A DNA stretch of 64,000 nt, from positions 4,492,832 through 4,556,831 of the forward strand of contig OX465114.1 in NCBI GenBank assembly GCA_949987565.1, read 5' to 3'. The position numbers were made by a program, and so were the translations under genes. Each line of letters begins with the position of its first letter. The stretch's first letter is position 1. The notes under the pieces were generated by a model that worked only from the letters and a program-made list of their open reading frames with translations, was not told the DNA's origin and searched no databases. This document shows, piece by piece, positions 1-64,000 of this stretch. Source of the DNA: Luidia sarsii (taxonomy: Eukaryota > Echinodermata > Asteroidea > Paxillosida > Luidiidae).

Positions 1-812
1 TTATTACCTCATTAATATTCATGAGATTACCTCATCATAATTATTGCAATATTTGGATACACTGTTGCCCAACTTAGATATATGCTAAATATTGATCCTG
101 CGGGATCTAAGATCGTGGCGTGATTGCACATGCCAGGTTGGCCCTTTAAAGGGCGGTCACGTGACAACTCAAGCACACAAAAAAAAAACTACACAGTTTT
201 ACTGTATATTGGTGTAAACCCCTTTTAGCATCGTTTTGATTGAGTTCATGAAGGTGGCAACTCTGTTTCAAACCTGTACCATCCATTCCTACCCCAAAAG
301 GCACACCAATGTATCGTGCACAAAGTCTATGGGACTAAGAAATGATATTTAACAAATCGTAATAATTCAAAACAATGTTTAATCGGTTCCAAACTCAGGA
401 TTTAAGATGTCTAGCCCAATAGCTAACTGGCCACCAAATTTCGAGAAGATTGACCATTGGCTAATATGCGCTTTAAAATCACACATTTTGATGACGTCAT
501 GATTGCGTCATGACATTTTGTTCCCGGAGGGTGTTTCTAAACTACATCCCCATTAGATATAAACGAAAAAATGAAAAAAATCTTGCTCCGTTGGCCAAAT
601 ATGCTCAATTGAATGTTAAAATCGAAAAAGTTCATGACCTCATTAATATTCATGAGATGACGTCACAATCAAATGAGGGCAATTTTTGGATACACCTTTT
701 CCCAACTAAGATATAGTGCAAAGTTGAAACCAAACGAACTTCAACTTTTGCTAATAATGCAGTTTGAAATTTGCCCCTTTAAAGCACTGTCACGTGACCC
801 GTGATGACGTCA

Positions 813-1792
813 TGAAGTTTTTAAGACAACTGTGCACAACTTCAGCAAGGGTTCTATGTATTTGCCAAGTTTGAAAAAAATCCAAGTATGTTCAATGGCA
901 AAAGTGCCCTCCACAAAATCCCTGTGCTTTGTCTATGGGATTTTTCCGATAAGAAAAAGAAGAAGAAGACAAAACTAGAGATTTATGTCTGTTGGCAAAC
1001 AGATCATAACGCTTTTCCGCATCTGGTTCTCTTAAAAAAAAAAAAAAAAAACTACGAAAAAAAAATTGACATGAACGGGATTCGAACCCGTAACCTCCAT
1101 TCCTAACCCAAAACGCACGTGCATATTTTGTGCACAAAGTGTATGGGACATCATTATATATCTCAAAAAATCATAATAATTCTGAACAATGGTCAATTGC
1201 TTCCAAACTCAGGATTTAGAATGTCTAGCCCAATTTCTAAATGCCCACCAAATTTCGAGACGATTGACTTTTGACAAATATGCGTTTTAAAAACACGCAT
1301 TTTGAAGTTTTTAAGACAACTGTGCACAACTTCAGCAAGGGTTCTATGTATTTGCCAAGTTTGAAAAAAATCCAAGTATGTTCAATGGCAAAAGTGCCCT
1401 CCACAAAATCCCTGTGCTTTGTCTATGGGATTTTTCCGATAAGAAAAAGAAGAAGAAGACAAAACTAGAGATTTATGTCTGTTGGCAAACAGATCATAAC
1501 GCTTTTCCGCATCTGGTTCTCTTAAAAAAAAAAAAAAAAAACTACGAAAAAAAAATTGACATGAACGGGATTCGAACCCGTAACCTCCATTCCTAACCCA
1601 AAACGCACGTGCATATTTTGTGCACAAAGTGTATGGGACATCATTATATATCTCAAAAAATCATAATAATTCTGAACAATGGTCAATTGCTTCCAAACTC
1701 AGGATTTAGAATGTCTAGCCCAATTTCTAAATGCCCACCAAATTTCGAGACGATTGACTTTTGACAAATATGCGTTTTAAAAACACGCATTT
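813..1792. repeat. Perfect 490-bp tandem duplication
   Basis: Positions 813-1,302 and 1,303-1,792 read as identical, including the same-length poly-A run inside each copy. The left copy is entered from TGACGTCA sequence at 812 and the right copy exits into the same kind of sequence at 1,793, so the junction looks like an unequal exchange or slippage product within the repeat. The complete lack of differences means a very recent event or an assembly artefact. Confidence 0.85.
1068..1110 (-). repeat. tRNA-like B-box segment
   Basis: On the minus strand this reads GGTTCGAATCC inside a short T-arm-like hairpin, matching the internal RNA polymerase III B box of tRNA genes. No convincing A box or acceptor stem is visible, so it is a degenerate tRNA-derived piece (possible SINE head) and not a tRNA gene. 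It is duplicated at 1,558-1,600 with the 490-bp unit. Confidence 0.45.
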
Positions 1793-2291
1793 TGATGACG
1801 TCAAGATTGCGTCATGGCATTTTGGCCCTGGAGGGTGTTTCAAAACTACATCCCCAATAGATATAACCGAAAAAATGAAAAAAATCTTGCTCCGTTGGCC
1901 AAATATGCTCAATTGAATGTTAAAATAGCAAAAGTTCATGACCTCATTAATATTCATGAGATGACGTCACGATCAAATGAGGGCAATTTTCGGATACACC
2001 TTTTCCCAACTTAGATATACTGCCAAATTGAAACCGTACGAAATTGCATTTTTGCTTAAAATGGAGTGTGAAATTTGCCCCTTTAAAGCGCTGTCACGTG
2101 ACACGTGATGACGTCATGATGTTTTCAAGACACTGCAAAACTTCAGCAAGGGTTCTTTGCATTTGCAAAGTTTGAAAAAAATCAAAGTGTGTTCAATGGC
2201 AGAATTGCCGTCCACAAAAACCATGTGCTTTGTCTATGGGATTTTTGACACAAGAAAAAGAAGAAAAAAACAAAAATCAGAACAACAACAA

Positions 2292-3028
2292 TAGCTTTTC
2301 CGCTTCGCGGCGGAAAAGCTAACTAGAGATTTATGTCTGTTGGCAAACAGAACATAACGCTTTTCCGCATCTGGTTCTCTTAAAATTTCGAGACGATTGA
2401 CCGTAGGCAAATATGTGTTTCAAAAACACGCATTATGATGACGTCACGATTGGTCATGGCATTTTGGCCCCGGAGGGTGTTTCTAAACTACATCCCCAAT
2501 AGATATTAACGAAAAAATGAAAAAAATCTCGCTCCGTTGGCCAAATATGCGCAATTGAATGTGAAAATCTGAAAAGTTTATGACCTCATTAATATTCATG
2601 AGATGACGTCACGATCAAATGAGGGCAATTTTTGGATACACCTTTTCCCAACTTAGATATACTGCAAAATTGAAACCAAACTAAATTGTACTTTTGCTTT
2701 TATTGGAGTTTGAAATTTGCCCCTTTAAAGCGCTGTCACATGACACGTGATGATATCATGAAGTTTTGAAGACAACTGTGCACAACTTCAACATGGGCTC
2801 TATGCATTTGCCAAGTTTGAAAAAAATCCACGTGTGTTCAATGGCAGAAATGCCGTCCACAAAAACCATGTGCTTTGTCTATGGGAATTTTTGACACAAG
2901 AAAAAGAAGAAGAAGAAAAAAAAAATCTTAACAAGAACAATAGCTTTTCCGCTTCGCGGCGGAAAAGCTAAAAAAAAACATAACAACAACAATACCTTTT
3001 CCGCTTCACTGAAGCGTGCGGAAAAGCT
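2292..3028. repeat. Three hairpins with TAGCTTTTCCGC stems
   Basis: Near-perfect 12-bp stems (TAGCTTTTCCGC / GCGGAAAAGCTA) with a 6-nt loop occur at 2,292-2,321 and 2,941-2,970. A variant with a longer inner hairpin lies at 2,994-3,028. They follow the A/G-rich tails of the repeat copies, so they probably mark an element end. A hairpin followed by CTAA recalls a Helitron 3' end, but the spacing is wrong for a firm call. Confidence 0.55.
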
Positions 3029-3061
3029 AAAAATCAAACCGCCGCGAATCACTTTTAAAAA

Positions 3062-3313
3062 AAAATCGTCAGGAACTTGTTGAGTAATCAGCACCAGGCA
3101 CATCTTATATCATGAATACAAAATTTACCAATTGTATTACCAAATCAAGATTTAATGAAATTGATTATTTATACGGCCACTAGGGCCTATTACTTTCAAT
3201 TAGGTCTTTTAAAATACATGCACTGTATATAATTATACACACGGTTGGCCAAATTTATGTTTTTTCTTTGATGCCAAGCCTTCAATTCTTCTACTGCAGC
3301 AAAACTTTCATAG
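3062..3313. other. No recognisable feature
   Basis: AT-rich sequence with no coding potential or repeat structure that I can identify. Confidence 0.5.
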
Positions 3314-4022
3314 TATAAAGCTCTCGTCCTTCCTAAATTGGAATATGCTGTTCCTGCCTGGCTCCCTCAAACTAAGAAGCAGGTCGATGATTTGGAGAAA
3401 GTACAAAGGCGTGCCACCCGCTTTATCCTGGGTCAGAAGCGTGGTGACATGAGTTACTGTGATAGGTTGGAATCTCTTGGTTGGTCTAAATTATCTGTTC
3501 GTCGTGACTTTGCTGTTCTATCATTTGTATGTTAGTGTCTGTTTGATATTGTTGAATGTAATGAATGTATTAACAATGTGAGTATTAATTCCCGCCATGT
3601 TAATGATGTAGTGTTTATCCACCGTCAAGCTAGGACCCAATCCCTGCATTTATCTTGTTTCCATGTTTTCCCTTGACTCTGGTCTAATCTGTCTGAAAAT
3701 ATTTGGAATGGTATGTTTTACAGCCCTTTTCATCTTTTCTTGCTACTCTTAGGAACCATATTCTCTCCTCTTAATCTATCCAACTATTCACTGTGACCTT
3801 TTTCAATTAAGCAATATTTTTTTCAAATAATTATTTTTATATTAATTTATACTTATTTATTTATTTTATTTATATTAATTTACTTCATAGTTTTTATTTG
3901 CAGCTCGATGCGGAGTGACAGGTCTCTGGCCACAGCAATTGTTTTTGCTTTTGTCTCTCCCTTGCTCAACTTGTATGTGTTGTAAATTGAATAGCATGAA
4001 TAAAATAATAATAATAATAATT
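3314..4022 (+). mobile_element. 5'-truncated LINE 3' end (reverse transcriptase C-terminus)
   Basis: The + frame from about 3,314 to 3,535 encodes the region after the RT palm that is common in CR1/Jockey-type non-LTR elements: LEYAVPAW, then LEKVQRRATRFILG, then a SYCDRLESLGW-like block. A stop follows at 3,533-3,535, and weakly related sequence continues in other frames. The fragment ends in an (AATA)n-type microsatellite at about 4,000-4,022, the usual 3' tail of such LINEs. Everything 5' of the C-terminus is missing, as expected for truncated target-primed insertion. The clade is not certain. Confidence 0.75.
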
Positions 4023-4082
4023 TGGTGAGCTTTGTGACAAAATTTTGGCTGGCGTCTAGTGATTAAATCCAGTTCTTAGCGT

Positions 4083-4215
4083 GTTTTCACGTATTTAGTG
4101 TGTTTTCCGGTATTTAGAGTTTTCCGGTGTTTTCTGGTATTTAGTGTGTTTTGTGGTATGTAGTGTATTTTCCGGTATTTTCCGGTAGTATTCCGGTATT
4201 TTCCGGTATTTAGTA
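4083..4215. repeat. Short degenerate minisatellite
   Basis: Imperfect repeats built from TTTTCCGGTATTTAGTGTG-like blocks. Confidence 0.7.
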
Positions 4216-4512
4216 CTACCCTCATTTTGGCTTGTCGGACGGGAGAGAATCTTCTCGATAACCTGAGGGAAAAAACGTGAGTAAAACAAAAGACCAGTAT
4301 TGAAATCGATGATTCTCACTTAATCCAAAGATGGGTTCGTTGGACGGTTTCACGGGTGTTTTCAGGGTAAAATCTGGGGTAGTTATAGAGTCGAACACAT
4401 ACCGATAGTTAGTTTGACAGGATTCCGAGCAGCTTTTCTTGGACCCTACATCGCGCGAAGTTACTCTAGGTTGAGCGAGGTCAAAGAATATCATCCATAC
4501 ATTGTCTGATCC
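4216..4512. mobile_element. Partial arm of the Mutator-like foldback family
   Basis: This segment matches the inner arm of the foldback element at 7,135-7,990: GAGAATCTTCTCGAT, then TGATTCTCACT, then CGGGTGTTTTC and ATCTGGGG in the same order. It ends where the 128-bp palindrome begins. Confidence 0.6.
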
Positions 4513-4640
4513 TAGTCCGAGTAACTTGGACCCGACAAGTCACCCTTTTTTTATCGAATTTTGAAATTTTGAGGTTCGAACCTCAAAATTTCAAAATTTA
4601 ATAAAAAAAGTGACTTGTCGGGTCCAAGTTACTCGGACTA
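4513..4640. mobile_element. 128-bp palindromic MITE, Mutator-like family
   Basis: A near-perfect inverted repeat with about 64-bp arms starting TAGTCCGAGTAACTTGGACC and centred on GGTTCGAACC. GTCTGATCC occurs immediately to the left (4,504-4,512) and again at 4,649-4,657 after 8 extra bases, consistent with a 9-bp target duplication. Long terminal inverted repeats plus a 9-bp duplication point to the Mutator superfamily. It carries no coding sequence. Confidence 0.75.
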
Positions 4641-4688
4641 CCCCGGTAGTCTGATCCAACATAATGCATGTAAACTACCGGTAATAGT

Positions 4689-4745
4689 TGCGGTAACCGT
4701 AACCCTCATCCTCCTGAAGGTTGGAGACCTGAGGGTTACCGACCG
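4689..4745. repeat. Hairpin
   Basis: A 17-19 bp imperfect stem, GCGGTAACC...ACCCTCA pairing with TGAGGGTTACCGACCGC. Its function is unknown. Confidence 0.55.
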
Positions 4746-5065
4746 CTATGTACAAAATTAGACCTAGGTTCGTGTTTTTACCATTTTTGAAACATCACTG
4801 TCCCGATCGCCCCCTTTTTCCACCCTTTTGAAAATCGCCAGACACAATCTAAGGACGTGGACTTGATCCCAAATGTATACTGAATGTGATCAGATAACTC
4901 AAAACATAGTGGGTAAAATATTTTTCCGAAAAACGGGCAGAAACTCGCCCAAATACTGTCTGAAAACGTCCTGTCAACGTCTCTGCCAGGTTCGGAATCT
5001 GGCCCTGGCGCCTTGACCAATCAGCGTTTAGTCTCGTGACGTATATCCCGCACGACGGCTATTTG
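4746..5065. other. No recognisable feature
   Basis: No coding sequence or repeat recognised. Confidence 0.45.
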
Positions 5066-5142
5066 CTGTTTTGCAATAACAGTCCACACACATGGCGCGC
5101 GCAGATCATCGCCCTGTGAAGAGCTGGCTTGTACATGTACAT

Positions 5143-6609
5143 GTATATCGTGGAAACCCCAGTTTTCGACGGTACGCGTTTTTGACACTTGGCCTTCTAA
5201 CTCACATCGCACGATGAAAACAACTCCGTATCACGATCTCAGACTTCGTATCTTCCGGTTTGTTTCCTGCTCTTTGTCCGTCACCGAAAATGTGGGAAAG
5301 TTAAGGCTCTTCCAGTAGGCCAAACTCGTGTGATTCAAAAAGTTGCTCTTTTGGGGTCTATTTTCCTATGTACAAAATTGGCAGTTGCTTCGTAGCTCCA
5401 GTTTTCTTTATTTTTGGTCCTAAAAAAAATCTGAGTGTACCATAACAAACCCCAACATCCGTAGAAAAAATATACTTCACGCAACTTGAGGCAGTCCGTT
5501 CTGGGTAAAAACTATGGATGCTCCTAAAGGGCGTCTCGCTTATATAATTTTTAATTTTTTAAAATTATTATTTAAAGGCATAAAGTAACATGGCCTAATA
5601 GGCTTTAAAAAAATAAATAATAAAGGGCAGCTAGAGAAAGTACCAAGAAGGAGGAAATGTGTCTCTGGAGTGACATTGGGAAAGGTCATAACTGAAGAAG
5701 CAGTGAGAAAGAGGATTGTGGAGTTTTTTTAAACGTCACAGAAGAAGATATCAACCAGATAAAAAGTACAACCCCACCAAAAGGGCAAATAAAACAGAAT
5801 CTGCTTCCATGGCTGAATCACAATTAGCTTGGACCAAGCCGAACTATCACATCCTGCCTCGATGTATCTTCTGATGTGGAAATTAACAAGGATGAGAAAT
5901 GCTGTGTGTGTCACTCATATATTCCGCGGTACCGTATTTCACCTCTATGGTTTACTTGAAGATCCAAATTCAAAAAAGTTAAAAGATATCTTTCAGTTAA
6001 ATGAACTTCTTTTCACATTTTAAGAAAATTATTCTCAATTTGAATTATTCATTATGGTAATTCAATTTATTTCCTTATTATTATGAGGACAGTTTTGATG
6101 ATTTGGAAAAGGATGGAATTGAAAAGGAGAGGGTAGCATGAAGGGACTAGGATTTGATGGGTGGCTCAGGGCAATTGGACACAATTAATGCAAACCAATA
6201 AGTTTTTATCATAAATTATGAATGTTTTGAGGAAAGTGTTAGAAGCAGTGTTGAAAAAAACACACCAAAAGATGAACAAAAAAACATACACCTGGGGAAG
6301 AATTTTACAGTGCCACACATCATTTGAGTTATTTTAAGAATTTAATTTGTGTTTGGCTGCACTGGGACACCTTACTTAACACCACCGTCAAAAATAGGTG
6401 ACGGTGCTTACTGCGCGGTGCGCCGTGGACATCAACAAAACCGGGTAATCTTACGGAAATGACAGGCTTGATCAACATTCTACATGATTATTCTAATAGT
6501 TTGTGATGTGGACAAAGTGACTGAGAGCTCTGTTAGTGTGATACTTTCGTTCACATTGGTCAGCTTGAAGAAAAGGCCTTATATCGTCGAAAACCGGTAA
6601 TTGGAGGAT
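5143..6609 (+). mobile_element. 1.45-kb DNA transposon copy A, possibly a pogo/Tigger deletion derivative
   Basis: This segment and 25,098-26,523 (inverted) are diverged copies of one element. Imperfect terminal inverted repeats read CAGTTTTCGACGGTA on the left and, in complement, CCGGTTTTCGACGATA on the right. Around 5,640-5,940 there are broken traces of a basic tail (GKVITEEAVRKRI) and a cysteine cluster (DEKCCVCHSYIP). That arrangement resembles the C-terminal tail of pogo/Tigger-type DDE transposases. The catalytic core is absent, so this would be an internal-deletion derivative. The family call is tentative; the two-copy structure is clear. Confidence 0.55.
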
Positions 6610-6614
6610 ACAAC

Positions 6615-6945
6615 ACGTGCCCTGTACATGTACATGTGATGTACAGTACATGTGCAAGCATAATGCGTGTACATCTACATGTACATACACATGTACATGT
6701 ACTGTACACGTAGTATACTACAGTACAGTGTACAGTACATACATGTAACGTACGTGTACACAATACGTGTACATGTACAGTACAAGAACCTTTACACTAC
6801 GTACACACACGTACATGTACATGTATATCTACATGTACATGTATATGTACATAAATGTACATGTGCTGTTGTATACTATGTTTACATGTACAGTGCATTA
6901 TGCTTGCACATGTACATGTACACTGTACAGAGCATTCATGTATAT
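6615..6945. repeat. TGTACA-rich palindromic tract
   Basis: A dense array of TGTACA/ACATGT palindromes. GTGCAAGCATAATGC at about 6,650 is the reverse complement of the sequence near 6,890-6,910, so the whole tract can fold as one large hairpin. Open frames across it are composition artefacts. Confidence 0.75.
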
Positions 6946-7134
6946 AGTACAAGTCGGCTCTTCACAGGGCGATGACCTGCGCGCGCCACGTGTGTGGACT
7001 GTTATTGCGAAATAAATGATTTCTAGTTTTACTCTTTTCTCCTAAAATACCGTACAGCATTTTACTTTAGCCTATAGGCAGAAATATTTCAGTGCAAGGT
7101 TTCTACCATAACCATCTTCAAACTTAGTCCGAGT

Positions 7135-7990
7135 AACTTGGACCCGACAAGGGTCAGGTCACTCGGGTGACTGTGAACGGGCCAAGCCCACTACCACTAG
7201 TAATAGTATGTGAAGCGCTTGAATTTAAACTTTGAAAACTACCCCCGACCGAAATCCCCAGATTTACCCCCCTAAAAAAACACCTGTGAAACCGTTCCAT
7301 GCGCCCATTTTGGATTTAGTGAGAATCACAGATTCCAATACTTTTGTTTTACTCACGTTTGGGAAAAAGGGAAAAAATTCACCCTCAGTTGATCGAGAAG
7401 ATGTCTCTCCCGTCCAATGATTAAAATGCAGCGCCCATCTTTAATTTCGAACTGAACACGCAACTGCTACATGCAAATTGATGACATAATGACAGGTTCG
7501 GGTGTGCAGTGGGTCCTGTGAATGTGTGCACGAGCATGCACGTGTTGAGCTGAGCCCCGCAACTGTTTCCTGAACAGCGCAGCTGCATGGACAGTCACAA
7601 TTAAATTTGTTTCTTCAGAAACCCAACTTCGTTTTTCAGAGTAATTTCTCTTATTACAAATTCACCTTGTGAGTTGTGAGAGACATCTTCTCGATCAACT
7701 GAGGGGAAGTTTCTCCTTTTTTCCCAAGGCTGAGTATTTGACCAGTATTGGAATCTGTGATTCTCACTGAATCCAAAAGTGGGTGCATGGGACAGTTTTA
7801 CGGGTGTTTTCGGTATAAATCTGGGGATTTCTGTTGGGGTTAATCAAAGTCTTCCAAAGTATATGTTCAAAAGTTCAACCATTTCACCTACTACTATACT
7901 ACATTTCTAGGACCCTACAGTCGCCCAACCCCTCCAAAATTTCAAAAAGGGCGGCTTCACCGACTTGTAAGGTCCTAGTTACTCGAACTA
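7135..7990. mobile_element. Foldback element, Mutator-like family, 856 bp
   Basis: Ends read TAGTCCGAGTAACTTGGACC and, in complement, a diverged version at 7,960-7,990. The inner arms 7,240-7,420 and 7,678-7,838 are also inverted copies of each other (ATCCCCAGATTTA vs TAAATCTGGGGAT; TGATCGAGAAGATGTCTC vs GAGACATCTTCTCGATCA). The element is therefore a long-armed foldback with a unique centre of about 250 bp. No transposase is present. The immediate 9-bp flanks do not match, so one end may be displaced. Confidence 0.65.
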
Positions 7991-8198
7991 GCAAATTTTA
8001 CTGTAAATGTACTGGTACCACCGAGAACACTGCTTGAAATTCTGAAAAGGACTTGGTTGGCAAGGACTGGTACTCCATCTCGGGAGGAAATGACTCAACT
8101 ACAGCACTATTTACTTTGTGCCAACTTTGATCTACATGTATTTTTTGTTTACATGTTTTTAATGTTTTTTAACATGGTTTTCTGTCTCTTTCCATCAG
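7991..8198. other. NUDC intron 1, 3' part
   Basis: Sequence upstream of the first recognised NUDC exon, ending in a pyrimidine tract and CAG acceptor at 8,198. No exon 1 (start codon and N-terminal helix) was found anywhere upstream in the window. Confidence 0.5.
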
Positions 8199-8276
8199 CT
8201 TATCAGCACATTTTTCTCCTTCTTGAGGAGGAAGACTGATTTTTACCATGGTGCTCAAAAAGGACAAGCTGAAAAG
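8199..8276 (+). CDS. NUDC: NUDC exon 2 (first recognised)
   Basis: Phase 0 at both ends. It encodes [15 protein letters not shown] plus a GAQKGQAEK stretch. The acceptor is TCCATCAG and the donor is GTACAC. Confidence 0.92.
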
Positions 8277-11200
8277 GTACACGCATACTGTGACGTACAT
8301 TGTTCAAACAATGAAAGTGTAAACATTGGTAAAGGAATAATTTGAAGTCAGTCATTTTCCCATTGCATTAAGATGGCACTATACAATTTATCAACAATGT
8401 AATGTTTTTATATTTGTATAGCATATCATTGATGCCTTTAAGGAGCAACAGCAGATTGCTTTTGAAGACAAACTCAAGAGGGATGAGGAGTCAGCAGCAG
8501 CTAAAAAAGCTAAAGAAGAGCGTGAGATAAAAAAGCGACTGGAGAAGGAAGCCAAGATGAAAGCTGCAATGGATGCAGAGGAGCCCAAGATCAGGGAGAT
8601 TACAGATGAAGAAGCTGACAGGCTTCAGGCTGAAAGCAAGGTAAAGAAATGTACTTGTAATAGTACTGTTCTGCACCATGATAGTGAAATCGTAAGACAC
8701 TAATGTCTTACCCATTGATTCATGATGCATTTCAGCAGCATTGCTTGTTTACTGATTGAAAACCACCTTCCATGTGGGTGCGTGACTGGGCATGCTAAGA
8801 GCCCGTAAAATGATCTTAGCCAATAACTTTGTACTTGTATGTATTTTGTAGCATTGACTTTTTGAAGTGATTTCTTAACCACTTCGCGCTGGGACCTCCA
8901 AAATCGGGGTGACATTGGTTTTACTATGCACCACTATTGTCCAAATTTTAAACGACTCTTTTCAGCTTAGAACAAATCAATACGAAGCATGACAAAGACC
9001 CACTTTGACGCAAGTTGTGAGATTAGCGGCAACAATTGTGCTATTGTGGGACCTTTACTGTGGAAGATCAAGGGATAACACGCTGCCACAGGAAACATTG
9101 TGTTGGCATGTCCCACAGCCCAACGCTCATTAGTCAGGCAGCGGACTTCCACCCACATTCTTCACCGCAATCTGTACGCTCAGTTGGGGCCGACCAACTC
9201 TAATTTGACTGCCTGGAGTGGAGGCTAGTCTGCGGTCAGGGACTATCAGTATCAGTACACACACACATGCATGCACAAGTTGCACTATGGCATGCTCCAT
9301 CAACGATGCACAATGGGACCTTTTTTGAACGGATAATCTCTTGACAAAAGCCACACCAATGTCCGAATTGTGCCAGGTTTTACTCTCTTGTACACATAGT
9401 ACACCCTTATTGACTTATTTCACAGATATATATTGTTCCCGATTGTTTTAGCGAGTTTTAAAAATGACGCATTGTTAAAAAAACCTGTATGGCGGTCATG
9501 GGCACTGGAAAAATTCCCGGCACAAAGTGGTTAAGCTTTTCAAGGTACCAGTGAACTAATGGATATGTGACCGTTTTGCACACAACCCTGTAGATGGACT
9601 AAACCCATTGATTAAGGCCTCCGGCCACCCTATTTTTTACCGGTAATTCATAACAAAGGTCATAGGTTCCTATAAATCGGTGAAACCCAAAGTGAAACCC
9701 TGTGTTGTGCGATGCAAAACTCAGTGTTTTTTGGTGATGTAACCACTCCACTGATGCCCGAGACTTTTGCGGAATGATATGATATGAATATGAAGCATGC
9801 TCCCCGGAGACTGCTGACAAAAGTGGTAAACACTACTCAGGGCTCGATTTACCCGGGTGAACGCATGCACCAGTGCACGTACATGTAGGTTTTTGCTTGT
9901 GCACATAGCTTTTTTTCAGCATGCACGACGTGCATGTAACTTTTTAACCACTAGAATACTCATTTTTAAGTGAGACTGAAAATAAAATTTGTTGAATACT
10001 TGACCAGATAGTACAAGCATGGACAAGTGTCTTATTTCTTTTATATCAAATTAAAACCCATACTTATAATTATTAATCACATCAGATTCAGAATATATAC
10101 ACGCCGCGACGATGGCGTCGTCACGTCATACATGTACAGGTACATGTACATGTATGTACATGTACTACCTGTACATGTACTGTACATGTATGATAGTATT
10201 GTACAGTACACAGAGACCTACAGTGCTATTACACATGCTACACACAGTACACTATTAGAATGAGCAAGCCCTTTACGTGAGTACGTGATGTCATTGTGGC
10301 TCTTCACAAATGCCCAATTGTATGTACCCCTATATAGGACATAATTGGGGTTATAGAAATAAAATAATATATATAATATATATTATAATATATATAATAT
10401 ATATATATTATAATATAAATAATAATATAATATATATATAATAGTTCACTCAGCGTTCAAAATAAGCTGTGTCGCATCGATAAGTGCATTGCCAATGCCA
10501 GGGATTTTCTTTCGTTTTTTACTCGCCGGCGGGACTATAGTAAAGCAGAATTTGTGTATTTCGACCACCGGGCATACCCTGTAAACATTGTTCAAATTGG
10601 TCGATATTACTCTCAAATTCAGGGGAATAACATTACGCTTTCACTTTCACCGGTAGAAAGTGGAAGGGTCAAGCCGTTACCTTTGGGTTGTTTATTGGAC
10701 GCATGCCAGCGTGGTTGGCCTGGTAACATGGATAACTTCAGCAGGTACACTACAGACAAATGTACCACGTGGCTGCTTCCCGAGTCCCCGATTTCAACGC
10801 CTGCAGTCCCCGATTCAAACACCCGCAATCGCTAGAGCCAACAGCTAGCACAAATAGCCGTGTCGGTCCCAAATCCCACTCAAAACTCGAACCCAACACT
10901 GTCCCGAATCCTGAGCACTACTCAAGCCCCACGTGGTCCCGGATGCCACGCAATACCCCGAGACGTAAGTGGTCCCGAATCCCAGGCAACACCCCAGCCC
11001 AGTCCCACGCGGTCCCGAATCAAAAGCAATAGCACATTACCACTCATTTCTTAGACCCGGAATCATCAACCCCCCCCCCCCCTGCGGTACCACCGTAGAC
11101 CGTACCAGAGCTGGAGCCGGTTCTCAGCAATGAGAGCCTGAGCTGGACCCAACGCTCGGTCCCGGAATCGCCGCCCCCCCCCCCCCCCCCAAAAAAATGG

Positions 11201-14200
11201 AACCGACGCTACCCGATTCCTGAGCTAGGCCCGACGCTCGGTCCCGGAATCGCCGCCCCCCCCCCCCAAAAAAAATGGAACCGACGCTACCCGACTCCTG
11301 AGCTGGACCCGACGCTCGGTCCCGGAATCGCCCCCCCCAGTGATGGAACCGATGCTACCCGTCTACATCGTGCATGTAGTATGATGCATCAGAACACGGG
11401 TCACATGACGTGATGAATATTTTTGTACTTAAAGGGCCAAGTCAAATCGTCATCACCACGTGGTTTGCAAAGTGAGGCTAGTTAGGGCTTGATTGGTCGT
11501 GTACTCGGACTAAATTACACAAGCTTGGGAGACTTACTCGCTGCTCTGCTCGTTGCCACATCGTGCTGTACATGTACAGTACATGTATTGCATACACGAT
11601 ACATACGTACTGTTCAAACGGGATGTCTGTCTATTGTGTACGTTAGCACAGCTAATACATGTAGTGCCCATGTTTCGTTACGTGCGGACTGAACAAGTAC
11701 AAATGTTATTCATATTTGGGGCAAGGCCACTGCGTTCGTTGAGTGAGTGTCGAGTACAGAAAAAGGAACCGGCGCCTGTGAAGTGGGAACTGTCAAAGGT
11801 ACCCAATTCCTCAAAAAAGTGGAACCGCGGTTCCGGTTCCAATTTTGGAACCGCGGTTCCACTCAGAACCGGGAGAACCGCCCAAGCCTGTTGCCCATTG
11901 AACAGTACTGTATCTGAATTAGAATGCCCGCTACCAACCAGCCAATGTGCCCTGACCCTGTTGGCTAAACTGCGTCCTTCTTACCTGCCTACACTGAGCT
12001 AAGCTTTGGTACTTTATCTCTCCACTGGGTTCACCCCCCTTATCTCTCTAAGTGGACTGGTTCCCCCCCCCTTATCTCGCCACTGGGGTCCCCCCCCCTT
12101 ATCTTCACTGAGTTCAACCCCTTATCTCACTAAGTTTGCCCCCTATCTCTGCACTGGGTTCCCCTCCCATTATCTCTCCACTGGGTTCACCCCCTTAACT
12201 CTCCACTGGGTTCCCCCTTATCTCTCCACTGGGTTAGGCCCCCTTATCTTGCCACTGGGTTCCCTCCCCTTATCTTTCCACTGGGTTCACCACCCCTCTT
12301 ATCTCTCAACTGGGTTAACCCCCTTATTTCTCCCCTGGGTTTGCCCCTCCCTTATCTCTCCACTGGGTTCACCCCCCCCCTTATCTCAACACTGGGTTCC
12401 CGACTTCCCCCTCTATCTCTCCACTAGGTTCCCCCTAATCTCTCCACTGGGTTTTCCCCCTTATCTCTCCACTTGGTTTGTCCCCTTATCCCTGACCCTA
12501 TGGACATATGTGACCCGCTCTGGCAAAACCCCACGCTTGTCGGCATTTCCCATTCAGCGCTACGCACACAAAAGGTCAAAAAATCGATTGTGGGACCAAA
12601 TTGAAAATTTTGTAGATTTAAAACCGAAAACTATCCAAGATTCATCACAGAAAATATTTAGTCAGAAATATGTCTGCAAATGTTGAAAAATCAGGTTTTT
12701 TTTAGACGTACTTCACTCCCGGTTGTTCCTCTTGGACGAGCAAAAACAACGAAAATACGAAGATTTTCACCGTTTTTCTTAACTCGCTTACTCAATACGT
12801 CTGCGTTTATCCCCAACGAATTTGGCATGTGAGCAAACGTAAGACCACCAGCTGTCCATATAAGGTAAGTATGGGCTGGTCCCTTTCCTCTTATTCGCAG
12901 TAAACATCATAGAACACGTCAGTCATTTCCCTCGTTGCCGCTCTCCTGTGAGTAAACAAAGCGGTTGCTAATCACGTGACATAAATTCAACAATCCCATT
13001 GGCGCACTCGGCCGAGGCCTTCAGGATTTGTTGACATCCGGGTTCCGTTTAGACTGTTTCCCTTACCGCGACTCCGCGTTATCATATGCTGTGCGTTCAA
13101 GAACCAGACTACACAATTTGCGTTGCAGGATCCGCTCTCGTTTCGCGAGTCGTACTGTGTTTCTGTGATTCGTTTAACTCAAAAGATTCCCGCGATAATA
13201 AGCTTTAAATGTCAGAGAAGAGTAATTCCAACAGTAGAATTATAGCTTCATTGCTGAACGATGTAACTGCCTGCGGGATGGAGCTAAAAGGCGTTGAAAA
13301 CGTTTTCGCCGACTACTTCGCTGTTCCAGGTGGAGAAGTGGATAGTGACGATGAATTCGCTGACGATGACAGCGAATCCAAAGAAAGCGTTCATGGTAAG
13401 TACAAAAACCACAATTAAAATTCAATTTCCTCTGTAAATTTGAGCATCATAGGAAAACTAGCTTTGATAACTCAATTGTGTATCGATAAATATACTTAGG
13501 GAGTGGATGGGAGTGCATTCCATTCCCCACCCCTAAAAAAACCTGGCTCTTTCTTTGTCCGAGTAACTTGGACCCGACAAGTCACGTTTTTTTTATCAAA
13601 TTTTGAAATTTTGAGGGACGGGTGACTGTAGGGTCCAAGGATCGGGGCTATGTATTGTACTATTTTTTGTAGAGTTACCCGTCCCTCAAAATTTCAAAAT
13701 TTGATAAAAAGGGTGACTTGTCGGGTCCAAGTTACTCGGACTAGCTCTTTCTGAATTCTCTTTGCTCTGATCCAAGGCCTGAATAGTAAAATTACGGTTT
13801 AGTTTTAGGGTTTTTAACACGGTCAAGGCCTGAGAGTTACTCTCTTTTTTTTTGCTTTCTGTAAATTACATGAACAAGGGAATGTTTTTGTGAAAAGGGT
13901 ATACAGTGTGTTCCGTTTGTTTATTCTTTTCGTCTTTGACTTTGATGGTTTTGCTATCTTCCCATGGTAGGACGACTGACAAACGCATAGTTCCCTGTCT
14001 CAAAATAGATTGATTTTTATCAGGTCTTGATTATGCTTATCAATCATCAGATGAAGATGTTGCTGGAGCTGGACCATCGTCCCTGCCAAGTTCATCTGAT
14101 GAAGACAGTGACGAACAATCTTCACTGTCTTCATCAGACTCAGAGGAGCCTATGTCCCTTGAAGACGAAGCTAGAACAGTCATCGATGATCATGTCGATG

Positions 14201-17200
14201 ATGCCGAAGATGAAACAGAGGCTGCTGCGGTTGCAGCACGGACACTTGTCGACCTAGAACCTCCCAAGGATAAGGTCAACAAGTGTCACTGCACACTGTT
14301 TGATGGCCGGCGCTGCATCGAACAGTTCACCGCTGCCGAGTCAAACGAAATAAGGTATGTATATTTTCCCAACGCAGTGGTTAAGGCAGTTTCATATTTA
14401 ACTGTTTTCTCCTTTCCTTTTATATTGATATAGATACACAGTGGCGGAGTTAACTGAGTTCGAAAAAGATCTGCTGTTGCTGGGAATTATTTCCACATCG
14501 CTCAATGATGGCAGAACAACAGCAAGAACCAAGAAGAAAGACTTTGATCGGAAGAAGACCCGCATGAGAAGTTTCCATTACGGGCAGAAGAGGGTGTGTC
14601 GTTACACCTTTTTCTTCCTGATGGGAATTGGACCCGATAAGTTCACCAATTTGAAGCGGTGGTACGAGACCCACGGACTTGTTCCCAGAAGGAAAAAGTC
14701 AGGTAAAGTTGTTTTTATCAATTGATGTATTTTATTGTTAAGTTATTAGGAGGTAGTCCAAGGACATTGATACTTGACCTCATGTAGACAAATGGGTACA
14801 CGCAGCAATCAAACAACTTTTGCTGGACTTCAAGGCCTTGTATTGTCCACTTTTGAGACCGTGTAAAGTATACGTAGATAAATGAAATTATTAATTTTCT
14901 AGAACATGGTGTTCATTTTTTACTGAATTGCAGGTGGACGGCGTGGAAAGAAGCTGATGAAGCTCGAGCAAATTCAAGCAGTTGTACGATTTATCGTAAA
15001 CTTCAGTGCACACCACTGCATCCTCCTTCCAGGACGAATAGCTGGTGTGAAGTCAGCTGACATCAAACTTCTGCCCACCCATATCACTAAGGCAGAGATA
15101 TGGCGCCTGTACCGAAAGTCAAATCCAGCAGAAGGAGCTGTCGCCCTGTCAACGTTCCGGAAACTCTGGAATGACCTGCTTCCGTACATTGTTGTTGCCA
15201 GGCCTTCAACTGACCTGTGTTGGACTTGCCAGAGGAACAACAGCTTAATAATGAAGCAGGTACTGTTGTGTCTTTGATTTCTAGAGCATAAAGAACGGTG
15301 TTTACTTGTGTAACTTCCAAACAAGCTGCCCACTTTAAGACGTCTGTACTAGAGCTGCCTGAAATATTCATATCAAGCACCGGGCAAAGCACTGAGCATT
15401 CAGTGTTTATCACGTCGAGTAAGGGCAAAACCTCATTGAATTACATTTTCCTCGATGCAAACATCATGATATTATATCTATGATGCAACGCGGTACCCAC
15501 CGCTAGCTATACGCCGCTATACGACCGCAACCAGCTCGGTGGTTAAGACGTCCGTACTAGAAATCGGGAGTCACGGGTTCGAATCCCGCCCGAGCTGCCT
15601 GAAATATTTATATCAAGCACCGGGCAAAGCACTGAATACTCAGTGTTTATCACGTCGAGCAAGGGCAAAACCTCATTGAATTTCTTCCCACTTTAATTGT
15701 TATTTTTGGTTTAATTTGCCTTTCTTTGCCTCCAGGTGAATGTTCCAGAGGGGGAAAAAAGTGCGGCCCTGCAGCGACAACAGGAGCACCTAAAGTTAGC
15801 CCAAATGGAGAGGGATGCCTACAATGCTGCATGTCAGAAGGCCAAGTCCATTGGTGCCACCAAGTTGGGCAAAAATGTCGCAAACTCCAAGCCCATAACT
15901 TTCCACTACAGCTTTGATTTTGCACAGCAGCTCCATTACCCAGCAGACCCCCATCAACCCGGACCTATTTATTTTAAGACACCCCGCAAGTGCCACATTT
16001 TTGGTGTTGTTGCGGAAGGGTTGCCTGCTCAAGTAAATTACTTGGCAGATGAAGGGGTGAGCTGTGGTAAGGGAGCTAACGTCGTTATCAGCTATGTCCA
16101 TCACTTTCTGGAAAGTTATGGGCTCGGAGAGCAGCATGCTCATTTTCATGCTGACAACTGCAGCGGGCAAAATAAAAATAACGCCATGCTGCAGTATTTG
16201 TCTTGGCGTGTGTTCACTGACCAACACAAGTCAATCACACTGTCCTTTCTACCGGTAGGGCACACCAAATTTGCACCGGATTGGTGTTTTGGCCTTCTGA
16301 AGAAGAAATACCGGAGAACCTTTGTTTCTTCTTTGCAAGAGATCTCTGATATGGTGACTCTATCGACTGTGCAGGGCATCAATATTCCTCAGTTGGTGGG
16401 TAGTCAATCGGGGGAAGTGTTTGTGCCAGTTTATGACTGGGTAAGTCATCTGTCTAAGCACTACAGGAGGTTTCCTGGTGTGAAATCGTACCAACACTTC
16501 AGTGTGCGCGAGGACAACCCTGGTACGATTTCATATCAGGAGGACTCAAGTAGTTCAGTGAAGACATTTGATTTGTCCCGCTCAGTACCACCATCAACAC
16601 TGCCTCCAATCATTCCACCACCTGGAATTGATGTCACTCGCAGACAGTACCTATTCGAACAAATCAGAGAGTTCTGCAAAGAAGAAACAAAGGACTTGGT
16701 CTGTCCAAAACCAGAAGTCTGATTTGCAAAAGCTAAAACAAGTGTAGATGTAGAAATGAAAATTGGCCAAACTTCCACTTCGTTACACAAAGGCAACTCA
16801 TTTGCATAATTAGTTTGCATAATTTGACATTTTGAATTTTAACGAAGGTAAATATACATAGGGTAACATACTAGGTGACCCTCCTAGGTTTCTCAATCTC
16901 ATATCACAATTTGAAATCGTTGAGGACCGATCGACCGAAATGTTAATTGGTTAAACTTCCACTTTGTTACAAAAGGCAACTCATTTGATTATTAATTTGC
17001 ATAATTAATTTGACATTTTGAATTCTAACGAAGGTTAATATACATAGATAACCCTCCTAGGTGTCTCAATCCCATATCACAATTTGAAATCGTTGAGGAC
17101 CGGTCGTCCGAAATGTTAATTGGCCAAACTTCCACTTTGTTACACAAAGACAACTCATTTGCATAATTAATTTACATAATTAATTGGACATTTTGAATTG

Positions 17201-20200
17201 TAATGAGGGTTAATATACATAGGTAACCCTCCTAGGTGTCTCAATCCCATATCACAATTTGAAATAAAATAATTGCAGAAATGCAGTGTGATAGAAAGCA
17301 CCACTTGAGTAATGTCTTTTCTTGAGTAATTTCTTTTGTTTTTAATTGTTTTGTAATTAGCATATCATGAATAAATTAAGTCCAAAGTCACTAATTTTGC
17401 TGACCCCTAAATTTCTTTAAGTGTACTTAATAACAGTGATAAGTTTCAAGACCCACGTTATTTCAGTTAATTTGGTTGCTAAGGAGTTTATATGCGGTGA
17501 GCAATTTTAATTTAAAACAAAAAATGGTTGTTAACTTTAAACACTGTTTTCTCCATTTCAACATTTCTGTCCATAATGTCATTAAAATATCATAACTTTT
17601 TCATAATTAATCCGATTGTTATGAAATATACCTTAAATGAAAGCTTAAACTCCACTCATTACAATGATATCAAAATCTCTGAATTGAATTTTGACCCCAA
17701 GTGTTGGGTTTTGCTGGAGCTGGTCACATATACATACTGCATTTGCGACCATGCATATATGTACAGTGTACTGGTACTTATCTCTCCACTGGGTTCCCCC
17801 TTATCTCTCCACTGGGTTTGCCTCCCCTTATCTATCCACTGGGTTCATCCCCTTATTTCTCAACTGGGTTCACCCCCCCCTCCCACCCTTCTCTCACCAC
17901 TGGGTTAGTGCCCCTTATCTCTCCACTTGGTTTGTGTCCTTATTCCTGACCCTATGGACATGTACATACTGCATGTGCGACCATGCATACAGTGTACTGG
18001 TGTACTGGTACTTACATGTATATATTGTACAGTGTACAAGCATCAATCCACATGTCCAGTATGCAAGGCCAGAGTACACCTGTACTACGCATATGTTACA
18101 ACGCATCTTGTTCCACACTAGACAATTATAGGAGTCTTGAGTAGTCTCTGTGGGTGGGACTTCCTGTCTTGCACTCTCTATGATGGGACCACTCAAGCCA
18201 TTGAGGTCTGCATGTGAAAAAGTGGCTTCTAGTAGCAGGAGTTTGTCTGTATTTTTGGTTGGAAAAAATGCATTACAAGTACAACCATGTTGGAAAATTT
18301 GAAACAATTATTTGAAATGGACGAAAATTAGTACTTGATGATCACTCAAGTATTCGGCACAGCTCTACCCAATTGCTTACTATTCCACATCTTCAAGCAA
18401 ATAATGAATACCTTTCTCCCCTACAGAGTGAAACACCATCTGACACAAATGGAACTGCAGTTGAAATGGACAAAACAGCAGTAAAAAAAGTGAGCTAATT
18501 CTTTCAATAAATTACGATAATGTTCATATCGGTACAAATGATTCTTTTAGTCTTGCAAGCCTGGTGCATTTTTTTTTTAGTATTGTAAAAGGAGGCAAAT
18601 ACAGTCGACTCCCGTTATAATGCGGTCCGTCGGCCTGTCGCAATTCCCTTGTTATAACCAGAGCGCAGTTATTCCCATTGGTTATGCACAGCTGACATTG
18701 ATCATTGTATGGCACATGTTTCTGTGTGTATTGCAATCATGTAATGTACGGTATGTCCAGAGTCAAGCCAATGCAATGTAGATTATTTCATATTATTTTG
18801 GTATGCACATGCTGGTGAATAAAAAAAATTAAAAAAAATGAAAGTATTTTGGACAACCTTAATCCGGACACGATGGAAACTTCGATGAGAAGGACCATAC
18901 GATCTTGTAAATCCGTCACTCACACTCATTGTGCCGATTGACAAGTCTTGAATCAGTCAAGAGAGGGCGCCCCAATTATACTACCAAATTATTATTCTGT
19001 GGATTTCAAACTTGTTGAGGAGCATTTACCAGGAGCAGTTATGCCTCAATTGTTTGGTATTGTAACGCGTTACAGTATTAATTGATATGGAGTAAATTTT
19101 CCATGCACTCATTATCCCCTGAACACCCCATTGTCTGAAACCGCAAGGGGATTTGTGACTTTGCAGATGTTTGTGATTTATGATGTCCCTTCTGCCCCAC
19201 CGTACACTCGGTCATATTATCGGCGAGATGAAACAACGTTCACGCGAAACCACAGCACTGTGCATGCATGCGACCTTGAAAGACATGATTCCTGGTATTT
19301 GACACGCCACGGCACCCATAGTTTACAAAAGAAGTCATTTTAAATTATTTAAAACTTGGCTTTGATCGTGTTCAGTCAGGCAAAATGCTCGTTAAATCCG
19401 GAGTCTGATAATGTGCATGCTCGTTATACACTAATTTTCTCCCATACAAATGTGCACAAATAGATTGGGACTTTGAAAATATGCTCGTTATAACCGAATT
19501 GTTGTTATAACAGTTTGTTTTAAACGGAGTTGTCTAACTTTCTCATACTAAGCAAAACATGGGATATGCAAAATCTTTCAAGAAAATGGTTTTGTGTCAA
19601 AAGTTTAAATTTGTTTGGACTGACAAATGTACCTACATGTACACATACACCTGTACATGTATGTGCATTAATGTAATCTATTTGCAAGAAATAATACAGG
19701 TCTTTTTGATCAACTCTGATCTAATAACTAAAATAAGAAAAACAAAACACTAGGCATTATTTTACTGAATCTCTATTTTAAAGGAGTTTTACCAAACTTA
19801 CAGATTGAGTTATGGTTGCTGTGGTTACCCTTGTAGGATAAGGGTGATGATGATGATGATGATGAAGAGGATAAATCCAAACTTAAACCGAATGATGGAA
19901 ATGGTGCTGATTATCCCAACTACAGATTCACACAGACTCTCAGTGAGCTAGAGGTGAGTTAGTGTATTACATATCTTTAAAAAAGATCAGAAATCTTCAT
20001 GGCTTTGTGATCAAACTTCTTGTTGCACACAAACAGGTATGCAGCCACTACCATCGCTAGTAAAGGAGTTATGGGGAATTTTAGTACCCACTCAAGATCC
20101 GCAAATCATCTTGGTCTTTATGGGTATTAATCAATGACCAAACTATGACCTGTACTGGACAACAGAATAGAAAACAGAAGCACCAAGTAGCCTATCCAAA

Positions 20201-23200
20201 TCCAATCCATGAAGTCATTTTCAGATGAAAGAACATTTTGATTTTGCATTTTGCAATTTATAAAACTCTTCCTTCTTGCAGACACAAAAATCTGAAAATG
20301 TTGTTTTATTAAAACGTCAAACAAAACACTTATAGAGTTTCCAAGTTTGTTTGTTTAAATTGGTGAGAAATCTTCCAGTATGAGGTTCAGTGGAAGTTGA
20401 TAAGAAAGCCCTTTCCTATTGTGCAGGAAGGAGAATTTCCCTATTTTCTTCAACACTCTTTGTTTGTCACAAGTATAATAAACAAAATATAAAGATAGGT
20501 ATGTTGTGATGACAAATAGCAGATGCTCAGGTTTGAAATGTAACAAGAAACTCAGTTTTTTTTCTTTTCATATAAATGCAGTAGAATAACTTCTTTTCTT
20601 TTTTACTTCACTAACATGCTAAATATAGCTTGTTGCTTTAATAGTTGGCTTTGATAACAATTATTTGATATCGAGGTTTGTTAAGGGATGATGGTAACCC
20701 ATGTATAGATTATACCTAGTATTCACTGACCATTATTGTTTTGTTTCTTTATCAGGTCCATGTACCATTTGATGTGTCCTTCCCACTTAAGGGCAAGGAC
20801 CTTGTTGTTGAAATTGAAAGGAAGAGGTTAAAGATTGGTCTGAAGGGATGTCCACCAATCATTCAGGGTGAAACATTTAACCACATCAAAGTTGAAGAGA
20901 GTAATTGGGTGATTGAAGACAAGAAGAAAGTGGTGGTCTTTTTAGAAAAGGTAATTGAATAAGGGTGTGATCACTGGAGATATATGGCAGTTAATGGTTG
21001 AATTACTCTTGACGGGCACCCCCACCCTGGCAAAGGCTAGTTATTGGGAGCCCATAATCTAAGGGTTGGATAGCTCAGATGGGAAGAGCACTGGTGTGCA
21101 AAACCAGAGGTCTCGGCTTTAAATCCTTTAAATCTTTTTCTCAATTGTTATATTTCTTTTTAAAACAAATTGGGAGGGTCCTACTTTCTCAAAGGCAGAA
21201 TGATAGGTACAAAACAAATAGAAAGAGCCATAAGATGACAGACAGAGGAAAAAGGGGATAGCTGATGGGGTAATATCAAAGGGAAGGGCAGGGGTTTAGG
21301 GTTGGGATTAGGTAGTTCAAGGGGGGAATTAAAAGGGAAAGGGTGAAAGTGGAGGATTGGACACAAAATAGGGTTTATTGGTACATGTACACCGATGTTA
21401 ATCATCCCCCTCCTGGATGTTGAGGCCATGTGGTTCAATTGTCCAAAGACTTCATCCATCATTGGAATTGTCCAAAGACTTCATCCATCATTGGAATTGT
21501 CCAAAGACTTTATCCATCATTAAAATTGTCCAAAGACTTTATCCATCATTGAAATTGTCCAAAGACTTTATCCATCATTGAAATTGTCCAAAGACTTTAT
21601 CCATCATTGGAATTGTCCAAAGACTTCATCCATCATTGGAATTGTCCAAAGACTTCATCCATCATTGGAATTGTCCAAAGACTTAATCCATCATTGGAAT
21701 TGTCCGAAGACTATATACATCATTGGAATTGTCCAAAGACTTTATCCATCATTGGAATTGTCCAAAGACTGTATCCATCATTGGAATTGTCCAAAGACTT
21801 CGAAGATCCATCATTGGAATTGTCCAAAGACTTCATCCATTATTGGAATTGTCCAAAGACTGTATCCATCATTGGAATTGTCCAAAGACTGTATCCATCA
21901 TTGGAATTGTCCAAAGACTTTGAAGATCCATCATTGGAATTGTCCAAAGACTTCATCCATTATTGGAATTGTCCAAAGATTTTATCCATCATTGGAATTG
22001 TCCAAAGACTGTATCCATCATTGGAATTGTCCAAAGACTGTATCCATCATTGGAATTGTCCAAAGACTGTATCCATCATTGAAATTGTCCAAAGACTTTA
22101 TCCATCATTGGAATTTTCCAAAGACTTCATCCATCATTGGAATTGTCCAAAGATTTTATCCATCATTGGAATTGTCCAAAGACTTTATCCATCATTGGAA
22201 TTGTCCAAAGACTTCATCCATCATTGGAATTGTCTTAAACGTACAGCATTTTCTCCTGTCTTAAACGGACAGCATCACTGCGATGAATAAGAGATCCTTT
22301 GCCCAGAATACTCATACTGTATCTGATATGAAATGATTTGGGAGATTGAAGTGACACCAAACAGAGATGTCCAATTTACCAATTTTATTTACTTGTTTGT
22401 TTGTTTTCAGGTCAATAAAATGGAATGGTGGAATCGGGTGATACTTACTGATCCTGAAATCAATACAAAAAAGGTTAACCCTGAAAACTCAAAGGTGATT
22501 TTAATCATTTTATAGTGTATCAAACTTTGATTAGTGGTTATACGTATACATGTTTTGTAATGGGCAGTTGATTTATTACGAGGACAAAATTAAATCGTAA
22601 TAGATTGTCTGTCTTTATTTTCTGATAGCTGTCTGACCTTGATGGAGAGACACGAGGAATGGTTGAGAAAATGATGTTTGATCAGAGACAGAAACAGATG
22701 GGATTACCAACCTCTGATGAGCAGAAGAAACAGGATATGCTTCAAAAGTGAGAAAATGGCACCTTCGCCTTTATGTATTTGTGGAATTGATCCCATATTT
22801 TAAATGTACACCCATGCCTTGGCCAAAGCTTGTGCCCAACTAATTGAGTTATAGTCAGGTCTATGACAAATAAACAATGGACAATGCCAGTGGAAAGGAC
22901 TGACTGACAGGCATTTGGCTCTGCACTATTTATTGCAATCTTTGTCAATCAAATAAATGGAAATCTTACTGGAAACTTTAGGGGGAAAAATTTAAAAACT
23001 TAACCGAGACCCGAGACCTCTGGTTTTGCAATCTTTGTTAGGTAAATTGCCTCAGTGATTTGTATTAGACAAAACCTACATTGTTCATGCATCACTTTCT
23101 TACATAATCACAGCAGATCTTTGAATGCACAGTTTTAATTTTGTCTCACACGTTATGTTCATTTGTCTTTCAGATTTATGAAGCAACACCCAGAGATGGA

Positions 23201-23225
23201 CTTCTCGAATGCCAAGATCAACTAA
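8199..23225 (+). CDS. NUDC: NUDC, nuclear migration protein (CS-domain co-chaperone), exons 2-9
   Basis: The gene encodes the conserved NudC protein, a cytosolic co-chaperone of the dynein/LIS1 pathway that works with Hsp90 in nuclear migration, mitosis and cytokinesis. Eight coding exons keep one frame through GT-AG introns: 8199-8276, 8422-8640, 18427-18489, 19837-19953, 20756-20950, 22411-22494, 22629-22747 and 23174-23225. They give 308 residues. The order is an N-terminal helix ([13 protein letters not shown]), a charged coiled-coil stretch, an acidic linker (poly-Asp), the CS domain (TQTLSELE...VPF...[10 protein letters not shown]...[10 protein letters not shown]), the MEWWNRV and DPEINTKK motifs and the C-terminal PTSDEQKKQ...[11 protein letters not shown] tail. 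The usual protein is about 330 aa, so only the first 20-30 residues (exon 1) are missing. Intron 3 contains another gene. Confidence 0.96.
8422..8640 (+). CDS. NUDC: NUDC exon 3
   Basis: 73 codons, phase 0. It encodes the Lys/Glu/Ala-rich coiled coil ending in [16 protein letters not shown]. The donor is GTAAAG. Confidence 0.93.
8879..9530. mobile_element. piggyBac-type MITE, 652 bp, with TTAA target site
   Basis: Terminal inverted repeats (CCACTTCGCGCTGGGA and, in complement, CCACTTTGTGCCGGGA) are flanked exactly by TTAA at 8,875-8,878 and 9,531-9,534, the signature of piggyBac integration. No transposase is encoded. Related copies lie at 31,733-32,420 and 37,328-38,023. Confidence 0.85.
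9535..10357. other. Non-coding intron sequence with a TGTACA tract
   Basis: No gene was found. A dense TGTACA/ACATGT tract lies at about 10,127-10,215. Confidence 0.55.
10358..10443. repeat. AT microsatellite
   Basis: TA/TATATAAT simple repeat of about 85 bp. Confidence 0.9.
10444..11055. other. Unassigned intron sequence
   Basis: Overlapping short open frames exist on both strands, with proline/asparagine-rich low-complexity content (repeated CCCGAATCCCAGGC-like blocks from 10,860). No domain was recognised. Confidence 0.45.
11056..11345. repeat. C-tract minisatellite
   Basis: Units of roughly 75 bp contain CTCGGTCCCGGAATCGCC, a homopolymer run of 7-18 C, an A run and GGAACCGACGCTACCCG. 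The poly-C length differs in each unit. Confidence 0.8.
11819..11863. repeat. GC-rich hairpin
   Basis: GTGGAACCGCGGTTCC and GGAACCGCGGTTCCAC form an inverted pair; each half is itself a palindrome. Confidence 0.75.
12003..12500. repeat. Minisatellite, TATCTCTCCACTGGGTT family, copy 1
   Basis: About 20 imperfect units of 22-27 bp built on CTTATCTCTCCACTGGGTT plus a variable C run. It ends in CCTTATCCCTGACCCTATGG. A homologous shorter array with the same right flank lies at 17,770-17,960. Confidence 0.85.
12501..13208. promoter_or_regulatory. 5' flank of the nested DUF7869-like gene
   Basis: No gene or repeat recognised. It must contain the promoter and 5' UTR of the downstream gene, or an upstream non-coding exon. 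I see no TATA box that I would defend; the ATG at 13,209 follows TAAGCTTTAA. Confidence 0.35.
13209..13395 (+). CDS. DUF7869-like gene exon 1
   Basis: Starts ATGTCAGAG; it is the first in-frame ATG. It encodes an acidic segment ([12 protein letters not shown]). The donor GTAAG follows codon position 1. Confidence 0.8.
13209..16722 (+). CDS. DUF7869-like protein, 699 aa, five exons, nested in NUDC intron 3
   Basis: Five exons join in one frame through GT-AG introns: 13209-13395, 14024-14354, 14434-14702, 14934-15259 and 15736-16722. The N-terminus (about 1-165) is acidic and Ser-rich (SSDED repeats). Then comes a basic helical region with [20 protein letters not shown] and [20 protein letters not shown], a segment [20 protein letters not shown], a Cys pair [10 protein letters not shown], and a C-terminal block with [31 protein letters not shown] and VYDWVSHL. 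I recognise this layout from uncharacterised animal proteins that end in a DUF7869 domain. The conserved Asp motifs recall RNase H-like transposase folds, so a transposase origin is possible but unproven. Function is unknown. No stop or frameshift is visible. Confidence 0.85.
13555..13743. mobile_element. 189-bp MITE, Mutator-like family, with 9-bp target duplication
   Basis: Inverted ends of about 70 bp (GTCCGAGTAACTTGGACCC) are flanked by GCTCTTTCT at 13,546-13,554 and 13,744-13,752. Long inverted ends and a 9-bp duplication fit Mutator-like elements. It is the same family as 4,513-4,640 and 7,135-7,990, and sits in intron 1 of the DUF7869-like gene. Confidence 0.85.
14024..14354 (+). CDS. 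DUF7869-like gene exon 2
   Basis: Acidic Ser/Asp-rich region, then [14 protein letters not shown], a cysteine-containing segment. The acceptor is TTATCAG and the donor GTATGT. Confidence 0.85.
14434..14702 (+). CDS. DUF7869-like gene exon 3
   Basis: Encodes the basic region with [18 protein letters not shown] and [18 protein letters not shown] split Arg codon joins it to exon 2. The donor is GTAAAG. Confidence 0.87.
14934..15259 (+). CDS. DUF7869-like gene exon 4
   Basis: Encodes [14 protein letters not shown], then [19 protein letters not shown] and [10 protein letters not shown]. It ends in phase 0 before GTACTG. Confidence 0.87.
15320..15445 (+). mobile_element. SINE copy with tRNA core deleted
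   Basis: Shares the tail of the SINE at 15,533 (TGAAATATTC...CACCGGGCAAAGCACTGA) and the left part TTAAGACGTCTGTACTAG. About 33 bp covering the T-arm and B box are missing. Confidence 0.7.
15533..15690 (+). mobile_element. tRNA-Ser-derived SINE
   Basis: Positions 15,533-15,596 fold as a tRNA: acceptor AGCTCGG pairs with CCGAGCT, an A-box-like TGGTTAAGACG, an anticodon region ACTAGAAATC as in tRNA-Ser(AGA), and a perfect B box GGTTCGAATCC. The long variable arm of tRNA-Ser is missing and a non-tRNA tail follows, so this is a SINE head and not a working tRNA. It lies in intron 4 of the DUF7869-like gene, next to the truncated copy. Confidence 0.8.
15736..16722 (+). CDS. DUF7869-like gene exon 5 (terminal)
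   Basis: 328 codons plus TGA. It contains [59 protein letters not shown] and a proline-rich tail ([14 protein letters not shown]). The acceptor is CCTCCAG. Confidence 0.88.
   Translation: MNVPEGEKSAALQRQQEHLKLAQMERDAYNAACQKAKSIGATKLGKNVANSKPITFHYSFDFAQQLHYPADPHQPGPIYFKTPRKCHIFGVVAEGLPAQVNYLADEGVSCGKGANVVISYVHHFLESYGLGEQHAHFHADNCSGQNKNNAMLQYLSWRVFTDQHKSITLSFLPVGHTKFAPDWCFGLLKKKYRRTFVSSLQEISDMVTLSTVQGINIPQLVGSQSGEVFVPVYDWVSHLSKHYRRFPGVKSYQHFSVREDNPGTISYQEDSSSSVKTFDLSRSVPPSTLPPIIPPPGIDVTRRQYLFEQIREFCKEETKDLVCPKPEV
16761..17268. repeat. Three-copy tandem repeat of 173-184 bp in the likely 3' UTR
   Basis: Units start at 16,761, 16,945 and 17,118 with AATTGG, then AAACTTCCACTT and CATAATTAATTTG, ending in CCTCCTAGGTGTCTCAAT. 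AATAAA at 17,263-17,268 follows the last unit, so the array may be transcribed in the 3' UTR of the DUF7869-like gene. Confidence 0.75.
17269..17769. other. AT-rich intron sequence
   Basis: A second AATAAA lies at 17,370-17,375. Nothing else recognised. Confidence 0.5.
17770..17960. repeat. Minisatellite, TATCTCTCCACTGGGTT family, copy 2
   Basis: About eight units with the same core and the same right flank (CCTGACCCTATGGACAT) as 12,003-12,500, so both arrays were probably carried by one dispersed element. TGTACA-type palindromes follow to about 18,075. Confidence 0.8.
18427..18489 (+). CDS. NUDC: NUDC exon 4
   Basis: 21 codons of poorly conserved linker ([16 protein letters not shown]). 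The acceptor is CCCTACAG and the donor GTGAGC, both phase 0. Confidence 0.8.
18602..19536. mobile_element. pogo/Tigger-like MITE, about 935 bp
   Basis: The left end CAGTCGACTCCCGTTATAA is the typical Tigger-type terminus. The right end is a diverged complement ending ...GGAGTTGTCTA, and several subterminal CTCGTTATA blocks precede it. TA flanks the left end. No transposase frame. It lies in NUDC intron 4. Confidence 0.75.
19837..19953 (+). CDS. NUDC: NUDC exon 5
   Basis: 39 codons: an acidic run ([15 protein letters not shown]), then [20 protein letters not shown] leading into the CS domain. The donor is GTGAGT. Confidence 0.94.
19954..20755 (+). other. NUDC intron 5
   Basis: No repeat or gene recognised. 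Confidence 0.6.
20756..20950 (+). CDS. NUDC: NUDC exon 6 (CS domain core)
   Basis: 65 codons including [27 protein letters not shown] and [20 protein letters not shown]. Phase 0. Confidence 0.96.
20964..21140 (+). mobile_element. tRNA-Cys-like SINE
   Basis: GGATAGCTCAGATGGGAAGAGC (A-box arm), an anticodon stem CTGGT/ACCAG with loop GTGCAAA (anticodon GCA), and a decayed B box. It shares its upstream leader (GGCAGTTAATGGTTGAATT) with 63,661-63,805, so both are copies of one family. It begins about 14 bp after the NUDC exon 6 donor. Confidence 0.7.
21172..22380 (-). mobile_element. Penelope-like remnant containing an expanded minisatellite
   Basis: Matches the Penelope-like copy at 50,540-51,050 in the same orientation: the end motif GGTCCT...TCTCAAAGGCAG, purine-rich UTR, CCTCCTGGATGTTGAGGCCA, and on the far side GACGGACAGCAT, CCCAGAATACTCAT and TGGGAGATTGAAGTGA. 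The copy is split by the 29-bp array at 21,435-22,233 and stops 30 bp before NUDC exon 7. Confidence 0.8.
21435..22233. repeat. 29-bp minisatellite, about 27 units
   Basis: The unit reads TCCAAAGACTTCATCCATCA plus TTGGAATTG. Two units have a 4-bp GAAG insertion and sit 120 bp apart, indicating duplication of a four-unit block. The unit corresponds to the Penelope sequence around 50,890-50,925 (TCCGAAGACGCTTCATCCAC), so the array grew from transposon coding sequence. Open frames across it are artefacts. Confidence 0.9.
22411..22494 (+). CDS. NUDC: NUDC exon 7
   Basis: 28 codons: [10 protein letters not shown]...[15 protein letters not shown]. The acceptor is TTGTTTTCAG and the donor GTGATT. 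Confidence 0.95.
22629..22747 (+). CDS. NUDC: NUDC exon 8
   Basis: [20 protein letters not shown] and [15 protein letters not shown]. It ends in phase 2 before GTGAGA; the Lys codon completes in exon 9. Confidence 0.95.
22995..23030 (-). mobile_element. Fragment of the tRNA-Cys-like SINE
   Basis: On the minus strand it reads TTGCAAAACCAGAGGTCTCGG, the anticodon arm and variable region of the SINE at 20,964. Confidence 0.55.
23174..23225 (+). CDS. NUDC: NUDC exon 9 (terminal)
   Basis: Encodes [16 protein letters not shown] and TAA at 23,223-23,225. Confidence 0.95.
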
Positions 23226-25097
23226 GCAGATGTTATATTCCAGTTGAATTTATGTCTATTTCTTTATTGTTTCAAAAGAATTTGGGTGTAAAATCTGTAT
23301 CAATATGAACTGTATCAATACTGGAATACTGGAATCTGTATCAATACTGGAAGTATGTTTTTGCAATGTACTTCGAATAGCGAGAGGCCAGAACTTAAAA
23401 ACCTCCCAATAAAGGGTCAAATTTGTATTATTTTTTGCCTTTTTAATAAATATTTCAAATAAATCTGCAGTGTAGCATTTTTTGTTATATAGGAAATATT
23501 GCCATTTTTATCTTGAAACTGAAGCCTTCAAAAAAAGAAAAAATTCACAAAAAAGTTTTTTTAACCATGAACCAAGTGTTTAGTTTGTATCAATAAAGGA
23601 TATTCCCTATTGTCAAGACCACAATGTCTAGCATTCTGTAAAGAATTTTTTTGGGGGGGTATTACATAAAGAATTTAATTTCAAGATGAAAATTCACATC
23701 ATAATGAGCACTTCATATTTACCATACGCTATTTAATACAAAACTGTCCATCAGTCTGCTCTGAATAAAGACCAATTTGAGAAGTACAAGATTTTCTATG
23801 ATTGATTCATTGTGCAAGAGTCGGGTGAATCAATGAGATTTTGCCAATATTTTTGGTTTCCTTATTTTAGACTCTAAACCGAGGCTCAGCTCCTGCCCAG
23901 CTATCATCAATATCAACTCTGCTACTAAACATTTCTATTTATCACACACGTTTTGGGTTTTTTTGTCTGTAAAATATTTCTTGGTAGTCCTTGTATAGTG
24001 GGTAGTGTACTGCACTTTACATTTCTATTTTTGGACCATGCATTAGTTTAGTGATGTGACCGGAATTAGTGCATCAAATTTCTTTTTGGCCTGTACTTTG
24101 CATTAGCTTTTCTGCTCCAACAGCTTAGTAGAAAAGTCTTACTGTTTGCTCCGATTTTGTTTGACATCTGTATTACTTCTTACTCTTTGGCCGTTTTTCC
24201 CCTACTTCTTTGTCTTCTTATTCCTCATTGCACCTTTTTTCTGTGTGGATGATCTAGCAAACGGCAAAATGTATTTGAGCCAAACTTGGCCAAAACAATG
24301 TCCCTGTTGTCTTGTCGTGTACATTATGATATTTTTTTTGAAAATGCTCAAAGGATGGAAACTGGTAAGTGCAATCATGACACAATCTTTAGCAGTACAG
24401 ATTTATAACTTGCCATGGATATACATTAGATTGAGAAAAGGTTTATTAAAAAAAATTACCATGATGCCATGTCATTTCATGAATATTTATAAAGTAATAA
24501 AGTTTGAATCTTTAAATCTTCAAAATCTGATCAAAAATCAAAGGGTTATACCCAGGTAGTCCCTTGTTTTGCTGTTTCTTGCATGTGAGAGGGAATTCCA
24601 AGGCCTACATTATATCCAATCCTTGTTTCTGGTCGAAACTGGATGTGCCATTGTTTTCACATTTGGCACCATATTTGAACTTCGTTTGAACATTCTTAAA
24701 AACTTTAATACATGAAGTCATCATCTTCTTGAGTGCCCTCTTGTGGCAGGGGGATAAATGTCAGACACATTTTCACTCGATGTCAATGGCAAAGTTTGAG
24801 GAAATCGTTTATAAATTGGCAGGATTATTTCCTTCTACTTTGACAATGAATGTGCCATTATAGAGATATGACATACACTGTACAAACTGGAGGTCAGGAG
24901 GAAAATCACGATCTTAAGCTACATTGTATGCGATTACTTCATCACATTAAAGGGAACATAAATATTTGCGATGATATCATATTTTTCCTGTATTTAGTGA
25001 TCCAGTGCCTCTGATGATGAAAATCAAAATATCTAAATTGCTTTAAGATTCAAGTGTCTTTTTGTGTACACCACTCATGCTGTTATGCACATGTATA
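23226..25097. other. NUDC 3' UTR and intergenic sequence
   Basis: AATAAA signals at 23,408-23,413, 23,445-23,450, 23,458-23,463 and 23,592-23,597 give plausible NUDC polyadenylation sites. Beyond that I see no gene; a 137-codon frame at 24,146 has no recognisable domain. Confidence 0.6.
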
Positions 25098-26523
25098 TAT
25101 CCTCCAGTTACCGGTTTTCGACGATATAAGGACTTTTCTTCAAACTGACCAATGTGGACGAAAGTATCACACTAAAAGAGGTCTCAGGCACTTTTTCCAC
25201 ACCACAGACTTTTAGAATAATCATAGAGAAGGTTGATCAAGCCTGTCACTTCCGTAAGATCACCCGGTTTTGTCGATGTCTACGGTGCACCTATTTTCGA
25301 CGGCGGTGTTTATTAAGGTGTCCCAGTGCAGCCAAACGTAAAATAAATTCTTAAAATAACTCAGAATGCTGTGTGGCACTGTAAAAATCTTCCCTGTATG
25401 TTTTTTTTTTTCATCTTTCGGGTTTTTTGACACTGCTTCTAATACTTTCCTCAAAACATTCATAATTTATGGTTAAAACGTATTGGTTTGCATTAATTTT
25501 GTCCCACTTTGAGATGGGGAAGTTGGATTGACTTGTTATCACCTGTCAACTCCTTTCCCTTCACTTTCCCATCCTTTTCCAAATCATCAAACCTGTCCTC
25601 ATAATAATAAGGAAATAAATTTAATCACCATAATGAATAATTCAAATTAAGAATAATTTTCTGAAAATGTGAAAAGAAGTTCATTTAACTGAAAGATATA
25701 TTTTAACTTTTTTGAATTTGGATCTTCAAGTAAACCATAGAGGTGAAATACGGTAGGGCAGTATCTATGAGTGACACATGCAGCATTTCTCATCCTTGTT
25801 AATTTCCACATCAGAAGATACATCGAGGCAGGATGTGATTGTTCGGCTTGGTCCAAGCTAATTTGATTCAGCCATGGAAGCAGATTTCTTTTCTTTGCCC
25901 TTTTGGTGGGATTATATTTTTTATCTGGTTGATGTCTTCTTCTGTGACACAATCCTCTTTCTCACTGCTTCTTCATTTATTACCTTTCCCAATGTCACTC
26001 AAGAGACAAATTTCCTCCTTCTTGGTACTTTTCTCCAGCTGCCCTTTAATTTATTTTTTATTTTTTAAAAGCCTATTAGGCCATGTTACTTTATGCCTTT
26101 AAATAATAATAAAAAAATATATAAGCGAGACGCCCTATAGGAGCATCCATAGTTTTTACCCAGAACGGACTGCCTCAAGTTGCGTGATATATTTTTTTTT
26201 CTACATATGTTGGGGTTTGTTATGGTACACTCAGATTTTTGTTAGGACCAACAATAAAGAAAACTGGAGCCACGAAGCAACTGCCAATTTTGTAGCTAGG
26301 AAAATAGACCCCAAAAGAGCAACTTTTTGAATCACACGAGTTTGGCCTACTGGAAGAGCCTTAACTTTACACATTTTCGGTGACGGACGAAGAGCAGGAA
26401 ACAAACCAGAAGATACGAAGTCTGAGATCGTTATACAGAGTTGTTTTCATCGTGCGATGTGAGTTAGAAGGTCAAGCATCGAAGACGTGTACCGTCGAAA
26501 ACTGGGGTTCCTACGATACATGT
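25098..26523 (-). mobile_element. 1.45-kb DNA transposon copy B (inverted relative to copy A)
   Basis: Reverse-complement homologue of 5,143-6,609, from TATCCTCCAGTTACCGG to GTACCGTCGAAAACTGGGG. It carries the same broken transposase-tail-like segment (SDVEINKDEKC region near 25,780-25,830, minus strand). Copies A and B flank NUDC in inverted orientation. Confidence 0.75.
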
Positions 26524-27244
26524 AACTACACTGACAACAGGGTGGTCCACTTGTGAAGGACATAGATCTTAGGACAGTGCAAGGGTAACATGACTCCTAA
26601 TGCACCAGGACTGTCCACACATGGATGTATCCCTGCAGAAAGCAAATGCTGTTTACTGAAACGTCACATGTGCACTGGACTTTGACATACTCCCGGTACT
26701 TAACCTGACCTGGTCAATTTTACCGGGCAGAAGTCAGTCAGTTAAACTACCCATTTGAGCCAAATAAGTTACCTGGGAGGAAAACTTCCAGCAAGGGATG
26801 CTAGACCAAACAACTCAGTACCTCAATAAAATGTACTAAATTTGTTAGCTGTTTGCAGACATGGCATGACGGTAATACTGCCTTACTTGGTCAACCATAC
26901 AGCTGAACACATTGGACTGCTGAGACCATGACACCATCCTTGGATTTGGTGGAGATACAAAGGTGACTTCATTGGGACGAGGGACGGTAGCAGACTGAAT
27001 GCCTTCTCTGACCACATCATTTCTCCATCCATATCACCAGTTCATATGGGGGCATTTACTCAAGGGACATTTTCAGGAAGTCACCATGGTCACTAGCAGA
27101 GAAACAGCAACACATGATTACAGGACAGAGAGACCTAAATGATTTCAACCACACAAATAGCACAAAAAAAGGAATAATGCAGGACGGAAAAGCCTGCAAT
27201 TTGGGGCCAAGGACAAAAGGTTAACAACATTATATGCTAGTAAT
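26524..27244. other. No recognisable feature
   Basis: Non-repetitive sequence with no long open frame and no family that I can name. Confidence 0.5.
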
Positions 27245-27531
27245 TAGTAATGACTAACACCATGCAGCTAATCTGATAATCCTTCTTTTGTGTTCACTCC
27301 TTCACACTTCTCTCTTTGATCTTTCCCCTCTTCTCACTAATCCCTACCCCTTGCCCTTCCCTTTGATCTCTCCCTACCAGCTTTACTCTGTCATTTGTTA
27401 CTCATCAGTGTCATATTCACTCTCTTCCCCCTTCCTTTGTGTACATGTATCTGTTTTGTCCTTGTCACTCTGCCTTTGAGAAAGGTCCTGCTAGGATCGA
27501 AACGTCAGGCCCACTAAATTTTAACATTATA
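27245..27531 (+). mobile_element. Penelope-like 3' end fragment
   Basis: Close match to 52,220-52,548: CTAACACCATGCAGCT, pyrimidine-rich UTR, GTACATGTATCTGTTTTGTCC, and the end motif CTTTGAGAAAGGTCCTGCTA then GGATCGAAACGTCAGGCC. Confidence 0.85.
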
Positions 27532-27955
27532 TGCTAATTAATGGAAACAGGTCAGGAAACAAGTAAGATAATACAGCATATAATAAACTAGCAAATTATA
27601 CAGGCAGAAAGCAATAAGGTAAAATTATACTCACAAGAAAGTCCCGCCCTGTTGGTGTCTGCAGCGACTACAGCAAAGACATTGGACCAAGCACCTCAGC
27701 GAGAGTGTACAAACCACCGACGTTCAGCAACGTGAGCACTCGTGGTAGGGACATCCGTCAACTCCAGTAGGTCAGCTTCATGAGGAGCCACATCACGAGG
27801 GTCGACCAGCCACAACAACATGCAACCGCGCAAGACGTAGCAACCGTGTGTGCTTAGGGCAGCATCTGAGACCGGTACAATGGCGGGCTTGGCCTTTTAA
27901 AGGCTTTACCCACAGAGTAGTATGTACATTCCTCAAATTTCTTACATGATAGAGC
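27532..27955. other. No recognisable feature
   Basis: No repeat or coding sequence recognised. Confidence 0.5.
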
Positions 27956-28131
27956 GATTGCATGACCAATGTTTACATGCCATCATGTGACTTATTAGTG
28001 GGTGTTTTTAGTGGAAGCGAACAAAAAGACTCATATTGTCCACATTCTTCTCCATATGTTTCCATTACTGCTTTGTGCCACAAATACCCACTATAAGCCA
28101 CGTGATGGCATGTAAACAGTAGTCGCGCAAT
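27956..28131. repeat. Inverted repeat with about 55-bp arms
   Basis: Left arm CGATTGC...TGTTTACATGCCATCATGTG...AGTGGGTGTTTTT pairs with CACAAATACCCACTATAAGC...GATGGCATGTAAACA...GCAATCG. It is likely a small foldback MITE. Confidence 0.7.
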
Positions 28132-28399
28132 CGGTCTATACTGAGAAAGCCCCAATGACCATTGGAGTTTGTAAGAATTAATCAACACTCATTTGGGTTC
28201 ATAACAATACCAACCACTGACTTGTATTCTAGGCCCAGAGATACTTCATGAATATCTCCATGCCTTCACTTGTCACCCCAGACACTGTAAGACGAGTATA
28301 GCACTACAGACACTGAGTCAGACCCTCAGATTAGGCACATAAATTATGTTCAAATACAGAAACCTTTATACATGTAGCCTCTCACTAACTTGCCAAGTG
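28132..28399. other. No recognisable feature
   Basis: Nothing recognised. Confidence 0.4.
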
Positions 28400-29155
28400 T
28401 ATAATTCCATTGCCAAAATCTGTTCCATTCCTAGAAGTTTGCCACTCAAAAGAAAAATCCTCCAGTCCTAAGCACAATCCTAAGGCCATCAATTATTAGT
28501 CACTTTGCAGCACCCATGTCTTCCTCCCCTCCAGAAAAATTACTAAGGAAAATCATCACATTCTTCATACATGTACATTAGATTGTCTGGTTAGTGCTAT
28601 TCCAGACATGCAAGTGTTGTCTTTCAGGCGCCCTGTATAATTGTCCAAGCAGAGGTCCCCCCTTTCGAAATTTCAACTCCTACCAAGTATGGTACATTTA
28701 ACTTAAGTGTACCTCAAATTTCAACATTTGCAAAACCCATTGTCCACGAAACATTTTCAATCTTTCTTCCTTCACTACCCGCAAGACCTATGGCACTATT
28801 ACATGTACCACCTCAAACATGTTCAATACATTGGGTAAACAGTTAGATACCCCTGTTGGAAATGGATACCCCTGTATAAAGGGCCCTGAGTATACTGGAT
28901 GAGTATACTGGCCATGGATTCACTTGGTCACTGAAGCGACACTGTCAGTCTGGGAGAAGCTGTGGATGAAGCATTTTTGGACAATGCTGTTACACATACT
29001 GATGAGGAGAGGAAATGGAATCCTCATCAATGTGTGGGCCTCTAAATTTATGAAACTAAAAACAAGTCCAAGACCAGGTCATCCAATCAAAGCCAGAAAA
29101 TTGGATACCCTATGAGGCATCACTTTGAATTCCCACATCATTCAATTTTGGACGA
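28400..29155 (+). pseudogene. Decayed Penelope-like GIY-YIG region
   Basis: Collinear with the intact-looking Penelope copy at 50.9-51.7 kb (reverse complement): TCCATTCCTAGAAGTTTGCC, TTTCAGGCGCCC, AATTGTCCAAGCAGAGGTCC and CACCTCAAACATGTTCAA. Many indels and stops. At about 29,155 it joins reverse transcriptase sequence that runs on the opposite strand. Confidence 0.8.
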
Positions 29156-30245
29156 ATACAAGTCAGTAGTAAGTGTACTGAGGTCTATCCGGATGGTGAC
29201 ATCCAGAAAGTGTGTCTGCTGAAGAGTCTGCTCCCATGTGAATTTGATAGTCCTGTGGAGGGAATTGATGAAGCATTCAAGTTCCTAGTCCAAATGAAGA
29301 AAACGTCATCTATGTATCTCCATCCAATCCAGGGACGGCATGGAGCCTCACTAAGCATGCGTTCCTCAAGGTCACCCATGAAGAGGCAAGCAAAGGAAGG
29401 AGCCATGCGCGTGCCCAGTGTTAAGAAAGGAGAAATTATTCTTGGCCATCACTAGCCTCATGAGGGTGGTTATGTCAGAGATGGGTGGAGAAGACTGTTT
29501 TCCTTTGGCCAGGGCTGAGGAGCAGGCTTGAATGCCTTTTTCCTGGGGGATGTTAGTGTCAGTATAGAGGAAACGTCAATGGTACCAATTATAGCAGCGG
29601 TCGGAATTTGATCCTTGACACTTTCCAACTTTCGCAGAGTCAGGAGTGTCATGGATGTATGAGGGGATTTGTGGAACCAAGGTTCTGAGAAGAGTCAATG
29701 AAAAGAGATATGTGTTCCGTAGGTGAACCATTGCCAGAGATGGGCCTGCCTGGGTTGTTGGCCTTGTGAATTTTTTGTGAGAAGGTAGAATCTGGCAGTT
29801 CTACAATTGATCGGTGATAGAAATCTGTGAGCTTTTTTACTCAATTGATCACACGATCGCATGTCATCCAAAACTTCCTGAATTTGCTCTGAAAAATTTG
29901 CCAGTGGGGTTAGAGTCCAGACATTTATAGTGCTAGGGATTGTTAAGTTGGCGATTGGCTTCATCAATATATTTTTGGCAATCTATGATTACTGCGGCTG
30001 ACCCTTTATCTGCTGGCTTGATAATGATGTCACCGCGGGAACGTAGAGTGTTGAGAGCAAGACGTTCTTCCCTAGGGAGATTGTCATGGGGCTTACGGGT
30101 AAGATGAGAGGAGTTGGAAACTTGAGAACTGACTGCTTGCACATACGTTTCAAGGGCTAGAAATGGTTCTTGGGGGGACCCAGGTGCTTTTTACTCGGAA
30201 AGGTTCTTCTTTACGGGAGCCAGAATCCAAGAAACTCAGTCAGAA
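29156..30245 (-). pseudogene. Decayed Penelope-like reverse transcriptase
   Basis: Minus-strand fragments, in order from 30,245 down: LRSRGDIIIKPADKGSA and KYIDEANRQLNNP; SKKAHRFLSP...CRTARFYLL; LRKLESVKDQIPTAAIIGTI; MAPSFACLFMGDLEERML; and WRYIDDVFFIWTRN, the YxDD catalytic box of the RT palm. KPADKGSA and the APSFACLFM/YIDD arrangement are typical of Penelope-like RT. Frameshifts separate the fragments, so it is inactive. Confidence 0.85.
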
Positions 30246-30718
30246 TCGTAACATAAACATTATTAACAAATCTGTCAATAATAGACAGGGTATTATTTAT
30301 TTATTTTCAAACCTTCCAAGGCCATTCAAGTAGAAACAGACAGCTCAAGCCATATCAAACATCAATTACACAAGTTCTTGTTTTCTTTTGTGCTAAACTC
30401 TGCCATGAAAAGGTCAGAATGAGATGGTATGGTAGGGAAAGCAGTATTTCATTTTCTATACAGTATTGTGATGTACACACACCTTTCAGGATGAAATTCA
30501 AAACTATGGCAAAAACTTGTTTGGGTAATACATGTAGAGGATTTGTAAATCTTTCAAAGATACAAAATGTGAAAAATTAAATGTCCTTTTTTTTTATAGG
30601 TAAAGACAAATTTTATTTATTACTATAAAAGTTTGTCTTTATGTACCATGCAACCTCTTACAAATTTGCAATTACATGTGAAGTTTGTTGTCAAATACCC
30701 GGTACCTTCTATATACCT
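30246..30718. other. No recognisable feature
   Basis: AT-rich, no coding or repeat structure recognised. Confidence 0.5.
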
Positions 30719-31292
30719 GCACTATCATACAGCACCCTGTGACTAGTGCACTATCATACAGCACCCTGTGACTAGTGCACTATCATACCATCCTGTGACT
30801 AGTGCACTATCATACCACCCAGTTATAAGTGCAATATCATACCATCCCGTTGTAAGTGCACTATCATACCATCCCGTTGTAAGTGCACTATCATACCATC
30901 CCCTGATAAGTGCACTATCATACCATCCCGTTATAAGTGCACTATCATACCAACCCCATTAGAAGTGCACTATCATACCATCCCGTTATAAGTACACTAT
31001 CATACATCCCCATTATAAGTACACTATCATACCATCCCGTTATAAGTGCACTATCATACATCCCCATTATAAGTGCACTATCATACCATCCCGGGATAAG
31101 TACACTATCATACCATCCCGTTATAAGTACACTATCATACCATCCCGTTATAAGTACACTATCATACCATCCCATGATAAGTGCACTATCATACCATCCC
31201 CATTATAAGTGCACTATCATACCATCCCATGATAAGTGCACTATCATACCACCCCGTGCAATATCATAACATCCCGTGATAAGTTCACCATC
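30719..31292. repeat. 27-bp minisatellite, about 21 units
   Basis: The unit is GTGCACTATCATACCATCCC plus GTTATAA. Variants have CTGTGACTA, CCATTATAA or CCATGATAA ends. As 27 is divisible by three, both strands stay open, which produces false reading frames. Confidence 0.92.
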
Positions 31293-31732
31293 ATATACCA
31301 CCCCATGTCAACCTCGCAACATGATCCGTTTTCTTTCGTGTAGACTTAATAAATCCAAGGAATTGAAGCTCTGAAACAGCACGAATAAAACGTGCCCTGT
31401 AAGGACAAAGGTTAAAGAAAACAACATGCAATAACTTTTCACTATGATTTACTGTATTTACCATAATTGTGTTATTTGCATTCAATAAACAAATCAGTAA
31501 TTCTTTTAACCATCCTCTTGAAGCCTCATGCTGAGAATTTGAAAAAGGGAAATTTGACCCCCCTAAAAAGAAGGGAAACATTACCCCATCAAAGTAATGT
31601 TGTTTGGGTCATTACTGAATACTTGCCCGAATAACAACTACATGTACACATGCATAAATTCCCCTAGCCATGTTAGACAATACGCTACATTTCTGATCAG
31701 CTTGACAACAGCCTCATTCCCACAATGCATTG
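31293..31732. other. No recognisable feature
   Basis: No gene or repeat recognised. Confidence 0.45.
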
Positions 31733-32420
31733 CAAAGCTACGTGCCTGGACCTCCGAATCCGGAGCTCCATTGGCTTGACTATGCGACGGGGCCTTCCGA
31801 ATTAATCCAGGCACCACTATTGTCCACATTCTAAACAAAGACTCTTTTCAGCTTAGAACAAAGCAATACAAATCAGTACAAAGACCCTTTTTGACGCAAG
31901 TTGCCACATGAATTGCAAGATTAGCATCAGTAATTGTGCAATTGTTGGACTTTTACTGTGGAGGATCGAGGTATCCGCGCTGCCTCTGAAAACACGCGGG
32001 GGACATTGTATTGGCATGCCACACAGCCCAACGGTCGTCGGTCAGGCATTGGAATTCCCTCCACATTCTTTACCGCAATCTGTACGCTCAGTTGTGGCCG
32101 ACCAACTCTAAGATTTGACTGCCTGGAGTGGAGGCTGGAGTCTGCGGTCAGGGCTTGACAGCACCGTACATGCACACACACACACACACACACATGTCCG
32201 CTACGCTCCATTGACGCTGCACAATGGGCCCTTTTTCAAACTGATAATCTCTTGACAAAAGCCACAATGATGTCCGAATTGTGCCAGGTTTTACTCTCTT
32301 GTACCCATTTCACAGAAATATATTGTTCCAATTGTTTTAGCAAAATTTGAAAATGATGCATTGTTAAAAAACCCACATATGGCGGTCATCGGCACTGAAA
32401 AACCATCCGGCGCGAAGTGG
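31733..32420. mobile_element. piggyBac-type MITE, copy with decayed left end
   Basis: Homologous throughout to 37,328-38,023. The right end GGCGCGAAGTGG is followed by TTAA (32,421-32,424). The left end is mutated and its TTAA is lost. It contains a CA microsatellite near 32,170. Confidence 0.8.
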
Positions 32421-32424
32421 TTAA

Positions 32425-32699
32425 TAACACAAGCCTGAGAGCGGGGAGGAAAGGCAGGAGTGTTATTTGGGTAAGTATTCACTAGTAGACTACTGTAGTG
32501 GGGGAGTCTACTGCGTTAATCTTACCGAAATAATAACTATATATGCAGAGTAGCTCCATTTTATGGTGGTGAGGTGGTGGGAAGAAGCGAGAATGGACCC
32601 TAATAAAAACTAGAGGACACTCTTGTATACAAGTAGGTCTTATATGTGTGTAATGTTCAGGACAGGGAAGTGACCCACCTGCTTAGATGGTCATGGACA
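32425..32699. other. No recognisable feature
   Basis: Nothing recognised. Confidence 0.4.
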
Positions 32700-34120
32700 C
32701 CTGGCCAGTTTGGTTGGGTGAATTTGAAAGCTGCTATACTATTCAGCGAGCTAATGTGTCACGTGCTGATGGGCCTTGAGGATGAGCAGTGATCACAAAC
32801 CCCTTCAAGAGGACTTTGTGCGAATTAGGTACCACTTCAGGGTCCTGACCGGACACCAGAGTTTTTCTGATATAGCACTTGAATGTGACTCGATGATGGG
32901 AACAAATAAACTGTATGTCCGGGGGGCTGAAAGAAGAAGACTGATTCTTGGTCAGAAACCCTGCAGGACAAGATGTACGTTGGGTGATGTTGCTACTGCC
33001 AGGAGGAAAGCAATGTGTATGTGTATCAGCGATGTGTATCAGCGATGCTCATAAGGGGATCATTTGGAGAATAGTCCAAGATTCAACGACGGTATCAGTT
33101 ATCAGACTGGTGGCTGTTGAGTGAGCATTCCACGAATTAGATGCTTTAGAGGCTCACGGTCTGAAATGGATGACCTACATGTATCACGGAAGCCACCATG
33201 GATGGCTGCAACGGCTGACCAGTAGTTCTTTATGGTAGCCACTGTGAGGTCTGATCATAGAGGTCAAGTAGGATTAGAGATCAAGTGATTTGTCCCTGCA
33301 CCACAGATAGTAATGTCGTAATCTACTGTTATATATCTTCCGAGTTGATGACCGGTGTCCCTGTGTTGTCATACAGGCGTCTTTAGAAAGGCCTGCCCTT
33401 TGGAAGGAACGCTGGACAAGGGCCAACACGTCAGGTGGAGAATCTCCGGTTCCCAATGTACCGGTAAGGCCCTTGACTGTGGTTGGAAGGTTATGTCTGG
33501 TCTCTCAGGCAGAATCACTGGAGATTGAATGAGGAGTCTGATCAGACATGGAAACAATGGTTGCCATAGCAGGAAAGGAGCAATGAGCAGGATATTACAC
33601 TGTTCTTTTTCTATTTTGGCTATCACTTTCGGAAGAAGTGATATTGGGGCGAAGGCATATGTGAACATGCCTCCCCAGTTTATGGAGAAATGTGTCTGTG
33701 GGAATCAGGTGTACATGTAAACCACTGGCAGTCTGTTGTTCTTGTGTGACGCAAACAGGTCGATGCGGGATCTGTCTGAGTTAATATCCACCGGGTCACC
33801 TTGTTGTGTGTGTAGTGTCCATTCCATGGGGACAAAAGTTTGTGAAAAGATTGCTTGAAATGGAGAAGTCCTGGAAGTCACCATGTATGGCTGCCACAGC
33901 TGACCAGTAGTTCTTCATCATTGCTACACTAAGGCTTGATCTGTGGAGGTCAAGTACGAAATCAACAACTGAAGTCACAGATACTGTGGTTGGATCAAGT
34001 GATTTGTCCCCTCACCACATTTTTCTGAACCCTTCTTTAGAGTTAAGAAGAGTGTTGGCAAGAAGCTGATGTGCCTTTGATTTGGAATGACCCTTTGAAA
34101 GGCCCATTTCTGTATGAGAG
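32700..34120 (-). pseudogene. DIRS/Ngaro-type retroelement fragment (RNase H tail and tyrosine recombinase N-terminus)
   Basis: Minus-strand frames encode DLFASHKNNRLP, INWGGMFTYAFAPISLLPKV and ILLIAPFLLWQPLFPCL, the region after RNase H in DIRS-like elements. This is followed by KIYNSRLRHYYLWCRDKSLD, which resembles the core-binding domain of the tyrosine recombinase. A second copy of the recombinase N-terminus (VVDFVLDLHRSSLSV, NYWSAVAAIHG) lies upstream at 33,800-33,980, so part of the element is duplicated. Stops and frameshifts are frequent. I did not find the catalytic HxxR/Tyr part here. Confidence 0.7.
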
Positions 34121-35218
34121 GACATTTCTCAGAGTGATTTCTTGCTATGATTTTGTGTGCTGGTTATAGGACCCCAACAGTTCAATGAGAGGATTCTAGT
34201 GTCTGGTAGTGAAGCGGTATAGTCACTGCCACCTGCTGCTGGGATTCCGGGGGATGTTGTGGACACTGCCCCAGGGTTCATTACTCCATCTATTAACATG
34301 GGCTGGTTAATGACCAGTCTGTTAGCTTGCTGTTGCAGATGCTTCAATGATGGTTGATGGCACCCTTGCTTGTTGCCTGGAAATTGGGGAAAGCATGCAT
34401 GTCGAAACAAGGGCTTATTCCCTGAAGATTGCTCAGTTCTGATGCTCTAGAGTTGGCAGTAGCCCTTAATAGGCTCAGCTTCGTTGCTGTCTCAATCCGC
34501 TTTGTTTCAGTATCCAGAACATCTTGGAACTAACTACTGACCTCCTAGCAAGGTAAGAGCTTATCTTTGGCTGTATCAGGAAGGTGGGGGACTCAAAGAA
34601 GCTGATTGAAGTCTGCCATCGGGAACTGAAAGTAAGACAAGGCCCGGTGAGGATGAGGCCTCCATGTCTTAGCTCTGGCTAGTTTCCATTCGGTGCACAC
34701 ATTATGTATCAATTTGACTGATGCACTGTGTCCTCCTCCACCTCCCCTTTGATAAGAAAGGCCACTCAGATCTAGTGACCTCTCTGTAGGGGCACAGTGA
34801 GAAGGCCTGGCTGATATGTCTGTAGTCAGCTGTGATCACCTTCCTCCAAGTCAACATCATTGTCGGAGTGTCCAAACCTCATTGGTGGGTGGGTGGACAA
34901 CCCTGCGGGTGAACCCGGTGCATACCAGTACCACTCTTAGTAGCTGACCCATGGGCTCAGCGTACTTGAGTATGGATTGGAAGAAGAAACTGTGGAGGGT
35001 GCAGGTTTAGTGCTGAATGTACCACACACTCGTTTGGAAAGTGTTGACAGAGCATTGCTGATATTCTGAAAGGCCACTATGAAATCGGCGGAGTTGATCC
35101 TTCATTCTGACCGTGGTGATGAGATTTCCTTCTCTGGCCTCTGTCTCCATAGAACGGTGATCATCTCTTTGATTTATGTCTCATTGATTAACGTCTCTTT
35201 GATAACGATGGCCAGCTA
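34121..35218. other. Unassigned, possibly gag region of the DIRS-like fragment
   Basis: It lies where the gag and RT of the minus-strand element would be expected. Open frames such as 34,129-34,410 (-) have no recognisable motif. Confidence 0.35.
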
Positions 35219-35788
35219 GTGGTGCTTGTCGGTGACTCTGCAAAGCAGGAATTGCAGATAATTCCACGTAATCGGATTCCTGCCCACTTTGGAAAAAACC
35301 TGGATTTATTTCCCATTAGTGGGGGCGAGAAAGAAGGTGTGAGTGACAATCTCTCACTGGAAGGTGGAAGGTTGTATCAGATTGAAAGGAAAGGTGAATG
35401 TTTTTCTTTATTCCTTAATTTGTTTGTTTTCTTTGCAAAGGGCGACAGCGTCAACCCCCAAAAGAAAACAAGGGTTATTCTACTCAAAAACAAAAGCTGG
35501 GGACAACTTCATCCACAAAATGAACGAACAAACAAACGAATGTGGGAACTTCTTGGTCCCAAAACAAAGCATGATCACTTCCTTGTCAAGAAAAAAGTCA
35601 GAAATTTGTCATACCGGACTCCAATTCATCCGAACCTTAGCATTTTGTCTAAAATGGCGAGGGGAATATTTATCTGTAGTTATTTGGGTGTTAAAGAAGA
35701 ATGCTGTAGATACAACAATTATATCTATGTGATTTGCTTCTTCTATCTCATCATACATGTACATACTTTGAATTTCATTAATTCTTGA
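35219..35788 (+). CDS. Unrecognised open reading frame, 189 codons
   Basis: The longest non-repetitive open frame in this stretch. It contains a hydrophobic stretch (FSLFLNLFVFFAK) that could be an unspliced intron, since GGAAAG|GTGAAT and TTTGCAAAG|GG could serve as splice sites. It is followed by a Lys/Arg-rich segment and a hydrophobic C-terminus. I recognise no family. It may be a chance frame or a transposon relic. Confidence 0.2.
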   Translation: MVLVGDSAKQELQIIPRNRIPAHFGKNLDLFPISGGEKEGVSDNLSLEGGRLYQIERKGECFSLFLNLFVFFAKGDSVNPQKKTRVILLKNKSWGQLHPQNERTNKRMWELLGPKTKHDHFLVKKKVRNLSYRTPIHPNLSILSKMARGIFICSYLGVKEECCRYNNYIYVICFFYLIIHVHTLNFINS

Positions 35789-36589
35789 AAGCTTATAAAA
35801 ATACATACTGTAGAAATCCAGTCACTGATGTCCACCGTAATGTAAACCTCACCTCAGCAATGGCTATTGGAGTCATACAAATGCAAGGGGACAATTTAAA
35901 CACAGTTTTGCAATAAAATATTCTGCAAACACAATTAGTGAATGAAGCCAGTTCATTTTAAGGCGCTAGTAACATAAGCCTGATTTTTTTTATCAACATA
36001 AACAAAGGATACTGCAGCTTCGGATCTGGTTTTTCTGTAGTACCATGGACACTTTCATCATGTTTGTCACCAGAAACAACAATGGCAAATGCCTGTTCAA
36101 AAGGAAAAGGGCACACACTATATATATATTATGTATATATTCTTAAAATATCAATCAATCAATCATCAATTTTGACCCATATACATGTACATGTATGTAA
36201 AAAAAACCATGCACAATCATACTTCTGAACAGAGCTATGCTTCATGTAACTTTAATTCTCAAATTGGATCTGATCAGAAAAGCCAAATGACACCATCCCA
36301 ATTGAAACAGAATATAAATGTGTTGGAGATAATCCATCATACTGGGGTATGAATTATATGACAATCTGAACAGTCCCCTTGGAGTCACATTCTGATAGAA
36401 CCAGTCAGAGCTGCTTGACAAACTATTATTCTTAGACTTACCAAATAAAATGACACCCTCGACAGCATTTATGTTTTATGCCAAAATGCCACAGCATGAA
36501 TTTATTTTGATTCAGCCAGAAACAATTTCTACCGGATACCAATACTTTGTATTCAGGGCAAACAGGCAAATAACTAAAGGAAAATCATG
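35789..36589. other. No recognisable feature
   Basis: AT-rich, with short simple repeats (TATATATA at about 36,120; TCAATCAATCAATCA at about 36,150). Confidence 0.5.
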
Positions 36590-37036
36590 TGGGGCACACC
36601 AGACCCCTTGGGCACACCAGACCCAATTGAAATTTGGGCACACCAGACCCATAGGAAAGTTGGGCACACCAGACCCAAATGAACATTGGGCACACCAGAC
36701 CCATATGAAAGTTGGGCACACCAGACCCATAGGAAAGTTGGGCACACCAGACCCAAATGAACATTGGGCACACCAGACCCATATGAAAGTTTGGCACACC
36801 AGGCCCATAACAAAGTTGGGCACACCAGACCCATATGAACGTTGGGCACACCAGACCCATATGAGAGTTGGGCACACCAGACCCATAACAAAGTTGGGCA
36901 CACCAGACCCAAATGAACGTTGGGCACACCAGACCCATATGAAAGTTGGGCACACCAGACCCATAACAAAGTTGGGCACACCAGACCCAAATGAAAGTTG
37001 GGCACACCAGACCCAATTGAAAGATGGGCACACAGA
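36590..37036. repeat. 26-bp minisatellite, about 17 units
   Basis: The unit is GGGCACACCAGACCCATATG plus AAAGTT. Because 26 is not a multiple of three, the encoded period is 26 residues over three units, and all frames stay open on both strands. These frames are not genes. Confidence 0.92.
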
Positions 37037-37327
37037 CCCCTTCAAACACCGAAACCACAACCTGAAAAATTGTCAAACACATGAAATTGCTGAGCAAACC
37101 AAACCCAGGCATTTTAGGCCATGCAGGCCTACAGTTACAATGTAAACAAGAATTAACTACCCAAATAGCGTGTGCATGCAGAAATTATTCCAATGTCAAC
37201 TCAAAAGCCTGTAAAGATAAAAGCACAACAGTACTATTTGTTACACAATACGCCAGAAAGGCCTACCGCTTATACATACGGTCGGGATGACCCCTGGTAA
37301 ACATTACAGGGCGCCAAAGCCTATTAA

Positions 37328-38023
37328 CCACTTTGCGCCGGGACCTCCGAATCCAGGTCAATTGGATTGCCTTTGCAACGGGGCCCTCCGAATCCGGGCA
37401 CCACTATTGTCCACATTCTAAACAAAGACTCTTTTCAGCTTAGAACAAAGCAATATGAATCAGTACAAAGACCCTTTTTGACGCAAGTTGCCACATGAAT
37501 TGCAAGATTAGCAGCAGTAATTGTGCAATTGTGGGACTTTTACTGTGGAGGATCGAGGGATACCATGCTGCAGCTGAAAGCACGCAAGGGACATTGTCTT
37601 TGCATGCCACACAGCCCAACGGTCGTCGGTCTGGCATTGGAATTCCCCCCACATTCTTTACCGTAATCTGTACGCTCGTTTGTGGCCGACCAACTCGAAG
37701 ATTTGACTGCCTGGAGTGGATCGAGGCTGGAGTCTGCGGTCAGGGATTGTCAGCAGCGTACATGCACCCACACACACGTCCGTTACGGTCCATTGACGAC
37801 GCACAAAGGGCCCTTTTTCAAACGGATAATCTCTTGACAAAGGCCCCAACGACGTCCGAATTGTGCCAGGTTTTACTCTCTTGTACCCATAGTATACCCT
37901 TATCGATTTATTTCACAGAAATATATTGTTCCGATTGTTTTAGCAAGATTTTAAAATGATGCATTGTTCAAAAACCCCTGTATGGCGGTCATCGGCGCTG
38001 AAAAACCCCCCGGCGCGAAGTGG
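37328..38023. mobile_element. piggyBac-type MITE, 696 bp, with TTAA target site
   Basis: Ends CCACTTTGCGCCGGGA and, in complement, CCACTTCGCGCCGGGG, flanked by TTAA at 37,324-37,327 and 38,024-38,027. The best-preserved of the three copies. Confidence 0.88.
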
Positions 38024-38027
38024 TTAA

Positions 38028-39439
38028 ATGAGAACTTAGTTGCCTAACAAGTACCTATATTTGATACCTAAAAGTAAAATTAGGCTAATTTACGTAAACA
38101 AAATGATAGTTATGATAAACCCACAAAATTGATCCCGTGTCTGACAAATTTCCCGCTAAAAAATGCCAACGTTAGGAGTTGGGGATGGAGGTGGGTAATT
38201 AAAACATTATGGAGCTCACATAGATGTGACCTCCATGAATAGCTGTGACAAAGTGAGCCAATTTTTTCACTAAAAGCCAAAACCAAAAACCTAGAAAGAT
38301 GCTGATTGGACAAACAGAAACCATCTTCTCATTGGCTAAAAAGGAGAGCCAATCAGAGCACACTACCCTTGAGCCCTGATTGGTCAAAATACCAGGATCT
38401 GATTGGTCAACAGAATTGTTCTTGGATCCCAGCTTGACACGAAATTGTCAATGGGATTTCATGTGTTAAAATTATCCCAAGGGCTGTGAATATCAAAATG
38501 TGGGACAGCAAACCAGAATTTGATTGGTTGACAGCCCATGAGCTTGGATCCTTACTTGCCACAAAAAAAGGCAATGGGACTTGTGTGCTAAATGATCTCC
38601 ATAAAGAAAACTATGCATAGTCTAATGTAGGTCAACCCATCCATTGGCATTAACTACCATGTACTTATGCAATTTCTATGAAGTACATGTAGGCCATGAA
38701 AACATCCATGTTCAGCATACATGTATCTCCACCTCGATCAACTGTAATGTGTTGTACACTGAAACACCATTTAGAAATCACTGAAGCTAAGAATAAGGCA
38801 TTTGATCACTGAATGATAAAATGTGTTGTAGAGTATGCTGAAGTGTCTTTGTTTAAAATGTGGACACTGGTATTGCTCAGATCCGGAGGCCCAACACAAA
38901 GCAATGCTACCAAGGCTCAGACACGGAGGTTCAAGTGGTTAAAAATGCCTACTTGGGTAGGAGCTGGAATATGGGATATTGAATTATTATTGTCATGGAT
39001 ATTTAGCTTAGGAGTGGTTACTGCAGATTGAATAGCGATAGGGATGATGGGTAGTTATTGAACACTTCATGCTGGGACCTTCAATCTGCAACAAATGAGT
39101 GGTCACTCTCCCCTGTCAAAGTGAGTTATGCTCATACTACACAGTGCAAATTATTTTAAACTACCGGTATCTTTGGAATGGTTGGCCCGAGTCAAGAAGC
39201 AAAAGATACTATGGAGGTCATTTTAAAACTCCGCCTTTTGGAAGACAAGAAGTGCTGAAGAGACAAAGAGACAAGAGGCAAGGAAACACGGAGACAAAAA
39301 GTGAGATAGACTAAGAAATGACAGTCCATATACTTGCAGTCATACAAGGTGCGTAATGAATTGAAAGGAATTATGAATTGACACTATATGATGAAAGTAA
39401 TAATATGCACAAATGTTTACCATATGTTTACTGCTTACT
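38028..39439. other. Non-coding, with scraps resembling piggyBac MITE ends
   Basis: AGTGGTTAA at about 38,935 and CACTTCATGCTGGGACCTTC at about 39,064 resemble the MITE termini. No gene seen. Confidence 0.4.
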
Positions 39440-39525
39440 GACCAAAATGACCAAAATGCGAATATGAAAAATTAGTAGGGCCTGATGTTTCAATCCTAGC
39501 GAAGATTTCTTAAAGGCTGATTGAC
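39440..39525 (-). mobile_element. Penelope-like end fragment
   Basis: CTGCTTACTGACCAAAATGA and GGGCCTGATGTTTCAATCCT match 50,497-50,580, including a hammerhead-like motif on the minus strand. Confidence 0.7.
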
Positions 39526-40410
39526 AAGGACAACCCACCTAGTTTCCAGAAGATTGGCAAATCCCTTTGGTGTCCGAAAGTCCAAAAACATGAAAATCCT
39601 GATTTGGCATTAAATATGTTCATTTGTAGCATTATAATCCCAGATCAAACATAATTTGTGAAGGTTTTTTCAATTAAATACTTCATGGGGGTGAACACAT
39701 TTTTTTATCTCCCCGCGCTGCAGTCTGTATACACTTCCATAATTGGAGTAGTTCCCTGACATGTTCAGTAGGTGGAGCATTTTTTTGACCATGGCACCAG
39801 TCTTTCGAAAAAACGTGAAAAAGTTGTGGCCGAGACGTCTTTCTACAAGCTTTTTGATGAACTCTCAGTTCTTCCAGAGATTCTGCAAAAATATTTCCGA
39901 TGGCAAAATTGGAATGCGTTGAGAAACCATACATGTATGAGCCTGAATGGTCTCCATAAAAACCAGCTTCGAAATTGATGGGTCGGATTATTTCGGTCGT
40001 GTCATTGTGATTTTTGACGTCCTAATGTGGCTTATTCTAGGATCATGAGAGAACACTCCTGCAATCTTCAACATTGAGTCTTGGTGGCATGTCAACAAAT
40101 TTGTCAATATTTACTCCTGATATCAGTTCTCTTGAAAAATGTGCACTATTTGTATATACAAACATACTATGTAACACTTCCCTGACACGATTAATGGACC
40201 AAATCTTCACCCTATGACGTCACCAAAGATGGCCTCCATGGGGGCATGGCTGCTCCCCCTTCCAAACTTAAATGATTTTTAAAAAAATCTTTCCAATATT
40301 TTAAAATTGGAAACAAATGCATGAATGTATTTTACTGACACCAAAGTATTATTTGAAATAAAAGAATTCCAAAATGCATTGCAGTTAACCTTTAAAAAAT
40401 GCCTACCGGT
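39526..40410. other. No recognisable feature
   Basis: Opposed short frames at 39,683-39,978 show no domain. Confidence 0.4.
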
Positions 40411-40815
40411 ACTTTGATGACGTCAAGATAAAAATAACATCTTTTTGGCCCAAAAGAGAGTTTCCCTAGTCTGTTTCCATAGTTGTGTCTTTTTCTTTGC
40501 TAAATATGTTCAAATTAATAAAAAATTCTAAAAATCATTTCCTGTCGTTAATATTCATGAGATGATTTCACAGTCACATGGTGGCAATTTTTGGATACAT
40601 CTTTTCCCAAATTAGACACATGCCAAGTGACAATCCTCTGGATATACAGTTGCAACATGAATGTATGTGGCAGTTTGCGCCTTGGGGACATTGATCTGGC
40701 ATAGTTTGGTTCAAAACAGACCATTAATTTTTCATGAAGTGGGGTGCAGAATATATCCAGTACTTTGTCTACAGGATTTTGGCGACAAGAAGAAGAAAAG
40801 AATAAAGACAAAATA
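40411..40815. repeat. Diverged copy of the 5'-end repeat family
   Basis: Shares TTAATATTCATGAGATGA, GGCAATTTTTGGATACA, CTTTTCCCAA and the GACAAGAAGAAGAAAAG tail with 1-3,060. Confidence 0.6.
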
Positions 40816-40854
40816 TATAGCTTGTATGCTTCATGATGGAAAAGCCAAATAGGA

Positions 40855-41375
40855 AGGGCGAGCAATAGGGTTTAGAAGGGATTAGGTAATAGACGGGATG
40901 ATCAAAGGGAAAGAGTGAAAGAGAGGATAATTGGTAAACGTGCAAGGTGTTAATCATTCCCCTCCTGGACGTCGAGGCCATGTGGTTAGAATTGTCAAAA
41001 TAATTCATCCACATTTTCTCCCAATTAAAATGGACAGAGTCACTATGATGACCAAGTAATTCTATGCCCAGTATACTTATAAGTGATATAGAATGATTAG
41101 GGAGATTGAATTTACCAGTTTTGATTGTGCACCTAATCTATGGGCATAGACTAAACTTTTGAGTGTGCTTATAGTTTCGGCAACATATTTAACATTACAA
41201 ACTCTACGGGAGTTGAGGTATATAATGTTTGAGGTGGCACATGTAATAGTGCCAAAGGTCTTGTGGGTTGTGCCTGAAGAATTTCCATTGGACATGGGTC
41301 TTGCAAACAATGCATTTCGTGGTACACTTTAAGAGTACAATTTTTCAAAATGGGGAACCTCTGCTTGGACAAAAT
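40855..41375 (-). pseudogene. Decayed Penelope-like GIY-YIG region
   Basis: Same orientation and order as 50,690-51,340: CCTCCTGGACGTCGAGGCCA, TCATCCACATTTTCTC, TTTTGAGTGTGCTTATAGTT, ACTCTACGGGAGTTGAGGTA and CAATGCATTTCGTGGTACAC. Several indels break the frame. Confidence 0.82.
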
Positions 41376-41634
41376 GGTTTTCCGGCACTCGTGTCTGGAA
41401 AAACCCCTTTAGCACAGAGGGGGTGAGAGCAGGCATTCCAAAGGCCTGCTTCGCAAGGGTAATGGCCTGCTTTGCTGTTGGTCCTTTATCGCCGACCAAT
41501 CGATCTCGCGCGTTCTCTCCCTCTTCCTGCTATACCGGTGAGCGTGCAAACATCCGACAATTTGCCTCTAGCAGTTTCTCTTGATTTTCTCAGGCCCGAG
41601 TCGCCATTCGGTAGCCTACCACTATGGGCAATAG

Positions 41635-43332
41635 AGGCTGTAGGCGCAAGATAATGGACGGCCCCAGAAAAAAACGTGGAAAGCGTGTCCCGGTAGCGGA
41701 TCCTTCTCGGGCCCAAGCTCGGGCTATCCAGAAGCTACCCGGTACTTATGCACTGTCAACGCCATCGCCGTCTGCTGTTTGTAACTTCAGCTGCGGGCCT
41801 AATGAACAGCGCCCTCTCATGTCCAACACGGCCAGCTTGATCACCACACCACTACATCATGCATGGTGCTTGCAACGTTGCTGCTTCGACATTGGTCGCC
41901 CCTACGGCGGAGGCCGCGATTCCCGCAACAGTGGAGGAGACGTCCGCCTTTGGCGCCAGCAGCACCTGCGGTGTGGCCGCATGCATGAGACCGCCTACTA
42001 CCACCGCCGGGACAGCTGCTGACATGGCAGGGACATCGGCTACAACCACGACAAGCACTGCCGTCCCATCGGCTCCGACATAAGACCCAGCCTTGAACAC
42101 CAATGTTGCGTCCCCGGCGGCCCCAGCCAGCGTCACACCATCTCCCCCTGGGGTGCCAGGAGCGACACACGCCCCGGTTAGCAGCCTGGGCGGCAACTTC
42201 AGCTCTTCAAGCGCCCCCTACCTGATGTACCAGCCATCACTCTGGTGGCTTGGTGGCTCATCCACCCACTGGGCCTCACCCATCACAAGCTCCTGCACCT
42301 GTCCCACCCCAGGCTCAAGCCTTCCAGTTCCATCATGGCCAAGCCCTTCCTCCTTCAAGCTCAAGTGGGCCCTCCACTCCTGGCCAGCCCCTCGTTGTCC
42401 ACCAAAGCCTATCCTTATCTGATGAGTTTGAGGTTGCCGGATTCAATTTGTCCCCTATTCCCCAGGGTTTTGATGTTTTTCAATCCCATGCAACTCCAGT
42501 AACCCCCATCCAGCCTATTGCTATTCAATCAGGCAATACTGTCAACCCCTTTGACTTTAGTGGGGGACCCCTACTGTCGGTTAGTGAACCACTTGGAACA
42601 ACTGTCCCTGTTGGGACTAAGGAGAAAATAGTCAGGAGCAAGTTTATAGAGTTTGACTCTCTTCTCAACTGCCAGGTAGCTAACCCCCTCCCTTCTAACC
42701 TCACTTTTTCCATGGACCAGTCTGGCCAACTGATCATTGCAAATCCAAGGAAAAGACCCCAGATCAACTCAATCTTGGCTAGGACTGATGCATTTTTGGT
42801 TCTGGCATCAGTGTTCCTGGGCGCACATCCCACTTGCTCCCAAGAAATACCTATATACATGCATGTGGTGCCGTGGCCGCTGCTCGCTTCCCTGGTTGGG
42901 GTTGGTGCGAGTATGACTGACAATTTTGGATGCGGCAGCAGTATCACCCTACTAGGTCTTGGGCCTCCATCGATGGAGAGTTGCGGCCCCACCCCCCTCC
43001 CATCGCTGGCACTCCCAATTCAGCACCCTGAAGCAGTCGTTGAGTGCTTTTCATGGGCAATCCCGCCAAAACCCCCGCAGCTCAGGAGTCTCTATCGCAT
43101 ACAATCAGACCTCCGGTTAACCCCGAGCCCAGTGTCCATTCCCGCACAAGTGCTCTGCATGCCAGTCAGTCGGCCATTGGGCCTTTGCTTGCAAATCCCC
43201 TGGAACCCAAGAAAACCTCCACCCGGCAGTAATGTACAACACATCTCGTCTCCATGCTCCATCTCCCCCAACTGCATTTGCCGTCCAGCAAATTCCCCGG
43301 TGGACCTGGCTCAACTTTTCCCCCCTCATTGA
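41635..43332 (+). pseudogene. Ngaro gag-like region with CCHC zinc knuckle
   Basis: Begins with a basic segment (DGPRKKRGKRVPVADPSRAQ), continues as Ala/Ser/Thr/Pro-rich low complexity, then EKIVRSKFIEFDSLL and NSILARTDAFLVLASVFL, as in DIRS-type gag. In other frames follow FPGWGWCEYD...SIDGELRP (from about 42,890) and CSACQSVGHWAFAC (from about 43,150), an exact C-x2-C-x4-H-x4-C knuckle. At least two frameshifts separate these parts. Confidence 0.7.
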
Positions 43333-43379
43333 TTCTTGACCCAACACTAAAGTAGCATCGTTGCTACATTCTACATTTG

Positions 43380-43902
43380 GGTTTAATCTGGCTATGAGGG
43401 CCCCCGTGTTGCTAGGGATGCTCATAACCTCGGCTCTGAAAAAGGAAATCCTGCACTAGCTCTCGTGAAGCTGGGAAAGGCGGTTTTGCTAGGCCGCATG
43501 GCAGGCCCGTTTCAAACAAGCCACATTGCTAACCTTAGGATTTCTCCGATAGGCCTTGTCCCAAAGTCGGAGCCAGGTAGCTTTAGGCTCATACACCACC
43601 TTTCTCATCCCGATTCGGAATCCGTCAATGACGGCATTGACAAACAGATGTGTTCAGTGCATTACACCTTCTTCAACAATGCAGTTAACCTAGTAGTTAG
43701 TGCGGGAAAGGGCAACCTTCTGGCTAAAGCTGACATCAAATCCGCCTTTCGTCTCCCAATCCACCCTGACGATTTTTGCCTACTTGGAATTAAGGTTCAG
43801 GATAAGATATTTGTGGACAAAACACTCCCCATGGGGGCCACGTGTGCCCCTGCTTTTCTATTAGTTGGGGGGACAGATACAAATGAAGCTCGTTCCTGCT
43901 AG
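43380..43902 (+). pseudogene. Ngaro/DIRS-type reverse transcriptase, N-terminal half
   Basis: Reads SGYEGPRVARDAHNLGS, then MAGPFQTSHIANLRISPIGL, GSFRLIHHLSHPDSESVND, AKADIKSAFRLPIHPDDF (first catalytic Asp region) and TLPMGATCAPAF. The frame then ends; the YxDD box and everything after are missing. Confidence 0.82.
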
Positions 43903-44024
43903 AAATTGCTAGATTTTTTCACCCAAGTATGTGCAGAACCCGGGGTGCCCTTAGCAGCATAAGCATAAGTGAGCGCATATTGAACCTAATTCTAATTCTA
44001 AAGGTCTAATTCGAGGGTGAAGAT

Positions 44025-44337
44025 CGTTCGATTTTGGTCACGAGGCTGAGGTATTCAAAGACCGATCAAAGGGGCCACGCAGTTGAACTCAGGTTCTACA
44101 GCCAGCCCAACTCCCCCACATGCCCTGTATCCCTGGTTTCCCTGTACCTCCGGTTCCGCCCCCCTTCCAAGGCCCATTTTTTATTCACTTTGATGGTTCC
44201 CCTTGACATCGTCCCAGTTCTGCCCATAGCTTTCGGATCGGGGCCGCAACTTCTGCCGCCCTGCATGGGATTCCAATCCCTGAGATCAAGACCTTAGGCC
44301 GCTGGTCCTCTTGCAGTCCATTCATATATAAGGCCAG
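44025..44337 (+). pseudogene. Tyrosine recombinase catalytic tail
   Basis: First frame: LVTRLRYSKTDQRGHAVEL and CPVSLVSLYLRF. After a frameshift near 44,200, HSFRIGAATSAALHGIP (from 44,225) and IKTLGRWSSCSPFIYKA complete the HxxR box and the tyrosine nucleophile (codon 44,327-44,329). All tail residues expected of a tyrosine recombinase are therefore readable, but in two frames. The element presumably integrated through a circular intermediate. Confidence 0.82.
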
Positions 44338-44469
44338 AAAAAAATCCTTTCCCTCCCTCCCTCGACAGGCACGGCGTAATTGTTGGCCGCTGCCAATACG
44401 TGCCAAACGGGGTCTATCCAAACCCCCGGCTCTCTCCTTCCCCTTCTGGCCTTGTCTCTGCTTTCTCTT

Positions 44470-45095
44470 GCAGGTTCCCATTGCACCTCGGTGATCGGTG
44501 ACAGCATTGTCTATCATGCTGGAGAGAAGGCATCCCACCAGTCTTCGGCCGGTCTCCTCACATGGCGGGGCGTGCGGGGAGCAAAGATCTCATCTATGCT
44601 TCACTCAGTCAGATCAGAGCTGAAGCGCTCTCCGGTCCCCAGCACCAATATTGTCCACCTGAGGACTAATGACCTTTTCTCAATCCCTGTTACGGAAATC
44701 CGGGGGAGGTTAATGGAGGAGGGCCTCCAGGGCTTGCGGCACATGCTTCCACATACATGTATTATATAGTCCGACATCCTACTTCGCCTCTTCTATTATG
44801 GCGAGAATAAGCCCGGGGTCGGCAAACGAAATGTGAATGCCCTTAACAAATTTTCCCATAGGACTTGCACTCACTTGGGGAATGCGCACGCAAACATCCA
44901 TTCCTAGAATATTAACCCCAGCAAGTACACCATTTACTGGCGGGACGGTCTCCACTTGTCCCAATCAGGCAATCAGATATTCTGCCGAAACATCTATGCA
45001 GCCCTTTCCTTCTTTGTCTCCCTCCTCTACCCCCTCCATCCCTGGGTACAGAGTAGCCCCCTCATTCCTCCACAACGTGTTTCAATTTGACCAGA
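44470..45095 (+). pseudogene. SGNH hydrolase domain of the Ngaro element
   Basis: VIGDSIVYHAGEKA carries the GDS nucleophile block (about 44,491), HLRTND is block III (about 44,655), and DGLHLSQSG the terminal Asp-x-x-His block (about 44,945). The frame is continuous but has two internal TAG codons (near 44,767 and 44,907). SGNH domains occur in some Ngaro and CR1-type elements, where their role is unclear (lipase/esterase-like). Confidence 0.78.
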
Positions 45096-45112
45096 ACTAA
45101 TGTCGCTGTTGT

Positions 45113-45541
45113 TCATCCTGCTTGTGAGGTGACCTTCGAGACTACTGGTGATGCTTCATCCCAGTCAGCCAAGTTGGGGCCATCCATCAGGGATCTCCTT
45201 GAATGAAGCTCAATGGGGTTAACAACTGAACAGCATGACGCGCTGCAACAGACACTGGTTAAACATCAAGGTGCTTTTGTTGGTGAAGATGGTAAGCTGG
45301 GAAGAACCAACCAAGTCTATCATCATATTGACACTGCTGAGGCCCGACCCATTAAGCAGCCAGCGAGACGATTACCATTCAGCCAGCGAGCTGAAGCACA
45401 ACAACAGGTAGATGAAATGCTAAGTCAGGGTGTTATCCAACCATCTAATAGTCCTTGGGCTTCACCGGTTGTATTGGTAAAGAAGAAAGATGGAACATTG
45501 AGATTTTGTATCAATTACCGGCGTCTTAACCAAGTCACTAA
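45113..45541 (+). pseudogene. Gypsy pol, start of reverse transcriptase
   Basis: Contains [59 protein letters not shown] and [12 protein letters not shown] stop lies just upstream of 45,213. It is cut at 45,541 by the Harbinger-like element, and the frame resumes at 47,355. Confidence 0.9.
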
Positions 45542-47354
45542 TACCCTTTTCCCACTACAAACTGCTTAACCCCGAGATTTGCCGCCCCGGGTTTAGCATT
45601 CTGTACCCCGGGGTTCGTTAACCCTGAGTTCTGTTCCCATTTGTCGCGTTAACCCGGAGTTTCGCAAAACCCGGGGCGAGCTTGCCCCGGGTTAACGATG
45701 TGCGATTTCCCACTACACCCCAACCCCGGTGTCCGTCACTGCCCGGACCGGAAATCCCACTGCGCGCTAGCTGGTCCCACAATGCCTCGTACCGCCTTGC
45801 CAAAATAGGCGCTGAGGGCACCGAATCGTTGTTTTAGGTCTCCTACTAATATATCATCGTTTCTGTGGGACCACAATGCCTGAAAAAGATTATTTTCCAA
45901 CATAAAAATGACGTCTAAAATAGGTTTCAGTCAGCCACCAATACGTATTCTCACGGAACATGAACAGTACCATTCAGGTATGGCCGGGGTGCTACTGCTA
46001 TAGTAAGCGGGACGACAAAAATATCTGACAATAGATCCTCACAAAAAAATCAAAATAAAAGGGATTCTAAAGAGCCTACATGTTTTGTAAAGATGGATTT
46101 TTAAGCAGCTAGGTCCAACCTAAACGAGCATATTATCGGAGCTTATTATTGTATAAACTCGCACCCCTCTCATTCCTAATAGAATAGTCCATGCTGTCAA
46201 GGTATCGCGATGTGTGTTCGGTGTTCCAAAACCTTCTCATCAGTTCTCGTCCAAAAAATTGAGAATAACTACGTTCGTAGGCCTACCTGAAAAAAATAAA
46301 ATAAAGTTTGCGTCATTTTTGTGCTGTATCGTGAAGTAGTAGCTCGTTTTGCTGTTTAGCTTTCTCCTTTCGGGGCATGGTTACGACTTTGAAAAGGCAC
46401 CCGCGAACACGCAAACCTTTGACAGCTCTTCGATTCTACTTTCGCACGCAACCCGACCACGTGCTGCATGCTGCGCAATCTATCTATCGTGCAACGCAAA
46501 TCGCTCCCAACTACCGTTGGTACCCGTTGTTTGGTACAGCCAGCGATGTCCAAGATTCACTGGTACCCGCAGATTAAAAGTTTGTTGACATGAAACTGTC
46601 AGGATCAAACGCACTGTCCATGTACGTATCTGACATGGCCATGTAAGTACTGTACATGTACATGTACAGTACATTGATCGTGTATGTGTACGTGTATACA
46701 TGTACATGTACAGTAGATGCACATGTACTGTACATGTACATGTACACCCATCCACAGTCCATACAGTTGTGCACAGAATGCGCAATGTTTAGCTGACAGT
46801 GCGCACGGTACAGTGAAGCTTCCATGTGTGCTGCACACACACTGCACCGCAGTCGGAATATTATTTCATGCGTGCTGCAGTGTGCTAAAAGGGCACGGCA
46901 ATTTGTTGCCGTGAAAATCCTCCAAATTTAAGGGCACCGCGGCAATTGGTGAGGGCACGTTTGCCGTCGTGAATTTACTGCCCTCTTGTAAATGCCAGAT
47001 GTGCGTCGCATGCGGATTTTCCCGCCACGTATCCCACCTCTGACCGTCCCATTACGTAACGCATCCGGTGTCTTAACCCTGAGAATGTCCATCGGACTCG
47101 TACCCCGGCGCGGTTTCCCACTACAACGCCAACCCCGGGGTTCGGCCGTTACCCCCGAGATTTCCATCCTTAACCCTGGTCGCGAGCAGGGTTAACGAAC
47201 CCCGGGGTAAGGGCCGATTTTTCGGTCTCAACCCGGAGCGGGAAAAGTGTAGTGGGAAACGTCCTGGCAACCATTTCCAACCCGGGGTATCTCGGGGGTA
47301 AGGGTTGCCGTTACCCCCGAGATAACCCGGAGATTGCGTAGTGGGAAAGGGGTA
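45542..47354. mobile_element. 1,813-bp PIF/Harbinger-like non-autonomous element with TAA target duplication
   Basis: Ends read TACCCTTTTCCCACTAC and, in complement, TACCCCTTTCCCACTAC, flanked by TAA at 45,539-45,541 and 47,355-47,357. A 3-bp TAA duplication fits the PIF/Harbinger superfamily. Internal CCCACTAC blocks (about 45,710, 47,110, 47,250) and GTTAACCC/CCGGGG repeats build subterminal structure. No transposase or Myb-like frame was recognised. The centre holds an unrelated-looking segment and a TGTACA hairpin. Confidence 0.82.
46620..46745. repeat. TGTACA-rich palindromic tract inside the Harbinger-like element
   Basis: AGTACTGTACATGTACATGT and further ACATGTAC blocks form overlapping palindromes; the open frames across it on both strands are artefacts. 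Confidence 0.7.
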
Positions 47355-48720
47355 TAAGAAGGATGCATATCCCCTTCCTCGCATCGATGACAGTTTGGAT
47401 GCACTGGCTGGGTCTTGTTGGTTCTCAACATTAGATTTAGCGTCTGGTTACTGGCAGACCGAAGTCAACCCAGAAGACCGCCATAAAACAGCATTCTCTA
47501 CTGGAACTGGCTTGTATAAATTTAATGTTCTTCCTTTTGGGTTGTGTAATGCTCCAAGTACTTTTGAACGACTGATGGAAATCGTCCTTCATGGTCTCCA
47601 CTGGAAGATCTGCCTCATATACCTAGACGATGTCATTATCTATTCAAAGACATTTGACGAGCATATGGAGCGACTTACATTGGTAATCACTGTTTTTGAA
47701 GAGGCTGGTTTAAAATTAAAACCTAAGAAATGTGCTTTAGCTCGTAGGGAAGTCATGTATCTTGGCCATATAGTGTCATCTAATGGGATATCCACTGACC
47801 CAGAAAAAGTTCGGACGGTACAAGAATGGCCTACTCCTTGCAGTCTTTCTGAAGTCCGAAGTTTTCTGGGTCTCTGCTCCTATTACCGCAAGTTTGTAGC
47901 AAGTTTTGCCCACATTGCTTCCCCTCTTCATCAATTTACACAGAAGAACACCCAAGGTGATATACAAAAATGTTGCAAACACCCAGTTCATTTGGTCCGA
48001 TGAGTGCGAGTCTGCCTTCCAGAGGCTAAAGAGAGCTCTCACAACAACTCCAATCTTGGCCTACCCAGATTTGCAGAGCCATTCATTCTCGACACTGATG
48101 CCAGATATAGAGGGATTGGTGCTGTCCTATCACAGGTGCAGGGAGGCAAAGAGAAGGTTACTTGCTATGCAAGCAGATCTCTTAGCAAATCCGAGCGACG
48201 CTATAGTGTCACTCGTAGAGAACTTCTTACTGTTGTCACCTATGTTCGGCACTTCAAGCATTATCTGTACGGACATTGTTTTACCCTTCGCACCGATCAT
48301 GGTTCCTTGAGATGGCTCTACAAATTTAAAGATCCTGGAGGTCAGGTGGCAAGATGGTTAGAGTTCTTAAGTTCTTACCAATTTGATATACTTCATCGTC
48401 CAGGTACCAAACACCTAAATGCAGATGCTACATGTATGTCCAGGTACCCTTCTGAGCAGTGCAGTGCCATACAGATGCCTACAAACTTTAGCTGGGACCG
48501 TGAGGATTTGAGGACGACTCAACTAGCCGACCCACAGCTGGCCCCAATAGTCAGGTGGAAGGAGAGTGGCAACAAACCAGACGTGGCCTCAAGCAGCGGA
48601 GTTGACGGAGACACAAAGGGGTACCTCTTCCAATGGGATCAACTAGAGATGCACCATGGTGTGCTATATATCGACGCTGGAACGATGCAGAAGGTCAGGG
48701 GTCCCGTCTATTGTTGGTAG
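47355..48720 (+). pseudogene. Gypsy pol, RT palm and RNase H
   Basis: RT continues with KKDAYPLPRIDDSLDAL, STLDLASGYWQ, LPFGLCNAPSTFERLM and IYLDDVIIYS, with the YLDD box intact, then LGHIVSSNGI and VRSFLGLCSYYRKFV. A 26-bp insertion at 47,954 and a further shift near 48,068 change frame. RNase H follows with FILDTDARYRGIGAVLSQ, RRELLTVV and LRTDHGSLRW. The usual NADALSR reads NADATCMSR because of a small ACATGTA-type insertion at about 48,430. Confidence 0.9.
47954..47979. repeat. 26-bp insertion flanked by CACCC duplication
   Basis: The 26 bases are identical to 50,470-50,495, at the left edge of the Penelope-like insertion. They are flanked by CACCC at 47,949-47,953 and 47,980-47,984. The net 31-bp gain breaks the pol frame. 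Confidence 0.85.
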
Positions 48721-48746
48721 TTCCCACAACTTGACAATCTGAGGTA

Positions 48747-50063
48747 ATGCAAAGAGCACATGACGGGCTTGGGGGTGGTCATCTTGGAATCACCAAAACA
48801 GTCGAGAAGGTTAAAAACAAATACTTTTGGATAGGGTGTGCTCGTGACATCAAGACATGGGTCCGGAGGTGTCCCAAGTGCCCCGGTAAGAAGTCACAAA
48901 ACCCGAAGTGTCGTGCTGCACTAGTTCTGGCACCAGCAGGAGCCCCTATGGAGAAAGTTGCTATCGACATCATGGGTCCCTTACCCCTATCTTCAAGAGG
49001 AAACCGCTATATATTAGTCGTGGCTGACTATTTTACAAAATGGACTGAGGCTTTCGCTGTGCCCAACCAAGAAGCTGTTACTGTAGCACGTGTTCTTGTG
49101 GAGGGGTTCGTCTGTAGATACGGAGTGCCAGTTGCACTTCATAGTGACCAAGGAGCGAACTTTGAATCGTCTCTCTTCCAAAATATGTGTAGTCTACTGG
49201 GTATCCACAAGACTAGAACAACTGCATACCATCCGCAGTCAGATGGTCTCGTCGAACGCTTTAACAGAACACTGCAAACGATGATCACCATGTATGTCAA
49301 AGAATACCAGACTGATTGGGACGAACATCTGCCCGAAGTAATGATGGCCTACCGAGCGAGTGAACAAGCCTCAACCAAAGCCACTCCCAACTTGTTGATG
49401 TTTGGAAGGGAAGCCAACATACCCCTTGATCTCTTAGCAGGTGATGTCCCTGAAAGTCGACCTGTGAGCACAGATGACTATGCCTATCGACTTTATCACA
49501 AACTTAAAGATGCATATGAAAATGTACGAACCAATTCTAAAGCAGCACAACATCAGAAGCGCCTGTATGACGCCAAGCGCATGGGAACACCATTCCAGGA
49601 AGGTGATTGCGTGTGGCTATACACACAGCAAACTAAGCAAGGAAGGAGCCCTAAGCTGCAAGCTTTCTGGAAGGGCCCCTTCAAGGTCATACAGAAACTG
49701 TCTGATGCCAACTATAAAATTAGACATAAGAGTGGTGGACGGATTCAAATAGTCCATTTTGATTGTCTGAAGCCCTACAATGCACACTCAACACCAGCTC
49801 CAGACGCTACTCCAAGCCGTGGAACGTCACCTTGTCGTGTGGACTACAGGCAGACAGATTCTGACGTAGAAGCCCCCATCTGGAGCCAGCCAGCTGAGGC
49901 TACTTGGATGTACACATCCATGGAGTGTCAATCCAACGAGGATGACATTTGGAGTGATAATTCTTCCCCAAGACTGGCACCCGGGAGTTCTACGAAGACA
50001 ACTAGATATGGGCGAAGACGTAATGCCCCAGTATGGATGAAGACTGGAGATTTTGAACTGTAG
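48747..50063 (+). CDS. Gypsy integrase with C-terminal domain, 438 codons open
   Basis: Zinc-binding HHCC region (AHDGLGGGHLG ... CPKC), then the DDE core: VAIDIMGPLP (Asp 1), ALHSDQGANFES (Asp 2) and TAYHPQSDGLVERFNRTLQ (Glu). A GPY/F-type C-terminal module follows (GDCVWLY, FWKGPFKVIQKL). All catalytic residues are present and no stop is seen. The join to RNase H is broken: a frameshift near 48,710 and a TGA just upstream separate them. Integrase inserts the cDNA into host DNA; here it is part of a defective element. Confidence 0.9.
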   Translation: MQRAHDGLGGGHLGITKTVEKVKNKYFWIGCARDIKTWVRRCPKCPGKKSQNPKCRAALVLAPAGAPMEKVAIDIMGPLPLSSRGNRYILVVADYFTKWTEAFAVPNQEAVTVARVLVEGFVCRYGVPVALHSDQGANFESSLFQNMCSLLGIHKTRTTAYHPQSDGLVERFNRTLQTMITMYVKEYQTDWDEHLPEVMMAYRASEQASTKATPNLLMFGREANIPLDLLAGDVPESRPVSTDDYAYRLYHKLKDAYENVRTNSKAAQHQKRLYDAKRMGTPFQEGDCVWLYTQQTKQGRSPKLQAFWKGPFKVIQKLSDANYKIRHKSGGRIQIVHFDCLKPYNAHSTPAPDATPSRGTSPCRVDYRQTDSDVEAPIWSQPAEATWMYTSMECQSNEDDIWSDNSSPRLAPGSSTKTTRYGRRRNAPVWMKTGDFEL

Positions 50064-50466
50064 AGGCAATCCTATCTTGGTGGGAATGGTTTGGCACAAA
50101 TTGTACAATCCTGTGAAAGTTACTTACCGTACTCTTAGGCCGGATGAAGGAATCAGGGTACTGTCAAAACTTAAGTTATTCATGTTTGTTTTTAATCCCT
50201 AATAACCTATTTTTTATTTAATTGATTGAAATCCTGCGTATAGTTCAGCCGAGTGAACCGCAGAAGAGACGTCTTTTTGAGTGTCTATTCCATCTGGACA
50301 CATCCTGGATGTAAAACCTATACGATCGTTGTAAATATAATTTAGAACATAAACTGTAGAATAAGAGCAGCTGGGTTATAAAAGTTCTAATTCCAGGTGC
50401 AAACGATAAAACTTAGTGTAACGTATGTAGGCAACGGCATAGACTTAATTAATTAGTATAGAATGA
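50064..50466 (+). other. Gypsy 3' flank, probable UTR/LTR
   Basis: Non-coding sequence between the integrase stop and the Penelope insertion. It probably contains the 3' LTR start, continuing at 52,549. Without the 5' LTR the borders cannot be set. Confidence 0.4.
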
Positions 50467-50540
50467 CTTAAGGTGATATACAAAAATGTTGCAAACTGCT
50501 TACTGACTAAAATTACCAAAATGTAAATCTAAAATTTAGT

Positions 50541-50582
50541 GGGCCTGACGTTTCGATCCTAGCAGGACCTTTCTCAAAGGCA
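50541..50582 (-). ncRNA. Degenerate hammerhead-ribozyme-like motif (Penelope end)
   Basis: On the minus strand: stem I GCCT/AGGC, core TTGAGAA in place of CUGANGA, stem II GGTCCT-GCT-AGGATC, then GAAAC and GTC. It has hammerhead topology with a changed core, so probably inactive. Confidence 0.45.
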
Positions 50583-50853
50583 GAGTGACAAGGACAAAAC
50601 AGATACATGTACACGAAGGAAGGGGGGAGAGTGAATAGGACACGGATGAGAAACAAAGGACAAAGAGTGAAGCTGGTAGGGAGAGATCAAAGGGAAGGGC
50701 AGGGGGTAGGGTAGGGATTAATGAGAGGAGGGGAAAAGATCAAAGAGAAGGGCAAGGAGTGGGGTAGGGATTAGTGACAATAGGGGGAAAGATCAAAGAG
50801 AGAAGTGTGAAGGACTGAACACAAAAGAAGGATTATCAGAAAGCTGCATGGTG

Positions 50854-51693
50854 TTAGTCATTACCCTCCTGGATGTTGAGACCATGTGGTTGAATAGTCC
50901 GAAGACGCTTCATCCACATTTTCTCACGGCTAAGACGGACAGCATTATTACGGTGACCAAGTGATTCTATGCCCAGTACACTCATGTCTGATATCGAATG
51001 ATCAGGGAGATTGAAGTGATACCCAACAGGGGTGTCCATTTTACCGGTTTTGATAGTAGACCTATGGCCATAGATTCGTTTTTTGAGGGTGTTTTTGGTC
51101 TCGCCAACATACTGAATATTACAAACTCTACAAGAGATGAGGTATATGATGTTTGAGGTAGTGCACGTGATAGAGCCATAGGTCGTGTGGGTAGTTCCAG
51201 AAGAATGTCCATTGAAAGAGTCTATTTCCTTGACATGTGTCTTGCAAACAATGCATTTCGAGGTACACTTAAATGTACCAAATTTGGTTGGAGGTGAAGA
51301 GTCCAAAGGGGGAACCTCTGCTCGGACAATTAAGTCACGCAGGTTACGGGGGCGCCTGAAAGCCAAAACAGGCGAATTAGGAATGGCTTCAGCCAGACGA
51401 TCCGAAGTGTGGAGAATATGGTGGTTTTCCTTAGTTATCTTCCTGAGAGGAGGAAGAGAGGGGTGGTAGGAAGTAACTAAGGGAACCTTGGGCTTGTCCT
51501 TAGGACCTGGTGGCTTTTGTTTTAGTGCCGAACTTCTGGGAATGGAATAGACTTTAGCAATGGAGTTCTTCACTTGGCGAGAACTATAGCCTCTAGCAAC
51601 CAAGTTACTGGCCAATACACGTGTATGGCGGCGAAAGTCAGACTCATTGGAACATATACGCCTCAATCTGAGGGCCTGGCTGTAAGCTATAGC
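50854..51693 (-). pseudogene. Penelope-like C-terminal region with GIY-YIG nuclease (left copy)
   Basis: The frame is open but 5'-truncated: no RT is present. It reads RLRRICSNESDFRRHTRVL, FRRPRNLRDLIVRAEVPP, a Cys cluster FKCTSKCIVCKTH, then the GIY-YIG domain SNIIYLISCRVCNIQYVGET followed by LKKRIYGHRS, and ends ...[10 protein letters not shown]. The nuclease nicks the target for primed reverse transcription in this class. The reading frame continues past 51,693 only because it runs into the inverted copy. Confidence 0.85.
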
Positions 51694-51712
51694 CATTCCT
51701 AATTCGCCTGTT

Positions 51713-52225
51713 TTGGCTTTCAGGCGCCCCCGTAACCTGCGTGACTTAATTGTCCGAGCAGAGGTTCCCCCTTTGGACTCTTCACCTCCAACCAAATTTG
51801 GTACATTTAAGTGTACCTCGAAATGCATTGTTTGCAAGACACATGTCAAGGAAATAGACTCTTTCAATGGACATTCTTCTGGAACTACCCACACGACCTA
51901 TGGCTCTATCACGTGCACTACCTCAAACATCATATACCTCATCTCTTGTAGAGTTTGTAATATTCAGTATGTTGGCGAGACCAAAAACACCCTCAAAAAA
52001 CGAATCTATGGCCATAGGTCTACTATCAAAACTGGTAAAATGGACACCCCTATTGGGTATCACTTCAATCTCCCTGATCATTCGATATCAGACATGAGTG
52101 TACTGGGCATAGAATCACTTGGTCACCGTAATAATGCTGTCCGTCTTAGCCGTGAGAAAATGTGGATGAAGCGTCTTCGGACTATTCAACCACATGGTCT
52201 CAACATCCAGGAGGGTAATGACTAA
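51713..52225 (+). pseudogene. Penelope-like GIY-YIG region (right copy)
   Basis: Same protein as the left copy from FRRPRNLRDLIVRAEVPP to the C-terminus, with one visible residue difference (MDTPIGYHF instead of MDTPVGYHF). The N-terminal part is absent. Confidence 0.85.
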
Positions 52226-52497
52226 CACCATGCAGCTTTCTGATAATCCTTCTTTTGTGTTCAGTCCTTCACACTTCTCTCTTTGATCTTTCCCCCTATT
52301 GTCACTAATCCCTACCCCACTCCTTGCCCTTCTCTTTGATCTTTTCCCCTCCTCTCATTAATCCCTACCCTACCCCCTGCCCTTCCCTTTGATCTCTCCC
52401 TACCAGCTTCACTCTTTGTCCTTTGTTTCTCATCCGTGTCCTATTCACTCTCCCCCCTTCCTTCGTGTACATGTATCTGTTTTGTCCTTGTCACTCT

Positions 52498-52538
52498 GCC
52501 TTTGAGAAAGGTCCTGCTAGGATCGAAACGTCAGGCCC
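52498..52538 (+). ncRNA. Degenerate hammerhead-ribozyme-like motif (Penelope end)
   Basis: Same motif as 50,541-50,582 on the plus strand; further instances lie at 27,472-27,511 (+), 39,477-39,520 (-) and 57,787-57,826 (+). Confidence 0.45.
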
Positions 52539-52548
52539 ACTAAATTTT

Positions 52549-52854
52549 AGTATAGAATGAGTAATTTACACGAAAGTTCTTGAATATAAGATTTTCAGGT
52601 TAGTGGCTCCCCCAAACAAACTTATTTATAGGACTAAGGAATGTCAATGCTTAATTTAACGAAGTGTGTAGTTCTCTCTCTGTGTGCAGGTGCTGTAGAC
52701 TGAGCAGACCAACTCTTGAACTGTGTTTAAGACGTGAGGACACGTCTTCCCAGAGGAGGAGGCTGTGTAAAGAACCCTCCCCCCACAGGCCAGTTGGTGC
52801 GGGCGAACAATGGACTTCCCTCTGGATGATCCAAGATGGCCGCCTTTGGCTCGT
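52549..52854 (+). other. Continuation of the Gypsy 3' flank / LTR candidate
   Basis: Begins with the second AGTATAGAATGA. CTCTCTCTGTGTGCAGGTG and the following G/A-rich stretch could be R/U5 sequence, but no second LTR is available to compare. Confidence 0.35.
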
Positions 52855-53181
52855 CGCACAGGAGAGAATGTTCTCGATCAAATGAGGGTAAATTTCTCCT
52901 TTTTCCCCAAACGTGAGTAATACAAATGACCATTATTGAAATCTGTGACTCTTACTGAATCAAAAAATGGGCATGTACATGTAGGACGGTGTTACGGGTG
53001 TTTTCGGCGGTTAATCTGGAGGTTCCGGTCACGTAGTTTTTCGGTCGAAATGTTTTGGCGGTTTGTACACATCAGCCATGTTGGGACTCGGTACGACTTG
53101 GACGCTACAGTCAACCGAATCTCAAAATTTCAAAATTCGATAAAAAAAAGGATGATTGTTGGGTCCAAGTTACTTGGACTA
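52855..53181. mobile_element. Single arm of the Mutator-like foldback family
   Basis: GAGAATGTTCTCGATC, then CGGGTGTTTTCGGCGG, CTCAAAATTTCAAAATTC and the terminus GGGTCCAAGTTACTTGGACT. The opposite arm is missing. Confidence 0.65.
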
Positions 53182-54302
53182 GAAAAAGGTACAATAACTT
53201 GTTTGGTCTCACCAACAATATTTTGAAAAGACGAGTGAGGAAATGGTAACAAGTAATACTAGCTGTATTGTCTTCTCATACCTCGGTTTTTGACATGTTT
53301 AGCCTTGAATATTCCCTTGCGTAAGAAAATCAAGATCAAGAAGACCTAATTACTAAGTTTTAGTAAATTGAACGACGCCCACGATGACCAGTGCCGTCGT
53401 TTCCCTCTTTACTGGCCGAGATGCCCTGCAAAAATACCCGTCTTCACGGCCACTTTGGCCATGCCCTATTTTCACCTTGGCCGTCGTGCCCTTTTTTTTT
53501 GCATTGGTAAGCATATTTACAGTTGTTTTTAGACTACATGTATTTTATTTGGAATATCGGAGAGCGATGTCAACTCAATAAGACAGAGAAGTGTAAACCA
53601 CTCATCGGAAATAAATAGTCGGCACCCTCAACACAAGAACGTGTGACCAACATAAAAGACGTCTAGGTTTCTGACTTTGGAGATTTGGTGCGCCAAAAGA
53701 GGGCACCCTTTATTTCTTTGTTGGCCAGAATGTTGAGGTTTATCCTCAATGCAAATGTACTGTACACACGCCGTTCCAAGAGGTCTGGCTGCTAGCCGCG
53801 TTGGACAGTGACCGCAATATCGTAACTTGCAATGTTGATGGGGACTTTCAAAGGCGGCAGTTATGGACAAAAGGCCCTTTTATAGAGGTGGCCGGATAAG
53901 CAGGTTTCACTGTATGTATAGTACATGTATATAGCAGGGCATACAAAAATGAAAAAAAAAATTGTACAATTTATTTCCAATTGGCCTCTGTGCCCTTTCC
54001 CAATTTTTATTTGGGGGCCTTGTTGCCCTACCCACTGGCCTTGGTGCCCCCGAAAATTTTGCATTATTCAAGGCCAAACTGGCCTTGCCCTGAAAATTAC
54101 CAAATTCAAGGCCTGCATGTACATGTTTCTGACTTGTTACAAATAGAATGCATAGGCCAAAGCAGGTATGTTTGCTAAACATAACATTTGACATTAGGTA
54201 TACTAGTGATGGTGAAGACAGTTTTCAAACCCTCTTGAGGCCAAGTGAATTTTATAATTATTTCTGTAAAAATATCCAAATGCTTGTTTACATTTTCTAC
54301 AG
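53182..54302. other. Non-coding, with GGCC/TGCCC-rich degenerate repeats
   Basis: GGCCTTGTTGCCC and GGCCTTGGTGCCC alternations at 53,385-53,510 and 53,985-54,120 form an irregular low-complexity unit. A similar block (GGGCACGGCAA) lies inside the Harbinger-like element at about 46,890. Confidence 0.45.
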
Positions 54303-56484
54303 CTAAATTCAAGTAGCGACGAAGACATTGATGATGATGAAGTTGAGCAGTTGAGTGATTATCCTGCTAATGACGATCCTGCTGATGACGATCCTGCTGA
54401 TGACGATCCTGCTAATGACGATCCTGCTGATGACGATCCTGCTGATGACGATCCTGCTGATGACGATCCTGCTGATGACGATCCTGCTGATGACGATCCT
54501 GCTGATGGCGATCCTGCTGATGACGATCCTGCTGATGACGATCCTGCTGATGACGATCCTGCTGATGGCGATCCTGCTGATGGCGATCCTGCCGATGACG
54601 ATCCTGCCGATGGCGATCCTGCTGATGACGATCCTGCTGATGACGATCCTGCTGATAACGATCCTGCTGATAGCGATTCTGCCGATGACGATCCTGCTGA
54701 TGGCGATCCTGCCGATGACGATCCTGCTGATGGCGATCCTGCCGATGACGATCCTACTGATGGCGATCCTGCTGATGACGATCCTGCTGATGACCATCCT
54801 GTTGATGGCGATCCTGCTGATGACGATCCTGCTGATGACGATCCTGCTGATGACGATCCTGCTAATGGCCATCCTGCCGATGGCGATCCTGCTGATGACG
54901 ATCCTGCTCTGGATAGAGGTCATGGGGCAAGGTCGAGGTGCAAGAGGTCGATGTGCTCGAGGTCGTGGTGCAAGAGGTCGTGTTGCAAGAAGTCGCACAG
55001 ATGGTGATGACAGAACTCCTCCAGCCGGGTGGACAAACACCCTTACTACTCCCATTATTCATCCTTACACGGAATGTCCGGGACCGAAATGTAACCTGCC
55101 ATACGATGCTCTAGAGTTAGATTATTTGCTATGCCTTGTTAATGATGATTTGTTTGATATATTGGCACACAAACATCAACGCTGTGTGCAAAAGGCCACC
55201 AGTCATAGCAAACCCTAATGATGAATATGCAACTTCTGACAAATACCGGATGCCAACAAATGCTGCTGAAATAAGAGCCTTTGTAGGTATCAACATCCTA
55301 ATGGGGTTGAAACAATCACCAGAGTACGACTACTGGAGCAGCGATCCAGCGATGAATGACAGTTACATATCTTCCTGCATGAGTAGAAACAGGTACGAGA
55401 AATTGTCACAGTTTTTCCACTGTAGCAATCCAGTTGATCCTAACGATCGAATCAGCAAAGTGCGGAACTTTGTCGACCAGTTGGAAAAAACATTCCGTCA
55501 AATGTTCCTTCCAGGTAAATGTAATGTATATCCATCGACGAGGCAATGATCAAATATAACGGAAGGCTGTTATGGAAACAGTATATATGCCTAAAAAAAC
55601 CTATAAAATGGAGCATCAAGTCGTGGTTTCACTGCAACTCGGTCAGTGGCTACTGCTTGTCATTCCATGTATATACAGGATGTGGGACCAACACAGACCT
55701 CATTCATCAATTGGGTCTTGCATACACAGTCGTGATGGACCTTATGCAGCACTACCTTCTGCGGTTCCATCACCTATATGCAGATAACTTTTTTCTCATC
55801 ACTCCATCTTGACAAAGATCTTCATGAGGCCGACACCTATTTCTAAGGTAAATTGCAAAAAGATAGGGTAGGCATTCTCAGGTGATTACAGATTGTGCCT
55901 CACTGAAGACATACGAAAGCGTCAAGTGGCAGAAGATACATACACCAGTCATTGTCACTAATTGGAAAGACAAAACAATGATGGGCTAGATGTTGTGACT
56001 TGTGAGGCCACGAACCAAATTTCAGCAGGATGAGCTTATCACCATCCCATCAGTCATAACAAACTACAATGCCAGTATTGGTGGAGTTGATCAAACCGAC
56101 CAATTCCGGGCTTACTATAAAGTGGATCATTGTGTGAGGCGGTGGTGGAAATACCTTTTCTGGGGTTTATTGAACCAGGCACTAGTAAATGCTTATATTC
56201 TATGGGAGCTATCATCAAGACCTCACAGAAAGCAGAAGCATCAGTGGTCACTGAAGGCTTTTAAGACAGCAATTGTCCACCAGTTGATAGATGGCTACAC
56301 ATCCCGAAAAAGAACATCCAAGGGGTTTAACTTCAAACGGCCTGTCACAAGTGTACTGGCAATGGATGCTGTTCCTGGCCAATCTCTTGTCCAGTACGGG
56401 GATCGGAAGAGTATCTGTTTGTGCTGCAAACGACAGGTTGACACAGGGCGGGCTAGCAGTCTAGACGACATTCGGTTGCTCTAA
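54303..56484 (+). pseudogene. piggyBac-type transposase, decayed
   Basis: An acceptor-like CTACAG precedes 54,303. The N-terminus reads SSSDEDIDDDEVEQLS, then an acidic tandem repeat, an RGARGR-type basic stretch (frame change near 54,910), and YDALELDYLLCLVNDDLF. After another shift: MPTNAAEIRAFVGINILMGL, SRNRYEKLSQFFH. SIDEAMIKYNGRLLWKQY carries the first catalytic Asp (about 55,535), LYADNFFL the second (about 55,785) and NWKDKTM the third (about 55,965). SVITNYNASIGGVDQTDQ and RRWWKYLFWGL close the domain, with a Cys-containing tail (CLCCKRQV). At least four frameshifts or stops make it inactive. AATAAA occurs at about 56,630. Confidence 0.88.
54360..54910. repeat. 15-bp repeat in the piggyBac N-terminus, about 36 units
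   Basis: The unit GATGACGATCCTGCT encodes Asp-Asp-Pro-Ala-Asp in the transposase frame. All other frames stay open because 15 is divisible by three, giving false hydrophobic or Ile/Ser/Arg frames. Variants (GGC for GAC, GCC for GCT) recur in blocks of two units. Confidence 0.9.
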
Positions 56485-57719
56485 CTTTGCCGTGAACTTG
56501 TGCCATATGAATTGTTTTGCAGAGTGGCATCATGATCATGAACAGTGAACCTTCCCATGATAGTCCATGTTTCATGCTTCATGTCAATTCCATTTGTTGT
56601 TTTACGCTTTACGGCAACAAACAACTTTGAATAAATAAAGAAGATATCTCTCAAAAAGCAGAAAGTCTGAGAGCAAAGTCTTAGACTACCTGTGTATCTC
56701 AATACCTGAAAATTATGTAAAACAATAAATATAACTGAACTGTGATGAACAAGATATTTGTTTGATGGAATGTCTTGCTTAATGAAAACCTGGGAACTTG
56801 TATAAATGTTGAAAATTGACTGGCACTCATATGCCAATAGATTTGTGCAAAAAGATTTTTGTCATAATCTTCAAAATACATACAGTTCAATGATTTTCAA
56901 AGGTCAAAGGTAAATTGCAAGTCAATAGACCCCAATGATTTGTATTGTTCCATTTACATTGTGTTTCATGCAGGTAATTATTTGAACTTGACAGGACAGA
57001 AAGAGATATTGTGCAATATGAATTTTTTTAAAACTATTTATCTATGTTTTCAAGGTAAGAGGTCATCTAACAGGTCATCTAAAAGGTCATCTAAATCTTA
57101 GAAATAGTATTTTTTTTCATTATTAATTATAAAAAATAGAAAAACTGGGGAAAAACAGCTACCCCGGTAGTTGAACCAAAATGCTCAGATTTCTTGTTTT
57201 TCAACAAAAATCACACTTTTATTCATTTTGAAAGGTCAGAGGTTTTAGAGGTCACAGACCATATATAAAATAAGAATGTGAAAGAGCTTTTCATAGACTA
57301 TAAAATAAATAAAACTTGTAACACAAGAATATGAACTGAAAAAGCAGTGTACAATTGTTTTCTGTAGAGTGTGGTTTTCAAGTTGTATTTTCTATTTTTC
57401 TCCAGTGAGTATACATGTGTAGGACCAATATACAATATGCGCCACTTGCTCATGGGTTAAATGCTGTTGATGGTATTAAACATGCTCTACTCTCTATCAG
57501 TGAGGTGTAGCTAAGTCCACCATGTATTCTTGTGGGCCAGTTGAATCTCCCTGGTGATATTACACTTGGGCGCTCTAAGGCTTTACAGCGTGCAAAACTA
57601 GCACCTACTGTACATGTACTGAATAGTGCAATAAATGCTCAGCGAGGCTTAGCTGGAGCAGACGACATATATTTTGTACTTGTGCTTTCTCTCATCCTCT
57701 CTAGGGCCAATTAATTATG
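56485..57719. other. AT-rich non-coding
   Basis: It includes a short triplicated AGGTCATCTAA block at about 57,058-57,095. No gene recognised. Confidence 0.5.
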
Positions 57720-57840
57720 TCATGCAGGTTATGGGAACATCCAGAAGATCTGATGTGTAGAGAATGTGATGGTTTTCCTTAGTAATTTGTCTTTGGGAAA
57801 GGTCCTACCGGTACTAGGATTGAAACGCCATGCCCTCCTT
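57720..57840. mobile_element. Penelope-like remnant with hammerhead-like end
   Basis: ATGCAGGTTATGGGAACATC and GATGGTTTTCCTTAGTAAT match the minus-strand coding part at 51,335-51,440. The end motif GGGAAAGGTCCT...AGGATTGAAAC follows directly on the plus strand. It is another inverted junction of the same kind as at 50.5-52.5 kb. Confidence 0.7.
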
Positions 57841-59519
57841 ATTTCTTATATTTGCGTTTTGGTAATTTGTGCATATAACTGAAAACATTTATTACCTGAA
57901 ACCAGTCATACAAGTTGATCAGACGACCACATTCCATGTGAAGCTTGTAGATAATACAAATATCAGGCATTGTGCTTACAACTCCGCCTGTAACAGCTTT
58001 ACATGACTCACTCTGGGGAAAAAATGAGAATTTAAAAAAAAAATAAACCTTTGTCTGTGACAAGGGAGGGGGAATGCAAATTATTACAAAATCATTATTC
58101 CAAAATTACTGGTGAGGCCCAGTAGGAAAGTGCAGCTCAAGAGGACTGAGAAATCTTGTGTAGGCAGGAGACTAGCCCTGTGCATCAGGAACAAATATGC
58201 AGCTTGAAACACCTGAAAACAAATCATGAAAAAGGTTTCCTTCATCTCTTGGAATAAGATGTAAGGTGAAAGTCTGTGTCGGGCACTACTACATGTATGT
58301 ATTCACATTTCAATATATGCATAATCATTTAATTTCTTGAATTCTGAACTTTTCTAATGGTCTTGGATATTTTAGCTCCAAGCTTTGTATCTTTAAACAC
58401 CAATACAAATATACAACAATATATTGATTATCAACAAGCTGAAACATATTTTGGCAACACATTACAATCATTCTCACCTGTAAGTAGTGTAAAGGATTAT
58501 TCAGGGCTGTTTGAATAGCTGCTCTAGGAGATGCATTTATGTGACATCTCATATCAGATACAGAATTATAGTAGAAAATCTCATGGAAGGTCTTAGATTG
58601 CGGACAGACAAGATATTTCCTGAAAAGAGAACATAAACAAAATATGAAAAATGGTAAAAGGCAATACTGGAGAAAAGGTTGTTAATTGAGGGAAATGATA
58701 TGAAGATGAATATTGTTCATGGGCTCACTATGTAGGCTAGAAGGAAACAACTTATCAGCTGCAGATTACAGGCCTGTAGGGACTGCTAGCCTTTTGAAGG
58801 TAATACAAAAATGCTGCTTAATCACTAGATTGATCAAGAATATGCAATAAAATTAAAACGTACCCTGATGGAAATTACACTATTACAGCTGATTTCATGA
58901 ATCTTTAGTTTATGACATAACTCCACTTGAGTTGAGCAATAACTTTATGACAGATTTCACGAAAGTTACGCACTATCGGGATGGGCACAATTTGAAGGCT
59001 TATGCCATAAAATGGGGCGTGACTTATGCCACGTCTTTAGCTGACATACATGTCACAAAAATGGCATTGATACTGCTGTTAGCGAAACGTGAACATTGAA
59101 GAGCACTTCACTGAGAGATCATTTTGCGACAGCCAATTCTTTGAAATTTCTTGCAACAACAAAAATTAAGGGCGCTATAGATTTTCCTCAGGAAAATGAC
59201 ATATTGCTGAACATTTGCAAAAAACAATGTGTGCGTCAGACTTGTGTAATACCCATTTTGAATTTACCAAAAAGCTGCCTCAAATAAAATTTCATCTGTA
59301 TGTGTGGTCTCAACAAACTTTCATGCTGCGCGTCTAATTCAAAGCAAGTGTACTTAACACTGTTGAAATGACCTAAGGTCACCCTCATCCACAAAATTTT
59401 CTACATCAAGATACATCAAGTTTCATGAAATAGATTTTATGTTATAGTAAAGCTATGATATAAGTTTATGTCTATTAAAAAAACATGTATTGTGTAATAA
59501 ACAGATCAGGCATAAGTTA
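57841..59519. other. No recognisable feature
   Basis: No gene; short frames only. GCATATAACTGA...TTACC near 57,870 may be Penelope flank. Confidence 0.45.
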
Positions 59520-59660
59520 CGTTTACTGGTAGGGTGATATCAAAGGGCAGGGGATTGGGAAGGGATTACCATAGGAAGTATAGAGGAAAGATCAAAAGGA
59601 AAACGTCAAAGAGAGAAGCGAATATAAAACAAGGATTATGATTAAAACCATAATTTAGGA
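59520..59660 (-). mobile_element. Penelope-like UTR fragment
   Basis: GGTAGGGTGATATCAAAGGG, GGGAAGGGATTA, GAGGAAAGATCAAA and GAGAGAAG match the purine-rich UTR at 50,690-50,830. Confidence 0.65.
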
Positions 59661-60024
59661 ACCCGAAGAAAAAGAGAATAGTGCCTGCAAGTGTGACCCC
59701 CTTGTGAAGAAACTTTGTAGATTCACAATCCCTGGTACTAAGGGTAACATAACTATGGATATGTACATGAAATGTGGAAGGTTTTCAGTGACAGCATGTG
59801 ACGGCAAGTGTGACTCTGAAATGAGCCATTAACTCAACGTTTCAGGTAGTTTTACTGTGCCAATCATCAGGAGAAAGAGATATGTTACATGGCATCACCG
59901 CAAACCTTCCTCTTGGTACTTCAACCATGCAAACTTTCAAGTCTTATTTACCCGGTACATCAAATGTACGTCTTGGTTACGACTTTAAACTGCATCCTGT
60001 GGTAAGACTTTAGCACTAGGAGTG
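59661..60024. other. No recognisable feature
   Basis: Nothing recognised upstream of the LINE. Confidence 0.4.
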
Positions 60025-60263
60025 CTGAAGTTTTGGGGAGTGTGGAGCCACCCCTTAGTTGCCATAGCTCCCGGGTCCACTCTGGCCCGGAGTGGTAGCA
60101 CCTGTCTAGAGCCCCATCTATGGGTCAAATAGAAGGTTTCAGGTACGACCTTTTACCTGGCGGTATAACCGGGCAATGGGTGGACTGGACTCACTTTCGC
60201 CCGGGCAGGCAACCAGTCTAGGGGAGTAAACCCCAACAGAAAACCAGGAGTGGAGCCCCGTAG

Positions 60264-61256
60264 GTGGTTGGTCGAGCTCTGCAACACCTTCCGGCAGCTC
60301 CTGCAGCTGCGCTGGCACCAGGCAAATATAAAGAAAAGAAATCGCCAGTCCTACGGCTGGCAACCTGGAACGTCAGAACAATGTGTCCTGGCCTCTCTGA
60401 CGACCTCCGGCAAATCGACGACGCCAGCAAAACAGCTATCATTGACTGTGAGCTTAAAAAGCTCGACATCGACATTGCCGCCCTTCAAGAGACACGCCTT
60501 CCATCCAGTGGCAGTCTCAAGGAGAAGGAGTACACCTTCTTCTGGCAGGGACTGGAGCCAGACGAGCGCCGACTTAATGGTGTCGGCTTTGCAGTACGCA
60601 ACTTCCTTCTCAGGTCAGTAGAACCTCCTTCCAAGGGGACCAAGCGTATCCTCTCGCTCCGCCTCATAACCTCCACGGGACCCACACACATTTTGTGCGT
60701 CTACACCCCCACACTATGCTCCACAGCTGAGGCCAAAGATGCCTTCTACAACGACCTGGAGGCCAGAATAAGAGCGATCCCAACAAAGGAAGACCTGTTT
60801 CTGCTCGGAGATTTTAACGCCCGGGTAGGGGCATACCACACCTCTTGGCCGTGCTGCATAGGCCAATTCGGCGTTGGCAAGGTTAACGAAAACGGCCAGC
60901 AGCTTCCTGAGCTCTGCTCCTTCTATGACCTGTGCATCACCAACACCTTCTTTCTCACCAAGCCCCACCACAGAGTGTCGTGGAGACACCCCAGGTCCAA
61001 GCACTGGCATCAGCTGGATCAGCTGGATCACCAGGAGAAACAAGCTCAACCACGTCCTTCGCACACGCGCATTCCACAGCACAGACTGTGACAACGATCA
61101 CTCCCTTGTTTGCAGCAAAGTACGCCTCCGACCTAGACGAGTCCACCGAGCCAAACTAAAAGCCCACCCTCGCATAGACACAGCCAAAACATCAAATCAT
61201 GAGCTACGTGCCCGCTTCGTCGACACTATTGATGAGGCCCTCGTGGAATTCCCCCG
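60264..61256 (+). pseudogene. LINE endonuclease domain
   Basis: LRLATWNVRTM (Asn), ALQETRL (catalytic Glu), LLGDFNARVG (Asp-x-Asn) and, after a frameshift at a 9-bp CAGCTGGAT duplication near 61,015, STDCDNDHSLVCSKV (Asp-His). All APE-type catalytic blocks are visible. The domain cuts the target for target-primed reverse transcription. Confidence 0.88.
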
Positions 61257-63236
61257 CAGATTGCACTGCGGTGTGCTGGGACTTCATCCGCGACGCTGTG
61301 TACAAGGCTGCCTCGGACATTTTCGGGAAGAAAGGGAGGAAGAGTGAGGATTGGTTCGAGGCTGGGTTTGAGAAGATGGGACCAGCGATCACTACCAAGC
61401 TAGCCGCACTTCTTGAGTATAAGAGGCAGCCCTCCGCATCCACACTGGCTGCCTACAGAGTTGCTCGCAACACCACCAAGAGGACTGCTCGCAAGTGTGC
61501 CAACGAATATTGGCTGAAGCTCTGCAGTGACATCCAAACCTCTGCAGACTGTGGTAATATCCGTGCCATGTACGAGGGCATAAAGAAAGCGTTTGGTCCC
61601 CGTGCAATCAAGATCGCTCCCCTCAAGTCCACCTCGGGCGACATCATCACGGACCGTGGTAAGCAGATGGAGAGATGGGCTGAGCACTAACAGGAGCTGC
61701 ACTCTAGACAGAACATCGTCACCAATGGGGCCTTTGAGAACACCACCCCCCTGCCCACCATGGAAGAGCTTGACCTACCACCTTCCATCTTGGAGCTCAG
61801 TAAGGCAATCGACTCGCTGGCTTGTGGTATAGCACCAGGCAGCAGCGGGATCCCTGCAGAAATCGTGAAGGCGGGAAAGGAGAGCTTCTTACTGAGTCAC
61901 CTGCACGCTCTCCTGCTTCAATGCTGGGAGGAGGGCACCATCCCCCAGGACATGCGTGACGCCAAGATTGTTACCCTGTACAAAAACAAAGGAGATTGCA
62001 ACAACTATCGCAACAATTATCGCAGCGATTGCAACAACTATCGAGGGATTTCCCTGCTCAGCATTGTGGGGAAAGCGTTTGCCAAGGTAGTCCTCAACCG
62101 GCTTCAACAACTCGCCGAGCGCATGTACCCAGAATCACAATGCGGGTTCCGAGCAAAGAGGTCGACGATCGACATGGTGTTCTCCCTGCGGCAGATGCAG
62201 GAGAAGTGCCGCGAACTGAGACGCCCCCTCTACCTGGCCTTCATCGACCTGACCAAGGCCTTCGATCTGGTTAGCCGGTCAGGTCTCTTCAAGCTGCTCC
62301 TCAGGATTGGATGCCCACCCAAGCTCCTAAAGATTGATCACGTCCTTCCATGACGGCATGACTGGAACAGTCCAGTGCAGCGGATCATCCTCGGACCCCT
62401 TCCCTATCAAGAGCGGCGTGAAGCAAGGGTGTGTGTTGGCCCCAACACTCTTCGGCAACTTCTTCTCTCTGCTTCTGCGTTACGCCTTCTGCGACTCTGA
62501 AGGTGGAATTTTCCTCCACACACGGAGTAATGGGAATCTGTTCAACCTTGCCCGCCTGAAAGCCAAGACCAAGGTGCACAGCGTAATGATCAGGGAAATG
62601 CTGTATGCCAACGATGCTGCCCTAACAGCCCACACTGAGGATGCCCTCCAGCGCCTCATTACCCGCTTCGCGGAGGCTTGTACTGAGTTCGGATTGACCA
62701 TCAGTCTGAAGAAGACCAAAATCATGGGCCAAGACGTCAGCACCATCCCAGCCATCACCATCGGCGATCACATCCTGGAGGTATTGGAGAATTTCATCTA
62801 CCTCAGCTCTACCATCTCCAGCAACCTGTCCCTCGATGCAGAGCTTAACACACGGATAGGCAAAGCCTCTACCACCATGGCTCGTCTCGCCAAGAGGGTG
62901 TGGGACAAAACCATGCTGTCACTCAGCACCAAGATGAAGGTGTACCAAGCTTGTGTACTGAGCACCCTTCTCTATGGTAGTGAAGCCTGGACCCTATACT
63001 CTAGACAAGAGCAAAGGCTGAACACCTTCCACATGCGCTGCCTCAGGCGACTCCTGGGCATCACCTGGCAGGATCGCGTCACAAACGCAAGCGTTCTCTC
63101 CCGGGCAGACGTGACAAGCATGTTCGCCATCCTAACCCAGAGACGACTACGCTGGCTCGGGCACGTGTGCAGGATGGCGACCGGCGCATCCCCAAGGACA
63201 TTCTGTATGGGGAGCTCGCCACGGGATCGCGACTAA
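61240..63236 (+). pseudogene. LINE reverse transcriptase with YAND box
   Basis: AKIVTLYKNKGDCNNYR...GISLLSIVGKAFAKVVLN, CGFRAKRSTIDMVFSLRQ, LAFIDLTKAFDLVSRSGLF (first catalytic Asp), GVKQGCVLAPTLF, then MLYANDAALTAHTED at about 62,597. The canonical YADD has become YAND (AAC for GAC), so a metal-binding Asp is lost. NNYR is triplicated in frame at about 62,000-62,045. It ends with RRLRWLGHVCRM. Confidence 0.9.
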
Positions 63237-63660
63237 CCGGTCGGCCAGCCTTGCGATTCAAGGACGCTTGCAAGTGTGACCTGAAGGCCTGCAGCATCAG
63301 CCCAGCTGGCAGTCCTCCATAAAGGCCGGCGTGCAGCGAGCTGAGAAAAGAACCCGCCGGCGGCAGAGGCTCCAGTCTGCTCCTTCCGCCCCTACCGACG
63401 ACTTCACCTGCAGCAAGTGTCGACGGTGCTGCAGATCCCGCATAGGGCTCTACAGTCACAGTCGGCACTGCTTCACTAACAGCAATCACTAACAGTACCA
63501 CCGAGAAATCCGATGTGCAGACTCCATTGTCTTTCGAGACTATGCCACGTGCATCCATGTATTTAACAACAAAAGACATTCAAGTCAAAAACTGACTGGG
63601 AACTTTTGAGCTGCTGTAGCAAAATTTATAACAATTGGTTGTTTGCATCTGAATGAAAGT

Positions 63661-63810
63661 GGGGGTGTGATCCCTGGATATATACGGCAGTTAATGGTTG
63701 AATTGCAAAGACAAAGACTAGTTTACTATTTGGGAAGACCACCATCTACCCTAAGGACTGGATAGCTCAGACTCGGTCTTGGGTTCAAGTCCTGGTCCAG
63801 TCAAAGTTTT
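63661..63810 (+). mobile_element. tRNA-like SINE, second copy
   Basis: Leader GTGTGATCCCTGGATATATA and GGCAGTTAATGGTTGAATT as at 20,964, then ACTGGATAGCTCAG (A box) and GGTTCAAGTCC (B box) with the anticodon arm deleted. Confidence 0.7.
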
Positions 63811-64000
63811 CTATGCCAATTTTTAAACAAAAGATATTGATAAAAAAATGAATTCTGCTGATCAAAATTGAAATTTCGAGAGTTTAGTAGGCCTACATTT
63901 GGACGTGTAAACAATATTAACAACATACAGTCTGATCTTGCTCTATTAGGGAGAGCGAGACAAGAATGTGTGACAGGAGCTCAATATTTCATGACTAGTC
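63811..64000. other. No recognisable feature
   Basis: Window end; nothing recognised. Confidence 0.4.

Follow-up and report, generated by a model that had tools for sequence, protein, structure and literature searches.

In a review (PMC10741241), Sola elements are described as encoding a DDD transposase, generating 4-bp target duplications, mostly measuring 2–9 kb, and occurring in both bacteria and metazoans. For slime mould Sola2, PMC3627910 gives AT-rich 4-bp duplications of the form AWWT (ATAT, AAAT, and ATTT), and the Dictyostelium and Polysphondylium examples printed there carry Fanzor1. In the window (the whole 64,000-nucleotide stretch of Luidia sarsii DNA analyzed here), positions 12510 to 17727 very probably constitute a complete, autonomous-looking DDD cut-and-paste transposon that has inserted into an intron of the sea star NUDC gene, with a five-exon DUF7869 gene as its transposase. 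The element is ordinary in kind, and most likely Sola2-like. The boundary features are as follows.

12510..17727, + strand: whole transposon, 5218 bp (inverted ends, empty site)
12506..12509, no strand: target site duplication ATAT, left copy (flanks, empty-site alignment)
17728..17731, no strand: target site duplication ATAT, right copy (flanks, empty-site alignment)
12510..12539, + strand: left terminal inverted repeat, with G1 and AAAA at positions 16-19 (25/30 bases match the right end)
17698..17727, - strand: right terminal inverted repeat, with AAAA at positions 16-19 (inverted pair with the left end)
17914..18004, + strand: empty target copy within the neighboring repeat unit, CCCTATGGAC-ATGT-ACATACTGC (flank alignment)

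Read from the first base, the ends of the element are GTGACCCGCTCTGGCAAAACCCCACGCTTG and GTGACCAGCTCCAGCAAAACCCAACACTTG. The inverted arms, 12506-12539 and 17698-17731, show 85% complementarity. A chance origin was rejected by dinucleotide shuffling: in 0 of 200 shuffles did the 2-kb flanks form an inverted pair with 29/34 or more matches. The target of the element is a repeat unit, the next downstream copy of which (17914-18004) is empty; when the flanks are joined via a single ATAT, they align with this copy without a gap at the site, with identity in 82 of 92 columns and ATGT for ATAT. Comparison of the occupied and empty units thus gives an insertion of 5,218 bp that duplicated 4 bp of target. 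In view of the AT-palindromic flanks, a duplication of only 2 bp was also weighed; it was set aside, as the empty repeat unit would then need to have lost 2 bp. Thus, two general attributes of DDE/D elements, namely terminal inverted repeats that bound the gene and a duplication with a matching empty site, are present at this locus. The initial annotation proposed a search for inverted ends and empty sites around other copies, and both were found around the gene itself, together with the ATAT duplication; that the gene sits within the bounded interval 12510-17727 had been overlooked.

The transposase gene has the following exons, defined by the spliced frame and the additional evidence given in parentheses.

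13209..13395, + strand: exon 1, with start codon
14024..14354, + strand: exon 2, acidic region followed by a CxC...C cluster, Cys150/152/160 (conservation alignment)
14434..14702, + strand: exon 3, modeled as helical in a sea urchin relative (predicted structure)
14934..15259, + strand: exon 4, invariant Cys358/Cys361 (conservation alignment)
15736..16722, + strand: exon 5, predicted RNase H core, DUF7869, and stop codon (Pfam, predicted structure)

Splicing of the five exons across four GT-AG introns yields 700 codons with a single, terminal stop, and hence the 699-residue frame with correct splice sites that was originally described. The "DUF7869-like" assignment also holds: residues 456-638 match Pfam DUF7869 (PF25273) at E 1.1e-16, and at E <= 1 the window protein matches no other Pfam family. 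Exon 5 encodes three aspartates that are candidate catalytic residues (predicted structure, conservation).

15916..15918, + strand: Asp432 codon, first putative catalytic Asp, FDxAQ, strand 1
16153..16155, + strand: Asp511 codon, second putative catalytic Asp, DNCxGQNKN, end of strand 4
16279..16281, + strand: Asp553 codon, third putative catalytic Asp, GHTKFxPD, helix after strand 5

The structure model predicts an RNase H core that carries the conserved triad Asp432/Asp511/Asp553, as is general for DDE/D transposases (an RNase H-fold domain with three conserved acidic residues). The structural reading is based on VIA-align matches, the best of which is to Tc1/mariner, and on strand order; plain Foldseek gave weak rows only, and PDB sequence searches returned nothing useful (one row at E 0.11 in one search, none in another). 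This agrees with the earlier suggestion of an RNase H-fold nuclease drawn from spaced Asp residues. The third triad residue is Asp in 246 of 248 sequences (DDD rather than DDE, as in Sola2), and the window protein keeps all three Asp, like its relatives. By this model, the transposase would bind the ~30-bp ends and bring both together, and the Asp432-Asp511-Asp553 active site would cut the element out; the excised element would then be joined to a target staggered by 4 bp, with gap repair giving rise to the ATAT/ATAT duplication. The window copy may itself still be capable of these steps.

The nesting of the gene in NUDC on the same strand is confirmed by tblastn (query: human NUDC), which places NUDC segments both 5' (8196-8279 and 8425-8649) and 3' (starting at 19837, 20762, 22408, 22629, and 23172) of the DUF7869 gene. 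The designation of the host intron as intron 3 is plausible but short of proof, because the first 26 NUDC residues are unmatched. The proteins nearest to this NUDC are from two sea stars, Asterias rubens (73%) and Acanthaster planci (72%); those of a brittle star (63%) and of a sea urchin (62%) follow. These values suggest that the host is a sea star without close kinship to either of the two species. For the claim that almost every other non-NUDC coding stretch is broken, a sample was scanned, consisting of 10 among the 32 listed stop-to-stop frames that reach 150 aa or more: six of the 10 have above-cut-off matches to Pfam families of the mobile-element sort, and an integrase-bearing frame is open over 442 aa.

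A search of the 471-Mb assembly with exon 5 gives 72 matches at E <= 0.001, of which 66 span less than two-thirds of the query and 16 contain a stop; the window copy is the sole match with >60% identity that spans the whole exon in one piece. Many broken paralogues, named at the outset as evidence against the proposal, are thus present in part, although this is normal for a transposon family. The relative nearest in sequence to the window copy (L049, at C21) is broken by deletions and stops. Nine further loci (L049-L057) were read widely, and ends were recognized at four of these, or at five of 10 loci when the window is counted.

L050: element of 5,364 bp, flanks ATAT/ATAT
L051: element of 4,707 bp, flanks ACTT/ACTA, outside AWWT
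L053 (contig C17): element of 5,283 bp, flanks ATAT/ATAT
L056 (contig C2): element of 5,257 bp, flanks ATAT/ATAT

Identical 4-bp flanks are present in four of the five elements. The search for these ends demanded G1 and AAA at 16-18, so that this register is built in for the four loci; the ends of L050 and L053 were also recovered by plain end similarity. L053 and L056 differ by only 10 substitutions over 5,256 aligned columns plus four gap runs, and their flanks have no similarity by blastn over 1.2 to 3.4 kb per side. Near-identity on different contigs with dissimilar flanks therefore shows that a DUF7869 element transposed very recently in this lineage, and provides the dispersed, moved copies that are general for DDE/D elements. 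It is a related family that moved, not the window copy itself (~45% protein identity). The L056 frame shifts immediately before the core, and the L050 frame changes within exons 3 and 5.

Between the window gene and L050 (669 codons), dN is 0.205 and dS is 2.34 (saturated), giving an omega of 0.088, and exon 5 alone gives 0.092. Against the broken L049, exon 5 has dS 0.106, dN 0.047, and omega 0.44; for L053, dS is past correction. This pattern fits a transposase selected across rounds of transposition, with broken side-branches. Taken alone, it cannot separate a domesticated gene from a mobile one. Domestication from a transposase, with a host function preserving the protein and the ends persisting as relics, would accord with the one open frame amid many partial or interrupted genome relatives and with the low dN/dS relative to L050. 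However, successive transposition would also yield low dN/dS between separately inserted elements, all three Asp are retained as in relatives, and mobility features have not been lost. Furthermore, among the best 120 of 553 database matches, sea urchin and crinoid proteins come closest (68–69% identity), and sea stars account for 0 of the 20 rows that name an organism (most rows lack a name). Domestication is very improbable, and was set aside in view of the ends, duplication, and empty site: the gene is not supported as a domesticated host gene, since both transposon ends and the perfect ATAT duplication still flank it. The initial annotation left the choice between such a gene and a recently active, poorly described DNA element; the boundary features, together with L053/L056, favor the latter.

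Protein relatives of the transposase among the matches listed include those of sea urchin, crinoid, priapulid, mollusc, and fish. The genome-contig scan gave 13 bacterial loci, including Desulfocicer vacuolatum and Candidatus Thiomargarita nelsonii; nine of these (L001-L009) match most of the protein, with best segments 30–36% identical to the sea urchin relative P0001. All six bacterial locus proteins tested pass the Pfam DUF7869 cut-off, and none of five proteins tested (four bacterial) reaches an NCBIfam cut-off. Inverted ends lie within 1.5 kb at eight of the 13 loci; L002, L005, L010, L011, and L013 are without usable ends, and L005 and L013 have <130 bases on one side. Of the 16 bacterial ends, 14 have AAAA at positions 16-19, with L008 the exception; this is the register of the window ends. 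Base 1 was assigned by eye to the G that first follows the AT-rich run (at L004 it lies seven bases outside the detected arm), so G1 and partly the preceding T are true by construction, whereas the AAAA register is independent of this choice. The flanking 4-mers have the pattern A..T in 16/16 cases, and the same 4-mer stands on both sides only at L003, L007, and L012 (3/8), short of proof of target duplication there. The family looks rare and patchy in bacteria, since in one phylum draw it was found in one of 395 genomes, namely the draw's own center genome. Among the 120 matches listed for the L001 protein, many relatives sit on contigs of only ~2.0–2.5 kb, as would often be the case for repeated insertion sequences. 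Searches of plasmids and phages gave no relatives, and none of the 22 stretches in viral contigs that fit a sequence pattern is a relative. One bacterial relative, P0138, is labeled "chaperonin" in its source.

Placement in the Sola2-like group of the Sola superfamily is probable; it follows from descriptive features compared with those printed for Sola2. The features in common are DDD, terminal inverted repeats, a length of ~5 kb, AT-rich 4-bp AWWT duplications that include ATAT, and occurrence in bacteria and metazoans. The AWWT duplication is shared by the window element, L050, L053, and L056, with L051 a misfit and identical bacterial flanking 4-mers at 3/8; the 13 bacterial loci and the animal proteins likewise match the distribution printed for Sola. 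Tc1/mariner elements (Mos1, Sleeping Beauty) resemble this element in the RNase H catalytic core, in fold, and in DDD/E chemistry, but Mos1 has only 9% identity to its transposase in the structural alignment, and the TA (2-bp) duplications printed in PMC10741241 and PMC10045372 contrast with the 4 bp supported by the empty site. Zator/ISAzo13 likewise form a eukaryote–bacterium pair (PMC10045372). In the region of its second and third Asp, P0001 has a weak, sub-threshold match to PF07592, the ISAzo13 family (18.3 bits, cut-off 26.9), with no PF07592 match for the window protein at E <= 1. The differences here are this below-cut-off match and printed duplications of 3 bp vs. 4 bp in the window element (identical 4-bp flanks and empty site). 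Kolobok and piggyBac have 4-bp duplications, but these are TTAA-specific in PMC9587614, vs. ATAT here, and among Pfam families the window protein matches DUF7869 alone at E <= 1.

It is unlikely that the DUF7869 elements are DDD transposons outside Sola, forming a lineage of their own in bacteria and animals. The NCBIfam results and the weak PF07592 match of P0001 would accord with such a lineage, as would the Pfam name (domain of unknown function), yet all of the Sola2 features compared fit. The word DUF7869 was not found in the literature searched. The prokaryote–eukaryote transposon pairs in the available part of PMC10045372 include neither a DUF7869 pair nor Sola (a word found nowhere in its main text), and the DDE families named in the available part of PMC4853749 do not include DUF7869. 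In the literature searched, no paper combined "sola2" and "gtgac", and the titles and abstract openings of 10 of 18 matches on Sola in echinoderms and of 10 of 36 on insertion sequence surveys revealed no paper on this element. Equally doubtful is the broader proposition that DUF7869 defines its own superfamily, which would span insertion sequences of bacteria and transposons of animals, with one end layout (AWWT, G1, and AAAA at 16-19), tested bacterial members outside NCBIfam models, and autonomous members still jumping in a living sea star. The family, previously said to have no known function (as its Pfam name states), can now be read as a DDD transposase for which both the ends and the target are defined, and uncharacterized animal and bacterial DUF7869 proteins can therefore be re-read as mobile-element genes. 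An animal–bacterium transposon pair is added, the protein and the register of ends being common to both, and an apparently intact, recently mobile element would be a candidate laboratory gene-transfer tool.

A dead, degenerating copy, with real ends and a transposase no longer made or used, is a serious possibility that falls somewhat below an even chance. The ends are only 25/30 identical and other repeats lie within introns 1 and 4; on the other hand, the 699 codons lack any stop or frameshift, the splice sites are canonical, the conserved Asp are intact, and the duplication is perfect, as for the complete, autonomous-looking transposon preferred here. The intron 4 repeat has a tRNA-like look by eye, and ARAGORN found no tRNA in it. 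The repeats inside the element are as follows.

15352..15682, no strand: intron 4 repeat, two 91-bp copies, 95%, 240 bp apart (direct repeat)
13557..13741, no strand: hairpin repeat in intron 1, resembling stretches at L050, L054, and L055 of the same genome (inverted pairs)
16753..17265, no strand: about three tandem repeats with a period of ~173–175 bp, within the 3' portion of the element (direct repeats)

The DUF7869 transposon in the NUDC intron is flanked on both sides by minisatellite-like arrays (window positions 12000-12490 and 17777-17945) with a unit of approximately 23-27 bp (CTTATCTCTCCACTGGGTTC...), and the empty site is supplied by the repeat unit that contains these arrays. Within the element, intron 1 of the transposase gene contains a near-perfect hairpin repeat (13557-13741), which is perhaps a multi-copy short element; stretches resembling it were found at three further DUF7869 loci of the Luidia sarsii genome (L050, L054, and L055).

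At five of the bacterial loci encoding DUF7869 relatives (L001, L004, L006, L008, and L009), 4-mers of the form A..T flank the ends, with left and right differing by 1-2 bases; here the duplication may be imperfect, decayed, or absent. A related Luidia sarsii element with a different inner end sequence (L051:2993-7699) is flanked by ACTACTT and ACTACTG; one possible reading of these flanks is a duplication that is longer or resembles a microsatellite. The source record of P0138, a bacterial DUF7869 protein, names it "chaperonin," which is likely a misannotation.

Elsewhere in the window, a Pfam scan of 10 of the 32 stop-to-stop frames of at least 150 aa gave the following domain matches:

47326-50060, + strand: open frames with RVT_1 (reverse transcriptase) and rve and H2C2 (integrase)
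50857-51897, - strand: GIY-YIG (endonuclease), in one frame
55999-56481, + strand: transposase C-terminal fragment, DDE_Tnp_1_7
60264-63233, + strand: Exo_endo_phos (endonuclease) and reverse transcriptase frames

The first is an LTR retrotransposon in pieces, Gypsy-like by our reading, in which one frame remains open for 442 aa. The frames at 60264-63233 probably represent a LINE-like element. GIY-YIG domains occur in Penelope-like elements, and DDE_Tnp_1_7 transposases are piggyBac-type.
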